Positions 1 through 64,000 of a stretch of DNA of 64,000 nt are shown piece after piece; the stretch's first letter is position 1; each line of letters begins with the position of its first letter. The translations under genes were made by a program, and so were the position numbers. The DNA is from Magnetospirillum sp. Lineage in GTDB: Bacteria; Pseudomonadota; Alphaproteobacteria; CACIAM-22H2. Under the pieces are notes generated by a model. That model made no database searches. It was not told where the DNA came from and saw only the letters and a program-made list of their open reading frames with translations. The stretch covers positions 1 through 64,000 of the forward strand of contig JAPZUA010000007.1 in the NCBI GenBank assembly GCA_027532905.1. The letters are read 5' to 3'.

Positions 1-1
1 C

Positions 2-499
2 GTGAAGCTCATCAGCAGCATCGCGTCGCAGACCAATCTCTTGGCCCTCAACGCGACGATCGAAGCGGCCCGTGCGGGCGATGCCGGCAAGGGCTTTGCG
101 GTCGTCGCCTCCGAGGTCAAGAATCTCGCGAGCCAGACCGCGCGCGCCACCGACGAAATCGGCAGCCAGATCTCCGAGATCCAATCGGCGACTGGCGAGA
201 CGGTGGGCGCCATCCGCACGATCCGTGAAACGATCGAGCGCATCGACACAATTGCGGCCGCGATCGCAGCCGCGGTCGAAGAGCAAGGGGCTTCGACGGC
301 CGAGATCGCGCGCAACGTCCAGCAGGCCGCCCAGGGCACGCAGGAAGTGTCGCAAACGATCAGCAGCGTCACGCTAGCGGCCAAGGACGCCGGCGTCTCG
401 GCCAAGCAGATGAGCGGCGCTTCGGCTGAGCTATCGGAGGAATCCGCGCGCCTGCGCCAAGAGGTGGAGCGGTTCCTGGCGAGCGTGCGCGCCGCGTAA
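2..499 (+). CDS. Methyl-accepting chemotaxis protein, C-terminal part (5' end outside window)
   Basis: The first codon belongs to a gene that began before the window; about 165 residues of its C-terminus are present. The visible part is the cytoplasmic signalling domain of a methyl-accepting chemotaxis protein. It opens almost at the hairpin tip that contacts CheA and CheW ([16 protein letters not shown] near residue 12, then [15 protein letters not shown]), and the returning helix follows to the end. The sensor domain and any membrane segments are not visible, so the ligand is unknown. The tip resembles that of the globin-coupled receptor at 56014-57348, which suggests the same signalling class. 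No chemotaxis genes lie beside it here. Confidence 0.93.
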
Positions 500-513
500 G
501 CGGCGCTGCGCGC

Positions 514-738
514 CTACAGGAAATAGAGGAGGATGTTGGTCGCGCGGTCGACCGCGGCAGTCACCGTCTCGTTCGACATGCCGGATTCCGCGCAGCGGCG
601 AACCTGACGGCAGGCTTCGATGAATTCGTCGGAGGCGCCGAGCTTGCGCGCGTCCTGTTCCCACTTGTCGTCCTGTGCGTTCGTCGGATCGCCGATCCGA
701 CGCACCAGGCTGACCAAATCGCCGATTTTGTTGGCCAT
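514..738 (-). CDS. Small protein of unknown function (74 aa)
   Basis: I do not recognise a family. The frame encodes 74 residues starting MANKIGDLV, mostly soluble-looking and probably helical, with a hydrophobic C-terminus (NILLYFL). It has two cysteines near the middle (EACRQVRRCAES) but no metal-binding or DNA-binding pattern I can name. It ends 14 bases past the stop of the convergent chemoreceptor gene and starts just beyond the groESL terminator, so it is probably transcribed on its own. It was chosen over the overlapping alternative minus frame because that frame is arginine-rich and low in complexity, as expected of a shadow frame. Confidence 0.6.
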   Translation of the reverse strand: MANKIGDLVSLVRRIGDPTNAQDDKWEQDARKLGASDEFIEACRQVRRCAESGMSNETVTAAVDRATNILLYFL

Positions 739-758
739 CTTGGCTACTTGCCTTTGTC

Positions 759-791
759 AAAAAACGGGGCGGAAGGTTGCCCTTCCGCCCC
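759..791 (-). terminator. Rho-independent terminator of groES-groEL
   Basis: Read on the minus strand, an 11-bp perfect stem (GGGGCGGAAGG paired with CCTTCCGCCCC, 766-776 with 781-791) encloses the tetraloop GCAA, a GNRA-type loop. A run of six T (759-764) follows. It lies 33 bases beyond the groEL stop, so it is the likely end of the chaperonin transcript. Confidence 0.92.
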
Positions 792-823
792 GCCTATTGC
801 AGAGAAATATGAGTAGACCGGAC

Positions 824-2524
<1,701 letters not shown>

Positions 2525-2812
2525 TTATTCGATCACGCCGAGAATGTCGGATTCCTTCATGATCAGAAGGTCCTTGCCGTCGATCTTGACTTCCGTGCCC
2601 GACCACTTGCCGAACAGGATCTTGTCGCCGGACTTCACGCCCATCGGCTGCAGCTTGCCGTCTTCGGTGCGCGCACCGGGACCGGCGGCAATGACCTTGC
2701 CCTGCTGCGGCTTTTCCTTGGCGGTATCGGGAATGATGATGCCGCCCTTGGTCTTGGTTTCTTGGTCGAGGGCTTCGACCAGGACTCGGTCGTTCAACGG
2801 CCGGAATTTCAT
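2525..2812 (-). CDS. groS: Co-chaperonin GroES (10 kDa)
   Basis: GroES caps the GroEL ring during the folding cycle. The 95-residue protein starts [18 protein letters not shown] and contains the mobile-loop region ([12 protein letters not shown], residues about 17-28) that docks on GroEL. It ends with the usual [22 protein letters not shown] pattern. A strong ribosome-binding site (GGAGGAG) precedes ATG. It is the first gene of the groES-groEL operon, and the promoter and CIRCE-like dyad lie 52-110 bases upstream. Confidence 0.99.
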
Positions 2813-2864
2813 CGTGCAATCTCCTCCGGGAGGGTTCTTCGAAAACGCCAGGCGGAGATGCCTG

Positions 2865-2891
2865 TTAGCAGTCTCCCCGGGCGAGTGCCAA
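2865..2891. promoter_or_regulatory. CIRCE operator (HrcA-type) upstream of groESL
   Basis: Two 9-base arms, TTAGCAGTC (2865-2873) and GAGTGCCAA (2883-2891), are separated by exactly 9 bases. The CIRCE consensus is TTAGCACTC-N9-GAGTGCTAA, and each arm differs from it at one position. It lies immediately downstream of the -10 box, in the untranslated leader of groES, where the heat-shock repressor HrcA is known to bind in alphaproteobacteria. The hrcA gene is not in the window. Confidence 0.88.
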
Positions 2892-2893
2892 GC

Positions 2894-2922
2894 GTTCTAG
2901 GCCCCGGCTCGGTCGATGTCAA
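2894..2922 (-). promoter_or_regulatory. Sigma-70 type promoter of groESL
   Basis: On the minus strand the -35 box TTGACA (2917-2922) is followed after 17 bases by TAGAAC (2894-2899), which fits a housekeeping -10 box. The CIRCE operator begins 2 bases after the -10 box, so HrcA binding would block initiation. Confidence 0.8.
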
Positions 2923-2964
2923 ACGAATAGAAAATTAATATTTCCATAAAGTTACGAGACTTTT

Positions 2965-3909
2965 TCAATCGACCCGCTGTCCAAGCGTAACGAGCTCCTG
3001 CCCCTTGGCCGGAATCGCCTTGGGGAACAGCACGGTACAGCGCGGATAGGGGGCACGGATTTCGCGGTCGCCGTCGCGCGCAATCAGGGTCCCCTCCTCG
3101 ACTTCCTCGAAGCCGATAAAGGGCCGCACGAAGTGCGGCGCGTCGGATTGGGCGACATGCACGACCGACACGTCGTAAATGCCGACCGGAGCCGGCGCCA
3201 CTGTCGGGCGATGGGCTTTGACGAAAGCCGGATCGAGCATGTCGAGGCTCGCCAGAAAATCGAGAAAAGTCGCTTTGGCGACATCGACGGAGCGGGCTAG
3301 GAAATGCGCACCGCATTCGACGACGAGGGCCGCCTTCTCGCCCGCCTTTGCGGCAAAGGGCGCGTACTCGATCAAGGTGCGGCCTTCGAACACGCCGTCT
3401 TCGAGCAGGATCGTACGCGGATAGCCGATACGCTCGGCCAAAGCGCGCGCCCGCGCAACGCGGGCTCCGACGAAAAACGGACGCACGTCGAAGGTTGTCG
3501 AATGGATGTCGAGCACGAAATCGGCTTCGTCGACGAAGGGGCGCAATTCGCGCGCGCGTGCGGCCTCGACGGTGCGTTCGTTTTCGAGCCAGTCGCTGCG
3601 CCACACGCGGTTCATGTCGCGATCGACGAAGCGGCTGTCGAGCGGCTTTGCCGCATCGAAGCTGCGATAGGCCGCGACGTTGGCAAATGCCAGAACGAGC
3701 GCGCCCTTGCGCGGCCGCAAGCCCTGCGACAAAGCCCAATGCAGCGTTTCGGCGCCGCAGAATTCGTTGCCGTGCGTTAGACCCACGACCATCGCCGTGG
3801 GGCCAGCGACGCCGCTTTCGAAGCGATGCACGAACGGCGTGCCGGTATTGCCTCTCTCCCAAGCCGACAAATCGCGCGGCAGAACTTCGATGGGCGGCAA
3901 TTCGGGCAT
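2965..3909 (-). CDS. Succinylglutamate desuccinylase/aspartoacylase family zinc hydrolase
   Basis: This looks like an M14-type zinc deacylase of the AstE/AspA family, which removes acyl groups from N-acyl amino acids; the exact substrate cannot be read from the sequence. The 314-residue protein starts MPELPPIEVLPRD. It shows the zinc motif GLTHGNEFCGAETL (around residue 46), then DMNRVW and DIHSTTFDV, the usual order in the family. The internal ATG at 3909 was preferred because the upstream extension would overlap hflX and is arginine-rich. It follows hflX after 23 bases and is the last gene of the ntr-hfq series. No arginine-degradation genes accompany it. Confidence 0.88.
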   Translation of the reverse strand: MPELPPIEVLPRDLSAWERGNTGTPFVHRFESGVAGPTAMVVGLTHGNEFCGAETLHWALSQGLRPRKGALVLAFANVAAYRSFDAAKPLDSRFVDRDMNRVWRSDWLENERTVEAARARELRPFVDEADFVLDIHSTTFDVRPFFVGARVARARALAERIGYPRTILLEDGVFEGRTLIEYAPFAAKAGEKAALVVECGAHFLARSVDVAKATFLDFLASLDMLDPAFVKAHRPTVAPAPVGIYDVSVVHVAQSDAPHFVRPFIGFEEVEEGTLIARDGDREIRAPYPRCTVLFPKAIPAKGQELVTLGQRVD

Positions 3910-3932
3910 TGCGTCGCTATCGAGAACCGGGG

Positions 3933-5309
3933 TCAGTGGGCAGCTGCGCGGCGATGTTCGAAGCGCTTGCGGTCGGCCGGGTCGAGGGCCACGACCACAT
4001 GCAAGCGCCCCTCCTCGCTGCGGCTTTCGAGCACGCGACCATGCGAATGCAGCCAAGCGATATCCGCGCCGTCGGCGAAATCGAGATCGTATTCGACCGT
4101 CTCGCGGATCGCGGCCAGACGGCGCTCGATGCGTTCGAGCAGATCGGCACACCCGTCGCCGGTGACGGCCGACACCACGGCCGTATCGGGCTCGCGCGCC
4201 GCACGCTCGAGCAGGGCGTCGTGCGCTTCCGGGGCGAGCAGATCGGCCTTGTTCAGAACGTCGATAAAGGGGTTGTCGGCGGTCGGGCTGCGCCCCAGTT
4301 CTGCAAGCACTGCGCGCACGTCGCTTGCTTGCGCGTCCGTCTCGGGATGGGCGACGTCGTGCACATGCAGCACGAGGTCGGCGGCCAGCACCTCTTCGAG
4401 CGTGGCGCGGAAGGCCGCGACCAGATCGTGCGGTAGATCGGCCACGAAGCCGACCGTATCGGAAAGAATGATCTTGCGGCCCGACGGCAGCTCGAGGGCG
4501 CGCATCGTGGGATCGAGGGTCGCGAACAGCATGTCGGCCGCAAGCACCCGCGCATGCACGAGGCGATTGAACAAGGTTGACTTGCCCGCGTTCGTGTAGC
4601 CCACCAGTGCGACGACCGGATAGGGGACGCGCTCGCGCGAGCGGCGATGCAAAGCGCGCGTACGCTTGACCTCTTCGAGGTCGCGCTTCAGGCGGATGAT
4701 CTTGTCGCCGATCATACGACGATCGCTTTCGAGCTGGCTTTCGCCGGGACCGGCCAAGAAGCCAAAACCGCCGCGCTGGCGCTCTAAGTGCGTCCAGGTG
4801 CGAACGAGGCGGCTTTTCTGGTAGCTCAGCTGCGCCAGTTCGACCTGCAATCGCCCTTCGGCCGTGCGCGCGCGTGCGCCGAAAATCTCGAGGATGAGGC
4901 CGGTGCGGTCAAGCACCTTGCACGCCCATTCCTTTTCGAGATTGCGCTGCTGCACGGGCCCCAACGTCGCGTCCATCACGACGACGGCAATGCCCTCTTC
5001 GCGGATGAGTTCCTTGAGACGCGCAACCGTGCCCATGCCGAGTAGCGTCGAGGGGCGGAACGCATTGAGGCGCACGACCTCGCGCGCAGCGACCGCAAGG
5101 TCGATCGCGCGCGCAAGGCCCACCGCCTCTTCGAGCTTGGCTTCGGGCGAACGCTCGAGCGGCGAGCGGGCTTTGCCTTTGTGCGCCGGATGCACGACGA
5201 GGCACTTGCCCTCGGTCTTGCGCGCGGCGAATTCGACAAGCGCCTTCTCTTCGGCTTCCGCTTTCTGCGCCTTCAGATCGACAGCCGGCTCGGTCGGTTT
5301 GCGCGACAA
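3933..5309 (-). CDS. hflX: Ribosome-associated GTPase HflX
   Basis: HflX is a GTPase that binds the large ribosomal subunit and splits stalled or heat-damaged ribosomes. The protein has 458 residues: an N-terminal HflX domain with a glycine-rich linker (GFLAGPGESQLESDRR), then a G domain with P-loop GYTNAGKSTLFN, switch II DTVGFVADLPH, and NKADLL. The most plausible start is TTG at 5309, four bases after the hfq stop; an upstream start would overlap hfq. The hfq-hflX order is widely conserved in proteobacteria. The N-terminal 60 residues are charged and less conserved, so the exact start is uncertain. Confidence 0.96.
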   Translation of the reverse strand: MSRKPTEPAVDLKAQKAEAEEKALVEFAARKTEGKCLVVHPAHKGKARSPLERSPEAKLEEAVGLARAIDLAVAAREVVRLNAFRPSTLLGMGTVARLKELIREEGIAVVVMDATLGPVQQRNLEKEWACKVLDRTGLILEIFGARARTAEGRLQVELAQLSYQKSRLVRTWTHLERQRGGFGFLAGPGESQLESDRRMIGDKIIRLKRDLEEVKRTRALHRRSRERVPYPVVALVGYTNAGKSTLFNRLVHARVLAADMLFATLDPTMRALELPSGRKIILSDTVGFVADLPHDLVAAFRATLEEVLAADLVLHVHDVAHPETDAQASDVRAVLAELGRSPTADNPFIDVLNKADLLAPEAHDALLERAAREPDTAVVSAVTGDGCADLLERIERRLAAIRETVEYDLDFADGADIAWLHSHGRVLESRSEEGRLHVVVALDPADRKRFEHRRAAAH

Positions 5310-5313
5310 GGCG

Positions 5314-5565
5314 TTAGCCTTCGCCCCCGTCTTTGTCGCCGTCGAACAAGGCGATCGGGCCCGTCGGCATCACGGTCGAAATCGCGTGTTTGTAGACGAG
5401 CTGGCTGTGGCCGTCGCGGCGCAGCAGCACCGAGAAATTGTCGAACCACGTCACGATGCCCTGAAGCTTGACGCCGTTGACAAGGAAGATCGTGACGGAG
5501 GTCTTGTTCTTGCGGATGTGGTTCAGGAAAACGTCTTGGACGTTTTGCGATTTTTCGGCGGACAT
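5314..5565 (-). CDS. hfq: RNA chaperone Hfq
   Basis: Hfq is a hexameric Sm-like protein that pairs small RNAs with target mRNAs and influences nitrogen-fixation and stress genes in alphaproteobacteria. The 83-residue protein starts [20 protein letters not shown]. It has the Sm1 motif ([29 protein letters not shown]) and the Sm2 motif with YKHAIST, which forms the proximal RNA pocket. The ATG at 5563-5565 is supported by the invariant N-terminal sequence. It lies 100 bases after the HAD phosphatase gene and is closely followed by hflX, so both are probably cotranscribed. Confidence 0.99.
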
Positions 5566-5665
5566 AATCGGTGCCCTTCTGTTTTTGCGACCGCTGTCTC
5601 TGGCGACAACGGACGGTGCGAAGATGGACCAAAAACCGGCACCAAAATCCCGGTGCAGGCCGCCA

Positions 5666-6370
5666 TCATGGGAGTGATTTAGGGCGATCCCGAGGCAATT
5701 GCAGCCCCCGCCAGACTCGTCCCAAATCGTCCAAGGTTTCGACGCAAAACCGCGGCGGATAAGCGGCCAAAGCCGCGTCCTCGCCATGGCCTCCGCCAAA
5801 AAGGACTGGGACACAGCCTGCCGCATGCGCGGTCTGCATATCAAGCGCCGTATCGCCGACAAACCAAACATCTTGATTCTGCGGTGTCTTGATACCGCTT
5901 GCGGCGAGATCAGCCAGCGCCTGATCGACCGGGGCGCGGTCGGGCTTGTCGCGCGGCGCGTCGGTCGCCCCCACGAGGCTGCGGAAATAGCCCGACCAGC
6001 CGAGATGCGCCGCCTCGCGCCGCAGCAAGTTACCGTGTTTGTTGGAGACCACGCCGAGCGGCACTTGGGCGGCAAGCTCGGCGACCAAAGCAGCCGCCCC
6101 CGGCAAGGCCGTTACCGTCTTGAGATGCTCGGCCTCGAAGGTTTTGTAGAAGACGTCGCGCGCCTGTTGCCAATCGTCGCCGAAAAGCTCGGGAAACGAA
6201 TCGCGCAACGAGCGGCGCACGCGCTGGCGCGTTTCGTCAATCGTCCACGGCGCTTGGCCGAACGCGACCAGGGCGGCATTGATGGCGACGCGCAGCGTCT
6301 CCCAGCTATCGACGAGCGTATTGTCCCAATCGAACAGAACCGCGCGCGGCCGAGCGAGGCCAGCGCTCAT
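5666..6370 (-). CDS. HAD-family phosphatase (phosphoglycolate phosphatase-like)
   Basis: This is a haloacid-dehalogenase-superfamily hydrolase, probably a small-molecule phosphatase. The 234-residue protein carries motif [11 protein letters not shown] (nucleophile D14 and acid D16), a helical cap, motif II around VVSNKHG, the motif III lysine in RDKPDRAP, and motif [14 protein letters not shown]. It resembles the Gph/PpaX group, but the substrate is not determinable. Its start codon overlaps the stop of the aminotransferase gene (ATGA at 6367-6370), indicating translational coupling. A 100-base gap with no strong terminator separates it from hfq. Confidence 0.88.
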
Positions 6371-7230
6371 GCAGCGCCAGCCTGCCGGTCCATGTGCGCC
6401 ACATAGGCCGCGCGCAGCCGCAGCGCCAACGTGCCGGGCTTCCCGTTGGCGATGGGCGCTTCGTCGAGCTGCGTGACAGGCATCGCGAAGGACGAGGCCG
6501 AGGTCACGAACGCCTCGCGCGCCCGGCGCATTTCCTCGAGCGTGAAGGCGCGCTCCTCGAAAGCAAGGCCGAGCTCTTTGGCGATCTTGATGATCTCGAG
6601 GCGCGTGATGCCGTTCAGAATGTCGTTGGACGGCGGACGCGTGACGAGTTTGCCTTCCGGCGTGACGATCCAGGCATTGGATGAGCTGCCCTCGGTCACC
6701 ACGCCGTTTTCGTCGACGAGGATCGCCTCGTAAGCGCCCGCAACGCGCGCGGCTTGTTTTGCGATGCAGTTGGGCAGCAGCGAGATCGTTTTGATGTCGC
6801 ATCGCCCCCAACGAATGTCGGGCTGCACGATCGCCTTGACGCCGTCTTCGATCATTGCGGTCGTATGCGGTTTGGCGTTGCGCGCGGTCACCACGATCTG
6901 CGTCTTGGGATGCTTGGGGAACGCGTGGTCGCGCGGGGCAACGCCGCGCGTCATCTGCAGATACACAATACCGTCGCGGACGAGATTGCGCCGGATCGTT
7001 TCGCGCATCACGCATTCGAGAGCCGCACGCGACATCGGCATCGCCATCGCCATCTCGCGCAACGAGCGCTCGAGCCGGTCGAGATGCGGCACATTGTCGA
7101 TCATGTGCCCGCCGCGCACGGCGCAGACTTCGTAGATGCCGTCGCCGAACTGGTAGCCGCGGTCGTCGATATGCACGCGCGCCTGCGCATGCGGCACGTA
7201 GCGGCCATTCACATAAGCGATGCGCGACAT
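6367..7230 (-). CDS. dat: D-amino-acid aminotransferase (class IV PLP enzyme)
   Basis: This is a fold-type IV pyridoxal-phosphate aminotransferase, most likely D-alanine transaminase, which makes D-glutamate or D-alanine for peptidoglycan. The protein has 287 residues. It begins MSRIAYVNGRYVPHAQARVHIDDRG and then shows GYQFGDGIYEV, typical of this group. The likely Schiff-base lysine is K147 in RCDIKTISLLPN, and EGSSSNAWIV marks the cofactor-phosphate site. A branched-chain aminotransferase is less likely given the length and the early DRGYQFGDG motif. It lies 34 bases after ntrX and overlaps the phosphatase gene by 4 bases. Confidence 0.87.
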   Translation of the reverse strand: MSRIAYVNGRYVPHAQARVHIDDRGYQFGDGIYEVCAVRGGHMIDNVPHLDRLERSLREMAMAMPMSRAALECVMRETIRRNLVRDGIVYLQMTRGVAPRDHAFPKHPKTQIVVTARNAKPHTTAMIEDGVKAIVQPDIRWGRCDIKTISLLPNCIAKQAARVAGAYEAILVDENGVVTEGSSSNAWIVTPEGKLVTRPPSNDILNGITRLEIIKIAKELGLAFEERAFTLEEMRRAREAFVTSASSFAMPVTQLDEAPIANGKPGTLALRLRAAYVAHMDRQAGAA

Positions 7231-7264
7231 TGAAATCCCCCGATCTTTTCAGCAATCCGGCTTA

Positions 7265-8686
7265 TCAGGAATCCAGCGACGGCCCGCGGTCGCGGTCGAC
7301 GCCGTGCACGCCCAGCACTTTGAGCTTGCGATGGAGGGCCGAGCGTTCCATGCCGACGAAATTGGCAGTGCGAGATATATTGCCGCCGAAGCGCGTGACC
7401 TGGGCGATCAAATACTGGCGCTCGAACAATTCGCGCGCCTCGCGCAGCGGCAGCCCCATGATCTCGGCCCCGCTCTCGCCGCGCAAAGCGCTCGGCACGG
7501 CGGCACCCAGATCGGGCGGCAGGTTTTCCGAGCGGATCGGCTGTCCGGCGTCGCCCGGCGCCATGATCAGCAGCCATTCGACAACATTGCGCAGCTGGCG
7601 GATATTGCCGGGCCATTCGTGCGTCTGCAGCGTGGCGATCGCGTCGTCGGCGACGCCGCGCGGGTTCATGCCCGTGGCAGCTGCGGCACGCGCCATGAAA
7701 TGCAGCACGAGGTCGGGGATGTCTTCGCGCCGCTCTTTGAGGGCCGGAATGCGGATCGGCACGACGTTGAGGCGGTAGAACAGATCCTCGCGGAAGCGGC
7801 CTTCCTGGATCTCGCGCATCAGATCGCGGCTCGACGAAGCAATCACGCGCACATCGACCTGCACGCGCGCGCGCCCGCCCACGCGCTCGAAACTCTGCTC
7901 CTGCAGCATGCGCACGATCTTGCCTTGGGTTTCGAGCGGCATGTCGGCAACTTCGTCCAAGTAAAGCGTTCCGTTGTGCGCCTTTTCGAACAGGCCGACC
8001 TTGGGCAAGGGTGCGTCCGCCGCATCGACAGCCGAGCCCGGCTCGATGCCGAACATCTCGATTTCCATCGCGTTCGGCCGCAGGCTTGCGCAATTGACCG
8101 CGACGAACGGGCCGTCCGCACGCTTGGACAGCGCATGGACGAGCCGGGCGGCCGACTCCTTGCCCGCCCCGGCTGGGCCCTGCAGCAGCACGCGGCTGCC
8201 CGTGGGTGCAACGCGCTCGAGCTGCGTGCGCACTTGGTTGATTGCGGTCGAGCGGCCGACGATGGCGGCCGGGTCGCCCGCACGCAGCTTGAGCTCTTCA
8301 TTCTCGCGTCGCAGGCTCGCACTCTCGAGGGCGCGCTGCACGATGAGCAGCAGCCGGTCGGCCTTGAACGGCTTTTCGATGAAGTCGTAGGCACCGCGCC
8401 TTATGGCGCCGATCGCCATCTCGATGTTGCCGTGGCCGCTGATGATCACGACCGGCACATCCGGGTGCTCGCGCTTGACGACGTCGAGCACTTCGAGGCC
8501 GTCGAGCGCACTGCCCTGCAGCCACACGTCGAGAATCACAAGGCTCGGCCGGCGCGCGCGCATCGCTTCGAGGGCCGCCGTGCTGTTGGCGGCATTGCGC
8601 GTCTGGTGGCCATCGTCTTCCAGAATGCCTGCGATCAGCATCCGGATGTCGGCCTCGTCGTCGACGATGAGTATGTCGTGCGCCAT
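7265..8686 (-). CDS. ntrX: Response regulator NtrX (NtrC family, no GAFTGA loop)
   Basis: NtrX is the partner of the membrane kinase NtrY and controls nitrogen, redox and envelope functions in alphaproteobacteria. The 473 residues comprise a receiver (DD at 9-10, phospho-acceptor D53, K105 in EKPF), an AAA+ domain with Walker A GPAGAGKE (170-177) and Walker B LYLDEV, and a Fis-type helix-turn-helix (FGGNISRTANFVGMERSALHRKL). The sigma-54 contact loop GAFTGA is absent; the equivalent stretch reads PGSAVDAADAPLP. This loss is known for NtrX proteins and suggests it does not activate sigma-54 promoters classically. ntrY ends 43 bases upstream. Confidence 0.96.
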   Translation of the reverse strand: MAHDILIVDDEADIRMLIAGILEDDGHQTRNAANSTAALEAMRARRPSLVILDVWLQGSALDGLEVLDVVKREHPDVPVVIISGHGNIEMAIGAIRRGAYDFIEKPFKADRLLLIVQRALESASLRRENEELKLRAGDPAAIVGRSTAINQVRTQLERVAPTGSRVLLQGPAGAGKESAARLVHALSKRADGPFVAVNCASLRPNAMEIEMFGIEPGSAVDAADAPLPKVGLFEKAHNGTLYLDEVADMPLETQGKIVRMLQEQSFERVGGRARVQVDVRVIASSSRDLMREIQEGRFREDLFYRLNVVPIRIPALKERREDIPDLVLHFMARAAAATGMNPRGVADDAIATLQTHEWPGNIRQLRNVVEWLLIMAPGDAGQPIRSENLPPDLGAAVPSALRGESGAEIMGLPLREARELFERQYLIAQVTRFGGNISRTANFVGMERSALHRKLKVLGVHGVDRDRGPSLDS

Positions 8687-8729
8687 TTTCGAGGGGACCC
8701 TTGGTCGGGGCCACTGTCCTTCGTGAAAT

Positions 8730-11018
8730 CTAGGAAACCGCCGTCTTCGATACGGGAGGCGACGCGGCGGACGAGTCTACGGGCGCAATACTATCCGTCT
8801 GCACCGCAGAGGGGAATACCAGCGTTACGATCGCCCCGCCGCCTGGCCGGTCGCCCAAGATCAACGTCCCGCCATGGTCTTCCATGACCTTTTTGACGAT
8901 CGCAAGCCCAAGCCCCGTGCCCTTGGCGCGCGTCGTCATGTAAGGCTCGGTCAGGCGATGGCGGTCGGCCGTCGGCAGGCCCTTGCCGTTGTCGGCGACC
9001 GACAGGCAGAAGCGCCCTTGCGCGTCGCGCACCACGCGCACCGCCACGTGCGGGGCCGGCAGGTCCGTGCCCTCGCGCCCGGCGATCGCGTCGAGCGCGT
9101 TCTGGAGCAGGTTCGTCAAAGCCTGGCCGATCAAGCCCGCATCGAGCTTGAGGGCCAAGCGACCCGGCGGCAGATCGACCTCGAACACGGCTTCGCTGTG
9201 CGCGTTCGACTGCAGCAGCACCGTGCGGCGCACGAGATCGCTGAGATCTTCGCTGCGCATGCGCGGGGCCGGCATGCGCGCGAACGACGCGAACTCGTCG
9301 ACCATGCGGCCGATGTCTTCGACCTGGCGCACGATGGTCTCGATGCACAGCCGGAACGTGTCGGGGTCGCTTTTGATCTCGGCCAGATATTTGCGCTGCA
9401 GCCGCTCGGCCGAAAGCTGGATCGGCGTCAGCGGGTTCTTGATCTCATGCGCGATGCGCCGTGCGACGTCGGCCCAGGCCGCCGTGCGCTGGGCGGTCTC
9501 GAGTTCGCTCACATCGTCGAAGGTCGCGACAAGCCCGGCCGCCCCGTCGTCAAGCTGGGCGCGCGCCACGCGCACCACGAAAGTGCGCTTGCGGCCGCCG
9601 CGCACGAGCTGAACGGTCCCTTGCGCCGGCCGGTCGGGATTGGCGATCGCCGCCTCGAGAAGGGGCGCAAACTCAGGTACGCGGGCCGCAAGCGGGGTGC
9701 CGATCGCGGCGTCGAGATCGGCATCGAGCAGTTGCGAGGCCGACCGGTTCGGCAGGTCGATCTGGCCGCGCGCATCGAGTGCCACCACGCCGGCCGACAC
9801 GCTCGCAAGCACCGCCTCGGTGAAGCGGCGGCGATATTCGATCTGGCGGTTGGCGTCGACGAGTTCGGCGCGCTGGGCGCCCAACTGCGCGGTCATGCGG
9901 TTGAAGGCCCGCGACAAGGAGCCGAGATCGTCGTCGCGAGCACCCTCTTCGACGCGCACCGAAAGATCGCCGTCGCGCACGCGCTGGGTCGCACCGATCA
10001 AAGCACCGACCGGCCGCGCAACACGGTTGGCAATGGCGATCCCCATCCAGATCGCGGCGAGCAGCAGCAGCAAGGCCACCACGACGAAGATCACGGCAAA
10101 GGTAATCTGGAAGCCCGAACGCTTGGCCTCAAGCGACTGGTAGATCTGCACGGCCGCGCGTGTGCTGTCGACATGCGCAACGACGCTGGGATCGACGAAG
10201 CGCCCGACGAGCAGAAACGTGTCGTCGAAACCGTCGAGGCGGGCGAGCGCGCGCACGCGGTCGCTGCGGCTTGCATTTTCGGCGTTTTCTTCGGGCGCGA
10301 ACACCACCACCTCGCCCGCGCGGGCGCGGTCGAGGCCCCAGAAAGGTACGGCGAGCTGCAGCGTGAAACCATTGCGCGCGTAGACGCGACCGCGGCCGTC
10401 GAACACGACCGATTCGCTGAGCGAACGCACTTGCGTTTGAGAATCGAGCAACGCCTGGATTTCGTCGGGTTCGGCCAGCACGAGCGAGCCCGCGCGCGAC
10501 AGATCGTTGCCCATCGCCAGAATGTCGCCGCGGATGTTGTTGCGATGCTCCTCGAGATACGCCTCGACGACGGCAAGCGACTGGCCCAGCGCATCGCGTA
10601 CCGGATCGGCGAACCACGCCTGGACGCCGAGATTGAAGAACAGCACGGTCGCCACCGCCATGACCGCGGCAGGCGCCCCGGCAAGGGCCGCAAACAGTAC
10701 GACGAGCTGCACATGCAAACGCGCGCCGGCCTCGCCGCGCCGGCGCTGCAGCCACAGCCGCACGATCTCGCGCGCGATGACCGTGGCAAGTGCGAGCAGC
10801 AGCACGAGATTGGCCAGCAGCAGCCATACAAGCGTACGCGGATCGGGCCCTTCGGCGCCCGTGATCACGAGATAGGTGACCACCCCGGCCAAAACCGACA
10901 ATGCCACGAGCAAAAATGCGAATTTGCGCGTGAGGCCGACGCGCACCGCCCAGCTCAGCAGACGCTGCAGCGGCGGGTCGGCGGATGCCGATGTTTCGTG
11001 GGATCTCAATTCAGCCAT
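8730..11018 (-). CDS. ntrY: Membrane sensor histidine kinase NtrY
   Basis: NtrY phosphorylates NtrX. The 762-residue protein has three N-terminal membrane segments (about residues 31-53, 62-85 and 105-128), a large periplasmic stretch, and a further membrane helix near residue 330. A HAMP linker (IANRVARPVGALIGA), a PAS domain (SVSAGVVALDARGQI) and a kinase core with H524 in RIAHEIKNPLTPIQ follow. The ATP-site boxes are NLLQNALDAI, VADNGKGLP and GTGLGLAIV. It follows ntrC after 79 bases. The architecture and position between ntrC and ntrX make the assignment firm; the periplasmic signal is unknown. Confidence 0.97.
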   Translation of the reverse strand: MAELRSHETSASADPPLQRLLSWAVRVGLTRKFAFLLVALSVLAGVVTYLVITGAEGPDPRTLVWLLLANLVLLLALATVIAREIVRLWLQRRRGEAGARLHVQLVVLFAALAGAPAAVMAVATVLFFNLGVQAWFADPVRDALGQSLAVVEAYLEEHRNNIRGDILAMGNDLSRAGSLVLAEPDEIQALLDSQTQVRSLSESVVFDGRGRVYARNGFTLQLAVPFWGLDRARAGEVVVFAPEENAENASRSDRVRALARLDGFDDTFLLVGRFVDPSVVAHVDSTRAAVQIYQSLEAKRSGFQITFAVIFVVVALLLLLAAIWMGIAIANRVARPVGALIGATQRVRDGDLSVRVEEGARDDDLGSLSRAFNRMTAQLGAQRAELVDANRQIEYRRRFTEAVLASVSAGVVALDARGQIDLPNRSASQLLDADLDAAIGTPLAARVPEFAPLLEAAIANPDRPAQGTVQLVRGGRKRTFVVRVARAQLDDGAAGLVATFDDVSELETAQRTAAWADVARRIAHEIKNPLTPIQLSAERLQRKYLAEIKSDPDTFRLCIETIVRQVEDIGRMVDEFASFARMPAPRMRSEDLSDLVRRTVLLQSNAHSEAVFEVDLPPGRLALKLDAGLIGQALTNLLQNALDAIAGREGTDLPAPHVAVRVVRDAQGRFCLSVADNGKGLPTADRHRLTEPYMTTRAKGTGLGLAIVKKVMEDHGGTLILGDRPGGGAIVTLVFPSAVQTDSIAPVDSSAASPPVSKTAVS

Positions 11019-11097
11019 TTCGACGCCAAAAAAAGGCCACGCAAAAAACCAGGGCCGACGGCCGAGGATGCGGCGCGTTGCCGATGCGCTTCGGGGC

Positions 11098-12543
<1,446 letters not shown>

Positions 12544-12552
12544 AGGGACCTT

Positions 12553-13725
12553 TTACCTCTCCGCACCCGCGTCGTGGAACCGATCGCCGAACGCCTGCTC
12601 GCCGCTCGCGACCGACAGCCGGACGCGAAACGAGGTTCGTCGCGGCTGGCTGTCGAATTCGATGACTCCCCCATGGTCGCCAACGATTTTGGCAACCAAA
12701 GCAAGTCCCAGGCCAGTTCCATTCTTTTTGGTCGTTATGAACGGTTCGAACAGATGCGGGCGGATTTCGTCCGGGATGCCGTCGCCATTGTCCTGGACGG
12801 TCACGACAAGCGGCAGCGGCACGCGTTGGCCCACGCCGGGCACTGCAAAACGCACACCCTGCTGGAACGCCGTCGACAAGGTGACCTCGCCGCCCTGGCG
12901 CGGACAGGCTTCGACCGCATTTTTGACGAGGTTCAGGAAAATCTGGATCAACTGGCCGTGATCGCCCAGCACCGGCGGCAGCGACGGATCGTAGGTCTCG
13001 ACGAAGCGCACATGCCGGCCGAAACCGTTTTGCGCCAACATGCGCACATGGCCCAGCACGCGGTGGATATTGACCGGCATCAGATCAAGCGGGAGGCCGT
13101 CGCTGAAAATCTCCATGCGATCGACAAGGGCGCGAATGCGGTCGGCCTCGTCGCAGATGAGGCGCGTGAGTTCGCGGTCCTGGGGCTGCGCCGTCTGCTC
13201 AAGCAGCTGGGCCGCCCCGCGTATGCCGGAGAGCGGGTTCTTGACCTCGTGCGCCAGCATCGAAGCCATCGCCCCCACCGAGCGCGCGGCGTTGCGATGC
13301 ACGAGCTGGCGGCCGATCTTGCGCGCGATGGTGCGCAACTGGATCGTCAGCACCACAAGCCCTTCGACGTCGCCATCCGACATCGAAGCCGCGCGTACCG
13401 ACACCAGATGCTTGCCGATGCGCGGCGTGTCGATCAGCACTTCTTCGTCCGAGACGCTGGCGCCGTATTGGCGAGCCTGGTCGATCGTGCCGAAGATCGG
13501 GCTGTCGTCGGGCAGAAAATCCGAGAGACGGCGGCCCAACATCATGCCGGCCCCGAGTTCGAAGAAATTCTCGGCCGCCGGATTCACGTAGCGCAGCACG
13601 CGGTCGGCATCGAGCACGGCGATCACGTCTGTGATGGCGCCGAGAACGGCCCCCAGATCGCCGATGCCGACCTGCAATGCCCCGCGCGCCGCGAGGCGTT
13701 CGCTTTTGGAAAACGGACGCGCCAT
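12553..13725 (-). CDS. ntrB: Nitrogen regulation sensor kinase/phosphatase NtrB
   Basis: NtrB is the soluble PAS-kinase that, under control of PII proteins, phosphorylates or dephosphorylates NtrC. The 390-residue protein has no membrane segment. A PAS domain covers about residues 25-130 (AVLDADRVLRYVNPAAENFF). The phospho-acceptor is H159 in MLAHEVKNPLSGIRGAAQLLEQ, a signature of NtrB. The ATPase domain carries NLVKNAVEACP, VQDNGDGIP and GTGLGLALV. Its ATG directly abuts the dusB stop (13726) with no spacer, so it is probably translated from the dusB transcript, as in other bacteria with dusB-ntrBC order. Confidence 0.98.
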   Translation of the reverse strand: MARPFSKSERLAARGALQVGIGDLGAVLGAITDVIAVLDADRVLRYVNPAAENFFELGAGMMLGRRLSDFLPDDSPIFGTIDQARQYGASVSDEEVLIDTPRIGKHLVSVRAASMSDGDVEGLVVLTIQLRTIARKIGRQLVHRNAARSVGAMASMLAHEVKNPLSGIRGAAQLLEQTAQPQDRELTRLICDEADRIRALVDRMEIFSDGLPLDLMPVNIHRVLGHVRMLAQNGFGRHVRFVETYDPSLPPVLGDHGQLIQIFLNLVKNAVEACPRQGGEVTLSTAFQQGVRFAVPGVGQRVPLPLVVTVQDNGDGIPDEIRPHLFEPFITTKKNGTGLGLALVAKIVGDHGGVIEFDSQPRRTSFRVRLSVASGEQAFGDRFHDAGAER

Positions 13726-14757
13726 TTATGCCGCCTCCTTGAGATCGCTTGCCGCCCCGCCGTCGAGCGGCGGCACGTAGCCTGCTTCGATGGCACGGCC
13801 CCACACGGCGCGGATCAAGTCTTTGACGGCGTCGGGCGAGCCGAGCGTCATGACTTTGCCGCGGAATTCGGCCGCCCCCGGAAAGCCGCGCGCGTACCAG
13901 CCCAAATGCTTGCGCGCCATGCGCATGCCGGTCTCGGCGCCGTAATGCACGAGCATGTCTTCGTAGTGCGCCAGCACGATCGCCATCTGCGTTTCGGCCG
14001 AGGGATCGGGCAGGCGCTCGCCCGTGGCAAGAAAATGGATCACGTTGGCCGGGAACCAGGGCCGCCCGCACGCCCCGCGCCCGATCATGACGCCGTCGGC
14101 ACCCGATTGGGCGAATGCGGCCGCCGCATCGTCGTAGCGCACGATGTCGCCGTTCGCGAAGACCGGGATCGACACCGCCTGCTTCACGTTGCGGATCCAT
14201 GCCCAGTCGGCCTTGCCTTCGTAGAATTGCTGGCGCGTGCGGCCATGGATGGCGAGCGACTTGATGCCGCATTCTTGTGCGATTTTCGCGAGCTGCGGCG
14301 CGTTTTTCGAATTGGCGTCCCAGCCCAGTCGCATCTTAAGCGTGACCGGCACTTTGACGGCCTTAACCGTCGCTTCGAGAATGCGCGCGGCCTGGATTTC
14401 GTCGCGCATCAACGCCGAGCCGGCATGGCCGTTCACGACCTTTTTGACCGGGCAGCCGAAATTGATGTCAATGAGGGCCGCCCCACGATCTTCGTTGAGC
14501 TTGGCGGCCTCGGCCATCACGGCGGGCTCGCAGCCCGCCAGCTGCACTGCCATCGGAAATTCTTCGGGCACCGAGCGCGTCATCAGCAGCGATTGGCGGT
14601 TTTCGCGGATCATCGCTTGGCTTGCGATCATCTCCGAAACCACCAGCCCCGCCCCGTGGCGCTTGACCAAACGCCGAAACGGCAAATCCGAGATGCCGCT
14701 GAGCGGGGCCAAAACCACCGGCGCCTCGAGGAGAATGGGCCCAATCGAAATGCTCAT
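13726..14757 (-). CDS. dusB: tRNA-dihydrouridine synthase (DusB/NifR3)
   Basis: This flavoenzyme reduces uridines in the tRNA D-loop. The 343-residue protein shows the FMN-barrel start [14 protein letters not shown], the catalytic cysteine C102 in [19 protein letters not shown], then [11 protein letters not shown] and ANGDIV, followed by a helical C-terminal domain. The older name NifR3 reflects its constant place upstream of ntrB in alphaproteobacteria, as here. It is the first gene of the leftward ntr series. The 164 bases upstream, up to the ypjD-like stop, must hold the operon promoter; they contain an inverted repeat (14869-14888) listed separately. Confidence 0.97.
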
Positions 14758-14868
14758 AAAATAGGCTGCTCGCGGCTGTGGCTAAGGAATGGTCGTTTTA
14801 CCGCACGTACCCGTCCCTGGCAAGAGCCGATCTGCAAACGCGATTCGCTGCGGCGCAACAGCACTTAC

Positions 14869-14888
14869 GCACCGGTATCCAGGGGTGC
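14869..14888. repeat. Inverted repeat upstream of dusB-ntrBC
   Basis: GCACC (14869-14873) and GGTGC (14884-14888) form a short dyad with a 10-base spacer, 111 bases before dusB. The arms resemble NtrC half-sites (GCAC/GTGC), but the spacing is longer than the known NtrC site, so autoregulation is only a guess. A 13-base palindrome (ATTGCAGTGCAAT, 14902-14914) lies next to it. Confidence 0.4.
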
Positions 14889-14921
14889 ATGCTGGGAATC
14901 TATTGCAGTGCAATAAAAGAT

Positions 14922-15719
14922 TTAACCGATCAAGACATCAGTCACGAATTTCACACCCGGGTATGCAAGTGTGAGCAACAAATAGGCAAAAAGCACGTAC
15001 CGCGCGGCCCGGCGACCCGACAAACCGCCGCGGTAGTGCACCACGACGAGCACAGCGATCGCCAGGAAGGTCGCCAGCGACAACAATGTTTTGTGGTCGG
15101 GCACGATCATCTGGCCTTGTGTGAGCCACGAAACCGTGAAGCCCGAGACGAGGGCAAAGGCCAGCACCATGCCGCTTGCGATCAAAAGCCGCACGAGCAG
15201 CCCCTCGCCGGCTGCAACCGACGGCAAGCTGCGCGTGAATTCGGTCGGGCGTTTGAGGCGCAACGCGCGCTCCTGCAGAAAGACGCCGAGCCCTGCGACG
15301 GCCGCCAATGTCAGCAAGCCATAGGCGGCAACCGCCATCAGAATATGCGAGATGAGCCACGCCTCGGGCTCGTTGCCGAGCAAGGGGCGCGCCGGTGCAT
15401 GCTGCCAAATCGTCGCGAGTGCCGCGAGCGAGAGCAGATAGGGAATCAATAGCGCCGTCAGGCGCATTGCCGTGCGCTCGAGCCGCACGAGGCCTGCAAA
15501 CAGCAGCATGCTGGCGAACACCGCGACCCACAAGGTGGCGGCAAGCCCGGTGCGCCAGCCGTCGCCGATATTGTCGGCAATCCACACGCCTGGCCCCGCA
15601 ATGCCCACAGCCAGCGCAAGCCAAAACGGCAAAGCGGGGGCATCGTCGTCGTGGCGCACGAACCCGACCGGCAACAAGGCCGCCATCGCCGCCAGCGAGA
15701 GGAGGAACTGCATGTCCAT
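14922..15719 (-). CDS. YpjD/HemX-like cytochrome c assembly family membrane protein
   Basis: A 265-residue integral membrane protein with about eight hydrophobic segments. It matches the YpjD group of the CcsA/CcmC superfamily, which shares the haem-handling fold. The C-terminal signature is clear: PDHKTLLSLATF near residue 210, then VVHYRGGLSGRRAARYVLFAY and a final LAYPGVKF. It lacks the tryptophan-rich WWD haem motif, as YpjD proteins do, and its role is unproven. The start ATG at 15719 (MDMQFLLSLAA) was chosen because it begins the first membrane helix; the upstream extension is arginine-rich. It is followed by dusB. Confidence 0.8.
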   Translation of the reverse strand: MDMQFLLSLAAMAALLPVGFVRHDDDAPALPFWLALAVGIAGPGVWIADNIGDGWRTGLAATLWVAVFASMLLFAGLVRLERTAMRLTALLIPYLLSLAALATIWQHAPARPLLGNEPEAWLISHILMAVAAYGLLTLAAVAGLGVFLQERALRLKRPTEFTRSLPSVAAGEGLLVRLLIASGMVLAFALVSGFTVSWLTQGQMIVPDHKTLLSLATFLAIAVLVVVHYRGGLSGRRAARYVLFAYLLLTLAYPGVKFVTDVLIG

Positions 15720-15742
15720 CGTGCGCACGAGTCTAGCGCCGA

Positions 15743-16033
15743 CTAGACGCCTTCGACCACAATCATATTGAAACGGTTTGTGGCACCCGCGCGCGCCGCG
15801 CGTGCGGCCCGGTACTCGGGCGAATCGTAGAATTTTTGCGCCTGTCCGGCGGTCGAAAATTCGACGACCACCACACGCGACGGCGCCCAATTGCCTTCGA
15901 GCACCTGCATATTGCCGCCGCGCGACAGGAAGCGCCCGCCATAGGCCGCAATGGCGCCGGGCGACAGCGCGCGGTAGCCTTCGTACTTGGCGGGATCGGA
16001 AACCTCAATGTCGGCGATCACATAGGCGGGCAT
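15743..16033 (-). CDS. DUF1330 family protein
   Basis: A 96-residue protein of the DUF1330 group, a small ferredoxin-like (dimeric alpha/beta barrel) fold of unknown activity. It shows the usual pattern: MPAYVIADIEVSDPAKYEGY at the start, YGGRFLSRGG in the middle, then PSRVVVVEFST, QAQKFYDSPEY and a final MIVVEGV. It starts 68 bases from the divergent ispDF gene and is followed after 23 bases by the ypjD-like gene. Nothing nearby suggests a substrate. Confidence 0.9.
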   Translation of the reverse strand: MPAYVIADIEVSDPAKYEGYRALSPGAIAAYGGRFLSRGGNMQVLEGNWAPSRVVVVEFSTAGQAQKFYDSPEYRAARAARAGATNRFNMIVVEGV

Positions 16034-16101
16034 GGGACGTGCCTCTTGGCGTGCGGGCTGCTAGATTGCGCGACAGCATACGGACTTCGACAAAGCGCAC
16101 A

Positions 16102-17277
16102 ATGGCCAATCCGACCTCCGAACCTGCCTGCATCGCCCTCATCGTTGCCGCCGGACGCGGCACGCGCATCGGCGGGCCCGTGCCCAAACAATATCGCGAT
16201 CTGGAGGGCGCACCCGTACTTCGCCGAACGCTCGAAATCTTCGCTTCCCATCCGCGCATCGATGCGATCCGCGTGGTGACCGGTGCGGACGACGAAGCAC
16301 ACTACAACGCAGCAACTGTCGGGCTCGCCCTGCTGCCGCCGGTCCTGGGCGGGGCGACGCGCCAAGCCTCGGTGCTGAACGGGCTCGAGAGCCTCGCCGC
16401 ACAGCCGCCTGCCAAGGTGCTGATCCACGATGCCGCGCGCCCCTTCGCCACCGCCGATCTCATCGATCGCCTGATCGCCGCCCTCGACGCGGCACCCGGT
16501 GCGATCGCGGCCGTCCCCGTGGTCGATACGCTGTGGCGTGCGACCGACGGTGCGCTCGACACGCTCGTGCCGCGCGAGCACCTATGGCGCGCGCAAACGC
16601 CGCAAGCCTTCCGCTATGCCGATATTCTTGCGGCCCATCGCAGCGCCGTTGGCCAAGCGCTAACCGACGATGCCGCCGTCCTGCGCGCGGCCGGCGGGAT
16701 GGTTGCCGTGGTCGAAGCGGCGGAAGCCAATTTCAAGATCACGACGGAGGCCGATCTGGCGCGTGCCCAAACCCAGCGCCAGTCGGCACTTGCCGATCTG
16801 CGTGTGGGCACCGGCTTCGACGTGCACCGCCTCGGGCCCGGCGACGGCGTGTGGCTGTGCGGCGTGAAGCTGCCGTTCGACCAAGCGCTCGTCGGCCATT
16901 CGGATGCCGACGTGGCGATCCACGCGCTTGTCGATGCGATCCTGGGCGCCCTCGGCGACGGCGACATCGGATCGCATTTCCCGCCAAGCGACATGCGCTG
17001 GAAGGGGGCGGCTTCGAGCCAGTTCCTGCGCCATGCCGCCAGCCTCGTCGCAGCGCGCGGCGGTGCGATCCGCCATGTCGACGTAACGATCGTGTGCGAG
17101 CGCCCGAAGGTCGGCCCGCATCGCGCTGCCTTGCGCGCAAGCCTGGCGCAGCTGCTGGGCGTGCCCGCGACGCGCGTGTCGGTCAAAGCCACGACGACCG
17201 AAGGGCTCGGCTTCACCGGGCGCGGCGAAGGCATTGCCGCCCAAGCCGCCGCCACGATCGCCCTGCCGCTCACATGA
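16102..17277 (+). CDS. ispDF: Bifunctional IspD/IspF of isoprenoid synthesis
   Basis: One protein carries two enzymes of the methylerythritol phosphate pathway. The N-terminal IspD part (about residues 1-230) is the cytidylyltransferase, with the nucleotide loop VAAGRGTRIGGPVPKQY and the GGATRQASVLNGL and LIHDAARP motifs. The C-terminal IspF part is the 2,4-cyclodiphosphate synthase, with the metal site GTGFDVHRL, HSDADVAIHALVDA and DIGSHFPP. The total of 391 residues fits the fusion common in alphaproteobacteria. ATG at 16102 is supported by the N-terminal Rossmann strand. Its stop overlaps the pgpA start (ATGA). Confidence 0.97.
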   Translation: MANPTSEPACIALIVAAGRGTRIGGPVPKQYRDLEGAPVLRRTLEIFASHPRIDAIRVVTGADDEAHYNAATVGLALLPPVLGGATRQASVLNGLESLAAQPPAKVLIHDAARPFATADLIDRLIAALDAAPGAIAAVPVVDTLWRATDGALDTLVPREHLWRAQTPQAFRYADILAAHRSAVGQALTDDAAVLRAAGGMVAVVEAAEANFKITTEADLARAQTQRQSALADLRVGTGFDVHRLGPGDGVWLCGVKLPFDQALVGHSDADVAIHALVDAILGALGDGDIGSHFPPSDMRWKGAASSQFLRHAASLVAARGGAIRHVDVTIVCERPKVGPHRAALRASLAQLLGVPATRVSVKATTTEGLGFTGRGEGIAAQAAATIALPLT

Positions 17278-17774
17278 AACTCCAATTTACCTACGGACGC
17301 TTGCCGCCAGGCCTCACCTTGCGCGATCCCGCGACCTTGGCCGCGACTTGGTTCGGCTCGGGGCTGATCCCGTTTGCGTCGGGCACGTGGGGTAGCCTCG
17401 CCGCCCTGCCCTTCGCGTACGGGCTTTGGCTCGTGGGCGGCTGGATCGCACTCGCGGCGGGCACGGTTGCCGTATCGGCATTGGGCGTGTGGGCAAGCGA
17501 GCGCGTGGTTGCGAACACGAATGTGCAGGACCCTGGCTTCATCGTGATCGACGAGGTGGCGGGCATGTGGCTCACGCTGCTGGCCGCCCCTTTCACGCCG
17601 CTGGGCTGGGCTGCGGCGTTCGTGCTATTTCGGATTGCCGACATCGTGAAGCCCTATCCCGCCAATTGGGCCGACCGCAATGTCGGCGGCGGCCTGGGCG
17701 TGATGCTCGACGATCTGTTTGCCGCCTTGTGGTCGGCCGCTGCGGTTTGGGTGCTGGGAGTCTTGCTTGGATAA
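17274..17774 (+). CDS. pgpA: Phosphatidylglycerophosphatase A
   Basis: This inner-membrane enzyme removes phosphate from phosphatidylglycerophosphate to make phosphatidylglycerol. The 166-residue protein has the family motifs: a GSGLIPFASGTWGSLAAL segment near residue 30, then FIVIDEVAGMWLTL with the conserved Asp-Glu, and FRIADIVKPYPANWADRN. Three or four hydrophobic helices are visible. ATG overlaps the ispDF stop by 4 bases, and the gene end overlaps the probable TTG start of cinA by 8 bases, so ispDF-pgpA-cinA are translationally coupled. Confidence 0.95.
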   Translation: MKLQFTYGRLPPGLTLRDPATLAATWFGSGLIPFASGTWGSLAALPFAYGLWLVGGWIALAAGTVAVSALGVWASERVVANTNVQDPGFIVIDEVAGMWLTLLAAPFTPLGWAAAFVLFRIADIVKPYPANWADRNVGGGLGVMLDDLFAALWSAAAVWVLGVLLG

Positions 17775-18261
17775 ACAAGCCGTCATCGGTGCAGCATTCG
17801 ACGTGTTGGCGGCGTGCAGGCGCGCGAAGCTCAAGATCACGACGGCCGAATCCTGCACGGGCGGCCTCGTCGCCGCCGCCTTGACCGAAGTGCCGGGCTC
17901 GTCCGAAATCGTCGAACGCGGCTTCGTGACCTACTCGAACGAAGCCAAAGAAGAGATGCTCGCCGTGTCGCCCGCCTTGCTGCGCGCGTTCGGTGCGGTG
18001 AGCGAGCCCGTCGCGCGCGCGATGGCCGAGGGTGCATTGGCGCGCAGCCATGCCGATATGGCGGTGTCGATCACAGGCATTGCCGGCCCCGGCGGCGGCT
18101 CGCTCGAAAAGCCCGTCGGCCTCGTGCATTTCGGCCTCGCCCGCAAGGCGCGCGCCACGCAAACGACGCACCGCATCTTCGGCGGCGACCGCGCCATGGT
18201 GCGCAAGCTCGCCGTCGAGTTCGCATTGGAACTGCTGCTCGACGGTGCAACAAAGCCGTAA
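17767..18261 (+). CDS. pncC: CinA-type nicotinamide-nucleotide amidohydrolase
   Basis: The 164-residue protein is the stand-alone CinA C-terminal domain (PncC type), which deamidates nicotinamide mononucleotide in NAD recycling. Motifs include ITTAESCTGGLVAAALTEVPGSS near residue 20, GFVTYSNEAKEEMLAV and SITGIAGPGGGS. No ATG lies at a suitable place; TTG at 17767 (LDKQAVIGAAFDVLAACRRA) gives the family length and overlaps pgpA by 8 bases. The convergent pirin gene ends 9 bases away. Confidence 0.9.
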   Translation: MDKQAVIGAAFDVLAACRRAKLKITTAESCTGGLVAAALTEVPGSSEIVERGFVTYSNEAKEEMLAVSPALLRAFGAVSEPVARAMAEGALARSHADMAVSITGIAGPGGGSLEKPVGLVHFGLARKARATQTTHRIFGGDRAMVRKLAVEFALELLLDGATKP

Positions 18262-18270
18262 GCTCTGCGC

Positions 18271-19140
18271 CTACTCCGGCAGCGGGATGAATTCAGTTTC
18301 GCCGGGAACCTTCGGAAAATTTCCGGCTTTCCAGTCGGCCTTGGCTTTGGCCATGCGTACTTTGTCGGACGACACGAAATTCCACCAGATCGTGCGCTCG
18401 CCCGGCAAGGTCGTACCGCCCAGCAGCATCGCGCGCGTGGCCGTGTTTGCGCGCAAGGTCACGTCCACGCCCTCTTTGAATACGGCGAGCGTGCCGGGCT
18501 CGATCGTGGTCCCGTCCACTTCCAGTGCACCCGATACGACATAGGCGCCGCGCTCGGCATAGTTCGCGGGCAGCGCCAAAGCCGAGCCTGCCGGGAATTC
18601 GGCATGCAGATAGAAAATTGGCCACGGGTCGGCGACGGGTGCTTTGAGGCCGTATGCCTCTCCCAGAATGCATTTGAGCCATACGCCGTCATGCGTCGTC
18701 GTCGGCAGGGTCGCGGCCGGATGGTGCGCGAAGCTCGGCTCGCATTCTTCCAAAGCGGGCGGCAACGCAACCCATGTCTGGATGCCGTGCATTGTGAGGC
18801 TGCCGTCGCGCTTGTCGGCGGCCGTGCGCTCGGAATGCACAATGCCGCGCCCCGCCACCATCCAGTTCAGCGCGCCCGGCTGGATCGCTTGCACATAGCC
18901 CAGCGAATCTCGGTGCATGATTTCGCCGTCGAACAGATACGTCACCGTCGCAAGCCCGATATGCGGATGCGGGCGCACATCCATGCCGTTTCCGGGCGCG
19001 AGCTTCGCCGGCCCCAGATGGTCGAAGAACACGAACGGACCGATATGCCGCCGCTCGCGCTTGGGCAAAGCACGACGCACCTCGAACGCGCCGATATCGT
19101 GCGGGCTGGTGGTCAGCAGAAGTTCGATCGCTCCGCTCAT
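18271..19140 (-). CDS. Pirin family protein (copy 1)
   Basis: A two-domain cupin of the pirin family, 289 residues. The four expected metal ligands are present: H58 and H60 in RPHPHIGLATVTYLF, and H102 and E104 in RGIVHSERT. Bacterial pirins include quercetin dioxygenases and regulators of pyruvate metabolism. Here the gene lies at the end of a pyruvate dehydrogenase/lipoate cluster; in Serratia a pirin is reported to bind pyruvate dehydrogenase E1, so the position is suggestive but not proof. ATG overlaps the stop of the coq10-like gene (19137-19140). Confidence 0.92.
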   Translation of the reverse strand: MSGAIELLLTTSPHDIGAFEVRRALPKRERRHIGPFVFFDHLGPAKLAPGNGMDVRPHPHIGLATVTYLFDGEIMHRDSLGYVQAIQPGALNWMVAGRGIVHSERTAADKRDGSLTMHGIQTWVALPPALEECEPSFAHHPAATLPTTTHDGVWLKCILGEAYGLKAPVADPWPIFYLHAEFPAGSALALPANYAERGAYVVSGALEVDGTTIEPGTLAVFKEGVDVTLRANTATRAMLLGGTTLPGERTIWWNFVSSDKVRMAKAKADWKAGNFPKVPGETEFIPLPE

Positions 19141-19604
19141 TTCGCCTCCGTTGCGTCTGAGGCGTAAAGCGCGCGCGCGCGCGTCTCGAAAGCCGCGACC
19201 ATGCGCTTGACTGCCTCGTTGAACAGCACGCCCATGATGGACTGCAACAGCTTCGAGCGGAACTCGAAATCGACGAAAAAGTCGATCACGGTCGTGCCGT
19301 CCGCTTGGCGCTCGAAAATCCAGTGGTTGTTGAGATAGCGGAACGGCCCGTCGGCGTAGGAAACGTCGATGCGCGAATGCAGATCGGGCGCCGGCGGCTG
19401 CAAGGTGACGCGGCTCGTGAAGCGCTCGCGGATCATCTTAAAGCCGATCACGAGATCCCAGATCGCGACGTTGCTCTCCTGGCCCTTCAAGCGTGCCGCG
19501 ATGCACCAGGGGAGAAACTCCGGATAGCGATCGACGCGCTGCACGAGCTCGAACAATTGTTCGGGCGTGTAGGGCATCGCGCGTTTTTCGGCGTGGGTCG
19601 GCAT
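19137..19604 (-). CDS. COQ10/RatA-type ubiquinone-binding START domain protein
   Basis: A 155-residue single START-fold protein of the COQ10 family, which binds ubiquinone and supports its synthesis or respiratory use in mitochondria and alphaproteobacteria. Features are MPYTPEQLFELVQRVDRYPEFLPWC at the start, YLNNHWIFE, and VDFFVDFEFRSKLLQ-type strands (here VIDFFVDFEFRSKLLQ), then a C-terminal helix with VLFNEAVKRMVAAFE. It follows lipA after 24 bases; lipA-coq10 order downstream of the pdh genes is common in alphaproteobacteria. Annotation as a RatA toxin is possible by homology but less likely here. Confidence 0.9.
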   Translation of the reverse strand: MPTHAEKRAMPYTPEQLFELVQRVDRYPEFLPWCIAARLKGQESNVAIWDLVIGFKMIRERFTSRVTLQPPAPDLHSRIDVSYADGPFRYLNNHWIFERQADGTTVIDFFVDFEFRSKLLQSIMGVLFNEAVKRMVAAFETRARALYASDATEAK

Positions 19605-19628
19605 GGCAAGCGGCGGCGAAGCGTTGCG

Positions 19629-20582
19629 TCAGCGCTGTGCTGCGAGCTTGGCTTCGCGGGCCGCGCGCAGGGCCGCAAAATCGCGGTCGGCATGGTAGGA
19701 CGAGCGCGTGAGCGGGCTCGACGCCACGAGCAAGAAACCCTTGGCCTTGGCAGTCGCGGCGTATTCGTCGAATTCGGCGGGTTTGACGAACCGGTCGAGA
19801 GCGGCGTGCTTCGGTGTGGGCTGCAGATACTGGCCGATGGTGAGAAAATCGATGTCGGCCGAGCGCATATCGTCCATCACCTGCATGATCTCAAGCCGGT
19901 TTTCGCCCAAACCCACCATGAGGCCGGACTTCGTGAACAAGGTCGGATCGAGTTCCTTTACGCGCTGCAGCAGCCGCAGCGAATGGAAATAGCGCGCTCC
20001 CGGCCGGATCGTCGGATAGAGGCGCGGCACGGTTTCGAGATTGTGGTTGAATACGTCGGGCTTCGCCGCCACGACGATTTCAAGCGCACCCTCTTTGCGC
20101 AGAAAGTCGGGCGTGAGCACCTCAATCGTCGTGCCGGGGCAGCGTTCGCGCAAAGCGCGGATCACGCGCGCAAAATGTTCGGCCCCGCCGTCATCGAGAT
20201 CGTCGCGATCGACCGACGTGATCACGACATGCTGGAGACCCATGGCGGCGGCGGCGTCCGCCACCTTCTCGGGCTCGTGCGGATCGAGCTTGTCGGGCAT
20301 GCCGGTCGCGACGTTGCAGAAGCTGCAAGCGCGCGTGCATACGGCACCCAAGATCATCATCGTCGCGTGCTTTTTCTTCCAGCACTCGCCGATATTCGGG
20401 CACGCGGCCTCTTCGCACACGGTCACGAGGCCGCGCTCGCGCACGATGCGCTTGGTCTCGGCATATTCGGGCGAGGTCGGCGCTTTGACGCGGATCCATT
20501 CGGGCTTGCCCACGCGCACCGGATTGTCCGGGCGATGGGCCTTCTCGGGATGGCGCGGCTTGACGGTCGTGGTGCTGTCCAT
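19629..20582 (-). CDS. lipA: Lipoyl synthase
   Basis: This radical-SAM enzyme inserts two sulfurs into octanoyl groups on lipoyl domains, such as those of PdhB and PdhC next door. The 317-residue protein has both iron-sulfur binding sets: C56, C61 and C67 ([12 protein letters not shown]) for the auxiliary cluster, and C82, C86 and C89 (CTRACSFC) for the SAM cluster. The C-terminal RSSYHA motif supplies the auxiliary-cluster serine. ATG at 20582 (MDSTTT) was chosen because it lies 4 bases after the lpd stop. Confidence 0.98.
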
Positions 20583-20586
20583 ACCC

Positions 20587-22002
20587 CTAGAAATGGACCG
20601 CGCGCCCATAGGCGTCAAGGACGCTCTCATGCATCATTTCCGACAGGGTCGGATGCGGGAAGACCGTGTGCATCAGGTCCGCCTCGGTCGTCTCGAGCGT
20701 CTTGGCAATGCCGTAGCCCTGGATGAGTTCGGTCACCTCGGCGCCGATCATGTGCGCACCCAGCAACTCGCCGGTCTTCGCGTCGAACACGGTTTTGACC
20801 ATGCCCTCGGGCTCGCCCAACGCGATCGCCTTGCCGTTGCCAATGAACGGAAAGCGCCCGACCTTGACGGTATGGCCGAGTTCCTTGGCCTTCTTCTCGG
20901 TCAAGCCGACCGAGGCCACCTGCGGCGTGCAGTAGGTGCAGCCCGGAATATTGGTGACGTCGAGCGGATGCACGCCCTTGATGCCGGCGATCTTCTCGAC
21001 GCACAAAACGCCCTCGTGGCTCGCCTTATGCGCAAGCCACGGTGCGCCCGCAAGATCGCCGATCGCGTAAACGCCCGGCTCGCCCGTGGCGCAATAAGGA
21101 TCGATCACCACATGGGTGCGATCGACCTTGACCTTCGTGCCTTCGAGCCCGAGATTTTCGACGTTGCCGACAATGCCGACCGCCGAGATTACGCGTTCAA
21201 CCGTTATTTCCTGCGTCTTGCCGGCAACCTCGACCGTGACTGTCGCGTTGTCGGAACCCTTCTTCACGCCCTTGACGGTTGCCGAGGTCAGAATCTTCAT
21301 GCCCTGCTTCTCGAAGGATTTGCGCGCGAACGCGCTGATCTCTTCGTCTTCCACAGGCAGCACGCGGTCCATCATTTCGACGACCGTTACTTCCGCCCCT
21401 ATCGCCCGGTAGAACGACGCGAATTCGATGCCGATCGCACCCGAGCCGACGACAACCAAGGATTTCGGCATCGCGGGCGGCACCATCGCTTCTTTGTAGG
21501 TCCACACGATCTTACCGTCGGGCTCAAGGCCCGGCACCACGCGCGCGCGCGCACCGGTCGCAAGAATCACGTTTTTGGCGACGAGGTCGGCCACCGGTTT
21601 TCCGTCTTTAGCGACCGCGATCTTGCGCAAACCGCCGGCGGCGACGCCGTTGAGTTTGCCGAACCCGTCAAAGACGGTGACTTTGTTTTTCTTGAGCAGA
21701 TGCTTGACCCCGCCCGAGAGCTGGCTCGCCACCTTGCGCGAGCGTGCGACGACCTTGGCGACGTCGAAGCGCACATTGTCGGCGGACAGGCCGAACGCAT
21801 CGAGATGGTGCAGCAGCGAATAGATCTCCGACGAGCGCAGCAGCGCTTTGGTCGGGATGCAGCCCCAATTGAGGCAGATGCCACCCAGATGCTGCGCTTC
21901 GACGAGGGCGACGTTCATCTTGAGCTGGGCCGCCCGGATGGCCGCAACATAGCCCCCCGGCCCGCCGCCGACGACGATCAGATCGAAATTTTGGTCGGGC
22001 AT
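20587..22002 (-). CDS. lpdA: Dihydrolipoyl dehydrogenase (E3)
   Basis: E3 reoxidises dihydrolipoyl groups of the pyruvate dehydrogenase complex with FAD and NAD. The 471-residue protein has the FAD-binding start [16 protein letters not shown], the redox-active disulfide C43/C48 in [15 protein letters not shown], an NAD fold ([16 protein letters not shown]), and the C-terminal His-Glu pair in [11 protein letters not shown] that acts across the dimer. It is encoded in the pdh operon, separated from pdhC by a cupin gene. A ribosome-binding site (AAAGG) precedes ATG. Confidence 0.98.
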
Positions 22003-22020
22003 GTCCGTGTACCTTTCGGA

Positions 22021-22389
22021 TCAGATTCGTTCGATGGGATTGGTCAGTCTGTTTGGGGCGGCATCGCCGGTATTCACCACACCGGCACGCTCGAACAGCA
22101 TGATCTCGCATTCTTCCGCGGCCGTCGGGCAATGTTCGACGCCCTTGGGCACGACGATCATTTGGCCTGCCGCAAGATCGACATCGCGGTCGCGGAACTT
22201 CATGCGGAAGCTGCCCTTGATCACGAGGAACATCTCGTCGAGATCGTCGTGCTTGTGCCACACGAAATCGCCCTTGATCTTGACGAGCTTGATTTCGTAG
22301 CCGTCCAGCGTTTCGGCGAGCTTCGGCGACCAATGTTTGTCGAAGCTCGCGAATTTCTCGGCCAGATCGACGCGAACCGCATCCGCCAT
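22021..22389 (-). CDS. Small cupin protein within the pdh operon
   Basis: A 122-residue single-domain cupin. Motif 1 reads VWHKHDDLDEMFLVIKG, with two His and a Glu in metal-binding positions, and motif 2 includes VVPKGVEHCPTA. The start MADAVRVDLAEKF has a good ribosome-binding site (GAGGAAGG) 14 bases after the pdhC stop. It sits between pdhC and lpd, where most pdh operons have no such gene. The function is unknown; small cupins of this type can be isomerases, dioxygenases or sensors. Confidence 0.85.
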   Translation of the reverse strand: MADAVRVDLAEKFASFDKHWSPKLAETLDGYEIKLVKIKGDFVWHKHDDLDEMFLVIKGSFRMKFRDRDVDLAAGQMIVVPKGVEHCPTAAEECEIMLFERAGVVNTGDAAPNRLTNPIERI

Positions 22390-22402
22390 TGCCGGGCCTT
22401 CC

Positions 22403-23713
22403 TCAGAGCAGCATCGCCAGCGGGTCTTCGACGATCTTTTTGAAGGCGGCGAGGAACTCGGCACCGACTGAGCCGTCCACCACGCGATGGTCGACCGAGA
22501 GGGTCACGCTCATCATCGTGGCGATGGCGAGAGCCCCGTTCTTCACGACCGGGCGCTGTTCGCCAGCCCCCACCGCGAGGATACAGCCCTGCGGCGGGTT
22601 GATCACGGCGGCGAAATCCTTGATGCCGAACATGCCGAGATTGGAAATCGAGAACGTGCCGCCCTGGAATTCCTCGGGCTTGAGTTTGCCCGATTTGGCG
22701 CGTGCGGCGAGATCCTTCATCGTGTTCGAGATCTCGACGAGGCCCTTCTTGTCGGCGTCGCGGATGATCGGCGTGATGAGACCGCCGTCGATCGCGACCG
22801 CGACTGAAATATCCACGTTCTCCCACAGCAGCATGCCGTCGTCCGAGAACGAGGCATTCGCGTTGGGCACTTGGCGCAGCGCGGCTGCGACCGACTTGAT
22901 GATGAAATCGTTGACCGACAGTTTGAAGGCACCCGGACCCTTCTCGGGGCTCTTGGCGTTCAAGGCCGCGCGGCCGGCCAGCAGCTTGTCGATGTCGCAA
23001 TCGACCGTCAGATAGAAATGCGGGACCTGCTGCTTGCTCTCGGTCAGGCGGCGCGCGATGACTTTGCGCATCGTCGAGAGCGGCACGAGTTTGTGCGGGC
23101 CGATGGCCGCCAATGCCGTCGACGACACCGCGACCGGTGCCGGTGCGGCCGAGGCGGCAGCCGCAGCCGGTGCACCGGCAGCAGCAGACTTCTTGGCACC
23201 GCCGCCAGCAAGAGCCGCTTCAACATCGTGTTTGACGATGCGCCCGCCGGGACCCGAGCCCGCAATCTTGGCCAGATCGAGACTGCTCTGTTCGGCAATG
23301 CGACGCGCGAGCGGCGAGGCGAATACGCGTGCACCCTGCGACGCAGAAGCGGGTGCTGCGACCGGTGCCGGCGCGGCAGCCGGCGCCGATGCGGCGGCCA
23401 CGGGTGCGGTGGCAGCGGCGGGTGCGACAGCCGGGGCCGCCCCTTTGGCGGCGACGGCTTTGGCGTCTTCGCCTTCGCCCGCCATCACGGCGATCACGTC
23501 GTTGACCTTCACGCCGTCTGTGCCGCCAGGGACCACGATCTTCGCGAGCACGCCCTCGTCGACCGCTTCGACTTCCATCGTCGCTTTGTCGGTTTCGATT
23601 TCGCACAGCACTTGACCGGACTTGACCGTGTCGCCTTCGGCTTTGAGCCAGCGCGCGATCTTGCCCTCGGTCATGGTCGGCGACAAAGCGGGCATCAGCA
23701 CATTGGTGGGCAT
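22403..23713 (-). CDS. pdhC: Pyruvate dehydrogenase E2, dihydrolipoyllysine acetyltransferase
   Basis: E2 forms the core of the complex and passes acetyl groups to CoA. The 436-residue protein has one lipoyl domain (K43 in [12 protein letters not shown]), an Ala/Pro-rich linker (about 85-135), and a peripheral subunit-binding domain (FASPLARRIAEQSSLDLAKIAGSGPGGRI). The C-terminal catalytic domain carries the active-site motif SVDHRVVDGSVGAEFL. The start [14 protein letters not shown] has an SD (GGGAGA). Its first 54 residues equal those of PdhB exactly. Confidence 0.97.
   Translation of the reverse strand: MPTNVLMPALSPTMTEGKIARWLKAEGDTVKSGQVLCEIETDKATMEVEAVDEGVLAKIVVPGGTDGVKVNDVIAVMAGEGEDAKAVAAKGAAPAVAPAAATAPVAAASAPAAAPAPVAAPASASQGARVFASPLARRIAEQSSLDLAKIAGSGPGGRIVKHDVEAALAGGGAKKSAAAGAPAAAAASAAPAPVAVSSTALAAIGPHKLVPLSTMRKVIARRLTESKQQVPHFYLTVDCDIDKLLAGRAALNAKSPEKGPGAFKLSVNDFIIKSVAAALRQVPNANASFSDDGMLLWENVDISVAVAIDGGLITPIIRDADKKGLVEISNTMKDLAARAKSGKLKPEEFQGGTFSISNLGMFGIKDFAAVINPPQGCILAVGAGEQRPVVKNGALAIATMMSVTLSVDHRVVDGSVGAEFLAAFKKIVEDPLAMLL
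23480..23713 (-). repeat. Lipoyl-domain coding repeat, copy in pdhC
   Basis: This stretch encodes the lipoyl domain of PdhC and matches the start of pdhB (24867-25100). The first 54 residues are identical; by eye I count about ten base differences over the corresponding 162 bases, all synonymous. See the pdhB copy. Confidence 0.85.
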
Positions 23714-23738
23714 GTTCGGATCTCCCTCGCGCGCGGCG

Positions 23739-25100
23739 TCAGTTCTTGTAGAGGACGGACTTGGCGGCTTCGACGATGTGGTCGGCCTGCGGCAGCGCCA
23801 GCTTTTCAAGATTGGCGGCGTAGGGCAGCGGAATGTCGAGACCGTGCACGCGCTTCACCGGCGCATCGAGCCAATCGAAGCATTGCTCCATCATCTGCAT
23901 ACCGATTTCCGAGCCAATACCCGCAAACGGCCAGCCCTCTTCGCAAGAGACGAGCCGGTTCGTCTTCTGCACCGAGCGCACGATCGTTTCGGTATCGAGC
24001 GGACGGATCGAGCGCAGATCGATGACTTCGGCGTCGATGCCGATCTTGGCGAGCGCTTCGGCCGCCGCCAGCGCCTTGCCGACCATGATCGAGAAGGCAG
24101 TGATCGTCACGTCCTTGCCCGCTCGCACGACCTTCGCCTTGCCGATCGGCACGACATAGTCGGACGACACGGGCACGGGACCCGAAGTGCCGTAGAGAAT
24201 TTCGTTCTCGAGGATCAGCACGGGATTGGGATCGCGGATCGCGGCCTTCATCAGGCCCTTGGCATCGGCGGCCGAAGCGGGCGCCACCACCTTGAGACCT
24301 GGGCAATGCGCGTACCACGACGCGTAGCATTGCGAATGCTGGGCGCCGACACGGCTCGCGGCACCGTTGGGGCCGCGGAACACGATCGGGCAGCCCATCT
24401 GGCCGCCGGACATGTAGAGCGTCTTGGCGGCCGAGTTGATGATCTGGTCGATCGCCTGCATCGAGAAGTTCCAGGTCATGAACTCGACGATGGGCTTGAG
24501 GCCCATGAAGCCTGCGCCCACCGCGAGCCCGGCAAAGCCCTGCTCGGTGATCGGCGTGTCGACGACGCGGCGCGGCCCGAATTCCTGCAAGAGGCCTTGG
24601 CTGATTTTGTAAGCACCTTGGTATTCGGCAACTTCCTCGCCCATCAGGAACACGTTTTCGTCGCGGCGCATTTCCTCGGCCATGCCGTCGCGCAAAGCTT
24701 CGCGCACCGTGATGATTTTGGTTTCGCCCAAATCGGGTTCGTTTGCGGCCGGCGCTGCGGCAACGGCAGCGGCGGCTTGCGGTGCTGCAGCCGCAACGAT
24801 CGCGGGTGCCGCCAGCGGGGTTGCGGCCGAGGCGGATGCGGCGGCCGAAACGCTCTCGCCTTCGGCTGCGATGATTGCGATCACGTCGTTGACTTTGACG
24901 TTCTCGGTACCGCCCGGCACCACGATCTTGGCAAGCGTGCCTTCGTCGACCGCTTCGACTTCCATCGTCGCTTTGTCGGTTTCGATTTCGCACAGCACCT
25001 GGCCGGACTTGACCGTATCGCCCTCGGCTTTGAGCCAGCGCGCGATTTTGCCTTCGGTCATGGTCGGCGACAGAGCGGGCATCAGAACATTGGTCGGCAT
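23739..25100 (-). CDS. pdhB: Pyruvate dehydrogenase E1 beta subunit with N-terminal lipoyl domain
   Basis: E1-beta pairs with PdhA for thiamine-diphosphate-dependent pyruvate decarboxylation. The 453-residue protein begins with a lipoyl domain (K43 in [12 protein letters not shown]) and an alanine-rich linker. The transketolase-type E1-beta body follows from about residue 128 ([27 protein letters not shown]), with FNSM-type core [20 protein letters not shown]. Having a lipoyl domain on E1-beta is typical of alphaproteobacteria. The gene lies 29 bases after pdhA and 25 bases before pdhC. Confidence 0.97.
24867..25100 (-). repeat. Lipoyl-domain coding repeat, copy in pdhB
   Basis: Partner of 23480-23713 in the same orientation. 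The near identity at the base level, confined to the lipoyl-domain codons, points to duplication kept alike by recombination or strong selection. The two copies lie about 1.4 kb apart, so recombination between them would delete most of pdhB. Confidence 0.85.
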
Positions 25101-25129
25101 GGGTCGTTTCCTTCTTCGAAAGCCAGCGC

Positions 25130-26140
25130 TCAGTTCGTTTCGATCAGCACGTCGGTATAGAGCTCGCTCACCGGCGGCTCGGGGCTGTTCTGGGCGAACT
25201 CGGCCGCTTTGCTCGAAATGTCCTTCACTTCGCGGTCGATGGCTTTGAGGGCCGCTTCGTCGGCAAAGCCGCCTTCGAGCAGGAATTTGGCGTGGCTTTC
25301 GATGGGGTCGTGCTGGCTGCGCATCTTGTCGACCTCCTCCTTCTGCCGATACTTGGCGGGGTCGGACATCGAGTGGCCGCGATAGCGATAGGTCTGCATC
25401 TCGAGAATGTACGGCCCCTTGGTGCGCGCATGTTCGACCGCGCGCAGGCCCGCCGCACGCACCGACAAAACGTTCATGCCGTCGACCGCTTCGCCGGGAA
25501 TGCCGTGGGCGGCCCCGCGATGGTAGAAATCCGTCGTCGACGAGGCGCGTTCGATCGACGTGCCCATGCCGTATTTGTTGTTCTCGATGATGAAGATCAC
25601 GGGCAGCTTCCAAAGCTGCGCCATGTTGAAGCTTTCGTAAACCTGACCCTGGTTCACGGCCCCGTCGCCCATGTAGGTCAGAGACACGTTGGTCTTGCCG
25701 CGATATTTGGACGCGAAGGCGATGCCGGTGCCGAGCGGCACCTGGGCGCCCACAATGCCGTGGCCGCCGTAGAAGTTCTTCTCTTTCGAGAACATGTGCA
25801 TCGAGCCGCCCTTGCCTTTGGAGTAGCCACCGATGCGCCCGGTGAGTTCGGCCATCACCCCGCCCGGCTCCATGCCGCAGGCGAGCATGTGGCCGTGGTC
25901 GCGATAGCTCGTGATGACGGCGTCGTCGGGCGTGATCGTCGATTGCATGCCGACGACGACGGCTTCCTGCCCGATATAGAGATGGCAGAAGCCGCCGATG
26001 AGCCCCATGCCGTACATTTGGCCCGCCTTCTCCTCGAAGCGGCGGATCAGCAGCATGTCGCGATAGTATTTAATCAGCGCTTCGGCCGACGGCACGTTCT
26101 CTTCGGACTTGGCTTTCTTTTTCGGCGGCAAAGGGGCCAT
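25130..26140 (-). CDS. pdhA: Pyruvate dehydrogenase E1 alpha subunit
   Basis: The thiamine-diphosphate-binding subunit of pyruvate dehydrogenase. The 336-residue protein shows [31 protein letters not shown], and the thiamine motif beginning [16 protein letters not shown] and ending ENNKYGMGT. It also has the phosphorylation-loop-like [18 protein letters not shown] at 26140 ([11 protein letters not shown]) is preferred; the upstream extension is not conserved in type. It is the first gene of the pdh operon, with an AT-rich promoter region upstream. Confidence 0.97.
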
Positions 26141-26256
26141 GGCAATTTCCTCGATTGGGCAGTGCATTCGGATTAGCGCGAAGGAAAGCACCAGAACCCG
26201 GAGTTTGCAACCCTATCGGATGATCAAATACATGATATAAAACGATAAAATATGTT

Positions 26257-26275
26257 TTAACTCGATACAAGTTAA
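26257..26275. promoter_or_regulatory. AT-rich dyad in the pdhA upstream region
   Basis: TTAACT (26257-26262) and AGTTAA (26270-26275) are perfect inverted arms with a 7-base spacer, 117 bases before the pdhA ATG. They lie in the most AT-rich stretch of the neighbourhood (26215-26280), which probably holds the pdh promoter. The dyad could bind a regulator; none is identifiable. Confidence 0.45.
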
Positions 26276-26320
26276 TTTACTGCAGCGCAACATTCTTTCG
26301 GGTTTTGGCGGTGCCCACCG

Positions 26321-26340
26321 ACCGCGCGAGCGCGGTTTTT
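26321..26340 (+). terminator. Terminator-like hairpin on plus strand without an upstream gene
   Basis: ACCGCG (26321-26326), loop CGAG, CGCGGT (26331-26336) and five T (26336-26340) form a short rho-independent-terminator shape when read on the plus strand. Both neighbouring genes run on the minus strand, so no annotated transcript would use it. The rest of 26141-26398 holds no credible gene; the possible small RNA is discussed as a finding. Confidence 0.45.
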
Positions 26341-26398
26341 CGCGACTTTCTGTTGGCAGCGCCGTTTTTGCAGCCGCAGCAAAGAAGCTTCGGCTGAT

Positions 26399-27130
26399 TC
26401 AATCGCGCTCGCGCTCGCCGCGCCTCTCGCGCCCCTCTTCGCGCGTCTGATGGCCGCCGCGATGGCAGGCAACGCAATTGTCGATAGTGGCGATGCGTTC
26501 GCGGCGATGTTTGGCGAGGATCGCGGCGGGTTGATGTTCGTGGCAGCCATAGCAAGTGTAGGACGAAGTCACGTTGCCGACGTGGCACGTCGCACACGGC
26601 GCATTGTGGTCGCCCTTGAGCGGAAAGAAGCGCGCATGGTCGAACGTCGCGGGCTTCCAATGGGTCTGCACATGGCATTGCGCGCACGCAGTCCCGGCGC
26701 TGCGATGGAAATCGCCCGCCGGTGCGGTGTGGCAACTCGCACAATTGGCGGACGTGCCCTGGTTCAACAGCGCATGCACGAACGTGAACTGCGCGACCGG
26801 GGCGAGGCGCGGCACGGCATGTTCGCTGTGGCAGCCCATGCAATCGGGGGAAGCGAGCGCTTGATGGAAGGGCGGCGTGCGCTGCGTCTGGGCAATCGGC
26901 AAGCCTTTGACGGTGCGCAAGCCGATCGTCGCCACCGCATGGCAGCCGATGCATTTGTCGGCGGCACTGCCGTGCCACGGCACGTGGCACGCAAAACAAT
27001 CCTCCGCGAGCGCCACATGGCCTTGGCCGAGTGCCCCTGGACTCAGCATCTGGCGCGGCAAGGCGACCGCCAGCACCGCAAGAGCGGCGACGTTCACGAC
27101 GATCAAGGCCAGCACCCAGTGTCGCTTCAT
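26399..27130 (-). CDS. Membrane-anchored octahaem c-type cytochrome
   Basis: A 243-residue multihaem cytochrome. An N-terminal hydrophobic helix (VLALIVVNVAALAVLAVALP, about 5-24) acts as signal or anchor. Eight CXXCH haem sites follow in order: CFACH, CIGCH, CMGCH, CASCH, CAQCH, CATCH, CYGCH and CVACH. Extra histidines between them (for example FHQAL, FVHAL, DHARF) can serve as second ligands. The C-terminal tail is strongly charged (REEGRERRGERERD). The spacing resembles class III/cytochrome c7-type chains. ATG overlaps the stop of the membrane cytochrome gene (27127-27130), so it probably accepts electrons from that protein on the periplasmic side. The final acceptor is unknown. Confidence 0.9.
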   Translation of the reverse strand: MKRHWVLALIVVNVAALAVLAVALPRQMLSPGALGQGHVALAEDCFACHVPWHGSAADKCIGCHAVATIGLRTVKGLPIAQTQRTPPFHQALASPDCMGCHSEHAVPRLAPVAQFTFVHALLNQGTSANCASCHTAPAGDFHRSAGTACAQCHVQTHWKPATFDHARFFPLKGDHNAPCATCHVGNVTSSYTCYGCHEHQPAAILAKHRRERIATIDNCVACHRGGHQTREEGRERRGERERD

Positions 27131-27702
27131 CGCCAGCCCCAGAAAACGAAGACGGCACCGATATGCCCGGCCGCGAGCAGCGCGAAGGCAAGCGTGATCG
27201 GGTAGTGCACGGCGCGCCATTGGCGCACCATGTCGAACGTGAACGCATCCCAATGGAGCTGCGCTTCGCGCTCGGCCGCAGACAAGCCCAGCGCATCGAG
27301 GCGCCCGATCGTGGCCTCGAGACGCGCGCGCGCGCGGCGCAGCAGATACTTGCCGGTAAGGCCGCTCGCGATATTCACCAGCATCGCCGCCACCGCAAGC
27401 CAGGCGAGGATCGCATCGAAATGGATGCCGGCATGGACGAGGATCAGCCACGATCCTGCCCATGCCATCCATTCGTGCATGCGCAGCAGCCGCACGGGCG
27501 CGCCCGCGACGAGGCCGCGCTTGACCAGCGAATAGCCGAACGAGCCCAAAATAAGCAGCGTGCCCAAGATCCCGAGATAGCGCCCGACCCAGACGGCATC
27601 GGCCAGATGCAACGCCGCATCGGCCAGCAACGCCGCCGCGACGAGGGCCGCAAACGCGCCGAAAAACGGCACGACCTCGTGGCGCAAAAGATCGAAACGC
27701 AT
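27127..27702 (-). CDS. Membrane haem-b-like protein of the octahaem module
   Basis: A 191-residue integral membrane protein with about five hydrophobic helices. Histidines sit in membrane-facing positions: RMHEWMAWAGSWLILVHAGIHF (three within about 20 residues) and AVHYPITLAFALLAAGHIGAVF. This arrangement fits a bis-histidine haem-b protein of the ferric-reductase/cytochrome b561 kind. It is encoded between the flavo-iron-sulfur reductase (stop 3 bases upstream of its ATG) and the octahaem cytochrome, so it likely carries electrons across the membrane. I cannot assign a named family with certainty. Confidence 0.78.
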   Translation of the reverse strand: MRFDLLRHEVVPFFGAFAALVAAALLADAALHLADAVWVGRYLGILGTLLILGSFGYSLVKRGLVAGAPVRLLRMHEWMAWAGSWLILVHAGIHFDAILAWLAVAAMLVNIASGLTGKYLLRRARARLEATIGRLDALGLSAAEREAQLHWDAFTFDMVRQWRAVHYPITLAFALLAAGHIGAVFVFWGWR

Positions 27703-27705
27703 CGC

Positions 27706-28944
27706 CTAGCCCTCGAGCCGCAGGTCGGACAGCGGCACTGCGACGCACGGCAAGCACATGCCCACCGCCACGGCATGGTCGGGTGTGCGCGCATAGGCGA
27801 CGGTCCCCGACACGAGCCGCGTCGCACACGCCCCGCAAGCACCCGTCCGGCAGCCGGACCCGAGGGCAACACCGTGCCGGTCGGCAAAATCGAGCAGATT
27901 GGCGTCGCGCCCGTCCCACGCGATCGTGCGCGCGGCGATGCTGAACCGCACCTCGAACGAAACGGACGCGCGAGCGGCAACCGGCACGGCAACGCCGCGT
28001 GCGGACGGCCCGAACGATTCGGTGCGGATGTCGTCTTTGTCGACACCCCAGTCGCGCAAGGCCGGCACGAGGCTCGCCATCATGCCGGGCGGCCCGCAAA
28101 CATAAAAACGATGGCGGCCGGCCGGCAATGTCGCGCGCAGCAGCGTTATGTCGATGAAACCAGCATGGTCGAAATCAACGCCGATCTTATCGGCCGCGCG
28201 CGGTGCGGCATAGGCAACGGTCTGGCGGAACGATTTATGTGCGGCCGCCAATGCGCCGAGCCGGTCTTTGAACGCATGGTCGGCAGCGTTCGCTACACCG
28301 TAATAGAGATGCAGCGCACGCGGCGGCGACGGCACTGCTAGTGCGGCTTCGATCATGCTCATCATCGGCGCAATGCCGATGCCGCCCGCAACGAACACGC
28401 TGCGCAATGCTGCATCAGGATCGAGCGTGAACAGCCCGGCTGGCGCTTTGACGTCGAGCGTGTCGCCGATGCCGATCCGGTCGAGAAGCAGCGCCGAGGC
28501 GAGCCCGGGCGGCAGGTTGGGATTGCCCGGCGGCCGAGCGGCGCGTTTGACCGTTATGCGAAAACCGGCGGCCGAAGGGGCTGCCGAGATCGAATAGCAA
28601 CGCAGCAGCGTGCGCACGGAATCGTTGGCGGCTGCACCTGCAAGCTTTAAGGCAAGAGTCAGATACTGGCCCGGTGCGAACGGCGCCAACACCGCACCAT
28701 CGACCGGCTTGAGATTGAACGAACATTGCGATCGCGCTGGGTCTTCGAAAACGCGATCGGCCACACGAAATTCGCGCAAGCCCGCCCAGGCGCCGTGTGA
28801 TTCGAAGCGGGCGGCAACGCCATCAGCTAGCGGTTCTGTCGCGAGAGATTTCGAACCTGGCCGCCGCAGGCCGACGCCGATGCCAATGCCGAGCTGCAGC
28901 AGCAAGGCCGCAAGAATGCAGGCAAGCAGCAAGCTCGTGCTCAT
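27706..28944 (-). CDS. Membrane-anchored FAD/2Fe-2S oxidoreductase
   Basis: A 412-residue flavoprotein. After a membrane helix (about 4-26), an FNR-type FAD domain carries RCYSISAAPS near residue 115. A pyridine-nucleotide fold follows (VFVAGGIGIAPMMSMIEAAL, then FYVCGPPGMMASLV). The C-terminal plant-type 2Fe-2S domain has C365, C370 and C373 (GSGCRTGACGACATRL) and a last cysteine near 397-400. It resembles phenol-hydroxylase or Vor/Hmp-type reductases. It probably oxidises NAD(P)H and passes electrons to the membrane haem protein encoded next. It is the first gene of the three-gene module. Confidence 0.9.
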   Translation of the reverse strand: MSTSLLLACILAALLLQLGIGIGVGLRRPGSKSLATEPLADGVAARFESHGAWAGLREFRVADRVFEDPARSQCSFNLKPVDGAVLAPFAPGQYLTLALKLAGAAANDSVRTLLRCYSISAAPSAAGFRITVKRAARPPGNPNLPPGLASALLLDRIGIGDTLDVKAPAGLFTLDPDAALRSVFVAGGIGIAPMMSMIEAALAVPSPPRALHLYYGVANAADHAFKDRLGALAAAHKSFRQTVAYAAPRAADKIGVDFDHAGFIDITLLRATLPAGRHRFYVCGPPGMMASLVPALRDWGVDKDDIRTESFGPSARGVAVPVAARASVSFEVRFSIAARTIAWDGRDANLLDFADRHGVALGSGCRTGACGACATRLVSGTVAYARTPDHAVAVGMCLPCVAVPLSDLRLEG

Positions 28945-28988
28945 CGCCCGTACGGCATCGACGGCGCCTGCGGTCGCATCAAAACGGG

Positions 28989-29243
28989 TTAGCGGCGCAA
29001 CGACAAGGATTCTAGCGACGCGGCATCCGCCTCGTATTCGCGCGCGAGCAGATCGAACTCATTGGCAAGCCCAGGCGACGTCGCCTGTGCTGCAAGGTCG
29101 GCGCAGCGTGCCGCACGCGCGCGCAACCGCGTGACGGTCGCGTTGCGACCGGACGCCGCCTCGCGCGCATCGCTGCCGCTCGACAAGGCTTGGCGTTCGA
29201 ACTGGGCGGGGCCGAGTTGTGCGCTGCGATCGGGGTCAGTCAT
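28989..29243 (-). CDS. Small helical protein of unknown function (84 aa)
   Basis: I do not recognise a family. The 84-residue protein (MTDPDRSAQLGPAQFERQ) is alanine- and arginine-rich. Its second half looks like one long amphipathic helix (RLRARAARCADLAAQA, then EFDLLAREYEADAASLESL). An excellent ribosome-binding site (GGAGG) lies 6 bases before ATG at 29243, which decides against the longer frame starting at 29402. The next gene on this strand starts 45 bases downstream of it. It might be a small regulator or stress protein, but nothing shows which. Confidence 0.65.
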   Translation of the reverse strand: MTDPDRSAQLGPAQFERQALSSGSDAREAASGRNATVTRLRARAARCADLAAQATSPGLANEFDLLAREYEADAASLESLSLRR

Positions 29244-29470
29244 GGCGTTCCTCCGGTTCGGGACATCGGGCGCAGCGGCAACATCGCGCAGGTTTCCGCG
29301 CAGACGAAAGGGCCGGAATCTACCCATGCGCCGAATCGTGACTGAAAAAAGCCAATCGCCGGAGAGGGTTGTGGGCGGTTGCCCCCCCTTGCGCCATATC
29401 AAGGCGGGCTTGCGGGGTCGGCGGTATCCTGTTCCCGCATATCTGGAACAACCTGCAGATCGGAGCGCCC

Positions 29471-30103
29471 ATGGCTGCCAATGCCGTCTACATCGTCGAG
29501 GACGATCGGGACGTCTGCACGATGCTGCACGCCGTGTTGGCCGACGAAGGCTTGACGGTCGAGGAATTCGACAGCGGCGAGGCCTTTGTCGCAGCCCATC
29601 CGTCCGGCGCGTTCGGGTGCCTCGTGGTCGATGCGGGGCTGCCCGGCATGAGCGGGCTTGAGCTTGTGCAGCGCCTGCGCGCCGGCGACTACCATCTCGC
29701 GGCGATCATGCTCACGGGCCAAGCCAATGTGCCGATGGCGGTCGAAGCGATGAAGGCCGGGGCCGTCGACTTCATGCAGAAGCCGGTTTCATGCAAGCAT
29801 TTCGTCGCGACCGTACGCGCCGCCCTCGATGGGTTGCCGGCGCGCGAAGAGGCGCGCGGCCATTGCATCGACGCGGTGCGCAAGCTCAAAGGCCTTACGG
29901 CGCGCCAGAAGCAGGTGCTCGACATGATCGTGGCCGGTGTCGCGAACAAAAACATCGCAGCCGATCTCGGCATCAGCCAGCGCACGGTCGAAAACCACCG
30001 CGCCGCGATCATGCGCAAATCGGCGTCGAAATCGCTGCCGGCCCTCGTCCGCCTCGTCGAATGGGCGAACCGCAGCTTTGAAGCGCAAGCACCCAAGCGC
30101 TAA
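29471..30103 (+). CDS. FixJ/NarL-type response regulator, orphan
   Basis: A 210-residue two-domain transcription regulator. The receiver has the acidic pocket (VEDDRDV), the phospho-acceptor aspartate in CLVVDAGLPGMSG, the conserved Thr in IMLTGQAN and the Lys in FMQKPVS, matching the FixJ/TodT receiver type. A LuxR-type helix-turn-helix follows (LTARQKQVLDMIVAGVANKNIAADLGISQRTVENHRAAIMRK). No sensor kinase gene lies nearby, so its partner is unknown. ATG at 29471 follows a modest CGGAG site. Its stop overlaps the end of the convergent DUF6644-like gene by 4 bases. Confidence 0.93.
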   Translation: MAANAVYIVEDDRDVCTMLHAVLADEGLTVEEFDSGEAFVAAHPSGAFGCLVVDAGLPGMSGLELVQRLRAGDYHLAAIMLTGQANVPMAVEAMKAGAVDFMQKPVSCKHFVATVRAALDGLPAREEARGHCIDAVRKLKGLTARQKQVLDMIVAGVANKNIAADLGISQRTVENHRAAIMRKSASKSLPALVRLVEWANRSFEAQAPKR

Positions 30104-30537
30104 TAATACGCCGTAAAGATGCCGCCCGCGACGACGCCGAGCCAGGCGACCAGCGAGGCTACGGCGTTGAGACGCCCCGATGCCGCCGCAAGCCGGTGGA
30201 ATGCGACCGCGTTCCATAGCGCAAAAACCAATGCGCCCATTTTGAAAAGAAAGGCGGGGTTGCGCGCATAGTGCGCAGCCCCGGTCGAAAACATCGCCAA
30301 GCCCGCGACGAGCGCAAGTGCGGCCCCCGTCAGCGCCACCGGCAATGCAAAGCGCAGCACGGCTGCGCGATCGAGGGCCGATCCAAACCCGAGCAGGCGC
30401 AGATCCATCAGCACGACCGCCCCCACGGCGAGCGATGCGCCCACCGCGTGCAAGGTCGCGACGATCGGATAGGCCCATGTCGAGGCGCGCAAAGTTTGCG
30501 CAAACCCCGAGCCCTGCAGGGCGAGCAGCCAATCCAC
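30100..30537 (-). CDS. DUF6644-like membrane protein
   Basis: A protein of about 145 residues with four hydrophobic helices. The first contains YPIVATLHAVGASLAVGAVVLMDLRLLG; later segments include VALTGAALALVAGLAMFSTGAAHYARNPAFLFKMGALVFALWN. The pattern matches small haem-b-like or DUF6644 membrane proteins. No ATG is available near the right place; GTG at 30537 (VDWLLALQGSG) leaves a 29-base gap after the upstream DUF6152-like gene, with which it forms a pair. The function is unknown. Confidence 0.7.
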   Translation of the reverse strand: MDWLLALQGSGFAQTLRASTWAYPIVATLHAVGASLAVGAVVLMDLRLLGFGSALDRAAVLRFALPVALTGAALALVAGLAMFSTGAAHYARNPAFLFKMGALVFALWNAVAFHRLAAASGRLNAVASLVAWLGVVAGGIFTAYY

Positions 30538-30566
30538 GCCGACGCCGCCGCGCGCGCGTTCGCCGC

Positions 30567-30962
30567 TTAGCGCAGCTCGGTCGTCTTGCCCGCCACCACG
30601 ATGCGCTCGGCGCGCATCAGCCGCGCCGTCTGGCGGTGCGGATAGCCCTCGACCGTCGCGTCGGTGCCAAGGGCCAGCATCTCGCGCGACAGGCCGCGCG
30701 CCACCATGCGCGAGGGCGGTGCAAGCTCGATCGACCATTCGCCGCCGGCCTTGGTGAGGCGCAACTCGCCGTGCGGATTGTCGAAGGTCATGGCCGCAAT
30801 GCGTCCGTTGAGGCGCAGAACCTGGCCGCTGTCGAAGCCCGACCAGCCATGATGCGCTTGGGCCGCTTTTGCCCCGACGAGGCTTGCGGCTGCCAAGGCA
30901 AGGGCCGAACGGCGCGACAGGGAACGGGCAATAGTTTTACGTTCTGACATGCGCATTTTCAC
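30567..30962 (-). CDS. Secreted DUF6152-like protein
   Basis: A 131-residue exported protein. The N-terminus has a signal peptide with a twin-arginine-like patch (SRRSALALAAASLVGAKAAQA), and the mature part starts HHGWSGFDSGQVLRLNGRI, the hallmark of DUF6152. The domain is a small OB-like fold, often found beside DUF6644 membrane proteins as here. Several starts are possible: GTG at 30962, ATG at 30956 or ATG at 30950. The product may bind metal through the N-terminal histidines, but this is inference. Confidence 0.8.
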   Translation of the reverse strand: MKMRMSERKTIARSLSRRSALALAAASLVGAKAAQAHHGWSGFDSGQVLRLNGRIAAMTFDNPHGELRLTKAGGEWSIELAPPSRMVARGLSREMLALGTDATVEGYPHRQTARLMRAERIVVAGKTTELR

Positions 30963-31009
30963 TTTCGCTGATGGGGCTCGTCAGAATGTTGGCCTGCCGC
31001 CCCCGCCCG

Positions 31010-31792
31010 TCAAGGGCCGCCATCGCTTTTGAATGCAAGAAGTGCCTGGCGCTTGCCTGCCGCAACCCACATGGAATCCATTTCAAAGACGGACTTTACG
31101 GTCGCCTCGTCCAGCGCTGCAGCCGGTGCGCCGTCGGCAACGATGCGCCCCTTTGAGATCACGGCAATGCGATCGCAATAAAGAGATGCCGTGAACAGAT
31201 CATGCAGAACCGCAACGACCACAGCCCCGGCCTCGGCAAGGCGGCGTGCCACCTGCAAGACGCGATGTTGGTGCGAAAGATCGAGGCTGGCGGTCGGTTC
31301 GTCAAGCAGCAAGGCTGCCGATCGCACACCGTCGATCTGTGCGAGGACCCGCGCCAGTTGAACGCGCTGTTGCTCGCCGCCCGAGAGGGTCGCGTAGTTG
31401 CGCGCGTCCAAGTGCGCAACGTCGGCGACATGCAAGGCGCGCGCGATAGCCGCCGAATTCTGAGCGCGCGAAACGACGTTCTCGTGCGGCAATCGCCCGA
31501 GTTCGACGACGTCGCGTACCGCGATCTCGAACGCCATGGCGCTCTGCTGCGGCAAAACTGCGCGGCATCGCGCCAGTTCGGCGCCGGACCATTGTGCTAC
31601 CTGCCGCCCCGAAATCGATACCGCCCCCGTTGTGGCCCGCTGTTCGCCCGCCAACAGGCGCAGCAGCGTCGACTTGCCTGCACCGTTAGGTCCCACGAGA
31701 CCCAAGAACGTGCCGGCCGCGATCTCGAGATTGACGTAGTCGAGCAAGTTCTTGCCGCCGACCCGCAAACCGACCTCTACCGCCGAAATCAT
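31010..31792 (-). CDS. hmuV: Haem ABC transporter ATPase
   Basis: The ATP-hydrolysing subunit of the inner-membrane haem importer. The 260-residue protein shows Walker A GLVGPNGAGKSTLLRLLAG, the Q-loop region PQQSAMAF, signature LSGGEQQRVQLARVL, Walker B ALLLDEPTASLD and the H-loop VLHDL. The start overlaps the hmuU stop (31789-31792), showing coupling. It closes the hem/hmu operon; the gap to the DUF6152-like gene is only 47 bases, with no terminator seen. Confidence 0.96.
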   Translation of the reverse strand: MISAVEVGLRVGGKNLLDYVNLEIAAGTFLGLVGPNGAGKSTLLRLLAGEQRATTGAVSISGRQVAQWSGAELARCRAVLPQQSAMAFEIAVRDVVELGRLPHENVVSRAQNSAAIARALHVADVAHLDARNYATLSGGEQQRVQLARVLAQIDGVRSAALLLDEPTASLDLSHQHRVLQVARRLAEAGAVVVAVLHDLFTASLYCDRIAVISKGRIVADGAPAAALDEATVKSVFEMDSMWVAAGKRQALLAFKSDGGP

Positions 31793-32817
31793 ATGGCAAG
31801 ACGCCTTTTGCTGCGGGCAACCATCGCCGCGAAAAACGGTGCGCCGATCGCGGCCGTCACAAGACCGACGGGCAGTTCCGCAGGTGCGACCACGAGCCGC
31901 GCAAACGTATCGGCCGCGACAAGCAATGCGGCACCCGCGAGCGTCGATACGGGCAGCAAAAGACGATGGCCCGGCCCCAGAAACATCCGCGCAATGTGCG
32001 GCACGACCAGCCCGACGAAGCCGATCGGCCCGACGCAGGAGACCACCGCCCCGACCGCCAGGGCAACGCAGCCGATCACGCCTGCCTTGAGCGTCTCGAT
32101 GCCGACGCCAAGATGAACGGCCTCGCGTTCGCCGAGCATCAGCGCATCGAGCCCGCGCGCGAAAAAGGGCAGCCCAACGAGCAGCAACGCGGCAAACGGC
32201 ACCAGGATCCATATCCGGATTGCGGTCGCACCGCCGACGCTGCCCATCAGCCACAGCGAGATGTCGCGCAGTTGGCGGTCGTCGCTCGCGTAAACGACGA
32301 TGCCGGTCAGCGACATCGCCAATGCGTTGACCGCAATGCCCGCAAGCAGCAACGTCGCGACCGGCGTTCGACCGTCGCTGCGCGCAATGCGGCTCACGAG
32401 CAAGGCCGCCGCCAGGCCGCCGATGAAACCCGTGGCCGGCAGCGCCCAGACCGACAAGGCGGCGAACCCGAAGAATATTGCCGACACGGCCCCCAAAGAA
32501 GCACCGCCGGCGATTCCCAGCACGCCCGGATCGGCCAACGGATTGCGAAACAGTCCCTGGGTCAAAGCGCCCGCAAGTCCAAGAACGGCACCCGCCAAGG
32601 CCGCAAGGATGGCGCGCGGCATACGCAGCGCACCCACGACCGCCACGGCCTGCGGCTCGGCCGCGACCGGCAAACCCGCCAATTGGCCAAGCGCGCCGAT
32701 CACATCGCCGACCGGCAACCGCACAGGCCCCAAGGCAAGTGCGCCGACCAGTGCGAGGGCCAGCAAGGCTGCGGCGACGAGCGGCGCAAACCGCCTCAAA
32801 AACCAGCCTCCAGCCAT
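31789..32817 (-). CDS. hmuU: Haem ABC transporter permease
   Basis: A FecCD-family permease, 342 residues with about nine or ten membrane helices. Typical motifs are LRMPRAILAALAGAVLGLAGALTQGLFRNPLADPGVLG near residue 70 and CVGPIGFVGLVVPHIARMFLGPGHR near residue 265, the latter contacting the ATPase. It overlaps hmuT by 22 bases and hmuV by 4 bases. With HmuT and HmuV it makes the periplasm-to-cytosol haem transporter. Confidence 0.95.
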   Translation of the reverse strand: MAGGWFLRRFAPLVAAALLALALVGALALGPVRLPVGDVIGALGQLAGLPVAAEPQAVAVVGALRMPRAILAALAGAVLGLAGALTQGLFRNPLADPGVLGIAGGASLGAVSAIFFGFAALSVWALPATGFIGGLAAALLVSRIARSDGRTPVATLLLAGIAVNALAMSLTGIVVYASDDRQLRDISLWLMGSVGGATAIRIWILVPFAALLLVGLPFFARGLDALMLGEREAVHLGVGIETLKAGVIGCVALAVGAVVSCVGPIGFVGLVVPHIARMFLGPGHRLLLPVSTLAGAALLVAADTFARLVVAPAELPVGLVTAAIGAPFFAAMVARSKRRLAI

Positions 32818-33683
32818 GGCCGATGCGGCAACGTAGGGATCGGGCTGGCGGGATGGATTGCGGCGGCGAGGTCGCGCAACGCATGGGCCGTGCGCGGCCC
32901 GAAGCCCAGCAGATAGACGGAATCGTAGGATAGAACCTGCACCCTGCCCGACCGCGCAAGAACCGCAAAGGCCGGCAACGCAAGCAGGGCCTCGCGCCCC
33001 CCCAAGGCGGCAAGACTTTGCTCGGTCGTCAGCACGAAATCCGGTGCCGCAGTTGCAAAGGCTTCGGGCGTCAGCGGCTTGTAGCCGCGATAGGCATCGA
33101 CAGCATTGATCCCACCGGCCGCCACGATCATGGCCGAGGCCCCCGTGTCGCGGCCCGAAACCATCGGCACCGCCGATCCTGCCGCCAGCAAAAACAGCAC
33201 GCGCGGCTTGGGTCCAGCCGCTGGAATTGCATGCTGCACGCGGGCGATGTCGGACAGAAACGTCACCTGCAAAGCTGCCGCTTCGCTCTCTTTGCCGGTT
33301 GCGCTGCCCACCATTGCGATGCGTGCCGCAACCGCCTCGGGCTCGAAGCCTTCGCGCGCGCGCAGCACCGCCAGTCCGGCACTGCGCAACTGCTCCAGAA
33401 CCGCCGGCGGCCCGGCATCCTCGGTCGCGAGCATCAGATTGGGCCGCAGCGACAGGATCCCTTCGGCCGACAGCGCGCGCAAATAGCCGATCTGCGGCAA
33501 AACGCTTGCGCGCGTCGGAAACAGGCTCGTCGAATCAACCCCGACGAGCCTGTCGCCGGCGCCAAGCGCGTGCACGATTTCAGTGAGGCCGCTGCCGGCG
33601 GCGACGATGCGTTGCGGCGTTTCGCCCGCCACACAGATCGTCGCCGCCGACAGGCAGAACAAGCCGGCAAGAACTGCGCGCAT
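32796..33683 (-). CDS. hmuT: Periplasmic haem-binding protein
   Basis: The substrate-binding protein of the haem importer, 295 residues. A signal peptide (MRAVLAGLFCLSAATICVAG) precedes the mature protein, which starts with TPQRIVAAGSGLTEIVHALGAGDRLVGVDSTS, typical of HmuT-type binding proteins. The class III binding-protein fold includes RALSAEGILSLRPNLMLA and FVLTTEQSLAALGG. A tyrosine in the YRGYKPLTPEAFA region may take part in haem binding. It is encoded 3 bases after hmuS and overlaps hmuU. Confidence 0.94.
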   Translation of the reverse strand: MRAVLAGLFCLSAATICVAGETPQRIVAAGSGLTEIVHALGAGDRLVGVDSTSLFPTRASVLPQIGYLRALSAEGILSLRPNLMLATEDAGPPAVLEQLRSAGLAVLRAREGFEPEAVAARIAMVGSATGKESEAAALQVTFLSDIARVQHAIPAAGPKPRVLFLLAAGSAVPMVSGRDTGASAMIVAAGGINAVDAYRGYKPLTPEAFATAAPDFVLTTEQSLAALGGREALLALPAFAVLARSGRVQVLSYDSVYLLGFGPRTAHALRDLAAAIHPASPIPTLPHRPWLEAGF

Positions 33684-33686
33684 CGA

Positions 33687-34730
33687 TCAGGACTCCGCCA
33701 GAGCGGCGGTCAATGTGCGCCAATCGGCGCGCTCGCTCTCGCCGGGTTTGCGTTTGCCAAAAAGCATCGCGATCGTCTCGCCCGCATCGTCGAATGCCTC
33801 GACAGACGTGACGACGCCGTCGGCCGTCGGCTTGCGCACGAGCCAAGTCGAAGCGATGCCGGTTTCGCGCAGATGGAGATTGAAGGCCGGGTCCAACACA
33901 TTGAACCAGTCGCCGGTGGCCTTCAGGCGTTCGACAGGGCCGGTATGGATCTGGATGCAGCCGGCATTTCCGACGAAGACCATAATCGGCACGCCCCACG
34001 TTGCGGCCGCCTCGAGCACGCGCCGCACCGCACCGACAGCCAAAGGACGGGCCAAGTCTTCGCCCACGAGCCGCATCGCCTGCACGCGCTCCGCACCGAA
34101 CCGCTTGAGGAGGCCGAAAAAATCGTGGGTATCTTTGAGGGATTCCCAACCGGCGCGCAGAGCCGCCGCGTCGATCTGCGAGTCAGGTCGCGCAGGCTTG
34201 CGCACGGGCGGGGGCGCAAAGTCGACATCCGCATCCGCGTCGCTGTCCGCAAACGCATCGACGAGTGCGTGCCACGCCGGCATGTTCGTTTCGGGCGTGG
34301 CATGGATCTTGTGAACGGCGCGCCCCATCGCATCGAAGAACTGGAGGCTCGGGCGACGCGGCTGCGACGCCTTCGGAAACACCGCATAGGCATGGCGCCA
34401 TTGCGACAGAAAAAGGCGCAGATCGATCTGCTCGCCGACGAACAATCCCATCGCACCGGAGACGCTGAGATTGCGATAGACGCCGTGCCGTTCGTGCACG
34501 GCGTGGCGATTGCGCGTCAACGCCATCACGTCGCCGAGCGCTTCGGTGCAGGCGAGCAGATTGGCCCAGTCGGGACGCAAGCGCACTGTCCGGACTTCGG
34601 GGTCGATCAGCAGCAATCTTGCCTCCGCAACGTCGAGCTGCTCGGCGGCATCGTAGATGCGCAGTCCGGGCCTGACCTTCGCAAGCGCTGCCCACCGGTC
34701 TGAAAGCGCGTTCGATACGGCTTGTGTCAT
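33687..34730 (-). CDS. hmuS: Haem-degrading/haem-trafficking protein HmuS
   Basis: A cytosolic HmuS/ChuS-type protein that binds imported haem and breaks it down or hands it on. The 347-residue protein is a tandem repeat of two related halves: residues about 15-165 (WANLLACTEALGDVMALTRN) and about 195-340 (HDFFGLLKRFGAERVQAMRL). ATG at 34730 (MTQAVSN) is chosen because GAGGAAAG stands 4-11 bases before it. The alternative ATG at 34754 overlaps the tonB stop but would place that SD inside the coding region. Confidence 0.93.
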   Translation of the reverse strand: MTQAVSNALSDRWAALAKVRPGLRIYDAAEQLDVAEARLLLIDPEVRTVRLRPDWANLLACTEALGDVMALTRNRHAVHERHGVYRNLSVSGAMGLFVGEQIDLRLFLSQWRHAYAVFPKASQPRRPSLQFFDAMGRAVHKIHATPETNMPAWHALVDAFADSDADADVDFAPPPVRKPARPDSQIDAAALRAGWESLKDTHDFFGLLKRFGAERVQAMRLVGEDLARPLAVGAVRRVLEAAATWGVPIMVFVGNAGCIQIHTGPVERLKATGDWFNVLDPAFNLHLRETGIASTWLVRKPTADGVVTSVEAFDDAGETIAMLFGKRKPGESERADWRTLTAALAES

Positions 34731-34750
34731 CTGTCTTTCCTCTTCTCGAG

Positions 34751-35614
34751 TCATCTAAGTTCGAAACGAACGGGCACCTCGACCCATGCCGCAACTGCGA
34801 CCGCACCCTCGCGTGCAGGCTCGAATTTCCAGCCGCGCGCCGCGGCAATGGCGGCATCGTCCAAAAGACGCAGGCCCGAGGACGCCCAGACGACGATCTC
34901 GGCCGCAGCGCCGTCGGCATCGACCAATGCCCGCAGAATCGTCGTGCCGCGCAGATCGAGTTCGATCGCCCGGCGCGGGTAGATAGGCGGCGCTGGCGGC
35001 GCGCGGAATCGCGCAGCACGCATGACCGGTGCTTGCGCAACCGACACCTCGCCCGCCGCTGGGCCCGCCATTTGACCTGCCGTTGAATCGGTGCGCATTG
35101 GCTCCGCCGCGCGGGCCGATGTCGATGCCTGCGCCGCCGCAGCGGGCGCATCGGACGAAATGTCGGCGATCGCCGCATTCGTCCCGCTTGTCGCCGTCTG
35201 GCTCTCGGCCCGAAGGTCGGGCGAGGGTTGCGTTTTTGCGTGCAGAGCCTCCGACAGCGCCGAAGGGGCCTTTAGGCTGGGCGCCTTCGGGGTTGGGGCC
35301 TTGGGCGTCGCGCTTTTTGCGATCGCACTTTGAGTGACGGGTTCGCGCGGCTGTGGAATTTCAACCTGTGCGGGCGGCAAAGGCGGCGGCGGCTCCGCCT
35401 CCGCCAAATCAGGCAGCGCCACATCTTTCTCGGGCAACGCAACCAGCGGCACTTCGACCACCATGTAAGTCGCGCGCGCGGGCTCGACGGTCGGCGGTGC
35501 CGGGCCGAGCCCGGCAGTCGCGACCGCGATGGCCCCGACCGCAAATCCGTGCGCCGCCAGCGAGACGAATGCCGCACGCGCGTCGAAATGGGAAGATGCG
35601 GAACGCATGGCCAT
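34751..35614 (-). CDS. tonB: TonB energy transducer of the haem operon
   Basis: A TonB protein of 287 residues that should energise the haem receptor HmuR. It has an N-terminal membrane anchor (about 14-35), a proline-rich spacer (EPPPPLPPAQVEIPQP) and a long Ala/Ser linker. The C-terminal TonB domain starts at PPIYPRRAIELDLRGTTILRALVDADG and contains SSGLRLLDDAAIAAARGWKFEPA. It lies between hmuR and hmuS and overlaps the alternative hmuS start by 4 bases. The partner genes exbB and exbD are not in the window. Confidence 0.93.
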   Translation of the reverse strand: MAMRSASSHFDARAAFVSLAAHGFAVGAIAVATAGLGPAPPTVEPARATYMVVEVPLVALPEKDVALPDLAEAEPPPPLPPAQVEIPQPREPVTQSAIAKSATPKAPTPKAPSLKAPSALSEALHAKTQPSPDLRAESQTATSGTNAAIADISSDAPAAAAQASTSARAAEPMRTDSTAGQMAGPAAGEVSVAQAPVMRAARFRAPPAPPIYPRRAIELDLRGTTILRALVDADGAAAEIVVWASSGLRLLDDAAIAAARGWKFEPAREGAVAVAAWVEVPVRFELR

Positions 35615-37639
35615 CTAGAAGCGATAGCTCATCGACATTTTCACATTGCGGCCGACCTCGTAAAAAAGCGGGCTCGGCGTCGAATTCCAGTTCGAGCGGC
35701 GGTAGAGCTTGTCGAATACGTTGTCGACGCCGACATCGAAGCGGAAATCCGCGAGTGCACCCTCTTCCGGGGCATAGGTGGCGAATACGTCGTGGACGGC
35801 GTATCCGCCGGTTGCCGCCGTGCCTGTCGGCACGCGCGTTTGCGGGCGCGCAAGGACCGTGCGCGCACCCACCAGCCAGCCGCTTTCAAGCCAACGTCGG
35901 CCCACTGTCGCCGTGAATTTGTCGGCCGGCGTGTCGGCCAGCGGTTGGCTTGTGCTGACATTTTGTCCGCGCAGGACGGTGGCGCCGAGCGCGCTGAAAT
36001 AGTTGCCCGAATCGTATCGCAATTCGGCTTCGGCACCCTGGATGCGGGCACTCGGCACGTTCGACGTGGTGGTCGTCGTCGAATTGACGGTCTCCTGAAT
36101 GTAGTCGCTGATGTCGTTGACGAAATACGCCGCGCGCGCGCGCAGGCGGTCGTTCGCGGCGAACACGTCGCTGAATTTCAGATTCGCGCCCGCCTCCTTG
36201 TTCGCCGCCGTCTCCGGCTTGAGGTTTGGATTGGGCACGAACACGTTGCCCGGAAAATGCGTGCCGCTCACGAAGCGCTCCGAGAGCGAAGGTACGCGGA
36301 ACGCTTCGGCGTAGCTCAGATAGGGGGCGAACCACGGTGTGGCTTGGAAGGCGATGCTGGCCTTCGGCGAGAATCGACTTTCGTCCTTCGTCGTCGAATT
36401 GTTGTCGGCCTCCTGCTTGAACGAGTCGAAGCGCAGGCCCGGCGTGAAGGTGACGCGCTTGAAGAGTTCGATTTCGTTCTGCACGAAGGCGCCGAGGATG
36501 GATTGCGTTGCGCCGGGATACTCGGTGCGCGGCGCGCCATTTCGCGTCGAACGCTGGGTATCGCGGTAGCCGTCGAGCCCGAATGTCAGCGCCTGGGCGT
36601 CGAACGCGCCGAGGGCGAAACGCGCCGTGTTCTGCAGATCGAAGCCGTTCGTCGCCAAACCCGTCTCGTCGAAGCGCGCGGCTGCACCCGGCACGCGCTT
36701 CTCGGAGATGTCGACTTCGTTGCGGTACACGGCAAGCTTCGCGTCGACCAACGGCGAACTTGCCGACGCATAGCCCCAATTGACCACATAGGATCGCTGG
36801 AGGGTGTCGCGGTCGGCGATGACGAGGTTCGACGTGCCGCCGGCATTCGCTTCGGTCGGCAGAGTATGGTCGTTGCGGAACTGGACTGTCGAAATGCCGA
36901 GCGTATGGCCGTTGCGCTCGAGCTTGCCCTTCAGAAGACCGCTCCAGATCTCGTCGCCCGACCAGGGTATCTCGGTCGAGTTCGCGTCTTCCAAATTGCC
37001 GTTGCTGCGCCGCGAGATATTGCCGACGATCTGGGCGCCGTCGTTGCGGACCGCCCCGGTCAGGCTTGCCAAGCGCTGCGAATTGTTGGTCTGGTAGCCG
37101 ATCTTCGCGCGGCCGCCGATGGTCGCACCTTGCTTGAGAACGTCTTCGGCGTCGATCGTGCGCAGATTGACGGCCCCGCCGAGCGCGCCGCTGCCGTACA
37201 GCACCGAGCTCGGTCCGCGCACAACGTCGACCTGCTTCAAGAGATCGCTGTCGACGAACATGCGACCGCGATGGCCGGAAGAAAAATTGTTCCGCACGCC
37301 GTCGAGCCGTAGCACGACGCGCTCGTCGCCGAGACCGCGTACCGACACCTGCTTCGCCGAGTTACGCGGCACGCCGCTCACATCGACCCCGGTCATGTCC
37401 TTGAGCAGATCGTCGATGCTTTGCCCTTGGCGCTGCTCGATCTCCTCGCGCTCGACGACCGAAACCGCCGCGGGCGTGTCGCCGGCAACACGCGGCGTAC
37501 GCGTGGCCGAACTTGTGACCGCATCGAGCGGCGTTGCAGGAAGGGTGGTCTGGGCGGGAAGCGCGGTTTGGGCATGGGCGGCGCCGGCGAAAACGGCAGC
37601 GCCGACGACGATCGCGGGAATGCAGGAAAGATGGGCCAA
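35615..37639 (-). CDS. hmuR: TonB-dependent haem/haemoglobin outer-membrane receptor
   Basis: A 674-residue outer-membrane gated channel. It has a signal peptide (IPAIVVGAAVFAGAAHAQ) and a TonB-box-like stretch (LDAVTSSATRTP). The plug domain shows LLKDMTGVDVSGVPRNSAKQVSVRGLGDERVVLRLDGV in sequence and VRGPSSVLYGSGALGGAVN, then a 22-strand barrel ends in SMSYRF with the terminal phenylalanine. It fits the haemoglobin/haem receptor subfamily. The stop abuts the tonB start. hemP lies 93 bases upstream, and a possible iron box precedes hemP. Confidence 0.94.
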   Translation of the reverse strand: MAHLSCIPAIVVGAAVFAGAAHAQTALPAQTTLPATPLDAVTSSATRTPRVAGDTPAAVSVVEREEIEQRQGQSIDDLLKDMTGVDVSGVPRNSAKQVSVRGLGDERVVLRLDGVRNNFSSGHRGRMFVDSDLLKQVDVVRGPSSVLYGSGALGGAVNLRTIDAEDVLKQGATIGGRAKIGYQTNNSQRLASLTGAVRNDGAQIVGNISRRSNGNLEDANSTEIPWSGDEIWSGLLKGKLERNGHTLGISTVQFRNDHTLPTEANAGGTSNLVIADRDTLQRSYVVNWGYASASSPLVDAKLAVYRNEVDISEKRVPGAAARFDETGLATNGFDLQNTARFALGAFDAQALTFGLDGYRDTQRSTRNGAPRTEYPGATQSILGAFVQNEIELFKRVTFTPGLRFDSFKQEADNNSTTKDESRFSPKASIAFQATPWFAPYLSYAEAFRVPSLSERFVSGTHFPGNVFVPNPNLKPETAANKEAGANLKFSDVFAANDRLRARAAYFVNDISDYIQETVNSTTTTTSNVPSARIQGAEAELRYDSGNYFSALGATVLRGQNVSTSQPLADTPADKFTATVGRRWLESGWLVGARTVLARPQTRVPTGTAATGGYAVHDVFATYAPEEGALADFRFDVGVDNVFDKLYRRSNWNSTPSPLFYEVGRNVKMSMSYRF

Positions 37640-37732
37640 CGCAGGACTCCTCGGATTTTGAGAGGACCTTGGCTGGCTGACGGCTTCCGATTTGGAAGGG
37701 CTTGCTTGCTAGGTTTGGAATTTCGTTCGGTG

Positions 37733-37912
37733 CTATTTTGTCAGCAGCAATTTTCCGTTGCCGGTGATGCGCAGTCGGTAGTCGACGTCGAAATGACGAA
37801 TCACGAGCTCCTTGGCATCGCCAAACAGATCGCCGCTGGCAACGCGCTTTGCCTCGGTCGTTGCGTGCGCAGCAAGTTGGAGACGCGTCCGGTTTTCGTT
37901 CGTTTGCACCAT
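37733..37912 (-). CDS. hemP: Haemin uptake protein HemP
   Basis: A small protein of 59 residues of the HemP/HmuP group, which is needed for expression of haem-uptake genes in several bacteria. The C-terminal signature is plain: DLFGDAKELVIRHFDVDYRLRITGNGKLLLTK read in sequence (about residues 27-59). ATG at 37912 (MVQTNENRTRLQ) was preferred over a TTG four codons upstream. It is the first gene of hemP-hmuR-tonB-hmuSTUV, 93 bases before hmuR. Confidence 0.9.
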   Translation of the reverse strand: MVQTNENRTRLQLAAHATTEAKRVASGDLFGDAKELVIRHFDVDYRLRITGNGKLLLTK

Positions 37913-37951
37913 CACAACGGACAAATAGCGCAGCTCGATCTTAATTGCAAG

Positions 37952-37966
37952 TGATTCGCATTCTCA
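37952..37966. promoter_or_regulatory. Possible iron-responsive (Fur-type) box upstream of hemP
   Basis: On the minus strand this reads TGAGAATGCGAATCA, matching the 7-1-7 Fur core TGATAATNATTATCA at 10 of 14 fixed positions. It lies 40 bases before the hemP ATG, in the divergent region shared with the lysR gene. Binding by Fur, or by another iron regulator such as Irr or RirA, is expected for a haem operon but not shown. Confidence 0.55.
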
Positions 37967-38019
37967 TAATTCCGTCCCTTTTCCAACTTTCGCGCGGCAC
38001 CTGTTAGACTGCGGCCGCC

Positions 38020-38976
38020 ATGGATCGTTTTGTTTCGCTCAAAGCCTTTGTCGCCGTCGTCAATACAGGTTCGTTTGCGGCGGCGGCGGCCAAGCTCGGC
38101 CTGTCGCGCGCGATGACCACGAAACACATCCAAACACTCGAAGAAACGCTCGGCGCCCGCCTGCTGAACCGCACCACGCGGCGCCTTGCATTGACCGAAG
38201 CTGGGCGCGCCTTCCATGCCCGCAGCGAGCGCATCCTGGCCGACCTCGAAGAGGCCGAAGCTGCCGTCGGCGACGCGACCGCAATACCCAAGGGACTGCT
38301 GCGCGTGGCCGCCCCAATGTCGTTCGGCGTGCTGCATCTGGGGACCGCCATCGCCGACTTCATGTGCGCATGTCCGGAAATGGCCGTCGAATTGCTGCTC
38401 AACGACCGCACGGTCGATCTGATCGAAGAAGGCGTGGACGTGGCCGTGCGCATCGGCCGGCTTGCGGACTCCTCGCTGATCGCCAAGCGCATCGCGCCCG
38501 CGCGCATCGCCCTTTGTGCCGCACCCGAATATCTTGTACGCCACGGCACGCCCGCAACGCCCGAAGATCTCGTCAAACACGCGTGCCTCGAATACACACT
38601 CGCCGCCCGCGGTCAGGAATGGGCCTTTGTCGATGCAGAAGGGCGCAGCAAAACGGTGCGCGTCGCGGGGCCACTAAAAGCCAACAACGGCGAAGTGCTG
38701 ATGGCGGCCGCGCTTGCTGGGCGCGGCATTGCGTATCTCCCGACATTCATGACAGGGGCGCATCTGGCGGCCGGACGACTGGTACGCGTCCTCGCACCGG
38801 CATGGCAGCCTGAGGACATCGCGATCTTCGCGGTCTATCCGCCGACGCGCCATCTCTCGGCCAAGGTGCGGCGCTTCGTCGATTTTCTCGGCGATCGCTT
38901 TGCCGCACCGGCTTGGGACGCCGAAGCCGAGATCGCCGCGCGGCCGACCAAGCGCGCCGCTGGCGGCCGCAAATAA
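38020..38976 (+). CDS. LysR-type transcription regulator
   Basis: A 318-residue LysR-family regulator. The N-terminal winged helix shows MDRFVSLKAFVAVVNTGSFAAAAAKLGLSRAMTTKHIQTLEETLGARLLNRTTRRLALTEAG in sequence (residues 1-62), of the CrgA/DsdC-like group. The effector domain follows, with GLLRVAAPMSFGVLHLG and VDVAVRIGRLADSSLIAKRI. It is divergent from the haem operon and 105 bases before doxX, which may be its target; the effector is unknown. Confidence 0.93.
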   Translation: MDRFVSLKAFVAVVNTGSFAAAAAKLGLSRAMTTKHIQTLEETLGARLLNRTTRRLALTEAGRAFHARSERILADLEEAEAAVGDATAIPKGLLRVAAPMSFGVLHLGTAIADFMCACPEMAVELLLNDRTVDLIEEGVDVAVRIGRLADSSLIAKRIAPARIALCAAPEYLVRHGTPATPEDLVKHACLEYTLAARGQEWAFVDAEGRSKTVRVAGPLKANNGEVLMAAALAGRGIAYLPTFMTGAHLAAGRLVRVLAPAWQPEDIAIFAVYPPTRHLSAKVRRFVDFLGDRFAAPAWDAEAEIAARPTKRAAGGRK

Positions 38977-39018
38977 TTTCTGATCAAGAAACAATTAATT
39001 GAAATCAATCTGTATTAT
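38977..39018. promoter_or_regulatory. Palindromes between lysR and doxX
   Basis: Right after the lysR stop, TTTCT (38977-38981) and AGAAA (38987-38991) flank a 5-base centre. The 10-base palindrome CAATTAATTG (38992-39001) follows. TATTAT at 39013-39018 could be a -10 box for doxX. The AT-rich cluster differs sharply from its surroundings and may be an operator for the adjacent regulator. Confidence 0.4.
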
Positions 39019-39081
39019 CAATTCGGCAGCCACAGCGCATTGTCCGTTCATCGCAACACCCACTTCCAACGGAGATTTCCG

Positions 39082-39516
39082 ATGAACGACACAGCCAATG
39101 CCGCCAACGCCGCCTATGCCGCCCTCCTGCTGCGCGTCAGCATGGGCGTCCTGTTTCTCGCCCATGCGGGCCTCAAGCTTTTCGTCTTCACGATGCCCGG
39201 TACGGTCGGCTTTTTCGAATCGATCGGCTATCCCGCCATCGTCGCCTATCTCGTCGTCGGCGGCGAATTGCTCGGCGGTGCCGCTTTGATCGCGGGCATC
39301 CAAGTGCGCCTCGTCTCAGCCGCCTTGATCCCGATCATGCTCGGCGCCCTGCTCGTGCATCTGCCCAATGGCTGGGTGTTCTCGGCAGCCAATGGCGGCT
39401 GGGAGTTCCCGGCGCTTTGGACGGTGCTGCTGGTCGTGCAGGCCTTGCTGGGTGCGGGTGCGTACGCCGTGCGCCTGCCCTTCCTGCCCGAGATCGGTGC
39501 GCCCAAGGCCGCCTGA
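39082..39516 (+). CDS. DoxX family membrane protein
   Basis: A 144-residue DoxX-type protein with four membrane helices. Motifs are LLLRVSMGVLFLAHAGLKLF near residue 15, then GFFESIGYPAIVAYLVVGGELLGGAALIAG, and a final hydrophobic stretch. DoxX proteins are linked to thiosulfate:quinone reduction in archaea and to redox stress in bacteria; the role here is unknown. ATG at 39082 follows GGAGA. A strong terminator follows the gene, so it forms a single-gene transcript, possibly under the adjacent LysR regulator. Confidence 0.92.
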   Translation: MNDTANAANAAYAALLLRVSMGVLFLAHAGLKLFVFTMPGTVGFFESIGYPAIVAYLVVGGELLGGAALIAGIQVRLVSAALIPIMLGALLVHLPNGWVFSAANGGWEFPALWTVLLVVQALLGAGAYAVRLPFLPEIGAPKAA

Positions 39517-39539
39517 AGCAAATCCGAACGCCACGAACG

Positions 39540-39580
39540 GCCGATGCGCGGAAACCCGCGCATCGGCTGTTTTCGTTTGT
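39540..39580 (+). terminator. Rho-independent terminator after doxX
   Basis: A 12-bp perfect stem (GCCGATGCGCGG, 39540-39551, with CCGCGCATCGGC, 39556-39567) with loop AAAC is followed by the T-rich stretch TGTTTTCGTTTG. It lies 24 bases after the doxX stop and separates doxX from the FAH-family gene. Confidence 0.92.
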
Positions 39581-39638
39581 ACACATCCGGTGCTAACGTC
39601 TCGCCCGTCACGACAAAAAAAGCGGGAGAGACTCCACC

Positions 39639-40484
39639 ATGAAATTGCTGCGATACGGCAACCCGGGCCACGAAAAGCCCGGCATGCTCGATGCCAAAGG
39701 CCAGCTGCGCGATCTGTCGCAAGTCTGCCACGACATTGCTGGCGAAACCCTGTCGCCGGCCGGCCTTGCCCGGCTTGCCAAAATCGATCCCGCCAGCCTG
39801 CCGCTCGTGGCGGGCAATCCGCGCTTGGGCGCATGTGTGTCGGGGATCGGCAAATTCATCTGCATCGGCCTCAACTATGCCGACCATGCGGCAGAATCGG
39901 GCCTGACCGTACCGCCGGAGCCGGTGCTGTTCCTCAAAGCCACGAGTGCGGTATGCGGCCCCAACGACGCCGTGATCATTCCGCGTGGTTCGATCAAGAC
40001 CGATTGGGAAGTCGAGCTCGGCGTGGTGATCGGTACGGCCGGCAAATACATCGACGAAGCCAAAGCGCTCGACCATGTCGCGGGCTATTGCGTGATCAAC
40101 GACGTGTCGGAGCGCGAGTTCCAGATCGAGCGCGCGGGCCAATGGGACAAGGGCAAAGGCTGCGACACGTTCGGCCCCACGGGCCCGTGGCTCGTGACCA
40201 AGGATGAAATCCCCGACCCGCAAGCGCTCGGCATGTGGCTCGACGTGGACGGCAAGCGCTACCAGAACGGCAGCACCAAGACGATGGTCTACGGCGTTGC
40301 GTTCCTGGTCGCGTATCTGTCGAAATTCTTCACGCTCCATCCGGGCGACGTGATCTCGACAGGCACGCCGCCGGGCGTGGGCATGGGCCAGAAGCCGCAA
40401 GTCTATCTGAAGGCGGGCCAGACGATGAAACTCGGCATCGACGGGCTCGGCACGCAGACCCAGCTGACGATCGCCGACATTTAA
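39639..40484 (+). CDS. Fumarylacetoacetate hydrolase family protein
   Basis: A 281-residue FAH-superfamily enzyme. The metal site is built from IGLNYADHAAESG, then PVLFLKATSAVCGPND, and the acidic ligands in DWEVELGVVIG, followed by YCVINDVSEREFQ and STGTPPGVGMG. Family members act as acylpyruvate hydrolases, decarboxylases or ureidoglycolate lyase; the specific substrate cannot be given. A ribosome-binding site (GGGAGAG) lies before ATG. The gene stands alone between a terminator and the convergent ftsB-like gene, 6 bases from its end. Confidence 0.9.
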   Translation: MKLLRYGNPGHEKPGMLDAKGQLRDLSQVCHDIAGETLSPAGLARLAKIDPASLPLVAGNPRLGACVSGIGKFICIGLNYADHAAESGLTVPPEPVLFLKATSAVCGPNDAVIIPRGSIKTDWEVELGVVIGTAGKYIDEAKALDHVAGYCVINDVSEREFQIERAGQWDKGKGCDTFGPTGPWLVTKDEIPDPQALGMWLDVDGKRYQNGSTKTMVYGVAFLVAYLSKFFTLHPGDVISTGTPPGVGMGQKPQVYLKAGQTMKLGIDGLGTQTQLTIADI

Positions 40485-40490
40485 ACGCGA

Positions 40491-40817
40491 TCAGCGGCGA
40501 TTGGCGGGCGCTTCCAAGATCACGAGTTCGTCGGGGCGCGTGAAATTGAGAAGTGCCCGCGTCTGCTCGTCGAGCATGTCGGGGTCGAGCGAGTCCGAAC
40601 GCATCAGCGCCACGCGTTTTTCGAGGGCGACGCGCTCGGCGCGCACGTCGTCGAGATGCGCGCGCGCGATCTCGACCTGCTCGGCCAAACGCACATAGGC
40701 GTAGATGCCCCGCTCGCCTTCGAAGCTGTGATAGGCGAAATACCCGACCACGCAGAACCCCAAAACGGGGCCCACGGCGGCTTGCAGGCTTCGCATGAGG
40801 GCGGGCACAAATCGCAT
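40491..40817 (-). CDS. FtsB/DivIC-type septum formation protein
   Basis: A 108-residue single-pass membrane protein. After a short cytoplasmic start (MRFVPALMRSLQAA), a hydrophobic helix (VGPVLGFCVVGYFAYHSF) leads to a coiled coil (LAEQVEIARAHLDDVRAERVALEKRVALMR). The C-terminal segment DPDMLDEQTRALLNFTRPDELVIL is the recognisable FtsB/DivIC signature in alphaproteobacteria. It is expected to act in the divisome. In many relatives it lies between eno and pdhA; here it is separated from both and follows a TRAP permease gene. Confidence 0.88.
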   Translation of the reverse strand: MRFVPALMRSLQAAVGPVLGFCVVGYFAYHSFEGERGIYAYVRLAEQVEIARAHLDDVRAERVALEKRVALMRSDSLDPDMLDEQTRALLNFTRPDELVILEAPANRR

Positions 40818-40909
40818 CGCGACTCGCAGCGAATCATGCAGCGACTCGACGCGTCAACCGTTTATTAAGGAGCGCTCGCCAAGCGATTCAGAAGATTCGG
40901 GTTTTTCGT

Positions 40910-43078
40910 TTAGCCCGGAAGTGCCGTGCCCGTGCGGCGCGCCAAAAATTGGCGAAATAGCACAGGCGCCGCAAGCACCGCTCCCAGTGCGGCACCCGAC
41001 GCCGAGCCCGCGATGATGGGCAAGGCAGCGAGGCCGAGCAGCACCCGCTCCCATTTGGCGAGCGGTGCGAGCATCCAGCCCGCGAACGACGCCGACAGCA
41101 ACGTGACGCTCGCCAGGCATGTCGACGACGCCATCAGGAACTTGAGCCACGTGAAATCCGGCACCATGACCAGGATCGAAGGCGAGAACACGAACACGAA
41201 CGGCACCATGATTTTGCCGAGTGCGAGCCGGAAGGCCGTGTTGCCGGTGCGGAACGGATCGGCCCCCGCCATGCTCGCGCCTGCATAGGCGGCGATCGCC
41301 ACCGGCGGCGTGATGTCGGCCAGAACGCCGTAGTAGAAAACGAAGAAGTGGGCGACGAGCGGTGTCACACCCAGCATGCCCAGGGCCGGAGTGGCGACCG
41401 TGACCATGATGATGTAGGTCGCCGTCGTCGGCACGCCGCAGCCCAGCATGATGCACACGACCGCCGTCAGCAGCAGCGTGAAGAACAGCGTGGCGGCCTT
41501 CACCTCGACGAGGGCAATGGGCAAGATGTCGACGAGTGCGCGCGCCCATTGCTCGGCCAACGACGTGACGATCCACGAGATTTTGAAGCCCACGCCCGTC
41601 AGCGTGACCACACCAACGATGATGCCGACGGTTGCCGCCGCCGCCCCCACGCCGATCGCGTATTTGGCGCCGAGCACGAAGGCATCGACAATCCCGGCGG
41701 CAAGGCGTCGCCCCTCGGTGCCGCGGCTCAAAATGCCGTGCGCGATCGCGGCGGCGCACAGCAACGCGGCTGCGAAATTGACGCCGGGCACGCGGAGCAA
41801 CTCGCTGGGCGCCGCCACGATCATGAACAGCCCGAACACCAGGGCCGTTGGTCTGCGCCACCGTGCTAGGCCGACGATGAGGCAACCCGTGATGCCCCAG
41901 AACGCCGCGAGATATGGCGTGTAGCCGTTGAACAGCACGAGCACCAGCGCCACCAAAGGCGCCAAAGCGGGCCAATCCTCCGCAAACACGTCGCGCAGTT
42001 TCGGGATTTCGGCATCGGTGAGGCCGCGCATGCCCGAGCGTTTGGCCTCGAAATGCACCTGCATCAGCACGCCAAAAAAATGCACGAAGGCCGGGAAGAT
42101 CGCGGCGATGACGATGGTCGAATAAGGCAGATTCAGAAACTCGACCATCAGGAAGGCGGCAGCACCCATGATCGGCGGCGTGATCTGCCCGCCGGTCGCG
42201 GCGGTCGATTCGACGGCGGCGGCAAAATGCCGCTGGTAGCCAAGCCGGATCATCATCGGGATGGTGAGCGAACCGACCGTCACCGTGTTGGCCACCGACG
42301 AGCCCGACAGCATGCCGAACATTGCCGAGCCAAAAATCGAAATCTTCGCAGGACCGCCGGCAAAGCGCCCGGCCCCCGCCGCCGCCACGCCCAGGAACAG
42401 CCGGCCAAGGCCGATGCGCGTCGCGAGCACGCCGAACAGCACGAAATGGAACACGTATGTGGCAACCACGCCCAAGGCCACGCCGTACACGCCCTGGCTC
42501 GTGAGATAAAGATGGTTGATAAGCGTGCTCCAGGTCGCACCCGGATGCAGGAAGATGCCCGGGAACCACGTACCGAAAATTGCATAGACCATCGCGAACA
42601 TGGCGATCAGCGGCAAACCCCAGCCGATCGCACGCCGCGTGGCCTCGATCATCAGCAGAACGGTGAGCGAGCCCATCGCAACGTCGAGCGGCGACGGGTT
42701 GCCGACGCGGAACACGAGGTCTTCGAAAATATACGGCACGTAGAGGCTTGAGATTGCCGCAGCGGCGGCCATTAGCCAGTCGTAGATCGGAATGCCGCCG
42801 GGGCGCAGCAAGCTGCCGTCGTGCAATGTGCGCCCATCGCTGTGACGTGCCGAAAACACCAGGAAGATGAGGCCCAGCACGAACGCAAGATGGATGCCGC
42901 GATGCGTGACCTCGCGCAGCAGCCCGAACCCGGCCGTGTAGTAGTGGAAGAACGACAGGATTAGCAGCAACGCGCCGACAAACAGCCCGGTTCCGCCGGG
43001 CAGTTTGCGGAACTGCATCTCGGGATCGAGTTCTTCTTCGAGGCGCGCGAGTTCGTCGACGGTCGGCTGTTTGTGCAT
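40910..43078 (-). CDS. TRAP transporter permease, fused small and large subunits
   Basis: A 722-residue TRAP permease in which the small (DctQ-like) and large (DctM-like) membrane subunits are one chain with some 16-18 helices, as usual for TAXI-type TRAP systems. Typical sequences are GGPAKISIFGSAMFGMLSGSSVANTVTVGS (substrate/ion region), TAATGGQITPPIMGAAAF, and later GCGVPTTATYI and YYGVLADITPPVAIAA. The ATG at 43078 (MHKQPTVDEL) was chosen over an upstream frame that runs into a hairpin. It follows its binding-protein gene after 79 bases. The substrate is unknown. Confidence 0.94.
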   Translation of the reverse strand: MHKQPTVDELARLEEELDPEMQFRKLPGGTGLFVGALLLILSFFHYYTAGFGLLREVTHRGIHLAFVLGLIFLVFSARHSDGRTLHDGSLLRPGGIPIYDWLMAAAAAISSLYVPYIFEDLVFRVGNPSPLDVAMGSLTVLLMIEATRRAIGWGLPLIAMFAMVYAIFGTWFPGIFLHPGATWSTLINHLYLTSQGVYGVALGVVATYVFHFVLFGVLATRIGLGRLFLGVAAAGAGRFAGGPAKISIFGSAMFGMLSGSSVANTVTVGSLTIPMMIRLGYQRHFAAAVESTAATGGQITPPIMGAAAFLMVEFLNLPYSTIVIAAIFPAFVHFFGVLMQVHFEAKRSGMRGLTDAEIPKLRDVFAEDWPALAPLVALVLVLFNGYTPYLAAFWGITGCLIVGLARWRRPTALVFGLFMIVAAPSELLRVPGVNFAAALLCAAAIAHGILSRGTEGRRLAAGIVDAFVLGAKYAIGVGAAAATVGIIVGVVTLTGVGFKISWIVTSLAEQWARALVDILPIALVEVKAATLFFTLLLTAVVCIMLGCGVPTTATYIIMVTVATPALGMLGVTPLVAHFFVFYYGVLADITPPVAIAAYAGASMAGADPFRTGNTAFRLALGKIMVPFVFVFSPSILVMVPDFTWLKFLMASSTCLASVTLLSASFAGWMLAPLAKWERVLLGLAALPIIAGSASGAALGAVLAAPVLFRQFLARRTGTALPG

Positions 43079-43098
43079 GTTCGGGGCAACGCCTTGAT

Positions 43099-43138
43099 CC
43101 CCTCCCCCGGCTGTCCAACGAAAGGGCCGAGGGAGGGG
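43099..43138 (-). other. Intercistronic hairpin between TAXI and TRAP genes
   Basis: CCCCTCCCCCGG (43099-43110) and CCGAGGGAGGGG (43127-43138) pair with one mismatch around a 16-base loop. No T-run follows on the minus strand, so it is not a simple terminator. It may protect or partly end the binding-protein mRNA, giving more binding protein than permease, or be a dispersed palindromic repeat. Confidence 0.6.
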
Positions 43139-43157
43139 CAACGAGAAACAACAGCCG

Positions 43158-44132
43158 TTACGTCATCAAGCCCGCTTCTTTGTAGAAGCGCGCAGCCCCT
43201 TCATGCAGCGGTACGCCCAAAAGGCCGCTCAAGGCGGTGGCTTTCTGGATCGACTTGCCCTTGGCGTGGCCGGCATCGAGGGCCGCACGCGTCTTGTCGC
43301 TCCACAGCGCCTTGGTCACGAGATAGACAAGTGCTGCCGGGATCTTCGACGACGTGACCCAGTGCGCACCCACTGCCACGGTCTTCACGGCACCGACGTC
43401 TTTGTACGTCCCCGCCGGGATTTCGTCGGCGGCAAAAAACGGGAAATCCTTGGTGAGCTTCTCGGCGCCCGCACCCACGATCGGCAGAATGTCGATGCCC
43501 GAGCCCGTCGAAGCGAGTTCCGAGATCGCAGCCGCCGGATAGCCGCCGGTGAAGAAGAACGCATCGACCGAGCCGTCCTTCATTTTTTCGGCCGCTTGGT
43601 TGGGCTTCAGATATTCGGCCGACACGTCGCGCTCGCCGATGCCGTAGGCACCCAGGATGGCCTTCGCGTTCACGAGCGTGCCCGAGCCCGGCTCGTCGAG
43701 CGAAACCTTTTTGCCGCGCAGATCGGCGAAGCTCTTCACGTTCGAGGCCTTGCGCACCACGAGATGAACGGACTCAGGATAGAGATTGGCGATCGAGCGC
43801 AGCTCTTGGATGCGCGGCTTGCCTTCGAAAATCCCGGTGCCGCTATAGGCCCAGAAGGCGACATCGGCCTGGGTGAAGCCGGACTCAGCCGCACCGCTAA
43901 CGATCGCGTTCACGTTGGCGACCGACCCGTTGCTCGCCACGGCCGTCGAAATCACCTGCGGCGGTGTCGAGATCGCGTTGGCGATCAGGCCGCCGATCGG
44001 ATAGTAGGTGCCGGCCGTGCCGCCCGTGCCGATGCGGAAAAAGGCCGGGGCTTGGGCAAAAGCACTCGACCCGGCGAATGCAAACGAACCCGTGAGGGCA
44101 AGAGCAGCGCGACGCGTAAGCTGGACGGACAT
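43158..44132 (-). CDS. TAXI-family TRAP substrate-binding protein
   Basis: A 324-residue exported binding protein. The N-terminus has a signal peptide with a twin-arginine-like patch (LTRRAALALTGSFAFAGSSAFAQ), and the mature part begins FFRIGTGGTAGTYYPIGGLIANAIS, the TAXI hallmark. Later stretches include SFADLRGKKVSLDEPGSGT and a KDGSVDAFFFTGGYP motif. It delivers a substrate, often a small organic acid or glutamate-like compound, to the fused TRAP permease encoded downstream. The SD lies inside an inverted repeat. Confidence 0.94.
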   Translation of the reverse strand: MSVQLTRRAALALTGSFAFAGSSAFAQAPAFFRIGTGGTAGTYYPIGGLIANAISTPPQVISTAVASNGSVANVNAIVSGAAESGFTQADVAFWAYSGTGIFEGKPRIQELRSIANLYPESVHLVVRKASNVKSFADLRGKKVSLDEPGSGTLVNAKAILGAYGIGERDVSAEYLKPNQAAEKMKDGSVDAFFFTGGYPAAAISELASTGSGIDILPIVGAGAEKLTKDFPFFAADEIPAGTYKDVGAVKTVAVGAHWVTSSKIPAALVYLVTKALWSDKTRAALDAGHAKGKSIQKATALSGLLGVPLHEGAARFYKEAGLMT

Positions 44133-44141
44133 TGGCGATCT

Positions 44142-44180
44142 CCTTCGAAGTCGTATTGTACGACTGTTTTGTGTCGAAGG
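44142..44180 (-). promoter_or_regulatory. Structured leader covering the SD of the TAXI gene
   Basis: Outer arms CCTTCGA (44142-44148) and TCGAAGG (44174-44180) flank an inner hairpin GTCGTA/TACGAC (44150-44155 with 44159-44164). On the mRNA the outer 3' arm overlaps the SD AAGGAG (44140-44145), 7 bases before ATG. Pairing would hide the SD, so translation may be controlled, or the dyad may be a protein operator. Confidence 0.5.
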
Positions 44181-44219
44181 ATCGTGACCAATCGAGCGCC
44201 GCAGCGCAAGCAGAACCTC

Positions 44220-46236
<2,017 letters not shown>

Positions 46237-46308
46237 GGCGTTGCGGCAACGGCGTAGCAGACCGCCCGCGACGGGACAAGCCCGCCGTTGTTGCATTAGG
46301 ATTGCATC

Positions 46309-47103
46309 ATGACCGAAGCGCAGATTCGCACCGTTTTGCCGCCCGAAAAGAACTTGGCCGCCCTGCGCCGCTTGGCCCAGAGCGCACGCACGCTGGCCGA
46401 TCCGCCGATCTCGAACTTTACCGTGGGTGCGGCCCTCGTGGGCGCGAAGACCGGGCGGGTCTATCTCGGCGGCAATATCGAGTTTCCGGGGGCGGCCATC
46501 GGCCAGTCGATCCATGCCGAGCAGGCGGCGTTTGCCAATGCTTGGCATGCCGGCGAGACCGGCATTGCCGCCCTCGTCGTCACCGCCATGCCGTGCGGCC
46601 ATTGCCGCCAGTTTCTGTGGGAAACGCTCGCCCCCAAAGCCAAGCGCTTCAGCGTGACGGTGGGGCCGCGCACGCAGCGCATCGACAAGCTGCTCCCCCA
46701 TGCGTTCGGCCCGGCCGATCTTGGCGGCAAACACGGGGCGATGTCGGCACCGCCCGCACGGCTTGCCGCGTCGGGCGATGCGCTCGTTGCCGCTGCGTGC
46801 GACGCCGCGCGCCGCAGCTACGCGCCGCACACGCGCGGCCATGCAGGGCTTGCTTTGCAATTGGCCGACGACAGCGTGTTTGCCGGCCGCTACGCCGAAA
46901 ACGCCGCCTACAATCCGAGCCTGCCGCCGCTGCAAGCAGCGCTTATTCTGCGCCATCTTGCCGGCAGAAAGCACGTGCCGATCGCGCGTGCCGTGCTCGT
47001 CGCGGCCCCCGCCGCGATCGACCATGCGGTGCAGGCCGAAGCGCTGCTGGCGCTTGTTGCGCCCGGCATTGCGCTCGAGGTCGTGCGCGCGGCGCGCAAA
47101 TGA
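46309..47103 (+). CDS. cdd: Cytidine deaminase, two-domain type
   Basis: This enzyme deaminates cytidine and deoxycytidine in pyrimidine salvage. The 264-residue protein resembles the E. coli enzyme in having a catalytic and a vestigial domain. Catalytic-site residues are SNFTVGAALVG (substrate), HAEQAAFANAWHAG (zinc His and catalytic Glu) and PCGHCRQFLWE (zinc cysteines), with HAFGPADLGG between domains. The second domain (APHTRGHAGLALQLADDSVFAGRYAENAAYNPSL) lacks zinc ligands. Its stop overlaps the next start (ATGA). Confidence 0.95.
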   Translation: MTEAQIRTVLPPEKNLAALRRLAQSARTLADPPISNFTVGAALVGAKTGRVYLGGNIEFPGAAIGQSIHAEQAAFANAWHAGETGIAALVVTAMPCGHCRQFLWETLAPKAKRFSVTVGPRTQRIDKLLPHAFGPADLGGKHGAMSAPPARLAASGDALVAAACDAARRSYAPHTRGHAGLALQLADDSVFAGRYAENAAYNPSLPPLQAALILRHLAGRKHVPIARAVLVAAPAAIDHAVQAEALLALVAPGIALEVVRAARK

Positions 47104-47387
47104 CGGGCGGCCATTTCGTCTACATGCTGATGAATTCGGCGCGCACGATCTACACGGGCTACGCAACCGACGTGGCGCGCAGGCTCGCCCAGCACAACGG
47201 CGAAAAGCCCGGCGGGGCCAAATTCACGCGCGGGCGCGGGCCCTGGCGGCTCGTGCATGCGGAAGAACATGCGAGCAAGAGCGCCGCCCAAAAGCGCGAG
47301 GCGGCCCTCAAGCGCGATCGCAAATTCAAAGCTACTCTGAAGAGCGCGGCAAAACCCGCGCGTCCGCCTCGGCGGGCGACGCCGTAG
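47100..47387 (+). CDS. GIY-YIG nuclease family protein
   Basis: A 95-residue single-domain GIY-YIG protein of the YhbQ/UPF0213 kind. It begins MTGGHFVYMLMNSARTIYTGYATD, giving the paired strands of the motif, then DVARRLAQHN with the conserved Arg, and a lysine-rich tail. These proteins are poorly characterised small endonuclease-like proteins. ATG overlaps the cytidine deaminase stop by 4 bases. Its last 56 bases overlap the 3' end of the convergent unknown gene, which is tail to tail. Confidence 0.9.
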   Translation: MTGGHFVYMLMNSARTIYTGYATDVARRLAQHNGEKPGGAKFTRGRGPWRLVHAEEHASKSAAQKREAALKRDRKFKATLKSAAKPARPPRRATP

Positions 47388-47784
47388 AGTCGCGAGAGGC
47401 AGCACGCAACCAGTCTTCCGCCGCTTCGACGCTGAGGAAATGCTGAAGCTCGAAATCGGCCGGCGCGTCGCCGATGCGATCGGCGATCAGCGTGGCAGCA
47501 AGCTTGGTCTGAAGATGGCCCGCTGCAGAGGTGTTCACGGTCGCGTAGCGGCGCGGCCTGAAATCGCGCAGCAGCGGACCGTCCAGGCCGGTGCGCACCG
47601 CCTGCAATTGCTGGCCGGAGGCTGGCGTCGTGAGGCCGCGCGCATCGACGATGATCGGCATCCCACAAACATAGTCGGGCATGCGCAGAAGCTCGGCGAC
47701 AGCGCGCAAATACGCTCCGACGTCGTAGTCGCCACTTTGCGTCATGTAGACGACGTCGTTTCGGATGGTGACCGCGACGTCCAT
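47332..47784 (-). CDS. Unknown protein downstream of kdsA (150 aa)
   Basis: I do not recognise the family with certainty. The 150-residue protein (MDVAVTIRNDVVYMTQSGDYDVG) has alternating strands and helices. VYMTQSGDYDVGAYLRAVAELLRMPDYVCGMPIIVDARGLT in sequence resembles SpoIIAA/STAS-like or effector domains that mediate small protein interactions. The C-terminus is irregular. ATG at 47784 is preferred over a TTG six codons upstream. It follows kdsA after 36 bases. Its C-terminal 56 bases overlap the convergent GIY-YIG gene. Confidence 0.65.
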   Translation of the reverse strand: MDVAVTIRNDVVYMTQSGDYDVGAYLRAVAELLRMPDYVCGMPIIVDARGLTTPASGQQLQAVRTGLDGPLLRDFRPRRYATVNTSAAGHLQTKLAATLIADRIGDAPADFELQHFLSVEAAEDWLRAASRDSTASPAEADARVLPRSSE

Positions 47785-47820
47785 GGTTGCCCCAACCGGC
47801 AAGAAATTTCGGCAATGACC

Positions 47821-48660
47821 TTAACGCGCAGCGCGCCGCTTGGCGATAGCGTCGTATTCCTTGAGCTCGGCGAGGATCACTTCCATCTCCTTGAGCGGCA
47901 CCATATTGGGGCCGTCGGAGGGCGCCTTGTCGGGGTCTTGGTGGGTTTCCATGAACACCGCCGCAACGCCGACGGCGATCGCGGCGCGCGCCAGCACGGG
48001 AACGAATTCGCGCTGCCCACCCGACGTCGTCCCCTGCCCGCCCGGCTGCTGCACCGAGTGCGTGGCGTCGAACACCACGGGATAACCGCTCTCAGCGAGG
48101 ATCGGCAAGCCGCGCATGTCCGAGACCAGCGTGTTGTAGCCGAAGGACGTTCCCCGCTCGCACTGCAGGACTTTGTCGTTGCCCGTACTCGCGATCTTGG
48201 CGACGACGTTTTTCATGTCCCACGGGGCCAGGAACTGGCCCTTCTTGACGTTGACAACGCGGCCCGTTTCGCCCGCCGCCAGCAGAAGATCGGTCTGGCG
48301 GCACAGAAAGGCCGGGATCTGCAGCACGTCTACGGCCTCGGCCACCGGCGCGCATTGCTCGGCCGTGTGCACGTCGGTCAGAACCGGGCAGCCGTATTTT
48401 TCGCGCACCTCGACGAGGATCGGCAGGCTCTTCTCCATGCCGATGCCACGCGCCGAATTGACCGACGTACGGTTCGCCTTGTCGAAGCTGGTTTTGTAGA
48501 TAAGCGGAATGCCGAGCCGGCCCGTGAGTTCGACGAGAGCATGGCTCATCTCAAGCGCATGCGCGCGGCTCTCGAGCGCGCAAGGGCCAGCGATCAGCGC
48601 GAAGGGCCGGTTGTTGGCGATCTGGAAATTGCCGAGCGGAACGGTTTTGGGGGCGGTCAT
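47821..48660 (-). CDS. kdsA: 3-deoxy-8-phosphooctulonate synthase (KDO8P synthase)
   Basis: KdsA condenses arabinose-5-phosphate with phosphoenolpyruvate to make the KDO precursor of LPS, so this organism makes an LPS core. The 279-residue protein has [16 protein letters not shown] near residue 20, [70 protein letters not shown] and [16 protein letters not shown], all family hallmarks. The ATG at 48660 lies 14 bases after the pyrG stop, so the two are cotranscribed. Confidence 0.98.
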
Positions 48661-48674
48661 GCGCGAGCGTGGTC

Positions 48675-50312
<1,638 letters not shown>

Positions 50313-50430
50313 CTATAGCCCCAACCGTGCCCAAGCCCAAGCAGAACCGTCCGCAAATCGGGCTTCGGCACAAAATTTCGCGATTGACGGGCTTTGTGGC
50401 CCGCCCTAGCGGAGTCGCAAGTCCGAAGCT

Positions 50431-50751
50431 TCAGCGCGCGACGGGCGGTGCCGGAATGGCGGGAGCTGCCGGAATCGTCGGGATCGGCCCTTCGAGCGGA
50501 TCGACCGTGCGCGAGGAATGCGTGCCCGCGAAAAAGGCCAGCCCAATGCTGGTCAGCATGAAAGCGCCGGCCAGGATCGCGGTCGTGCGAGTCAGCAGAT
50601 TGGCCGTACCGCGCGCCGACATGAAGCCGCCCATGCCCCCGCCCGACGAGCCGCCCATGCCAAGGCCGCCGCCTTCGCTGCGCTGGACCAGCACAACGCC
50701 GACCAGCGCGATCGCGATCAGCAGATGGATGACCGTCAGAACCAATTCCAT
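50431..50751 (-). CDS. secG: Preprotein translocase subunit SecG
   Basis: SecG assists SecYE in protein export. The 106-residue protein has two membrane helices: LVLTVIHLLIAIALVGVVLVQ (about 3-23) and ILAGAFMLTSIGLAFFAG. Between them is the conserved QRSEGGGLGMGGSSGGGMGGFMSARGTANLLTRTT region, followed by a proline/alanine-rich C-terminal tail. ATG at 50751 (MELVLTV) was chosen because it begins the first helix. It lies 127 bases upstream of pyrG. In relatives tpiA directly precedes it; here several genes separate them. Confidence 0.96.
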   Translation of the reverse strand: MELVLTVIHLLIAIALVGVVLVQRSEGGGLGMGGSSGGGMGGFMSARGTANLLTRTTAILAGAFMLTSIGLAFFAGTHSSRTVDPLEGPIPTIPAAPAIPAPPVAR

Positions 50752-50836
50752 GGGGCATTGCCTCGAATAAAGATACGGGACCAAAAGCGGCGTAGGTCTA
50801 ACGCGATCTTGGCCGGAAATCCAGCCTTGGCAGCGG

Positions 50837-50887
50837 ATAATTGTTAACTGAAACGAAACAAAAAATCAAAAAATGGCATAATTGTTA
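50837..50887. repeat. Tandem ATAATTGTTA repeats upstream of pirin copy 2
   Basis: The 10-base word ATAATTGTTA occurs twice, at 50837-50846 and 50878-50887, 41 bases apart start to start (about four helical turns). Both sit in an A-rich stretch in the divergent region between secG and the pirin gene. Such spacing suits two bound regulators on one DNA face; the regulator is unknown. The remainder of 50752-50979 holds nothing else I can identify except the pirin SD. Confidence 0.45.
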
Positions 50888-50979
50888 TTCGAATGCCGCC
50901 CCCCTATCTTAACTGCAACAGAGGCGGCCAATTTCGGCCCCTCCAACCACACAGCCCCCACCCTAAAGGAGCGCTTGCC

Positions 50980-51720
50980 ATGACTGCGACCCTCAAAACC
51001 GCCCCGCTTGCGACACCCAAAATCGTCGTGCGGCCGTCCGCCCAGCGCGGGCCCGTCGATTTCGGCTGGCTGCAGAGCCGCCACAGCTTCTCGTTCGGCG
51101 GCTACTACGATCCGAACCATATGGGCTTCCGGGGCTTGCGCGTCATCAACGAAGACCGCGTGGCGCCGGGGACGGGCTTCGACACGCACGGCCATCGCGA
51201 CATGGAAATCGTCTCCTACGTGCTCGAGGGAGCACTGGCGCACAAAGATTCGATGGGCAATGTCGAAACGCTTAAAGCGGGCGAAGTGCAGGCGATGAGT
51301 GCGGGTACCGGCATTATGCATTCGGAGTTCAACGCCGACAAAGCCGCACCAGTGCATTTCCTGCAGATCTGGCTGCTGCCCGACCACAACGGCCACACGC
51401 CGCGCTATGGTCAGAAACTGTTTGCGCCCGCCGACAAGCGCAACAAGCTTGCCCTCGTCGTGTCGCCGGACGGGATCGACGGTTCGCTGCCCACGCATTC
51501 GGGTGCAAGCATGTACGCAAGCCTGCTTGATGCCGGCAAAAGCGTGGCACTCGATCTCGCCGCAGGCCGTGCGGCCTGGGTGCAGGTCGCGCGCGGCTCG
51601 ATCGATCTCGACGGCACCACGCTTGCCGAAGGCGACGGTGCGGCCGTCACCGACGCGATGCGCGTGACGCTGACGGGCGTGGCGGGCGAAAGCGAGCTGT
51701 TGGTGTTCGATCTCAAATAG
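50980..51720 (+). CDS. Pirin family protein (copy 2)
   Basis: A 246-residue bicupin of the YhhW-type pirin group. The metal ligands H70, H72, H114 and E116 are all present (FDTHGHRDMEIVSYVLEG and GIMHSEFN). It differs from pirin copy 1 at 18271-19140 in starting with SRHSFSFGGYYDPNHMGF, typical of the shorter bacterial type. A strong SD (AAAGGAG) precedes ATG at 50980. The upstream region is A-rich with a tandem repeat. It is divergent from secG and 77 bases before the arsR-type gene. Confidence 0.93.
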   Translation: MTATLKTAPLATPKIVVRPSAQRGPVDFGWLQSRHSFSFGGYYDPNHMGFRGLRVINEDRVAPGTGFDTHGHRDMEIVSYVLEGALAHKDSMGNVETLKAGEVQAMSAGTGIMHSEFNADKAAPVHFLQIWLLPDHNGHTPRYGQKLFAPADKRNKLALVVSPDGIDGSLPTHSGASMYASLLDAGKSVALDLAAGRAAWVQVARGSIDLDGTTLAEGDGAAVTDAMRVTLTGVAGESELLVFDLK

Positions 51721-51748
51721 AGTGCGCCTAAGGGTGGCCCTGCAGACA

Positions 51749-51766
51749 TTCAACAAAATGGTTGAA
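51749..51766. promoter_or_regulatory. ArsR operator 1 (distal)
   Basis: TTCAAC (51749-51754) and GTTGAA (51761-51766) form perfect arms with a 6-base spacer. It is the same dyad as operator 2, centred 40 bases downstream, and it fits the site type used by ArsR/SdpR-like repressors that control SRPBCC genes. Confidence 0.8.
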
Positions 51767-51788
51767 GATCTGCGGGGCCGTCTTTATA

Positions 51789-51806
51789 TTCAACAATATG
51801 GTTGAA
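51789..51806. promoter_or_regulatory. ArsR operator 2, covering the arsR start codon
   Basis: TTCAAC (51789-51794) and GTTGAA (51801-51806) are perfect arms with spacer AATATG, and this spacer ends with the ATG (51798-51800) of the arsR-type gene. Binding here would block initiation or early elongation, giving tight autoregulation together with operator 1. Confidence 0.8.
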
Positions 51807-52151
51807 CATAAAGACGCCCTCGACACGGTTTTCCACGCCCTCGCCGACCCAACGCGGCGCGCGATCCTGCAACGTCTTTCGGCGGGTGCGTGCAGCGTGG
51901 GCGAACTCGCCGAACCCTTTGAAATTTCGCTCGCCGCCGCCTCCAAGCACATCAAAGTGCTCGAAAACGCCGGCCTGCTGCGGCGCGCGGTGCAAGGCCG
52001 CACGCATCTTTGCAGCCTCGATGTCGGCCCCATGCATGCGGGCCTCGAATGGCTGCGCCACTACGAACAGTTCTGGAACCGCAGTCTCGACGCGCTCGAA
52101 GCCGCTTTGCGCGCCGAGAGCCCGCCGCCCAAGCGCAGGAGAAAAAAATGA
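51798..52151 (+). CDS. ArsR-family repressor
   Basis: A 117-residue winged-helix repressor of the ArsR/SdpR group. It has FHALADPTRRAILQRLSAGACSVGELAEPFEISLAAASKHIKVLENAGLLRRAVQGRTHLC in sequence over residues 9-71, with the recognition helix ISLAAASKHIKVLE. The metal-binding cysteine box of ArsR proper (ELCVCDL) is absent, so it is probably not an arsenic sensor. The C-terminal lysine/arginine tail is short. Its stop overlaps the SRPBCC start by 3 bases, and this pairing is well known for SRPBCC/AHSA1 proteins. Confidence 0.93.
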   Translation: MVEHKDALDTVFHALADPTRRAILQRLSAGACSVGELAEPFEISLAAASKHIKVLENAGLLRRAVQGRTHLCSLDVGPMHAGLEWLRHYEQFWNRSLDALEAALRAESPPPKRRRKK

Positions 52152-52708
52152 CGAAGTCCAACCTAGCCGACGGCCACGACGCGCGCGTCACGCACGACGA
52201 GCCGGAAATGCTGCGCCTCACGCGCTTGCTGCCGGGCACGGTCGAACGCGTTTGGGCATACCTAACGCAGTCCGATCTGCGCGCAACCTGGCTCGGCGCT
52301 GGCGCCATGGAGCTGCGGCCCGGCGCTACGGTCGAACTTGCGATCGATAACACGAAACTGACGCCCACACCCGACAACGTGCCGCCCAACCCGGCAACGC
52401 AGGGCGGCCCGACAACGCTCGTCTGGCGCGTGGTCGCAAGCGAAGCGCCCCATCTGCTGGTCGTCGATTGGGGAACCGCCGCCGATGCCTCGCGCATACG
52501 CTTAGAACTTGCAGCCGAGGGTGCGGGCACGCGCCTTACGATCGAACATCGGCGCGTTACGAGCCGCGGCATGCTGCTCGGCGTATCGGCCGGCTGGCAC
52601 ACGCATACCGACATTCTGCGCGACCGGCTTGCCGGGTACGAACCCGCCGCCTTCTGGCCGCGCTACGCGAAACTCGAAACGCTTTATGCGGGTCGCCTGC
52701 CGGGCTAG
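52148..52708 (+). CDS. SRPBCC (AHSA1-like) domain protein
   Basis: A 186-residue START/Bet v1-like protein. The hallmark region is LRLTRLLPGTVERVWAYLTQSDLRATWLGAGAMELRPGATVEL in sequence (residues about 22-65), then WRVVASEAPHLLVVDWG, TRLTIEHRRVTSRGM and a final amphipathic helix. Such proteins bind hydrophobic ligands in a deep pocket. The start ATG at 52148 overlaps the arsR-type stop, so the two are coupled and probably controlled by the twin operators. The ligand is unknown. Confidence 0.9.
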   Translation: MTKSNLADGHDARVTHDEPEMLRLTRLLPGTVERVWAYLTQSDLRATWLGAGAMELRPGATVELAIDNTKLTPTPDNVPPNPATQGGPTTLVWRVVASEAPHLLVVDWGTAADASRIRLELAAEGAGTRLTIEHRRVTSRGMLLGVSAGWHTHTDILRDRLAGYEPAAFWPRYAKLETLYAGRLPG

Positions 52709-52711
52709 CCG

Positions 52712-53095
52712 TCAGGTGCGCCACTCGGTCTCGAAGACCTTCTGCGCCACCTGCCAGCGCCCGTCGATTTTGAGGAATGCCAGCAGGTCGGTGAAAAACC
52801 GCGGCGGGATGGCGCAGTTGAGTTTCACGAGCGCCATCGTCGGCCCGATACGGTCGAGCAGCAGAATGCGGTCGTAGCGGCCAAGCCCTTGGTCTTTGGA
52901 CGAGCGGCGCGTGCGCACGGCCGCGAGCCACGTGTCGCGCGGGATCGTCTGCAGGCCCTCGGGCGTGACATGCGTAAGCACGCAGGTCGGATGAAACACG
53001 CTTTCGAGTTTGTCGGCATCGGCCTCGTAGAGCCCGTCGAGATAGGTCTGTACGGCGGCGGAAATCGCGTCGAGATCGGCGTCGATCGGGTCCAT
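52712..53095 (-). CDS. NTF2-like (putative lumazine-binding) protein
   Basis: A 127-residue NTF2-like cone fold. It shows AVQTYLDGLYEADADKLESVFHPTCVLTHVTPEGLQTIPRDTWLAAV near the start, with RILLLDRIGPTMALVKLNCAIPPRFFTDLLAFLKIDGRWQVAQKVFETEW over the rest, typical of the DUF4440/lumazine-binding-like group. ATG at 53095 gives the expected length. It follows tpiA after 14 bases on the same strand and ends convergently 3 bases after the SRPBCC gene. Its reaction is unknown. Confidence 0.88.
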   Translation of the reverse strand: MDPIDADLDAISAAVQTYLDGLYEADADKLESVFHPTCVLTHVTPEGLQTIPRDTWLAAVRTRRSSKDQGLGRYDRILLLDRIGPTMALVKLNCAIPPRFFTDLLAFLKIDGRWQVAQKVFETEWRT

Positions 53096-53109
53096 GTTCC
53101 GTCCTCCTG

Positions 53110-53856
53110 TCAGCCTGCTGCCGCGACGATCGCGGCAAACGCGTCGGGTTTGAGCGATGCGCCGCCCACGAGCGCGCCGTCGACATTGGCGACCGCCATC
53201 AGCTCGGCGGCGTTTTTGTCGTTGACCGAGCCGCCGTAGAGAATGCGCATCGCGGCCCCGTCGGCAAAGCGCGAAACCAACGCCGCACGGATTGCGGCGT
53301 GGACTTCGGCCACCTGTGCCGTGGTCGGCGTGCGGCCCGTGCCGATCGCCCAAACGGGCTCGTAGGCAACCACGAGGTTGGCGGCGGTCGCCTGATCCGG
53401 CAGCGATCCCGCCAGCTGGCGCCCAACGATTTCAAGCGTGGTACCGGCATCGCGCTCGGCCAAGGTCTCGCCCACGCATGCGATCGCGCACAGGCCCGCG
53501 CGCCACGCGGCGGCGATCTTGGCGTTCACGTCGGCATCGCTCTCGCGGTGATTGGCACGCCGCTCGGAATGCCCGACGATCGCATAGCGGCAGCCGAGTT
53601 CCACCAACATCTCGGCGGCAACGTCGCCGGTATGGGCACCGGCCGCTGCTGCGTGGCAATCCTGCGCGCCCAGTTGCACGGCACTGCCGGACAAAGCGTC
53701 CGCAACCGAAACCAGATGGACAAAGGGCGGGCAGACGAGAATCTCGGCACGCTCGGCCGTCGGCAACGCCGCGATCGCCGCCGCAAGGGCGACCGCATCG
53801 GCCTTGCGGCCGTTCATCTTCCAATTTCCGGCAACGAGTTTTCGGGGGGCTCGCAT
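53110..53856 (-). CDS. tpiA: Triosephosphate isomerase
   Basis: TpiA interconverts dihydroxyacetone phosphate and glyceraldehyde 3-phosphate. The 248-residue protein has the substrate lysine in [11 protein letters not shown] near residue 12, the catalytic histidine in IVGHSERR (with [12 protein letters not shown] following), the catalytic glutamate in [17 protein letters not shown], and the phosphate-gripping [12 protein letters not shown]. The catalytic set is complete. The region upstream to 54009 is a divergent promoter region with ppiD. In relatives secG follows; here an NTF2 gene and the arsR/pirin group intervene. Confidence 0.98.
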
Positions 53857-54009
53857 CGGCGGGGCTCTCGCAACAGGGACGAACGGCGTGTCGGGCGACG
53901 GGTTGGGTAAGGGTTTTGCGTGGTTTTCGCAAGGGTTGCGGGGGGGATCGTGCGGCCCTATTCTCCCCCGCTTTCCCGCTGCCCCTCATATTGGACCTGT
54001 TGCCCGCCC

Positions 54010-55887
54010 ATGCTGCAATTCATCCGCGAAAAAGCCTCCGGCACGATTTTCAAACTGCTGTTCGGCATGTTGATCGTCAGCTTCGCCGCCTGGGGTATTG
54101 GCGACTACGCGTTCCTGCGCTCGGGCGACGACACGGCCATCACGGTCGGATCGCGCAAGATCCCGATCCAGCAGGTCGATGCCGAATACCGCCAGGCGCG
54201 CGAGCGCCTGCGCCGCGCCTTCGGGGTGGAGATCGACGAGGCGATGCTGCGCCAGTTCGGTTTGCTCGACCAGACGGTCGACCGGCTCGCGGCCGAAGCC
54301 GCCCTCGATGCGGAGGCGGCACGCTTGGGCCTCGTGGCCAGCGACGCGATCGTGCGCCAGCGCATCGCGAGCGACCCCAATTTCCGCGGCCCCGGCGGCC
54401 AGTTCGACCGTTTCCTGTTCCAGCGCCTGCTGTTCGACAACGGCTTCACCGAACAGCGCTATATCGAGCTCGTGCGCGCCGACATTGTGCGCAGCCAGCT
54501 GCGCGAGGCGGTCGAAGCGGGCGTGCAGGCCCCGCTTGTGCTGGCCGAAACGCTCTATCGCCACCGCAACGAAAAGCGCGGCGGCGACCGCGTGTTCGTG
54601 GCCAACGCCGCGTTCGAGGATGTCGGCACGCCGTCCGACGCCGACCTGGCGCAAACCTACGAAGCCAACGGCGCGCGCTTCACGGCGCCTGAATATCGCG
54701 CCCTTTCCGTGGTGCGCGTGGCGGCCGACGACGTCGCCGCGCAAGTGACGGTCGACGAAAAGGCGCTGGCCGCCGAGTTCGAGCAGCGCCGCGGCGAATT
54801 CGAACAGCCCGAACAACGCGAGCTCAAGCAGATGCTGTTCGACAACCAAGAAGCAGCCCAGGCGGCAGCCGCCGCGATCGCGGGCGGCAAGAGCTTCGAT
54901 GCTGTCGCCGCCGAAACGCCCGGCCAGTCGCCCGACCGCATCGGGCTCGGCCTTGTGGCGCGCAACGAAACGCTGCCCGCGATCGGTGCGGCCGTGTTCG
55001 AGGCGGCATCCGGTGCCGTCGTGGGGCCCGTGCGCACGCCGTTCGGCTGGCATGTGCTGCAGATCGTGCGCATCGAGCCCGGCACGCAAGCCACGCTTGA
55101 AAGCGTGCGCGCACGCATCGAGCCCGCCCTGCGCCAACGCTTGGCGGCCGAAAAAGCCTTCGAGATCGCCAATCGCCTCGAAGACCAGGTCACGCGCGGC
55201 CGCGCACTCGACGAGGCCGCCGCCAATGCCGGTGCCACCGTCGTGAAGATCGCGGCCGTCGATGCGCGCGGCCTCGACGACAAGGGTGCACCCGTGGCGC
55301 TGTTCGCGGGCGCGCCCGAAGCGGTACGTGCGACCTTCGACACGCTGGTCGGCCGCGAAAGCCAATTGATCGAAACGCGCGGCGGCGGCTTCTATCTTCT
55401 GCATGTGGACGGCGCCACGCCGGCCCAGCGCCGCCCCTTCGACAGCGTCAAAGAAGAGGTCGCCGCGGTGTGGAAGGCCGAGCGCCAGGCCGAACGTGCG
55501 CTTGCGCGCGCGCGCGAAATCGTCGCTGCAACAGCAGCGGGCGAAACGCTCGAGGCGGCGTCGTTGCGCTTCAATCTGCGCGTCGAAGCCGTGCCGGCCG
55601 TGCTGCGCACCGGCAACAACGCGTCCGTTCCCAGTGCGGTCGCGGCACGCTTGTTCGCGCTCAAGCCCGGCCAGACCGGCCTTGCCGCCGGCATCGACGG
55701 CCAGTTCGTCGTGCGCACCGGCGACGTCGTCGCGGCCGATCCGGCGGCCGACCCGGCCGGCCTTGCGGCGCTGCGCGCGCAGCTCGCCCGCGAAATGGCC
55801 GCCGATCTTTCGACAGAGTACAACCAAGCCTTGCGCCAGAAATTCGGCGTCACGATCAACCGCAGCGTCGTCGAACGCCTCAATTAA
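54010..55887 (+). CDS. ppiD: PpiD-type peptidyl-prolyl isomerase/periplasmic chaperone
   Basis: A membrane-anchored periplasmic folding factor. The 625-residue protein begins MLQFIREKASGTIFKLLFGMLIVSFAAWGIGDY read in sequence, with one membrane helix (about 13-30). A SurA-type N-terminal chaperone domain (about 40-230) follows, then a parvulin-like PPIase domain (EQPEQRELKQMLF to PVRTPFGWHVLQIVRIEP, about 265-360), and a C-terminal helical domain. ATG at 54010 was chosen because it gives the proper short N-terminal tail. It is divergent from tpiA. Confidence 0.95.
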   Translation: MLQFIREKASGTIFKLLFGMLIVSFAAWGIGDYAFLRSGDDTAITVGSRKIPIQQVDAEYRQARERLRRAFGVEIDEAMLRQFGLLDQTVDRLAAEAALDAEAARLGLVASDAIVRQRIASDPNFRGPGGQFDRFLFQRLLFDNGFTEQRYIELVRADIVRSQLREAVEAGVQAPLVLAETLYRHRNEKRGGDRVFVANAAFEDVGTPSDADLAQTYEANGARFTAPEYRALSVVRVAADDVAAQVTVDEKALAAEFEQRRGEFEQPEQRELKQMLFDNQEAAQAAAAAIAGGKSFDAVAAETPGQSPDRIGLGLVARNETLPAIGAAVFEAASGAVVGPVRTPFGWHVLQIVRIEPGTQATLESVRARIEPALRQRLAAEKAFEIANRLEDQVTRGRALDEAAANAGATVVKIAAVDARGLDDKGAPVALFAGAPEAVRATFDTLVGRESQLIETRGGGFYLLHVDGATPAQRRPFDSVKEEVAAVWKAERQAERALARAREIVAATAAGETLEAASLRFNLRVEAVPAVLRTGNNASVPSAVAARLFALKPGQTGLAAGIDGQFVVRTGDVVAADPAADPAGLAALRAQLAREMAADLSTEYNQALRQKFGVTINRSVVERLN

Positions 55888-55970
55888 CTGGAAAAACCGA
55901 CTGCGACGTTTTTACGCGGGGACCCTAGCGGGACCTTAAAGGTCTCTTAATTGATTCGGCGCATGCTCCG

Positions 55971-55998
55971 TTTTGTACATCAATAAATATGTACAAAA
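55971..55998. promoter_or_regulatory. 28-bp perfect dyad upstream of the globin-coupled chemoreceptor
   Basis: TTTTGTACAT (55971-55980) and ATGTACAAAA (55989-55998) are perfect 10-base arms with an 8-base spacer (CAATAAAT). The SD GGAGG follows at 56002-56006 and ATG at 56014, so the dyad occupies the region just before the ribosome-binding site. It is likely an operator, or an mRNA hairpin in the leader. Confidence 0.75.
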
Positions 55999-56013
55999 TA
56001 TGGAGGATCGCCC

Positions 56014-57348
56014 ATGTCGATGCAAAACGAAAACCTGAACGAACGGCTGCGTTTCATCGATTTCCGCGAGGCGGACTCAGCTGCGCTGCGCGCCATCCGC
56101 CCGACGATCGAGGCCAATATCCAGAAGGTCCTGACCAAGTTCTACGGCCATATCGAGAACTATCCGAACTTGATGTCGATGTTCCACGGCCAGATGGGCG
56201 TGGACCATGCGCGCACCGAGCAGGCAAAACACTGGCTTACGATGTTCCACGGCAGTTTCGACGACGCCTATGTCGGGCGCGTTCAGCGAATCGGGCGCAC
56301 GCACGAGCGCATCGGACTCGAGCCGCGCTGGTACATTGCGGGCTACGCGCTCGCGATGGGCGAACTGATGGGCCTGCTTTTCGAGATGTACCGCAAGAAG
56401 CCGGCGGAAGGCACCGTTGCCGCCAAGGCGCTCATCAAAGCGATCATGCTCGACATGGACTACGCGATCTCGATCTATATCGAAGAGGGCAAAGCGAACT
56501 TCACGACCAAGCTGAACGGCCTTGCCGACAATTTCGAAGGTAGCGTGCTGAAGGTCGTGGACGGTGTCGGCGGCTCGGCCGAGGAGATGAAAGGCGCCGC
56601 CCAGACGATGGCGGCGGCGGCCGAAGAAACGCAGCGCCAGACGACCGTCGTTGCCGCCGCAGCCGAAGAAGCCTCGACGAACGTGCAGACGGTCGCAAGC
56701 GCGGCCGAAGAGCTTTCGGCTTCGATTCAGGAGATCAGCCGCCAAGTCAGCCACGCTTCGACGATCTCGCGCCAGGCCGTGGCGCAGGCGCAGGAAACCA
56801 ACGCACTTGTGAAGCAACTCGCCGACGCCGGACAGAAGATCGGCTCGGTCGTCAACCTCATCCAGGCGATCGCGGGCCAGACGAATCTTCTGGCCCTCAA
56901 CGCAACGATCGAGGCGGCACGCGCGGGCGAAGCGGGCAAGGGTTTTGCGGTCGTGGCCTCCGAGGTCAAGAATCTCGCGAACCAAACCGCCAAAGCGACC
57001 GGCGACATCGCCGCCCAAGTGGGGGCGATCCAAGAGGCGACCAAACATTCGGTCGACTCGCTGGCGCGCATCGCCAAGACGATCGAAGAGATCAGCGGCA
57101 TTTCCGCCGGCATCGCCTCGGCGGTCGAAGAGCAAGGGGCCGCCACGCAGGAAATCGCGCGCAACGTTCAGCAGGCGGCAGCCGGCACGTCCGAAGTGTC
57201 GTCGAACATTGCGGGCGTCACGAAAGCCGCAACCCAGACCGGCGACAACGCGCTCAAAGTGCTGCAGACCGCAGACCGCCTCACGGCACAGTCGAACGAT
57301 CTGCGCGGCAATGTCGGCGAGTTCCTCGGCCGCGTGCGCAACGGCTAG
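56014..57348 (+). CDS. Globin-coupled methyl-accepting chemotaxis protein (HemAT-like)
   Basis: A 444-residue cytosolic chemoreceptor with no membrane helix. Residues about 10-180 form a protoglobin sensor domain with the likely proximal haem ligand H97 in [20 protein letters not shown], a hallmark of oxygen-sensing globin-coupled sensors. The rest is the coiled-coil signalling domain, with the CheA/CheW-contacting tip [20 protein letters not shown] near residue 295. It probably mediates aerotaxis. SD GGAGG stands before the ATG. It is 126 bases after ppiD; a perfect dyad overlaps that region. Confidence 0.96.
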
Positions 57349-57350
57349 GT

Positions 57351-57557
57351 CTAGGCCGTCCGTCCGACATAGACGAAGCCAGCCGCCTCGGCGGCCGCCT
57401 GCACCTGGCGGTCGTCGAGGCCGGCGACCGTCACGCGACTTTGCGCCAGATCGATCTCGGCGGGCGCTGTCGCACCTTGAGCAGTGAGTGCACGCGTCAT
57501 CGCGCGTGCGCAGCCGCCGCAGGTCATGCCGGTCACTCGGTAGGATATCGTTTCCAC
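57351..57557 (-). CDS. CopZ-like heavy-metal-associated domain protein
   Basis: A 68-residue HMA-fold protein with the metal-binding motif GMTCGGCARAMT (two cysteines in MXCXXC) near residue 10. It should carry a soft metal, probably copper(I), in the cytosol. The start is GTG at 57557 (VETISYRVTG), preceded by GGAG; this overlaps the end of the yibQ-like gene by 25 bases. With the copper-type MerR regulator upstream it forms a small copper group, though no CopA ATPase is seen. Confidence 0.87.
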   Translation of the reverse strand: METISYRVTGMTCGGCARAMTRALTAQGATAPAEIDLAQSRVTVAGLDDRQVQAAAEAAGFVYVGRTA

Positions 57558-58774
57558 GGCGGTTCTCCGGTTGCGGCTGCGGGTTCGGGGATGGCGCGCG
57601 TGACGGTCGCAGCCCGTGTCTGCGACGGCGACGGCATTGTGGATGCCGTCTCGCGCGCGGCAACGGGTGCCAGGGCGACAGGGGCAAGATTGGGGCTCGC
57701 GGGCGCTTGGCGCTGCTGGCGCACGACGGCCGACACCGGAACCAGCTGCAGGCCGCGCGAATTCATGGTCGGGATCCAGGCGGCGAGCGCTTCGAGCGTC
57801 GCGTCGTGCGGATGGCCGATCGCGACCGCAGTGCCGCGCCGATTGGCGACGCGCTCGAGTTCGGCCAGCTGCTTGCGCACGGCCCCCGCTTCGATCTCGT
57901 TGTCGAGAAACACGTCGCGCACCGCATGCGCCACGCCGAACGACTGTGCGACCGCACTGCCCGCCGAATTGCCGGTCGTGCGGCTGTCCAAGAACAAAAG
58001 TCCACGCGCGGCGATCTCCTGCAGCACCGGTGCGAGCGCTGCGGGATCGCGCGTGAAGCGGCTGCCCATATGGTTGTTGAGGCCGACCGCGGTGGGCAAC
58101 CGGTCGAGCGCATTTGCGGTGCGGGCGCGGATGTCGTCGGCCGACATGCGCACGAACAAAGCGCCCGGCCCCGGATTGTCGCGCCCCTCCGGCTCCATCG
58201 GCAGATGCAGCAGAATCTCGTGCCCCGCCGCACGGCCCTGGCGCCCTTGCTCGGCAAGGTCGGGCGCGTAGCTCAGAAACGACAGCGTCAGCGGGCCCGG
58301 CAACGCCATCGTACGTGCGGCGCGCGCCGCATCCACACCGAGATCGTCGATCACGATCGCAATCCAAGCACCAGCGCGGATCTGCGGCGGACGCACGGCG
58401 CGCGCTTCCCAACCGGCGTCGCTGGCGCGCGGCGCGGCGGCAGGTGCTGGCGCAGGTGCAGCCACAACCGGGCTCAGAGCGGCCGGTGCGCCCACGCGCA
58501 CGATCTCGAAAAACGGCACGACGGTTTCGGCTGCTGGCGCCGGTGCCGGCGCGCGAACCTGGGTGCGCGGTGCCGCCGCAGGCTCGGCGTCGCCCGTTTC
58601 GCTCACGCCCGCCAATGCGACCGTGACGGGCTCGGGCGCGTCCGGCGCAAGCGTGGCCGCCTGCCAATAGATATAGGCGCCAGCACTCGCCGCGATCAGC
58701 GGAATCGCAACGAGAGCCGCGATTCCAAAATCGCGGGCGAATCCCCTTGCTGCAGGCGAAGGACGGCGGGCCAT
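57533..58774 (-). CDS. Divergent polysaccharide deacetylase family protein (YibQ-like)
   Basis: A 413-residue protein with an N-terminal membrane anchor (about 16-37), an Ala/Pro-rich linker, and a YibQ/DUF610-type deacetylase-like domain from about residue 135. Motifs include AIVIDDLGVD, LSFLSYAPD, AGHEILLHLPMEP, VGLNNHMGSRFT, LLFLDSRTTGNS and a late AVAIGHPH. The family is envelope-located, but its reaction is not settled. It ends over the copZ-like start and begins 30 bases after the cueR stop. Confidence 0.88.
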   Translation of the reverse strand: MARRPSPAARGFARDFGIAALVAIPLIAASAGAYIYWQAATLAPDAPEPVTVALAGVSETGDAEPAAAPRTQVRAPAPAPAAETVVPFFEIVRVGAPAALSPVVAAPAPAPAAAPRASDAGWEARAVRPPQIRAGAWIAIVIDDLGVDAARAARTMALPGPLTLSFLSYAPDLAEQGRQGRAAGHEILLHLPMEPEGRDNPGPGALFVRMSADDIRARTANALDRLPTAVGLNNHMGSRFTRDPAALAPVLQEIAARGLLFLDSRTTGNSAGSAVAQSFGVAHAVRDVFLDNEIEAGAVRKQLAELERVANRRGTAVAIGHPHDATLEALAAWIPTMNSRGLQLVPVSAVVRQQRQAPASPNLAPVALAPVAARETASTMPSPSQTRAATVTRAIPEPAAATGEPPWKRYPTE

Positions 58775-58804
58775 CGGGAAATTATAGCGCGATTCGGCGC
58801 CCGA

Positions 58805-59191
58805 CTAGCGCGCCAGATCGTCGAGGATCGGGCAGTCCGGCCGGTCGTCGTTGTGGCAGCGCCGCAGCAGCGTCTGCAACGTCGCTTTCATGGTCTCGAG
58901 ACTGGCGATCTTTTGCTCGATTGCCGCCATATGAGAAACCGCCATCGCATGGACTTGCTGGCTTGCGCGGCTGCGGTCGCGCCACAGCGCCAGAAGATCG
59001 GCCACGTCCTTAACGGAGAAGCCGAGCGAGCGCGCCCGGTGCACAAAGCGCAATTCGGCCATTTCGCGCGCCCCATAGGCGCGGTAGTTGTTTTGGCCGC
59101 GCGCCGCCGGGGCCACGAGCCCGACCGATTCGTAGTAGCGGATCGACTTGGCAGTCATCCCGGTTGCCGCCGCAACTTCGCCGATATTCAT
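58805..59191 (-). CDS. cueR: CueR-type copper-responsive MerR regulator
   Basis: A 128-residue MerR-family regulator. The helix-turn-helix is IGEVAAATGMTAKSIRYYESVGLVAPAARGQNNYRAYG in sequence (residues 3-40), followed by a dimerisation helix. The metal loop carries two cysteines, CHNDDRPDCPILDDL (C112 and C120 by count), the spacing of CueR copper/silver/gold sensors. A MerR-type promoter with a 19-base spacer lies upstream. It is transcribed toward the yibQ-like and copZ-like genes. Confidence 0.92.
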   Translation of the reverse strand: MNIGEVAAATGMTAKSIRYYESVGLVAPAARGQNNYRAYGAREMAELRFVHRARSLGFSVKDVADLLALWRDRSRASQQVHAMAVSHMAAIEQKIASLETMKATLQTLLRRCHNDDRPDCPILDDLAR

Positions 59192-59236
59192 CGTATTTTT
59201 CCTTCAAAAGACGCTGGCCGAACGACACCGAAGCGG

Positions 59237-59267
59237 AGCATAAACTATCCCCTTACGGGAAGGTAAA
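59237..59267 (-). promoter_or_regulatory. MerR-type promoter of cueR with 19-bp spacer
   Basis: On the minus strand TTTACC (-35, 59262-59267) and TATGCT (-10, 59237-59242) are separated by 19 bases, the overlong spacer used by MerR regulators. The spacer region holds an imperfect dyad (59244-59264), ACCTTCCC facing GGGGATAGT, which resembles CueR boxes (ACCTTCC). The cueR ATG is 45 bases downstream. Confidence 0.82.
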
Positions 59268-59335
59268 GCTTCGATGCAGTTGCGCCAAACGGCGCAACAG
59301 GCGAGACTCCGGCGTTCAACAAGGGAACAAGCAAA

Positions 59336-59755
59336 ATGAAGCGCTTGCGCGAACCGACATGGCGCTGGTTTGGCATCGTCGGCATGGCTTTGGCGCTCGC
59401 CGCGTGCAGCGTGCGCGGCGGCGGCGGGGCGATTTCGGCGGCCGACGGCGTGTTCGTGGGCGAAGGCCTCCGTAGCACAGGGCCTGAATCGCGCTGCGAG
59501 CGGCGTTATGCCCTACGCGCCACGCTGAAGCTCGGCGAACTCGCGATGGAGTTTACGGACTCCGAAAATCCGACGCGCACGCCGGTCCGCGCCTCGAGCT
59601 ACGTCGAAGCAAACGGCAGGTTCGTCGCGAACGTGTTTTTCCAGGGCGAGAGCCACGTGCTCGAAGGCGTGCTGTCGGCCGACAGCCTGCGTGCCACGAT
59701 CGACGCGCGAAGCTGCCGCATGTCGATCTCCGCGCGGCGCAACAATGCTGTCTAG
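59336..59755 (+). CDS. Putative lipoprotein of unknown function
   Basis: A 139-residue exported protein. A signal peptide ends in a lipobox (ALALAAC, C24), so it should be lipid-anchored. The mature part (SRCERRYALRATLKLGELAMEFTDSENPTRTP in sequence, then FVANVFFQGESHVLEGVLSAD and IDARSCRMSISARRN) is rich in beta strands with two cysteines that could bridge. I recognise no family. Its end overlaps the following sensor-kinase gene by 11 bases, which suggests the two are made together. Confidence 0.8.
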   Translation: MKRLREPTWRWFGIVGMALALAACSVRGGGGAISAADGVFVGEGLRSTGPESRCERRYALRATLKLGELAMEFTDSENPTRTPVRASSYVEANGRFVANVFFQGESHVLEGVLSADSLRATIDARSCRMSISARRNNAV

Positions 59756-62321
59756 CGACAGCGACGGCCGTTCGCTTAGGCGCGGCCCGCTGTCTCTCGG
59801 CTATTCGCGCTTTCGTTGGGGACTGATCGGCCTTGCCGTCGGCATCAGCGTCGCGTTCATGGCCTATTTCGTCTACAACGCGCGCGCCAACGCCGAGCAA
59901 GCCGCGCGCGCGGCCGAGCGCGAAATTCGCAACATCACCAACGTCCTGGGCGAGCAGGTCGCGCGCACGCTGGCGGCAGTCGATTTGGGCGTGCTGGCGG
60001 CGGCCGTCGATCTTGCGGAAATCGAATATTGGCAGCAAGGCGCCGACTTGACACGCATCTCGGAAATGCTGATGCGCTTTGCGGCCGCCGAACCCGCGAT
60101 CGGCCGGCTCATGGCGATCGACAAAAACGGTCTGGTTCGCGCGTCGAGCGACGCGACCCTGCCGGGCACTTCGTTTGCGCATCGCGCGTTCATGGCCACG
60201 GTCGGCGACGGCGTGCTGCTGAGCGTGGTCGATCCGCCCGTGGACGACGGGCCGAGCTGCCAGGGCTGCATCGCGATCTCGGCCCCCGTGATCGGGCGCG
60301 ACAATGGCCAGTACGGCCTCATCGTTGCGGAGATCCCGCGCATGGCCTTCGAACGCATTTTCAAACGCCTGGACAGCGGCCGGCGCAGCATCTTCGCGAT
60401 CGTCGACGTGCGCAGCCATCTGGTGGTTCGCGTGCCCGCTGCCGACCGCGGATCGGTTGTGTCGGCGGCCACGTTCCCGATCGCCTTGCGCGCCTTCAGC
60501 CAGAACGAAACGCTGACCGAGCGTTCGGCCAGCATCGACGGCATCGACCGGCTCTTCGCCTTCACCCCCGTGCCGGGGCGCGGCTGGGTCGTATATGGCG
60601 GCGTGGCGCCCGAAGATTTCCTAGCGGAATGGCGCCAGTCGCTGCAGGTGTCGGTGCCGTTTTCGGTGCTGGTGCTGGCCTCGGTCGTCTTCCTGATCCT
60701 CGCTTTGTCGCGGCATTTGGGCCGCGTCGAGGAAAGCGAGCGCAGCTTGCGCCAGTCGGACCAGCGCTACCAGTCGCTCGTCGCCAATATCCCGGGCGTG
60801 GTGTTCCAGCGCCGCCGCTTGCCCAACGGGCGCACGAACATCGTGTGGATCGGCGCGGCCCTCGAGGAGCTGTTCGGCTTTTCGGCCGAACGCGTGATGC
60901 GCCTCAGCGGCGGCTCGCTGCGCGCGATCCTGCTTGCCGAAGATCTGCAGCGCTTCAAGGACGCGTTCGAGAGCTCGGCGCACGACATGTCGGCGGTGAG
61001 CTGGATCGGTCGCGCGCGCCATGCCGACGGCCGGATACTCTCGATCGAGGTCACCGCCCGCCCGCGCTTGGAGGCCGCCGGCTCGATCCTGTGGGACGGC
61101 ATCCTGCTCGACGTCACCGACCGCATCGCGGCCGATGCGGCACTCACGACGCTGCGAGCGCAACTCGAACTCGCACTTGCAAACATGGCGCAGGGCATGT
61201 GCGTGTGCGACGCCGAGCAGCGTATCGTCGTCTACAACCGCCGCTATCTCGAGATCGGCAACATCGAGGAAGGCGACGTCGTCCCCGGCACCGCGGTCGA
61301 AACGGTGATGCGCGCGACGATCGCACGCGGCGCGTTCCGCACCGACAAGCCCGAGCAGCTGGTCGAAAGAACGCTCGCCGCCCTGCGCGCGAAAACGCCG
61401 AGCAAATTCACGATCGACATGGCCGACGGGCGCACGGTCGAGATCGACGTGCAGCCGCTCTCGGACGGCGGCTCGGTCTCGAGCTTCACCGACATCAGCG
61501 ACCGCGAAGCGGCCCAAGAAGCGTTGCGTCTGGCCAAAGAACAGGCCGAACTTGCCGACCGCTCGAAGTCGCAATTCCTCGCCAATATGAGCCACGAGCT
61601 GCGCACGCCGCTTAACGCCATCATCGGCTTCTCCGAGATCATGACCGACCGGCTCTTCGGCCCCTTGGGCGACGCGCGCTACGAGGAATACGCGCGCGAC
61701 ATCCGCGAGTCCGGCCGCCATCTGCTGACGCTCATCAACGACATTCTCGACCTCTCCAAGATCGAAGCGCGCCAGGCGACCTTGCGCGAAGAGCAAGTGT
61801 CGCTGGCGGAAGTCGTCGACGCGTGCGTGCGCCTCGTCGACGACCGCGCGCAACGCGGAAATCTCTCCCTTGCGATCGCCGATTTCGACGAGTTCCCGCC
61901 GATCTGGGCCGACCGGGTGAAGCTCAAGCAGATCCTGCTCAATCTTCTGTCCAACGCGATCAAGTTCACGCCGGCGGGCGGCAGCGTGGGCCTGTCGGGT
62001 GCCCGCGTGTCCGACGGCAGCCTCGTCGTGCGCGTGACCGACACCGGCATCGGCATGCGCCCGCAAGACATCCCCACCGCCCTGCAGCCGTTCCGCCAGG
62101 TCGAAAGCAGCTTGAGCCGCAAACATGAAGGAACCGGTCTTGGCCTGCCGCTGACCAAAGCCATCGTCGAGATGCATGGCGGCACGCTCGCGATCGCCTC
62201 CATTCCGGGCAAGGGCACGACCGTGTCCTTCACGATCCCGACCGAGCGCGTGATCGATCCGCAGGGGCTCACGGATTCGATGCTGACCGAGGCCATCCAC
62301 GCGGCGCGCGGCCCTTTGTAG
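59745..62321 (+). CDS. Membrane sensor histidine kinase with Cache and PAS domains
   Basis: An 858-residue sensor kinase. A first membrane helix (about 24-43) is followed by a periplasmic Cache-type sensor (NGLVRASSDATLPGTSFAHRAF, GGVAPEDF), a second helix near residue 300, and two PAS domains (about 325-450 and 455-580). The HisKA core has H617 in SHELRTPLNAIIGFSEIM, then NLLSNAIKFT, VTDTGIGM and GTGLGLPLTK. There is no receiver domain and no adjacent response regulator. ATG at 59745 overlaps the lipoprotein gene by 11 bases, so that protein may be a partner. Confidence 0.93.
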   Translation: MLSSDSDGRSLRRGPLSLGYSRFRWGLIGLAVGISVAFMAYFVYNARANAEQAARAAEREIRNITNVLGEQVARTLAAVDLGVLAAAVDLAEIEYWQQGADLTRISEMLMRFAAAEPAIGRLMAIDKNGLVRASSDATLPGTSFAHRAFMATVGDGVLLSVVDPPVDDGPSCQGCIAISAPVIGRDNGQYGLIVAEIPRMAFERIFKRLDSGRRSIFAIVDVRSHLVVRVPAADRGSVVSAATFPIALRAFSQNETLTERSASIDGIDRLFAFTPVPGRGWVVYGGVAPEDFLAEWRQSLQVSVPFSVLVLASVVFLILALSRHLGRVEESERSLRQSDQRYQSLVANIPGVVFQRRRLPNGRTNIVWIGAALEELFGFSAERVMRLSGGSLRAILLAEDLQRFKDAFESSAHDMSAVSWIGRARHADGRILSIEVTARPRLEAAGSILWDGILLDVTDRIAADAALTTLRAQLELALANMAQGMCVCDAEQRIVVYNRRYLEIGNIEEGDVVPGTAVETVMRATIARGAFRTDKPEQLVERTLAALRAKTPSKFTIDMADGRTVEIDVQPLSDGGSVSSFTDISDREAAQEALRLAKEQAELADRSKSQFLANMSHELRTPLNAIIGFSEIMTDRLFGPLGDARYEEYARDIRESGRHLLTLINDILDLSKIEARQATLREEQVSLAEVVDACVRLVDDRAQRGNLSLAIADFDEFPPIWADRVKLKQILLNLLSNAIKFTPAGGSVGLSGARVSDGSLVVRVTDTGIGMRPQDIPTALQPFRQVESSLSRKHEGTGLGLPLTKAIVEMHGGTLAIASIPGKGTTVSFTIPTERVIDPQGLTDSMLTEAIHAARGPL

Positions 62322-62395
62322 GGGCATGAAGTTGCTGCTATAAGCGCCGGATCGATTTTCCAAGGGCGCACCAAGAACGGGCGGGAGACAGCCGA

Positions 62396-63430
62396 ATGCC
62401 GGGCGACATGACGCAACTCAAAGCGCTGATCGCGCGTGTGGCCGACGGCCATGCGCTGACCGAAAGCGAAGCCGGCGACGCGTTCGAAATCGTCATGTCG
62501 GGCAATGCGACACCCGCCCAGATGGGCGCTTTTCTGATGGCGCTGCGCTTGCGCGGCGAAACCGTCGACGAGATCGCGGCGGCCGCGCGCACGATGCGCG
62601 CCAAAGCCCTCAAGGTCGTCGCCCCCGAAGGTGCGGTCGAAGCGGTGGGCACGGGCGGCGACGCCTCGGGCTCGTTCAACATTTCGACGGCCGCCTCGTT
62701 CGTGCTCGCGGGCTGCGGCCAGAAGGTCGCCAAACACGGCAACCGCGCGTTCACGTCCAAATCGGGTGCGGCCGATGTGCTGACAGCCCTCGGCGTCAAT
62801 ATCGAGTGCGATCTGAAGCTCGTCGAATACGCGATCTCGAAAGCGGGTGTGGGCTTCATGATGGCGCCGCGCCACCATTCGGCCACGCGCCACGTCGCGG
62901 GCGTGCGCGTCGAAATGGGCACGCGCACGATCTTCAATCTGCTGGGGCCGTTGTCGAATCCGGCCGGGGTCAAGCGCCAGCTCGTCGGCGTGTTCGCGCG
63001 CAAATGGGTCGCCCCGCTTGCGCATACACTCGGCCGCCTCGGCTCGGAGCGCGCCTGGGTCGTGCACGGCTCGGACGGGCTCGATGAAATCACCACGACC
63101 GGCCCCACCCATGTGGCCGAATTCAAAGACGGTGCGGTGCGCGAATTCGAAGTTAGCCCCGAACAAGCGGGCCTGCCGCTTGCCAAGGCCGCCGACCTCA
63201 AAGGCGGCACGCCGGCCGAAAACGCCGCGACAATGCGCGCCCTTTTGGGCGGGGCCAAAGGCCCGATACGCGACGTCGTGCTGCTGAACGCGGCCGCCGT
63301 ACTCGTGATTGCCGATGCCGCCGCCGATCTGCGCGAAGGTGTGGCCCAAGCAGCCTCCGCGATCGACAGCGGCAAAGCGCTCGCCGCCCTCGACGCACTC
63401 GTCGACATCACCAATCGGTCCGGCGCATGA
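62396..63430 (+). CDS. trpD: Anthranilate phosphoribosyltransferase
   Basis: TrpD transfers a phosphoribosyl group to anthranilate in tryptophan synthesis. The 344-residue protein has the PRPP-binding pattern [35 protein letters not shown] read in sequence, then the [13 protein letters not shown] stretch and [18 protein letters not shown]. The [19 protein letters not shown] segment closes the active-site region. An SD-like GGGAGA precedes ATG. It overlaps trpC by 4 bases. The usual upstream trpE and trpG are not here; the sensor kinase gene precedes it. Confidence 0.98.
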
Positions 63431-64000
63431 GCGACGTTCTTTCCCGCATCCTTGCCGACAAGCGCGTCGAAGTCGCAGCACGCCGGGCGGCCGTGCCCGA
63501 AGAAGCGCTTGCCGCAAAACTTCCGCACGCACCCAGAGTGCGCGGCTTTGCCAAGAGCTTGCGCAAGCGTGCACAAGCGGGCGACGTGGCGCTGATCGCC
63601 GAGATCAAAAAAGCCTCGCCCTCCAAGGGTCTCATCCGCGCCGATTTCGATCCGGCACGCTTGGCCGAGGCCTATCGCAATGGCGGGGCCACGTGCCTCT
63701 CCGTGCTGACCGACGAAGCCTATTTCCAGGGCAGAGATGCGTATCTCCAACAGGCACACGCGGCCGTCGCCTTGCCGACCTTACGCAAAGATTTTGTCGT
63801 CGATGGCTACCAGCTGCGCGAAACGCGTGCGCTCGGGGCCGATTGCGCGCTGCTGATTCTCGCTGCCCTCGACGATTGCCAGGCGCAGGATCTGTGCGAG
63901 ACGGCGCTCGATCTCGGGCTCGACGTGCTTGCCGAAGTGCACGATGCGGCCGAAATGGCGCGCGCCCTCACGTTGCCCAAGGGGGCGGCAAACGGGGCCG
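63427..64000 (+). CDS. trpC: Indole-3-glycerol phosphate synthase (3' end cut by window)
   Basis: TrpC closes the indole ring in tryptophan synthesis. The first 191 codons are present: the N-terminal [21 protein letters not shown], then the catalytic [36 protein letters not shown] and [22 protein letters not shown], with VLAEVHD near the end. About 70 residues remain outside the window. ATG overlaps the trpD stop (ATGA at 63427-63430), so trpD-trpC are translationally coupled. Confidence 0.97.

Follow-up and report, generated by a model that had tools for sequence, protein, structure and literature searches.

A flavin reductase, a candidate two-haem cytochrome b and an octahaem cytochrome c encoded together in Magnetospirillum sp. 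may form a porin-less, NAD(P)H-fed electron-export module

Introduction

He et al. (2017; PMC5566968) described porin-less clusters in iron oxidisers that comprise a multihaem cytochrome, a five-helix protein with HX13H motifs and 'another redox protein'. The same text describes these clusters as related to PCC3 and PCC4, and suggests that the membrane proteins of the latter two are quinone-active cytochromes b. In SpNOX, a bacterial NOX, H69/H129 bind the inner haem and H82/H142 the outer haem on helices 3 and 5, according to the description in PMC11031084, and CbcL of Geobacter is described in PMC12307469 as a bc-type complex that oxidises menaquinone pool carriers. Furthermore, a 10-haem forkhead-associated protein is named in a table of PMC10734462. 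Clusters of an HX13H protein and a multihaem cytochrome occur in the class to which the DNA analysed here belongs and in further classes of the same phylum, and a search of the open-access literature found no experimentally tested function for them. Nor did that literature contain a paper on the three-gene unit by title or abstract, the closest description being within PMC5566968. The compact three-gene form is a tractable test case for distinguishing NAD(P)H from quinol as the electron source and for establishing the direction of flow.

Results

The window, i.e. the whole 64,000-nucleotide stretch of Magnetospirillum sp. DNA that was analysed, had been proposed from its letters to encode, at 26399-28944, a reductase, a membrane protein and a cytochrome in that order, with a 3-base and an overlapping junction; all of these are present on the minus strand (Table 1). 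The ATGA overlap suggests translational coupling of P0002 and P0001. Against the two closest relatives (L003 and L004), dN/dS was 0.09-0.11 for the cytochrome, 0.10-0.14 for the membrane protein and 0.21-0.22 for the reductase, low values that indicate purifying selection on all three genes. Against two remoter relatives (L021 and L022), with synonymous sites partly saturated, it was 0.23-0.67. The neighbours of the module in the window are pyruvate dehydrogenase and haem-uptake genes, recognised by eye, and a response regulator gene, recognised with Pfam. Proteins for cytochrome c assembly are present in the same genome.

Table 1. Genes and junctions of the three-gene module in the window
Feature	Position	Strand	Length or basis
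Reductase P0003	27706..28944	(-)	412 aa
Membrane protein P0002	27127..27702	(-)	191 aa
Octahaem cytochrome c P0001	26399..27130	(-)	243 aa
3-base gap, P0003 stop / P0002 start	27703..27705	(-)	sequence read
ATGA overlap of 4 bases, P0002 stop / P0001 start	27127..27130	(-)	sequence read

Five helices were predicted in P0002, charged loops being weighed together with hydropathy peaks at residues 13-31, 37-60, 82-100, 97-115 and 169-187. The paired histidines noted earlier in this protein proved to be two HX13H pairs, H76/H90 on helix 3 and H166/H180 on helix 5, and these four residues were the only invariant histidines in 20 of 20 divergent rows comprising P0002 and remote cousins. The rows were picked by hand from the homologues, L025 and L032 (E 6e-5 and 2e-4) being dropped as doubtful and others as near-duplicates. 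In the core alignment, S113, G114 and G117 (SGXXG) of the SGLTG sequence at 113-117 on helix 4 were invariant in 27 of 27 rows, as were H32 and H94, which both lie on the periplasmic side in the predicted topology. Helix 5 fits WX3HX13H (W162, H166 and H180), and helix 3 fits HX13H only, residue 72 being leucine. Judged from its sequence, P0002 is probably a two-haem cytochrome b.

Database searches with P0002 alone gave no match in Pfam, NCBIfam or PDB. The ferric reductase family PF01794 did not match P0002 either, and matched two of the 20 rows, at best with 0.0079. The P0002 profile matched the NOX5 membrane domain (5o0t) weakly, with an E value of 0.081 that ranked below an unrelated-looking histidine kinase at 0.043. 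In hhalign comparisons, the 20-row profile scored 18.9 (probability 7.5%) against a ferric-reductase set and 27.0 (42%) against a cytochrome b561 set, where 30 column-shuffled controls per set scored 8.5 or less; the 27-row core profile scored 20.7 (11.8%) and 9.1 (0.4%), respectively, and the two reference sets scored 24.0 (25%) against each other. These sets were used without L149 (ferric reductase) and L171 and L173 (b561), whose picked frame was not the membrane protein, and L137 and L145 had no usable frame. AlphaFold, run on four sequences, gave a low-confidence model of P0002 (pLDDT 66, pTM 0.39). No relative of P0002 was found on plasmids, and viral contigs yielded no relative, none of 79 pattern matches being confirmed.

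The eight CXXCH sites attributed to the cytochrome were borne out: they take up all 16 cysteines of P0001 and lie far above the number found in 20,000 residue shuffles (mean 0.09, maximum 3). P0001 has an N-terminal signal or anchor helix (approximately residues 6-24) and a charged C-terminal tail. Over the Pfam cut-off, P0001 matched only general c3, c7 and doubled-CXXCH models, including Cytochrom_CIII (1.4e-8) and Cytochrom_c3_2 (1.7e-7). Its PDB matches to ammonia-forming nitrite reductases, MtrC and c3-type cytochromes were weak and partial, and none of the catalytic octahaem families HAO, ONR and OTR was among its matches in Pfam, NCBIfam and PDB. In all 19 aligned rows, counting P0001, the eight CXXCH motifs and nine further histidines were invariant. 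Because nine additional invariant histidines suffice to cap eight haems, P0001 resembles a wire rather than a catalyst; with a candidate second histidine available per haem, catalysis by the octahaem protein itself is unlikely. The number of haem motifs also varies as expected for a wire, with 8 in 15, 10 in seven and 12 in one of the 23 core loci, and 24 or more in cousins.

P0003 consists of an N-terminal transmembrane anchor (approximately residues 6-24, by hydropathy), an FAD domain, an NAD(P)H domain and a C-terminal 2Fe-2S domain, and matched PF00175 (1.9e-18), PF00111 (3.7e-9) and PF00970 (2.2e-4) in Pfam. RCYS, GGxGxxP, CGPP and the cysteines C365, C370, C373, C397 and C400, which we take to be cofactor motifs, were invariant in five of five aligned rows (P0003 counted). 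The FAD and NAD(P)H domains were nearest to flavohaemoglobin (Hmp) in both NCBIfam (206 bits) and the PDB sequence search, in which 3ozu was the nearest solved structure (8.8e-42). However, the NCBIfam score is lower than the family cut-off of 432, P0003 has no globin match, and it differs from Hmp in its membrane anchor and 2Fe-2S domain. A plasmid search with P0003 returned 12 records, which held distant relatives with 31-35% identity.

In other genomes, P0002-type and multihaem cytochrome genes were adjacent in all 23 core loci examined, a second core place in G564 (C13) having been left out. The reductase, intact or frame-split, joins this pair in 11 of the 23 loci, is reduced to an anchor-helix-only remnant (a gene of 44-105 aa ahead of the P0002 homologue) in four, and was not seen in seven; in L005, the b gene is at a contig end and no reductase was found within 8 kb upstream. 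The proposal would have been refuted by genes that do not stay together; the b and c genes do so, and the reductase is less constant than these two, which points to the b-c pair as the core. The seven loci with no visible reductase and the four anchor-only loci suggest that the pair can be fed by something else in some lineages, and retention of the anchor helix where the flavin domains are lost is as expected for a structural part. The reductase-b-c order recurs in G020 and G034, with 49-66% identity, and in four of four additional core loci from a different family. In two other cluster types, represented by four of six remote loci and by one PCC4-like cluster (L134), a homologous FNR-2Fe-2S reductase likewise stands beside homologous b and multihaem c genes, the multihaem protein in L134 being a decahaem one. 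The neighbours of the core module vary between genomes.

Reductase copies elsewhere in genomes whose core locus has none were considered as relocated partners, but a tree and the neighbouring genes speak against this for G423, G417 and G460. In G423, the copy belongs to a PCC4-like cluster that has b and c proteins of its own; the copy from G417 branches with it, and that from G460 is placed within the same large clade. The tree comprised 35 rows, the weak matches L088-L092 being excluded, and the placement of L022, which fills only 10% of the kept columns, is unsure. This leaves only the G434 and G488 copies, which by eye start without a hydrophobic helix, as possible but unproven relocated partners. 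A nitrogenase link, considered for a PF00148 gene downstream in L074, was dropped, as no such gene was seen by eye in the other stretches inspected.

Discussion

The sequence-only reading could name no complex for these genes. Searches of Pfam, NCBIfam and PDB sequences yielded none either, but similar porin-less clusters were noted in 2017, and, as far as they are described in PMC5566968, the three-gene arrangement is already precedented by them. Compared by description, P0001 resembles their periplasmic multihaem c protein of no assigned function in its eight CXXCH motifs and N-terminal hydrophobic helix, and P0002 resembles their membrane protein in being short (191 aa), with five predicted helices and HX13H on helices 3 and 5, and in adjoining the cytochrome. 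A redox protein, present in most of their clusters, is here an FAD/NAD/2Fe-2S reductase, whereas its identity is unspecified in the text of PMC5566968. The membrane-protein gene lies upstream of the cytochrome gene here and often immediately downstream there; because the wording of PMC5566968 is 'often', we do not take the downstream position as defining. The five helices, SGXXG on helix 4 and HX13H on helices 3 and 5 are likewise features of PCC3 and PCC4, and cluster L134 unites homologues of the reductase and b protein with a decahaem protein in a PCC4-like setting. In contrast to PCC3 and PCC4, the module has no porin recognised by eye among its neighbours and a single cytochrome with eight haem motifs, and P0002, although it has the WX3HX13H of these systems on helix 5, has L72 instead of W on helix 3; the membrane protein of PCC3 is also longer (approximately 300 aa vs 191 aa). 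A family search limited to MtrB_PioB gave no match in this genome and, as a control in 14 genomes, one match that was below the cut-off.

The predicted combination of an FNR-class NAD(P)H-FAD reductase with two His-pair b haems is shared with ferric reductases and NOX enzymes (SpNOX, csNOX5 and MsrQ), as described in PMC11031084, and the histidine layout of P0002, two pairs on helices 3 and 5, is that given for SpNOX there. The two invariant HX13H pairs likewise recall the dihaem domains of ferric reductase/NOX and cytochrome b. The locus differs from ferric reductases and NOX in that P0002 has five helices predicted by hydropathy rather than six, that the reductase stands apart as P0003, with an anchor of its own and a 2Fe-2S domain in addition, and that a multihaem c follows. 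CbcL, compared by its description in PMC12307469, would share with the module inner-membrane bc-type delivery to periplasmic multihaem carriers; however, it draws on menaquinone, and that description mentions no flavin reductase.

Direct observation covers the three genes, their cofactor motifs, the candidate ligands that do not vary and the co-conservation, and from these we infer haem content, topology, complex formation, donor and direction. The three proteins probably constitute an electron exporter to the periplasm, an NAD(P)H:multihaem-cytochrome oxidoreductase of the inner membrane. P0003, tethered through its N-terminal helix, would oxidise NAD(P)H on the cytosolic side and pass single electrons via FAD (and the 2Fe-2S cluster) to the P0002 haem nearer the cytosol (H76/H166). 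From there the electrons would hop to the haem nearer the periplasm (H90/H180) and then to membrane-tethered P0001, a putative bis-histidine wire that may hand them to a soluble acceptor or relay in the periplasm encoded outside the module. In this explanation, P0002 would act as the membrane half does in a ferric reductase/NOX or in a cytochrome b, and the module would be a porin-less relative of PCC4-type clusters. The route proposed earlier, from NAD(P)H through the membrane to a periplasmic wire, fits the cofactor motifs, the predicted topology and the co-conservation, its donor and direction being our inference. Among the acceptors considered then (metal, nitrogen-oxide or extracellular), reduction by the octahaem protein itself is disfavoured, and the genome search brought up no MtrB/PioB-type exit. 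More tentatively, the module may export electrons from NAD(P)H independently of quinone, as a split NOX-like enzyme (reductase plus short dihaem b) that has been joined to an extendable multihaem wire, in which case the HX13H/multihaem family including PCC4 could be NAD(P)H-fed and reductive rather than engaged in quinone-linked iron oxidation, and some lineages could have trimmed the reductase to an anchor helix coupled in translation, with a soluble or different donor taking its place.

That a flavin reductase recurs favours NAD(P)H as the donor here, but the loci without it keep alive a reading in which P0002 and P0001 form a bc-type quinol dehydrogenase with a CbcL-like role, fed by the membrane quinol pool, the flavin reductase being auxiliary or alternative. 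The b-c pair stands without a visible reductase in seven of the 23 core loci, including all four of a 188-aa branch (L053-L056), whose genomes have weak reductase matches elsewhere (three at 1e-11 to 1e-14, and one with none at 1e-10). The quinone activity proposed for PCC3/PCC4 membrane proteins in PMC5566968 and the menaquinone-linked role of CbcL given in PMC12307469 point the same way, and the invariant H32 and H94 could serve a quinol site. We nevertheless regard this reading as unlikely, since this reductase family turns up alongside three homologous b-c arrangements, the anchor-only remnant is retained in four loci, and no quinone-site motif was identified.

Inward flow, in which a donor in the periplasm or outside the cell, such as Fe(II), would reduce the octahaem protein and the module would pass the electrons to quinone or NAD(P)+, has a model in PCC3/PCC4 of iron oxidisers, where PMC5566968 depicts electrons entering from a donor outside the cell and ending in the quinone pool. 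It is very improbable here: NAD(P)+ reduction would require a very low-potential donor, and neither an MtrB/PioB match in the genome nor, by eye, a porin beside the genes was found. Moreover, FNR-type reductases beside oxygenases and in NOX run outward from NAD(P)H. Returning to NAD(P)H-fed export, one compatible use would be a response to metal or oxidant stress, the exported electrons keeping periplasmic metal ions, proteins or peroxidases reduced. This use is possible but doubtful, as neither the variable neighbours of the core module nor those in the window point to it; in its favour, an RND efflux pump gene (PF00873) lies nearby in L078, which represents a sister cluster type whose reductase has a Met-rich N-terminal extension, and candidate catalase-peroxidase and iron transporter genes, recognised by eye, flank the module in L021.

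Conservation of the three-gene module

The gene order proposed in the sequence-only reading for the reductase P0003, the membrane protein P0002 and the octahaem cytochrome P0001, with tightly spaced and overlapping junctions, was borne out: a gap of 3 bases separates P0003 from P0002, and P0002 overlaps P0001 by the 4 bases ATGA. The dN/dS values across the three genes were 0.09 to 0.22 in comparison with the two closest relatives, and 0.23 to 0.67 in comparison with two remoter relatives, for which synonymous sites were near saturation. P0002 was present in four of the 11 genomes of the genus, its own included, and the three genes were in order in all four; three of the same-genus genomes lacking P0002 are >90% complete. 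Of 398 genomes sampled across the phylum, 31 had a match to P0002.

We examined 29 loci beside P0002 matches in other genomes, comprising 23 core loci and six remote loci (distant relatives of P0002). The cytochrome adjoined P0002 in 23/23 core loci, but the reductase was less constant: it was intact in 10 loci, one of these being partly masked, divided between two frames in one, reduced to its anchor in four, off the contig in one and not seen in seven. In the remote loci, the cytochrome was adjacent in 6/6 and the reductase in 4/6. In a further family, all three genes were found in 4/4 core loci, and four remote loci held the b protein and a cytochrome with 13 or more motifs, with no reductase within about 1.5 kb. 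Two loci count against strict three-gene conservation: L005, where P0002 lies at a contig end and the 8 kb upstream hold no reductase, and L024, where the P0002 gene has decayed to a fragment and no match to P0001 or P0003 was found nearby.

The anchor-only reductases (genomes G434, G488, G460 and G492) are frames of 44, 44, 48 and 105 aa, ending at the P0002 start or within a few bases of it, which gives the impression that the helix was retained for its own sake. The RxYS-type flavin motif was absent from all frames of these four stretches and of seven other reductase-less stretches. These four anchor frames, in loci L063, L065, L067 and L073, encode the N-terminal helix and lie directly upstream of the P0002 homologue; in L073, the helix is joined to a stretch resembling the end of the 2Fe-2S domain.

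Features with coordinates in the window and in compared loci
Feature	Sequence	Coordinates	Strand	Content
Three-gene module	Window	28944 to 26399	Minus	P0003 (412 aa), P0002 (191 aa), P0001 (243 aa), in order
Short ATG frame	Window	28989-29243	Minus	84 aa; 44 bases upstream of P0003 start
Response regulator	Window	29471-30103	Plus	Receiver and LuxR-type domains; divergent from module
Overlapping gene pair	Window	30100-30962	Minus	DUF6152 protein; membrane protein with weak DUF2214 match
Giant cytochromes	L131	8365-13277		Frames with 24 and 38 CXXCH
Giant cytochromes	L132	2844-7744		Frames with 24 and 34 CXXCH
Decayed P0002 gene	L024	6822-7700		Fragment

Properties of the three proteins

P0003 begins with a hydrophobic helix followed by arginines (cytosolic side expected); the FAD domain, the NAD(P)H domain and the 2Fe-2S domain come next, with binding motifs and cluster cysteines invariant in 5/5 aligned rows. 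Flavohaemoglobin is nearest to its flavin part, yet the score is well under the flavohaemoglobin family cut-off.

Searches of Pfam, NCBIfam and PDB with P0002 alone gave no match. Hydropathy indicated five helices, and the loops richest in positive charge are 59-76 (four K/R, no acid) and 117-165 (nine K/R, six D/E); by the positive-inside rule, H76 and H166 would face the cytosol, and H90 and H180 would be nearer to the periplasm. Among 27 core rows, H32, H76, H90, H94, H166 and H180 were invariant, as were S113, G114 and G117. In a 20-row alignment hand-picked to take in remote cousins (21-27% identity), H76, H90, H166 and H180 were the only histidines to stay invariant, the pattern expected if two b haems are each held by a pair of histidines. 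The wider family matched Pfam cytochrome b561 (6/20 rows, best 3e-7), DUF4405 (8/20, best 9.1e-5) and ferric reductase (2/20, best 0.0079), P0002 itself matching none of the three. In a profile search of PDB, the NOX5 membrane domain was the best plausible match (E 0.081, not significant by itself), outranked by a histidine kinase (0.043). By hhalign, the 20-row profile scored 18.9 to the ferric-reductase set and 27.0 to the b561 set, in both cases above its 30 shuffled controls (at most 8.5), but the probabilities were 7.5% and 42%; the core profile scored 20.7 and 9.1, respectively. We therefore propose a likeness in working to these families, not membership.

The eight CXXCH sites reported for P0001 are present and take up all 16 cysteines; in 20,000 shuffles, the mean number of sites was 0.09 and the maximum three. 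P0001 matched general class III/c7 models, and its profile matched a 16-haem cytochrome (1.1e-7); the matches of the profile to nitrite reductases and MtrC were weak and partial. In 19 aligned rows, the eight motifs and nine further histidines (H38, H89, H104, H119, H142, H165, H175, H199 and H208) were invariant, so each haem could have a second histidine, and a free catalytic site is not apparent. The 23 core loci encode eight (15 loci), 10 (seven) or 12 (one) motifs, the extra ones arising by insertion of repeat units.

Proposed electron path and related systems

We infer the haem content, complex, donor and direction of the module. The most economical path would run from NAD(P)H through FAD and 2Fe-2S of P0003 to the inner and then the outer haem b of P0002, and on through octahaem c to an acceptor. 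The loci without a reductase suggest the nearest alternative, a P0002/P0001 b-c pair fed by quinol with the reductase as an auxiliary; a P0003-type reductase is the partner in two of the four cousin types described below. The window genome encodes cytochrome c assembly proteins and gave no match to MtrB/PioB; a Cytochrom_c3_2 search at E 0.01 gave no second match, the P0001 gene itself falling below the cut-off, so that this search is insensitive. These results make an extracellular route somewhat less likely.

He et al. (2017; PMC5566968) describe the membrane proteins of the putative porin-cytochrome complexes PCC3 and PCC4 as having five helices, of which the fourth carries SGXXG and the third and fifth WX3HX13H, liken them to ferric reductase/NOX and cytochrome b, and propose quinone activity. 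They also describe further clusters, most of them lacking a porin, in which the HX13H membrane protein is shorter and is accompanied by "another redox protein". The module in the window has the features of this latter description that could be tested, save that its cytochrome/membrane-protein order is the reverse, and we accordingly class it as a new member of a known, uncharacterised kind.

Four cousin types, all with a b protein of the P0002 family, were found. The first combines a reductase bearing a Met-rich extension with a 6-7-motif cytochrome. The second (L029, L030 and L033) has a 276-aa P0002 cousin, a 10-motif cytochrome and a pyridine-nucleotide reductase whose cNMP (cyclic-nucleotide) and 4Fe-4S domains were confirmed with Pfam in L030. 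By eye, the N-terminal part of the cytochrome is FHA-like, but in the single example searched Pfam listed no such domain. The third (L026, L131 and L132) has cytochromes with 24 or more motifs; the giant cytochromes of L131 and L132, from two genomes, adjoin a long P0002 cousin and are PCC3-like, with the 24-motif frame next to the one of 38 or 34 motifs. The fourth (L134), with 5-, 3- and 10-motif cytochromes, a P0003 homologue and a cNMP/4Fe-4S protein, is PCC4-like. The sister clusters L078-L080 carry the Met-rich extension at the reductase N-terminus, and an RND efflux pump that lies nearby in L078 hints at metal stress.

Neighbouring genes

The response regulator, presumably FixJ-like, could control the module; no sensor kinase was noticed beside it. 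The 84-aa frame, resembled by a frame in matching position in L003, may belong to the unit as its fourth gene among close relatives. Frames like the DUF6152/DUF2214-match pair also adjoin the module in L003.
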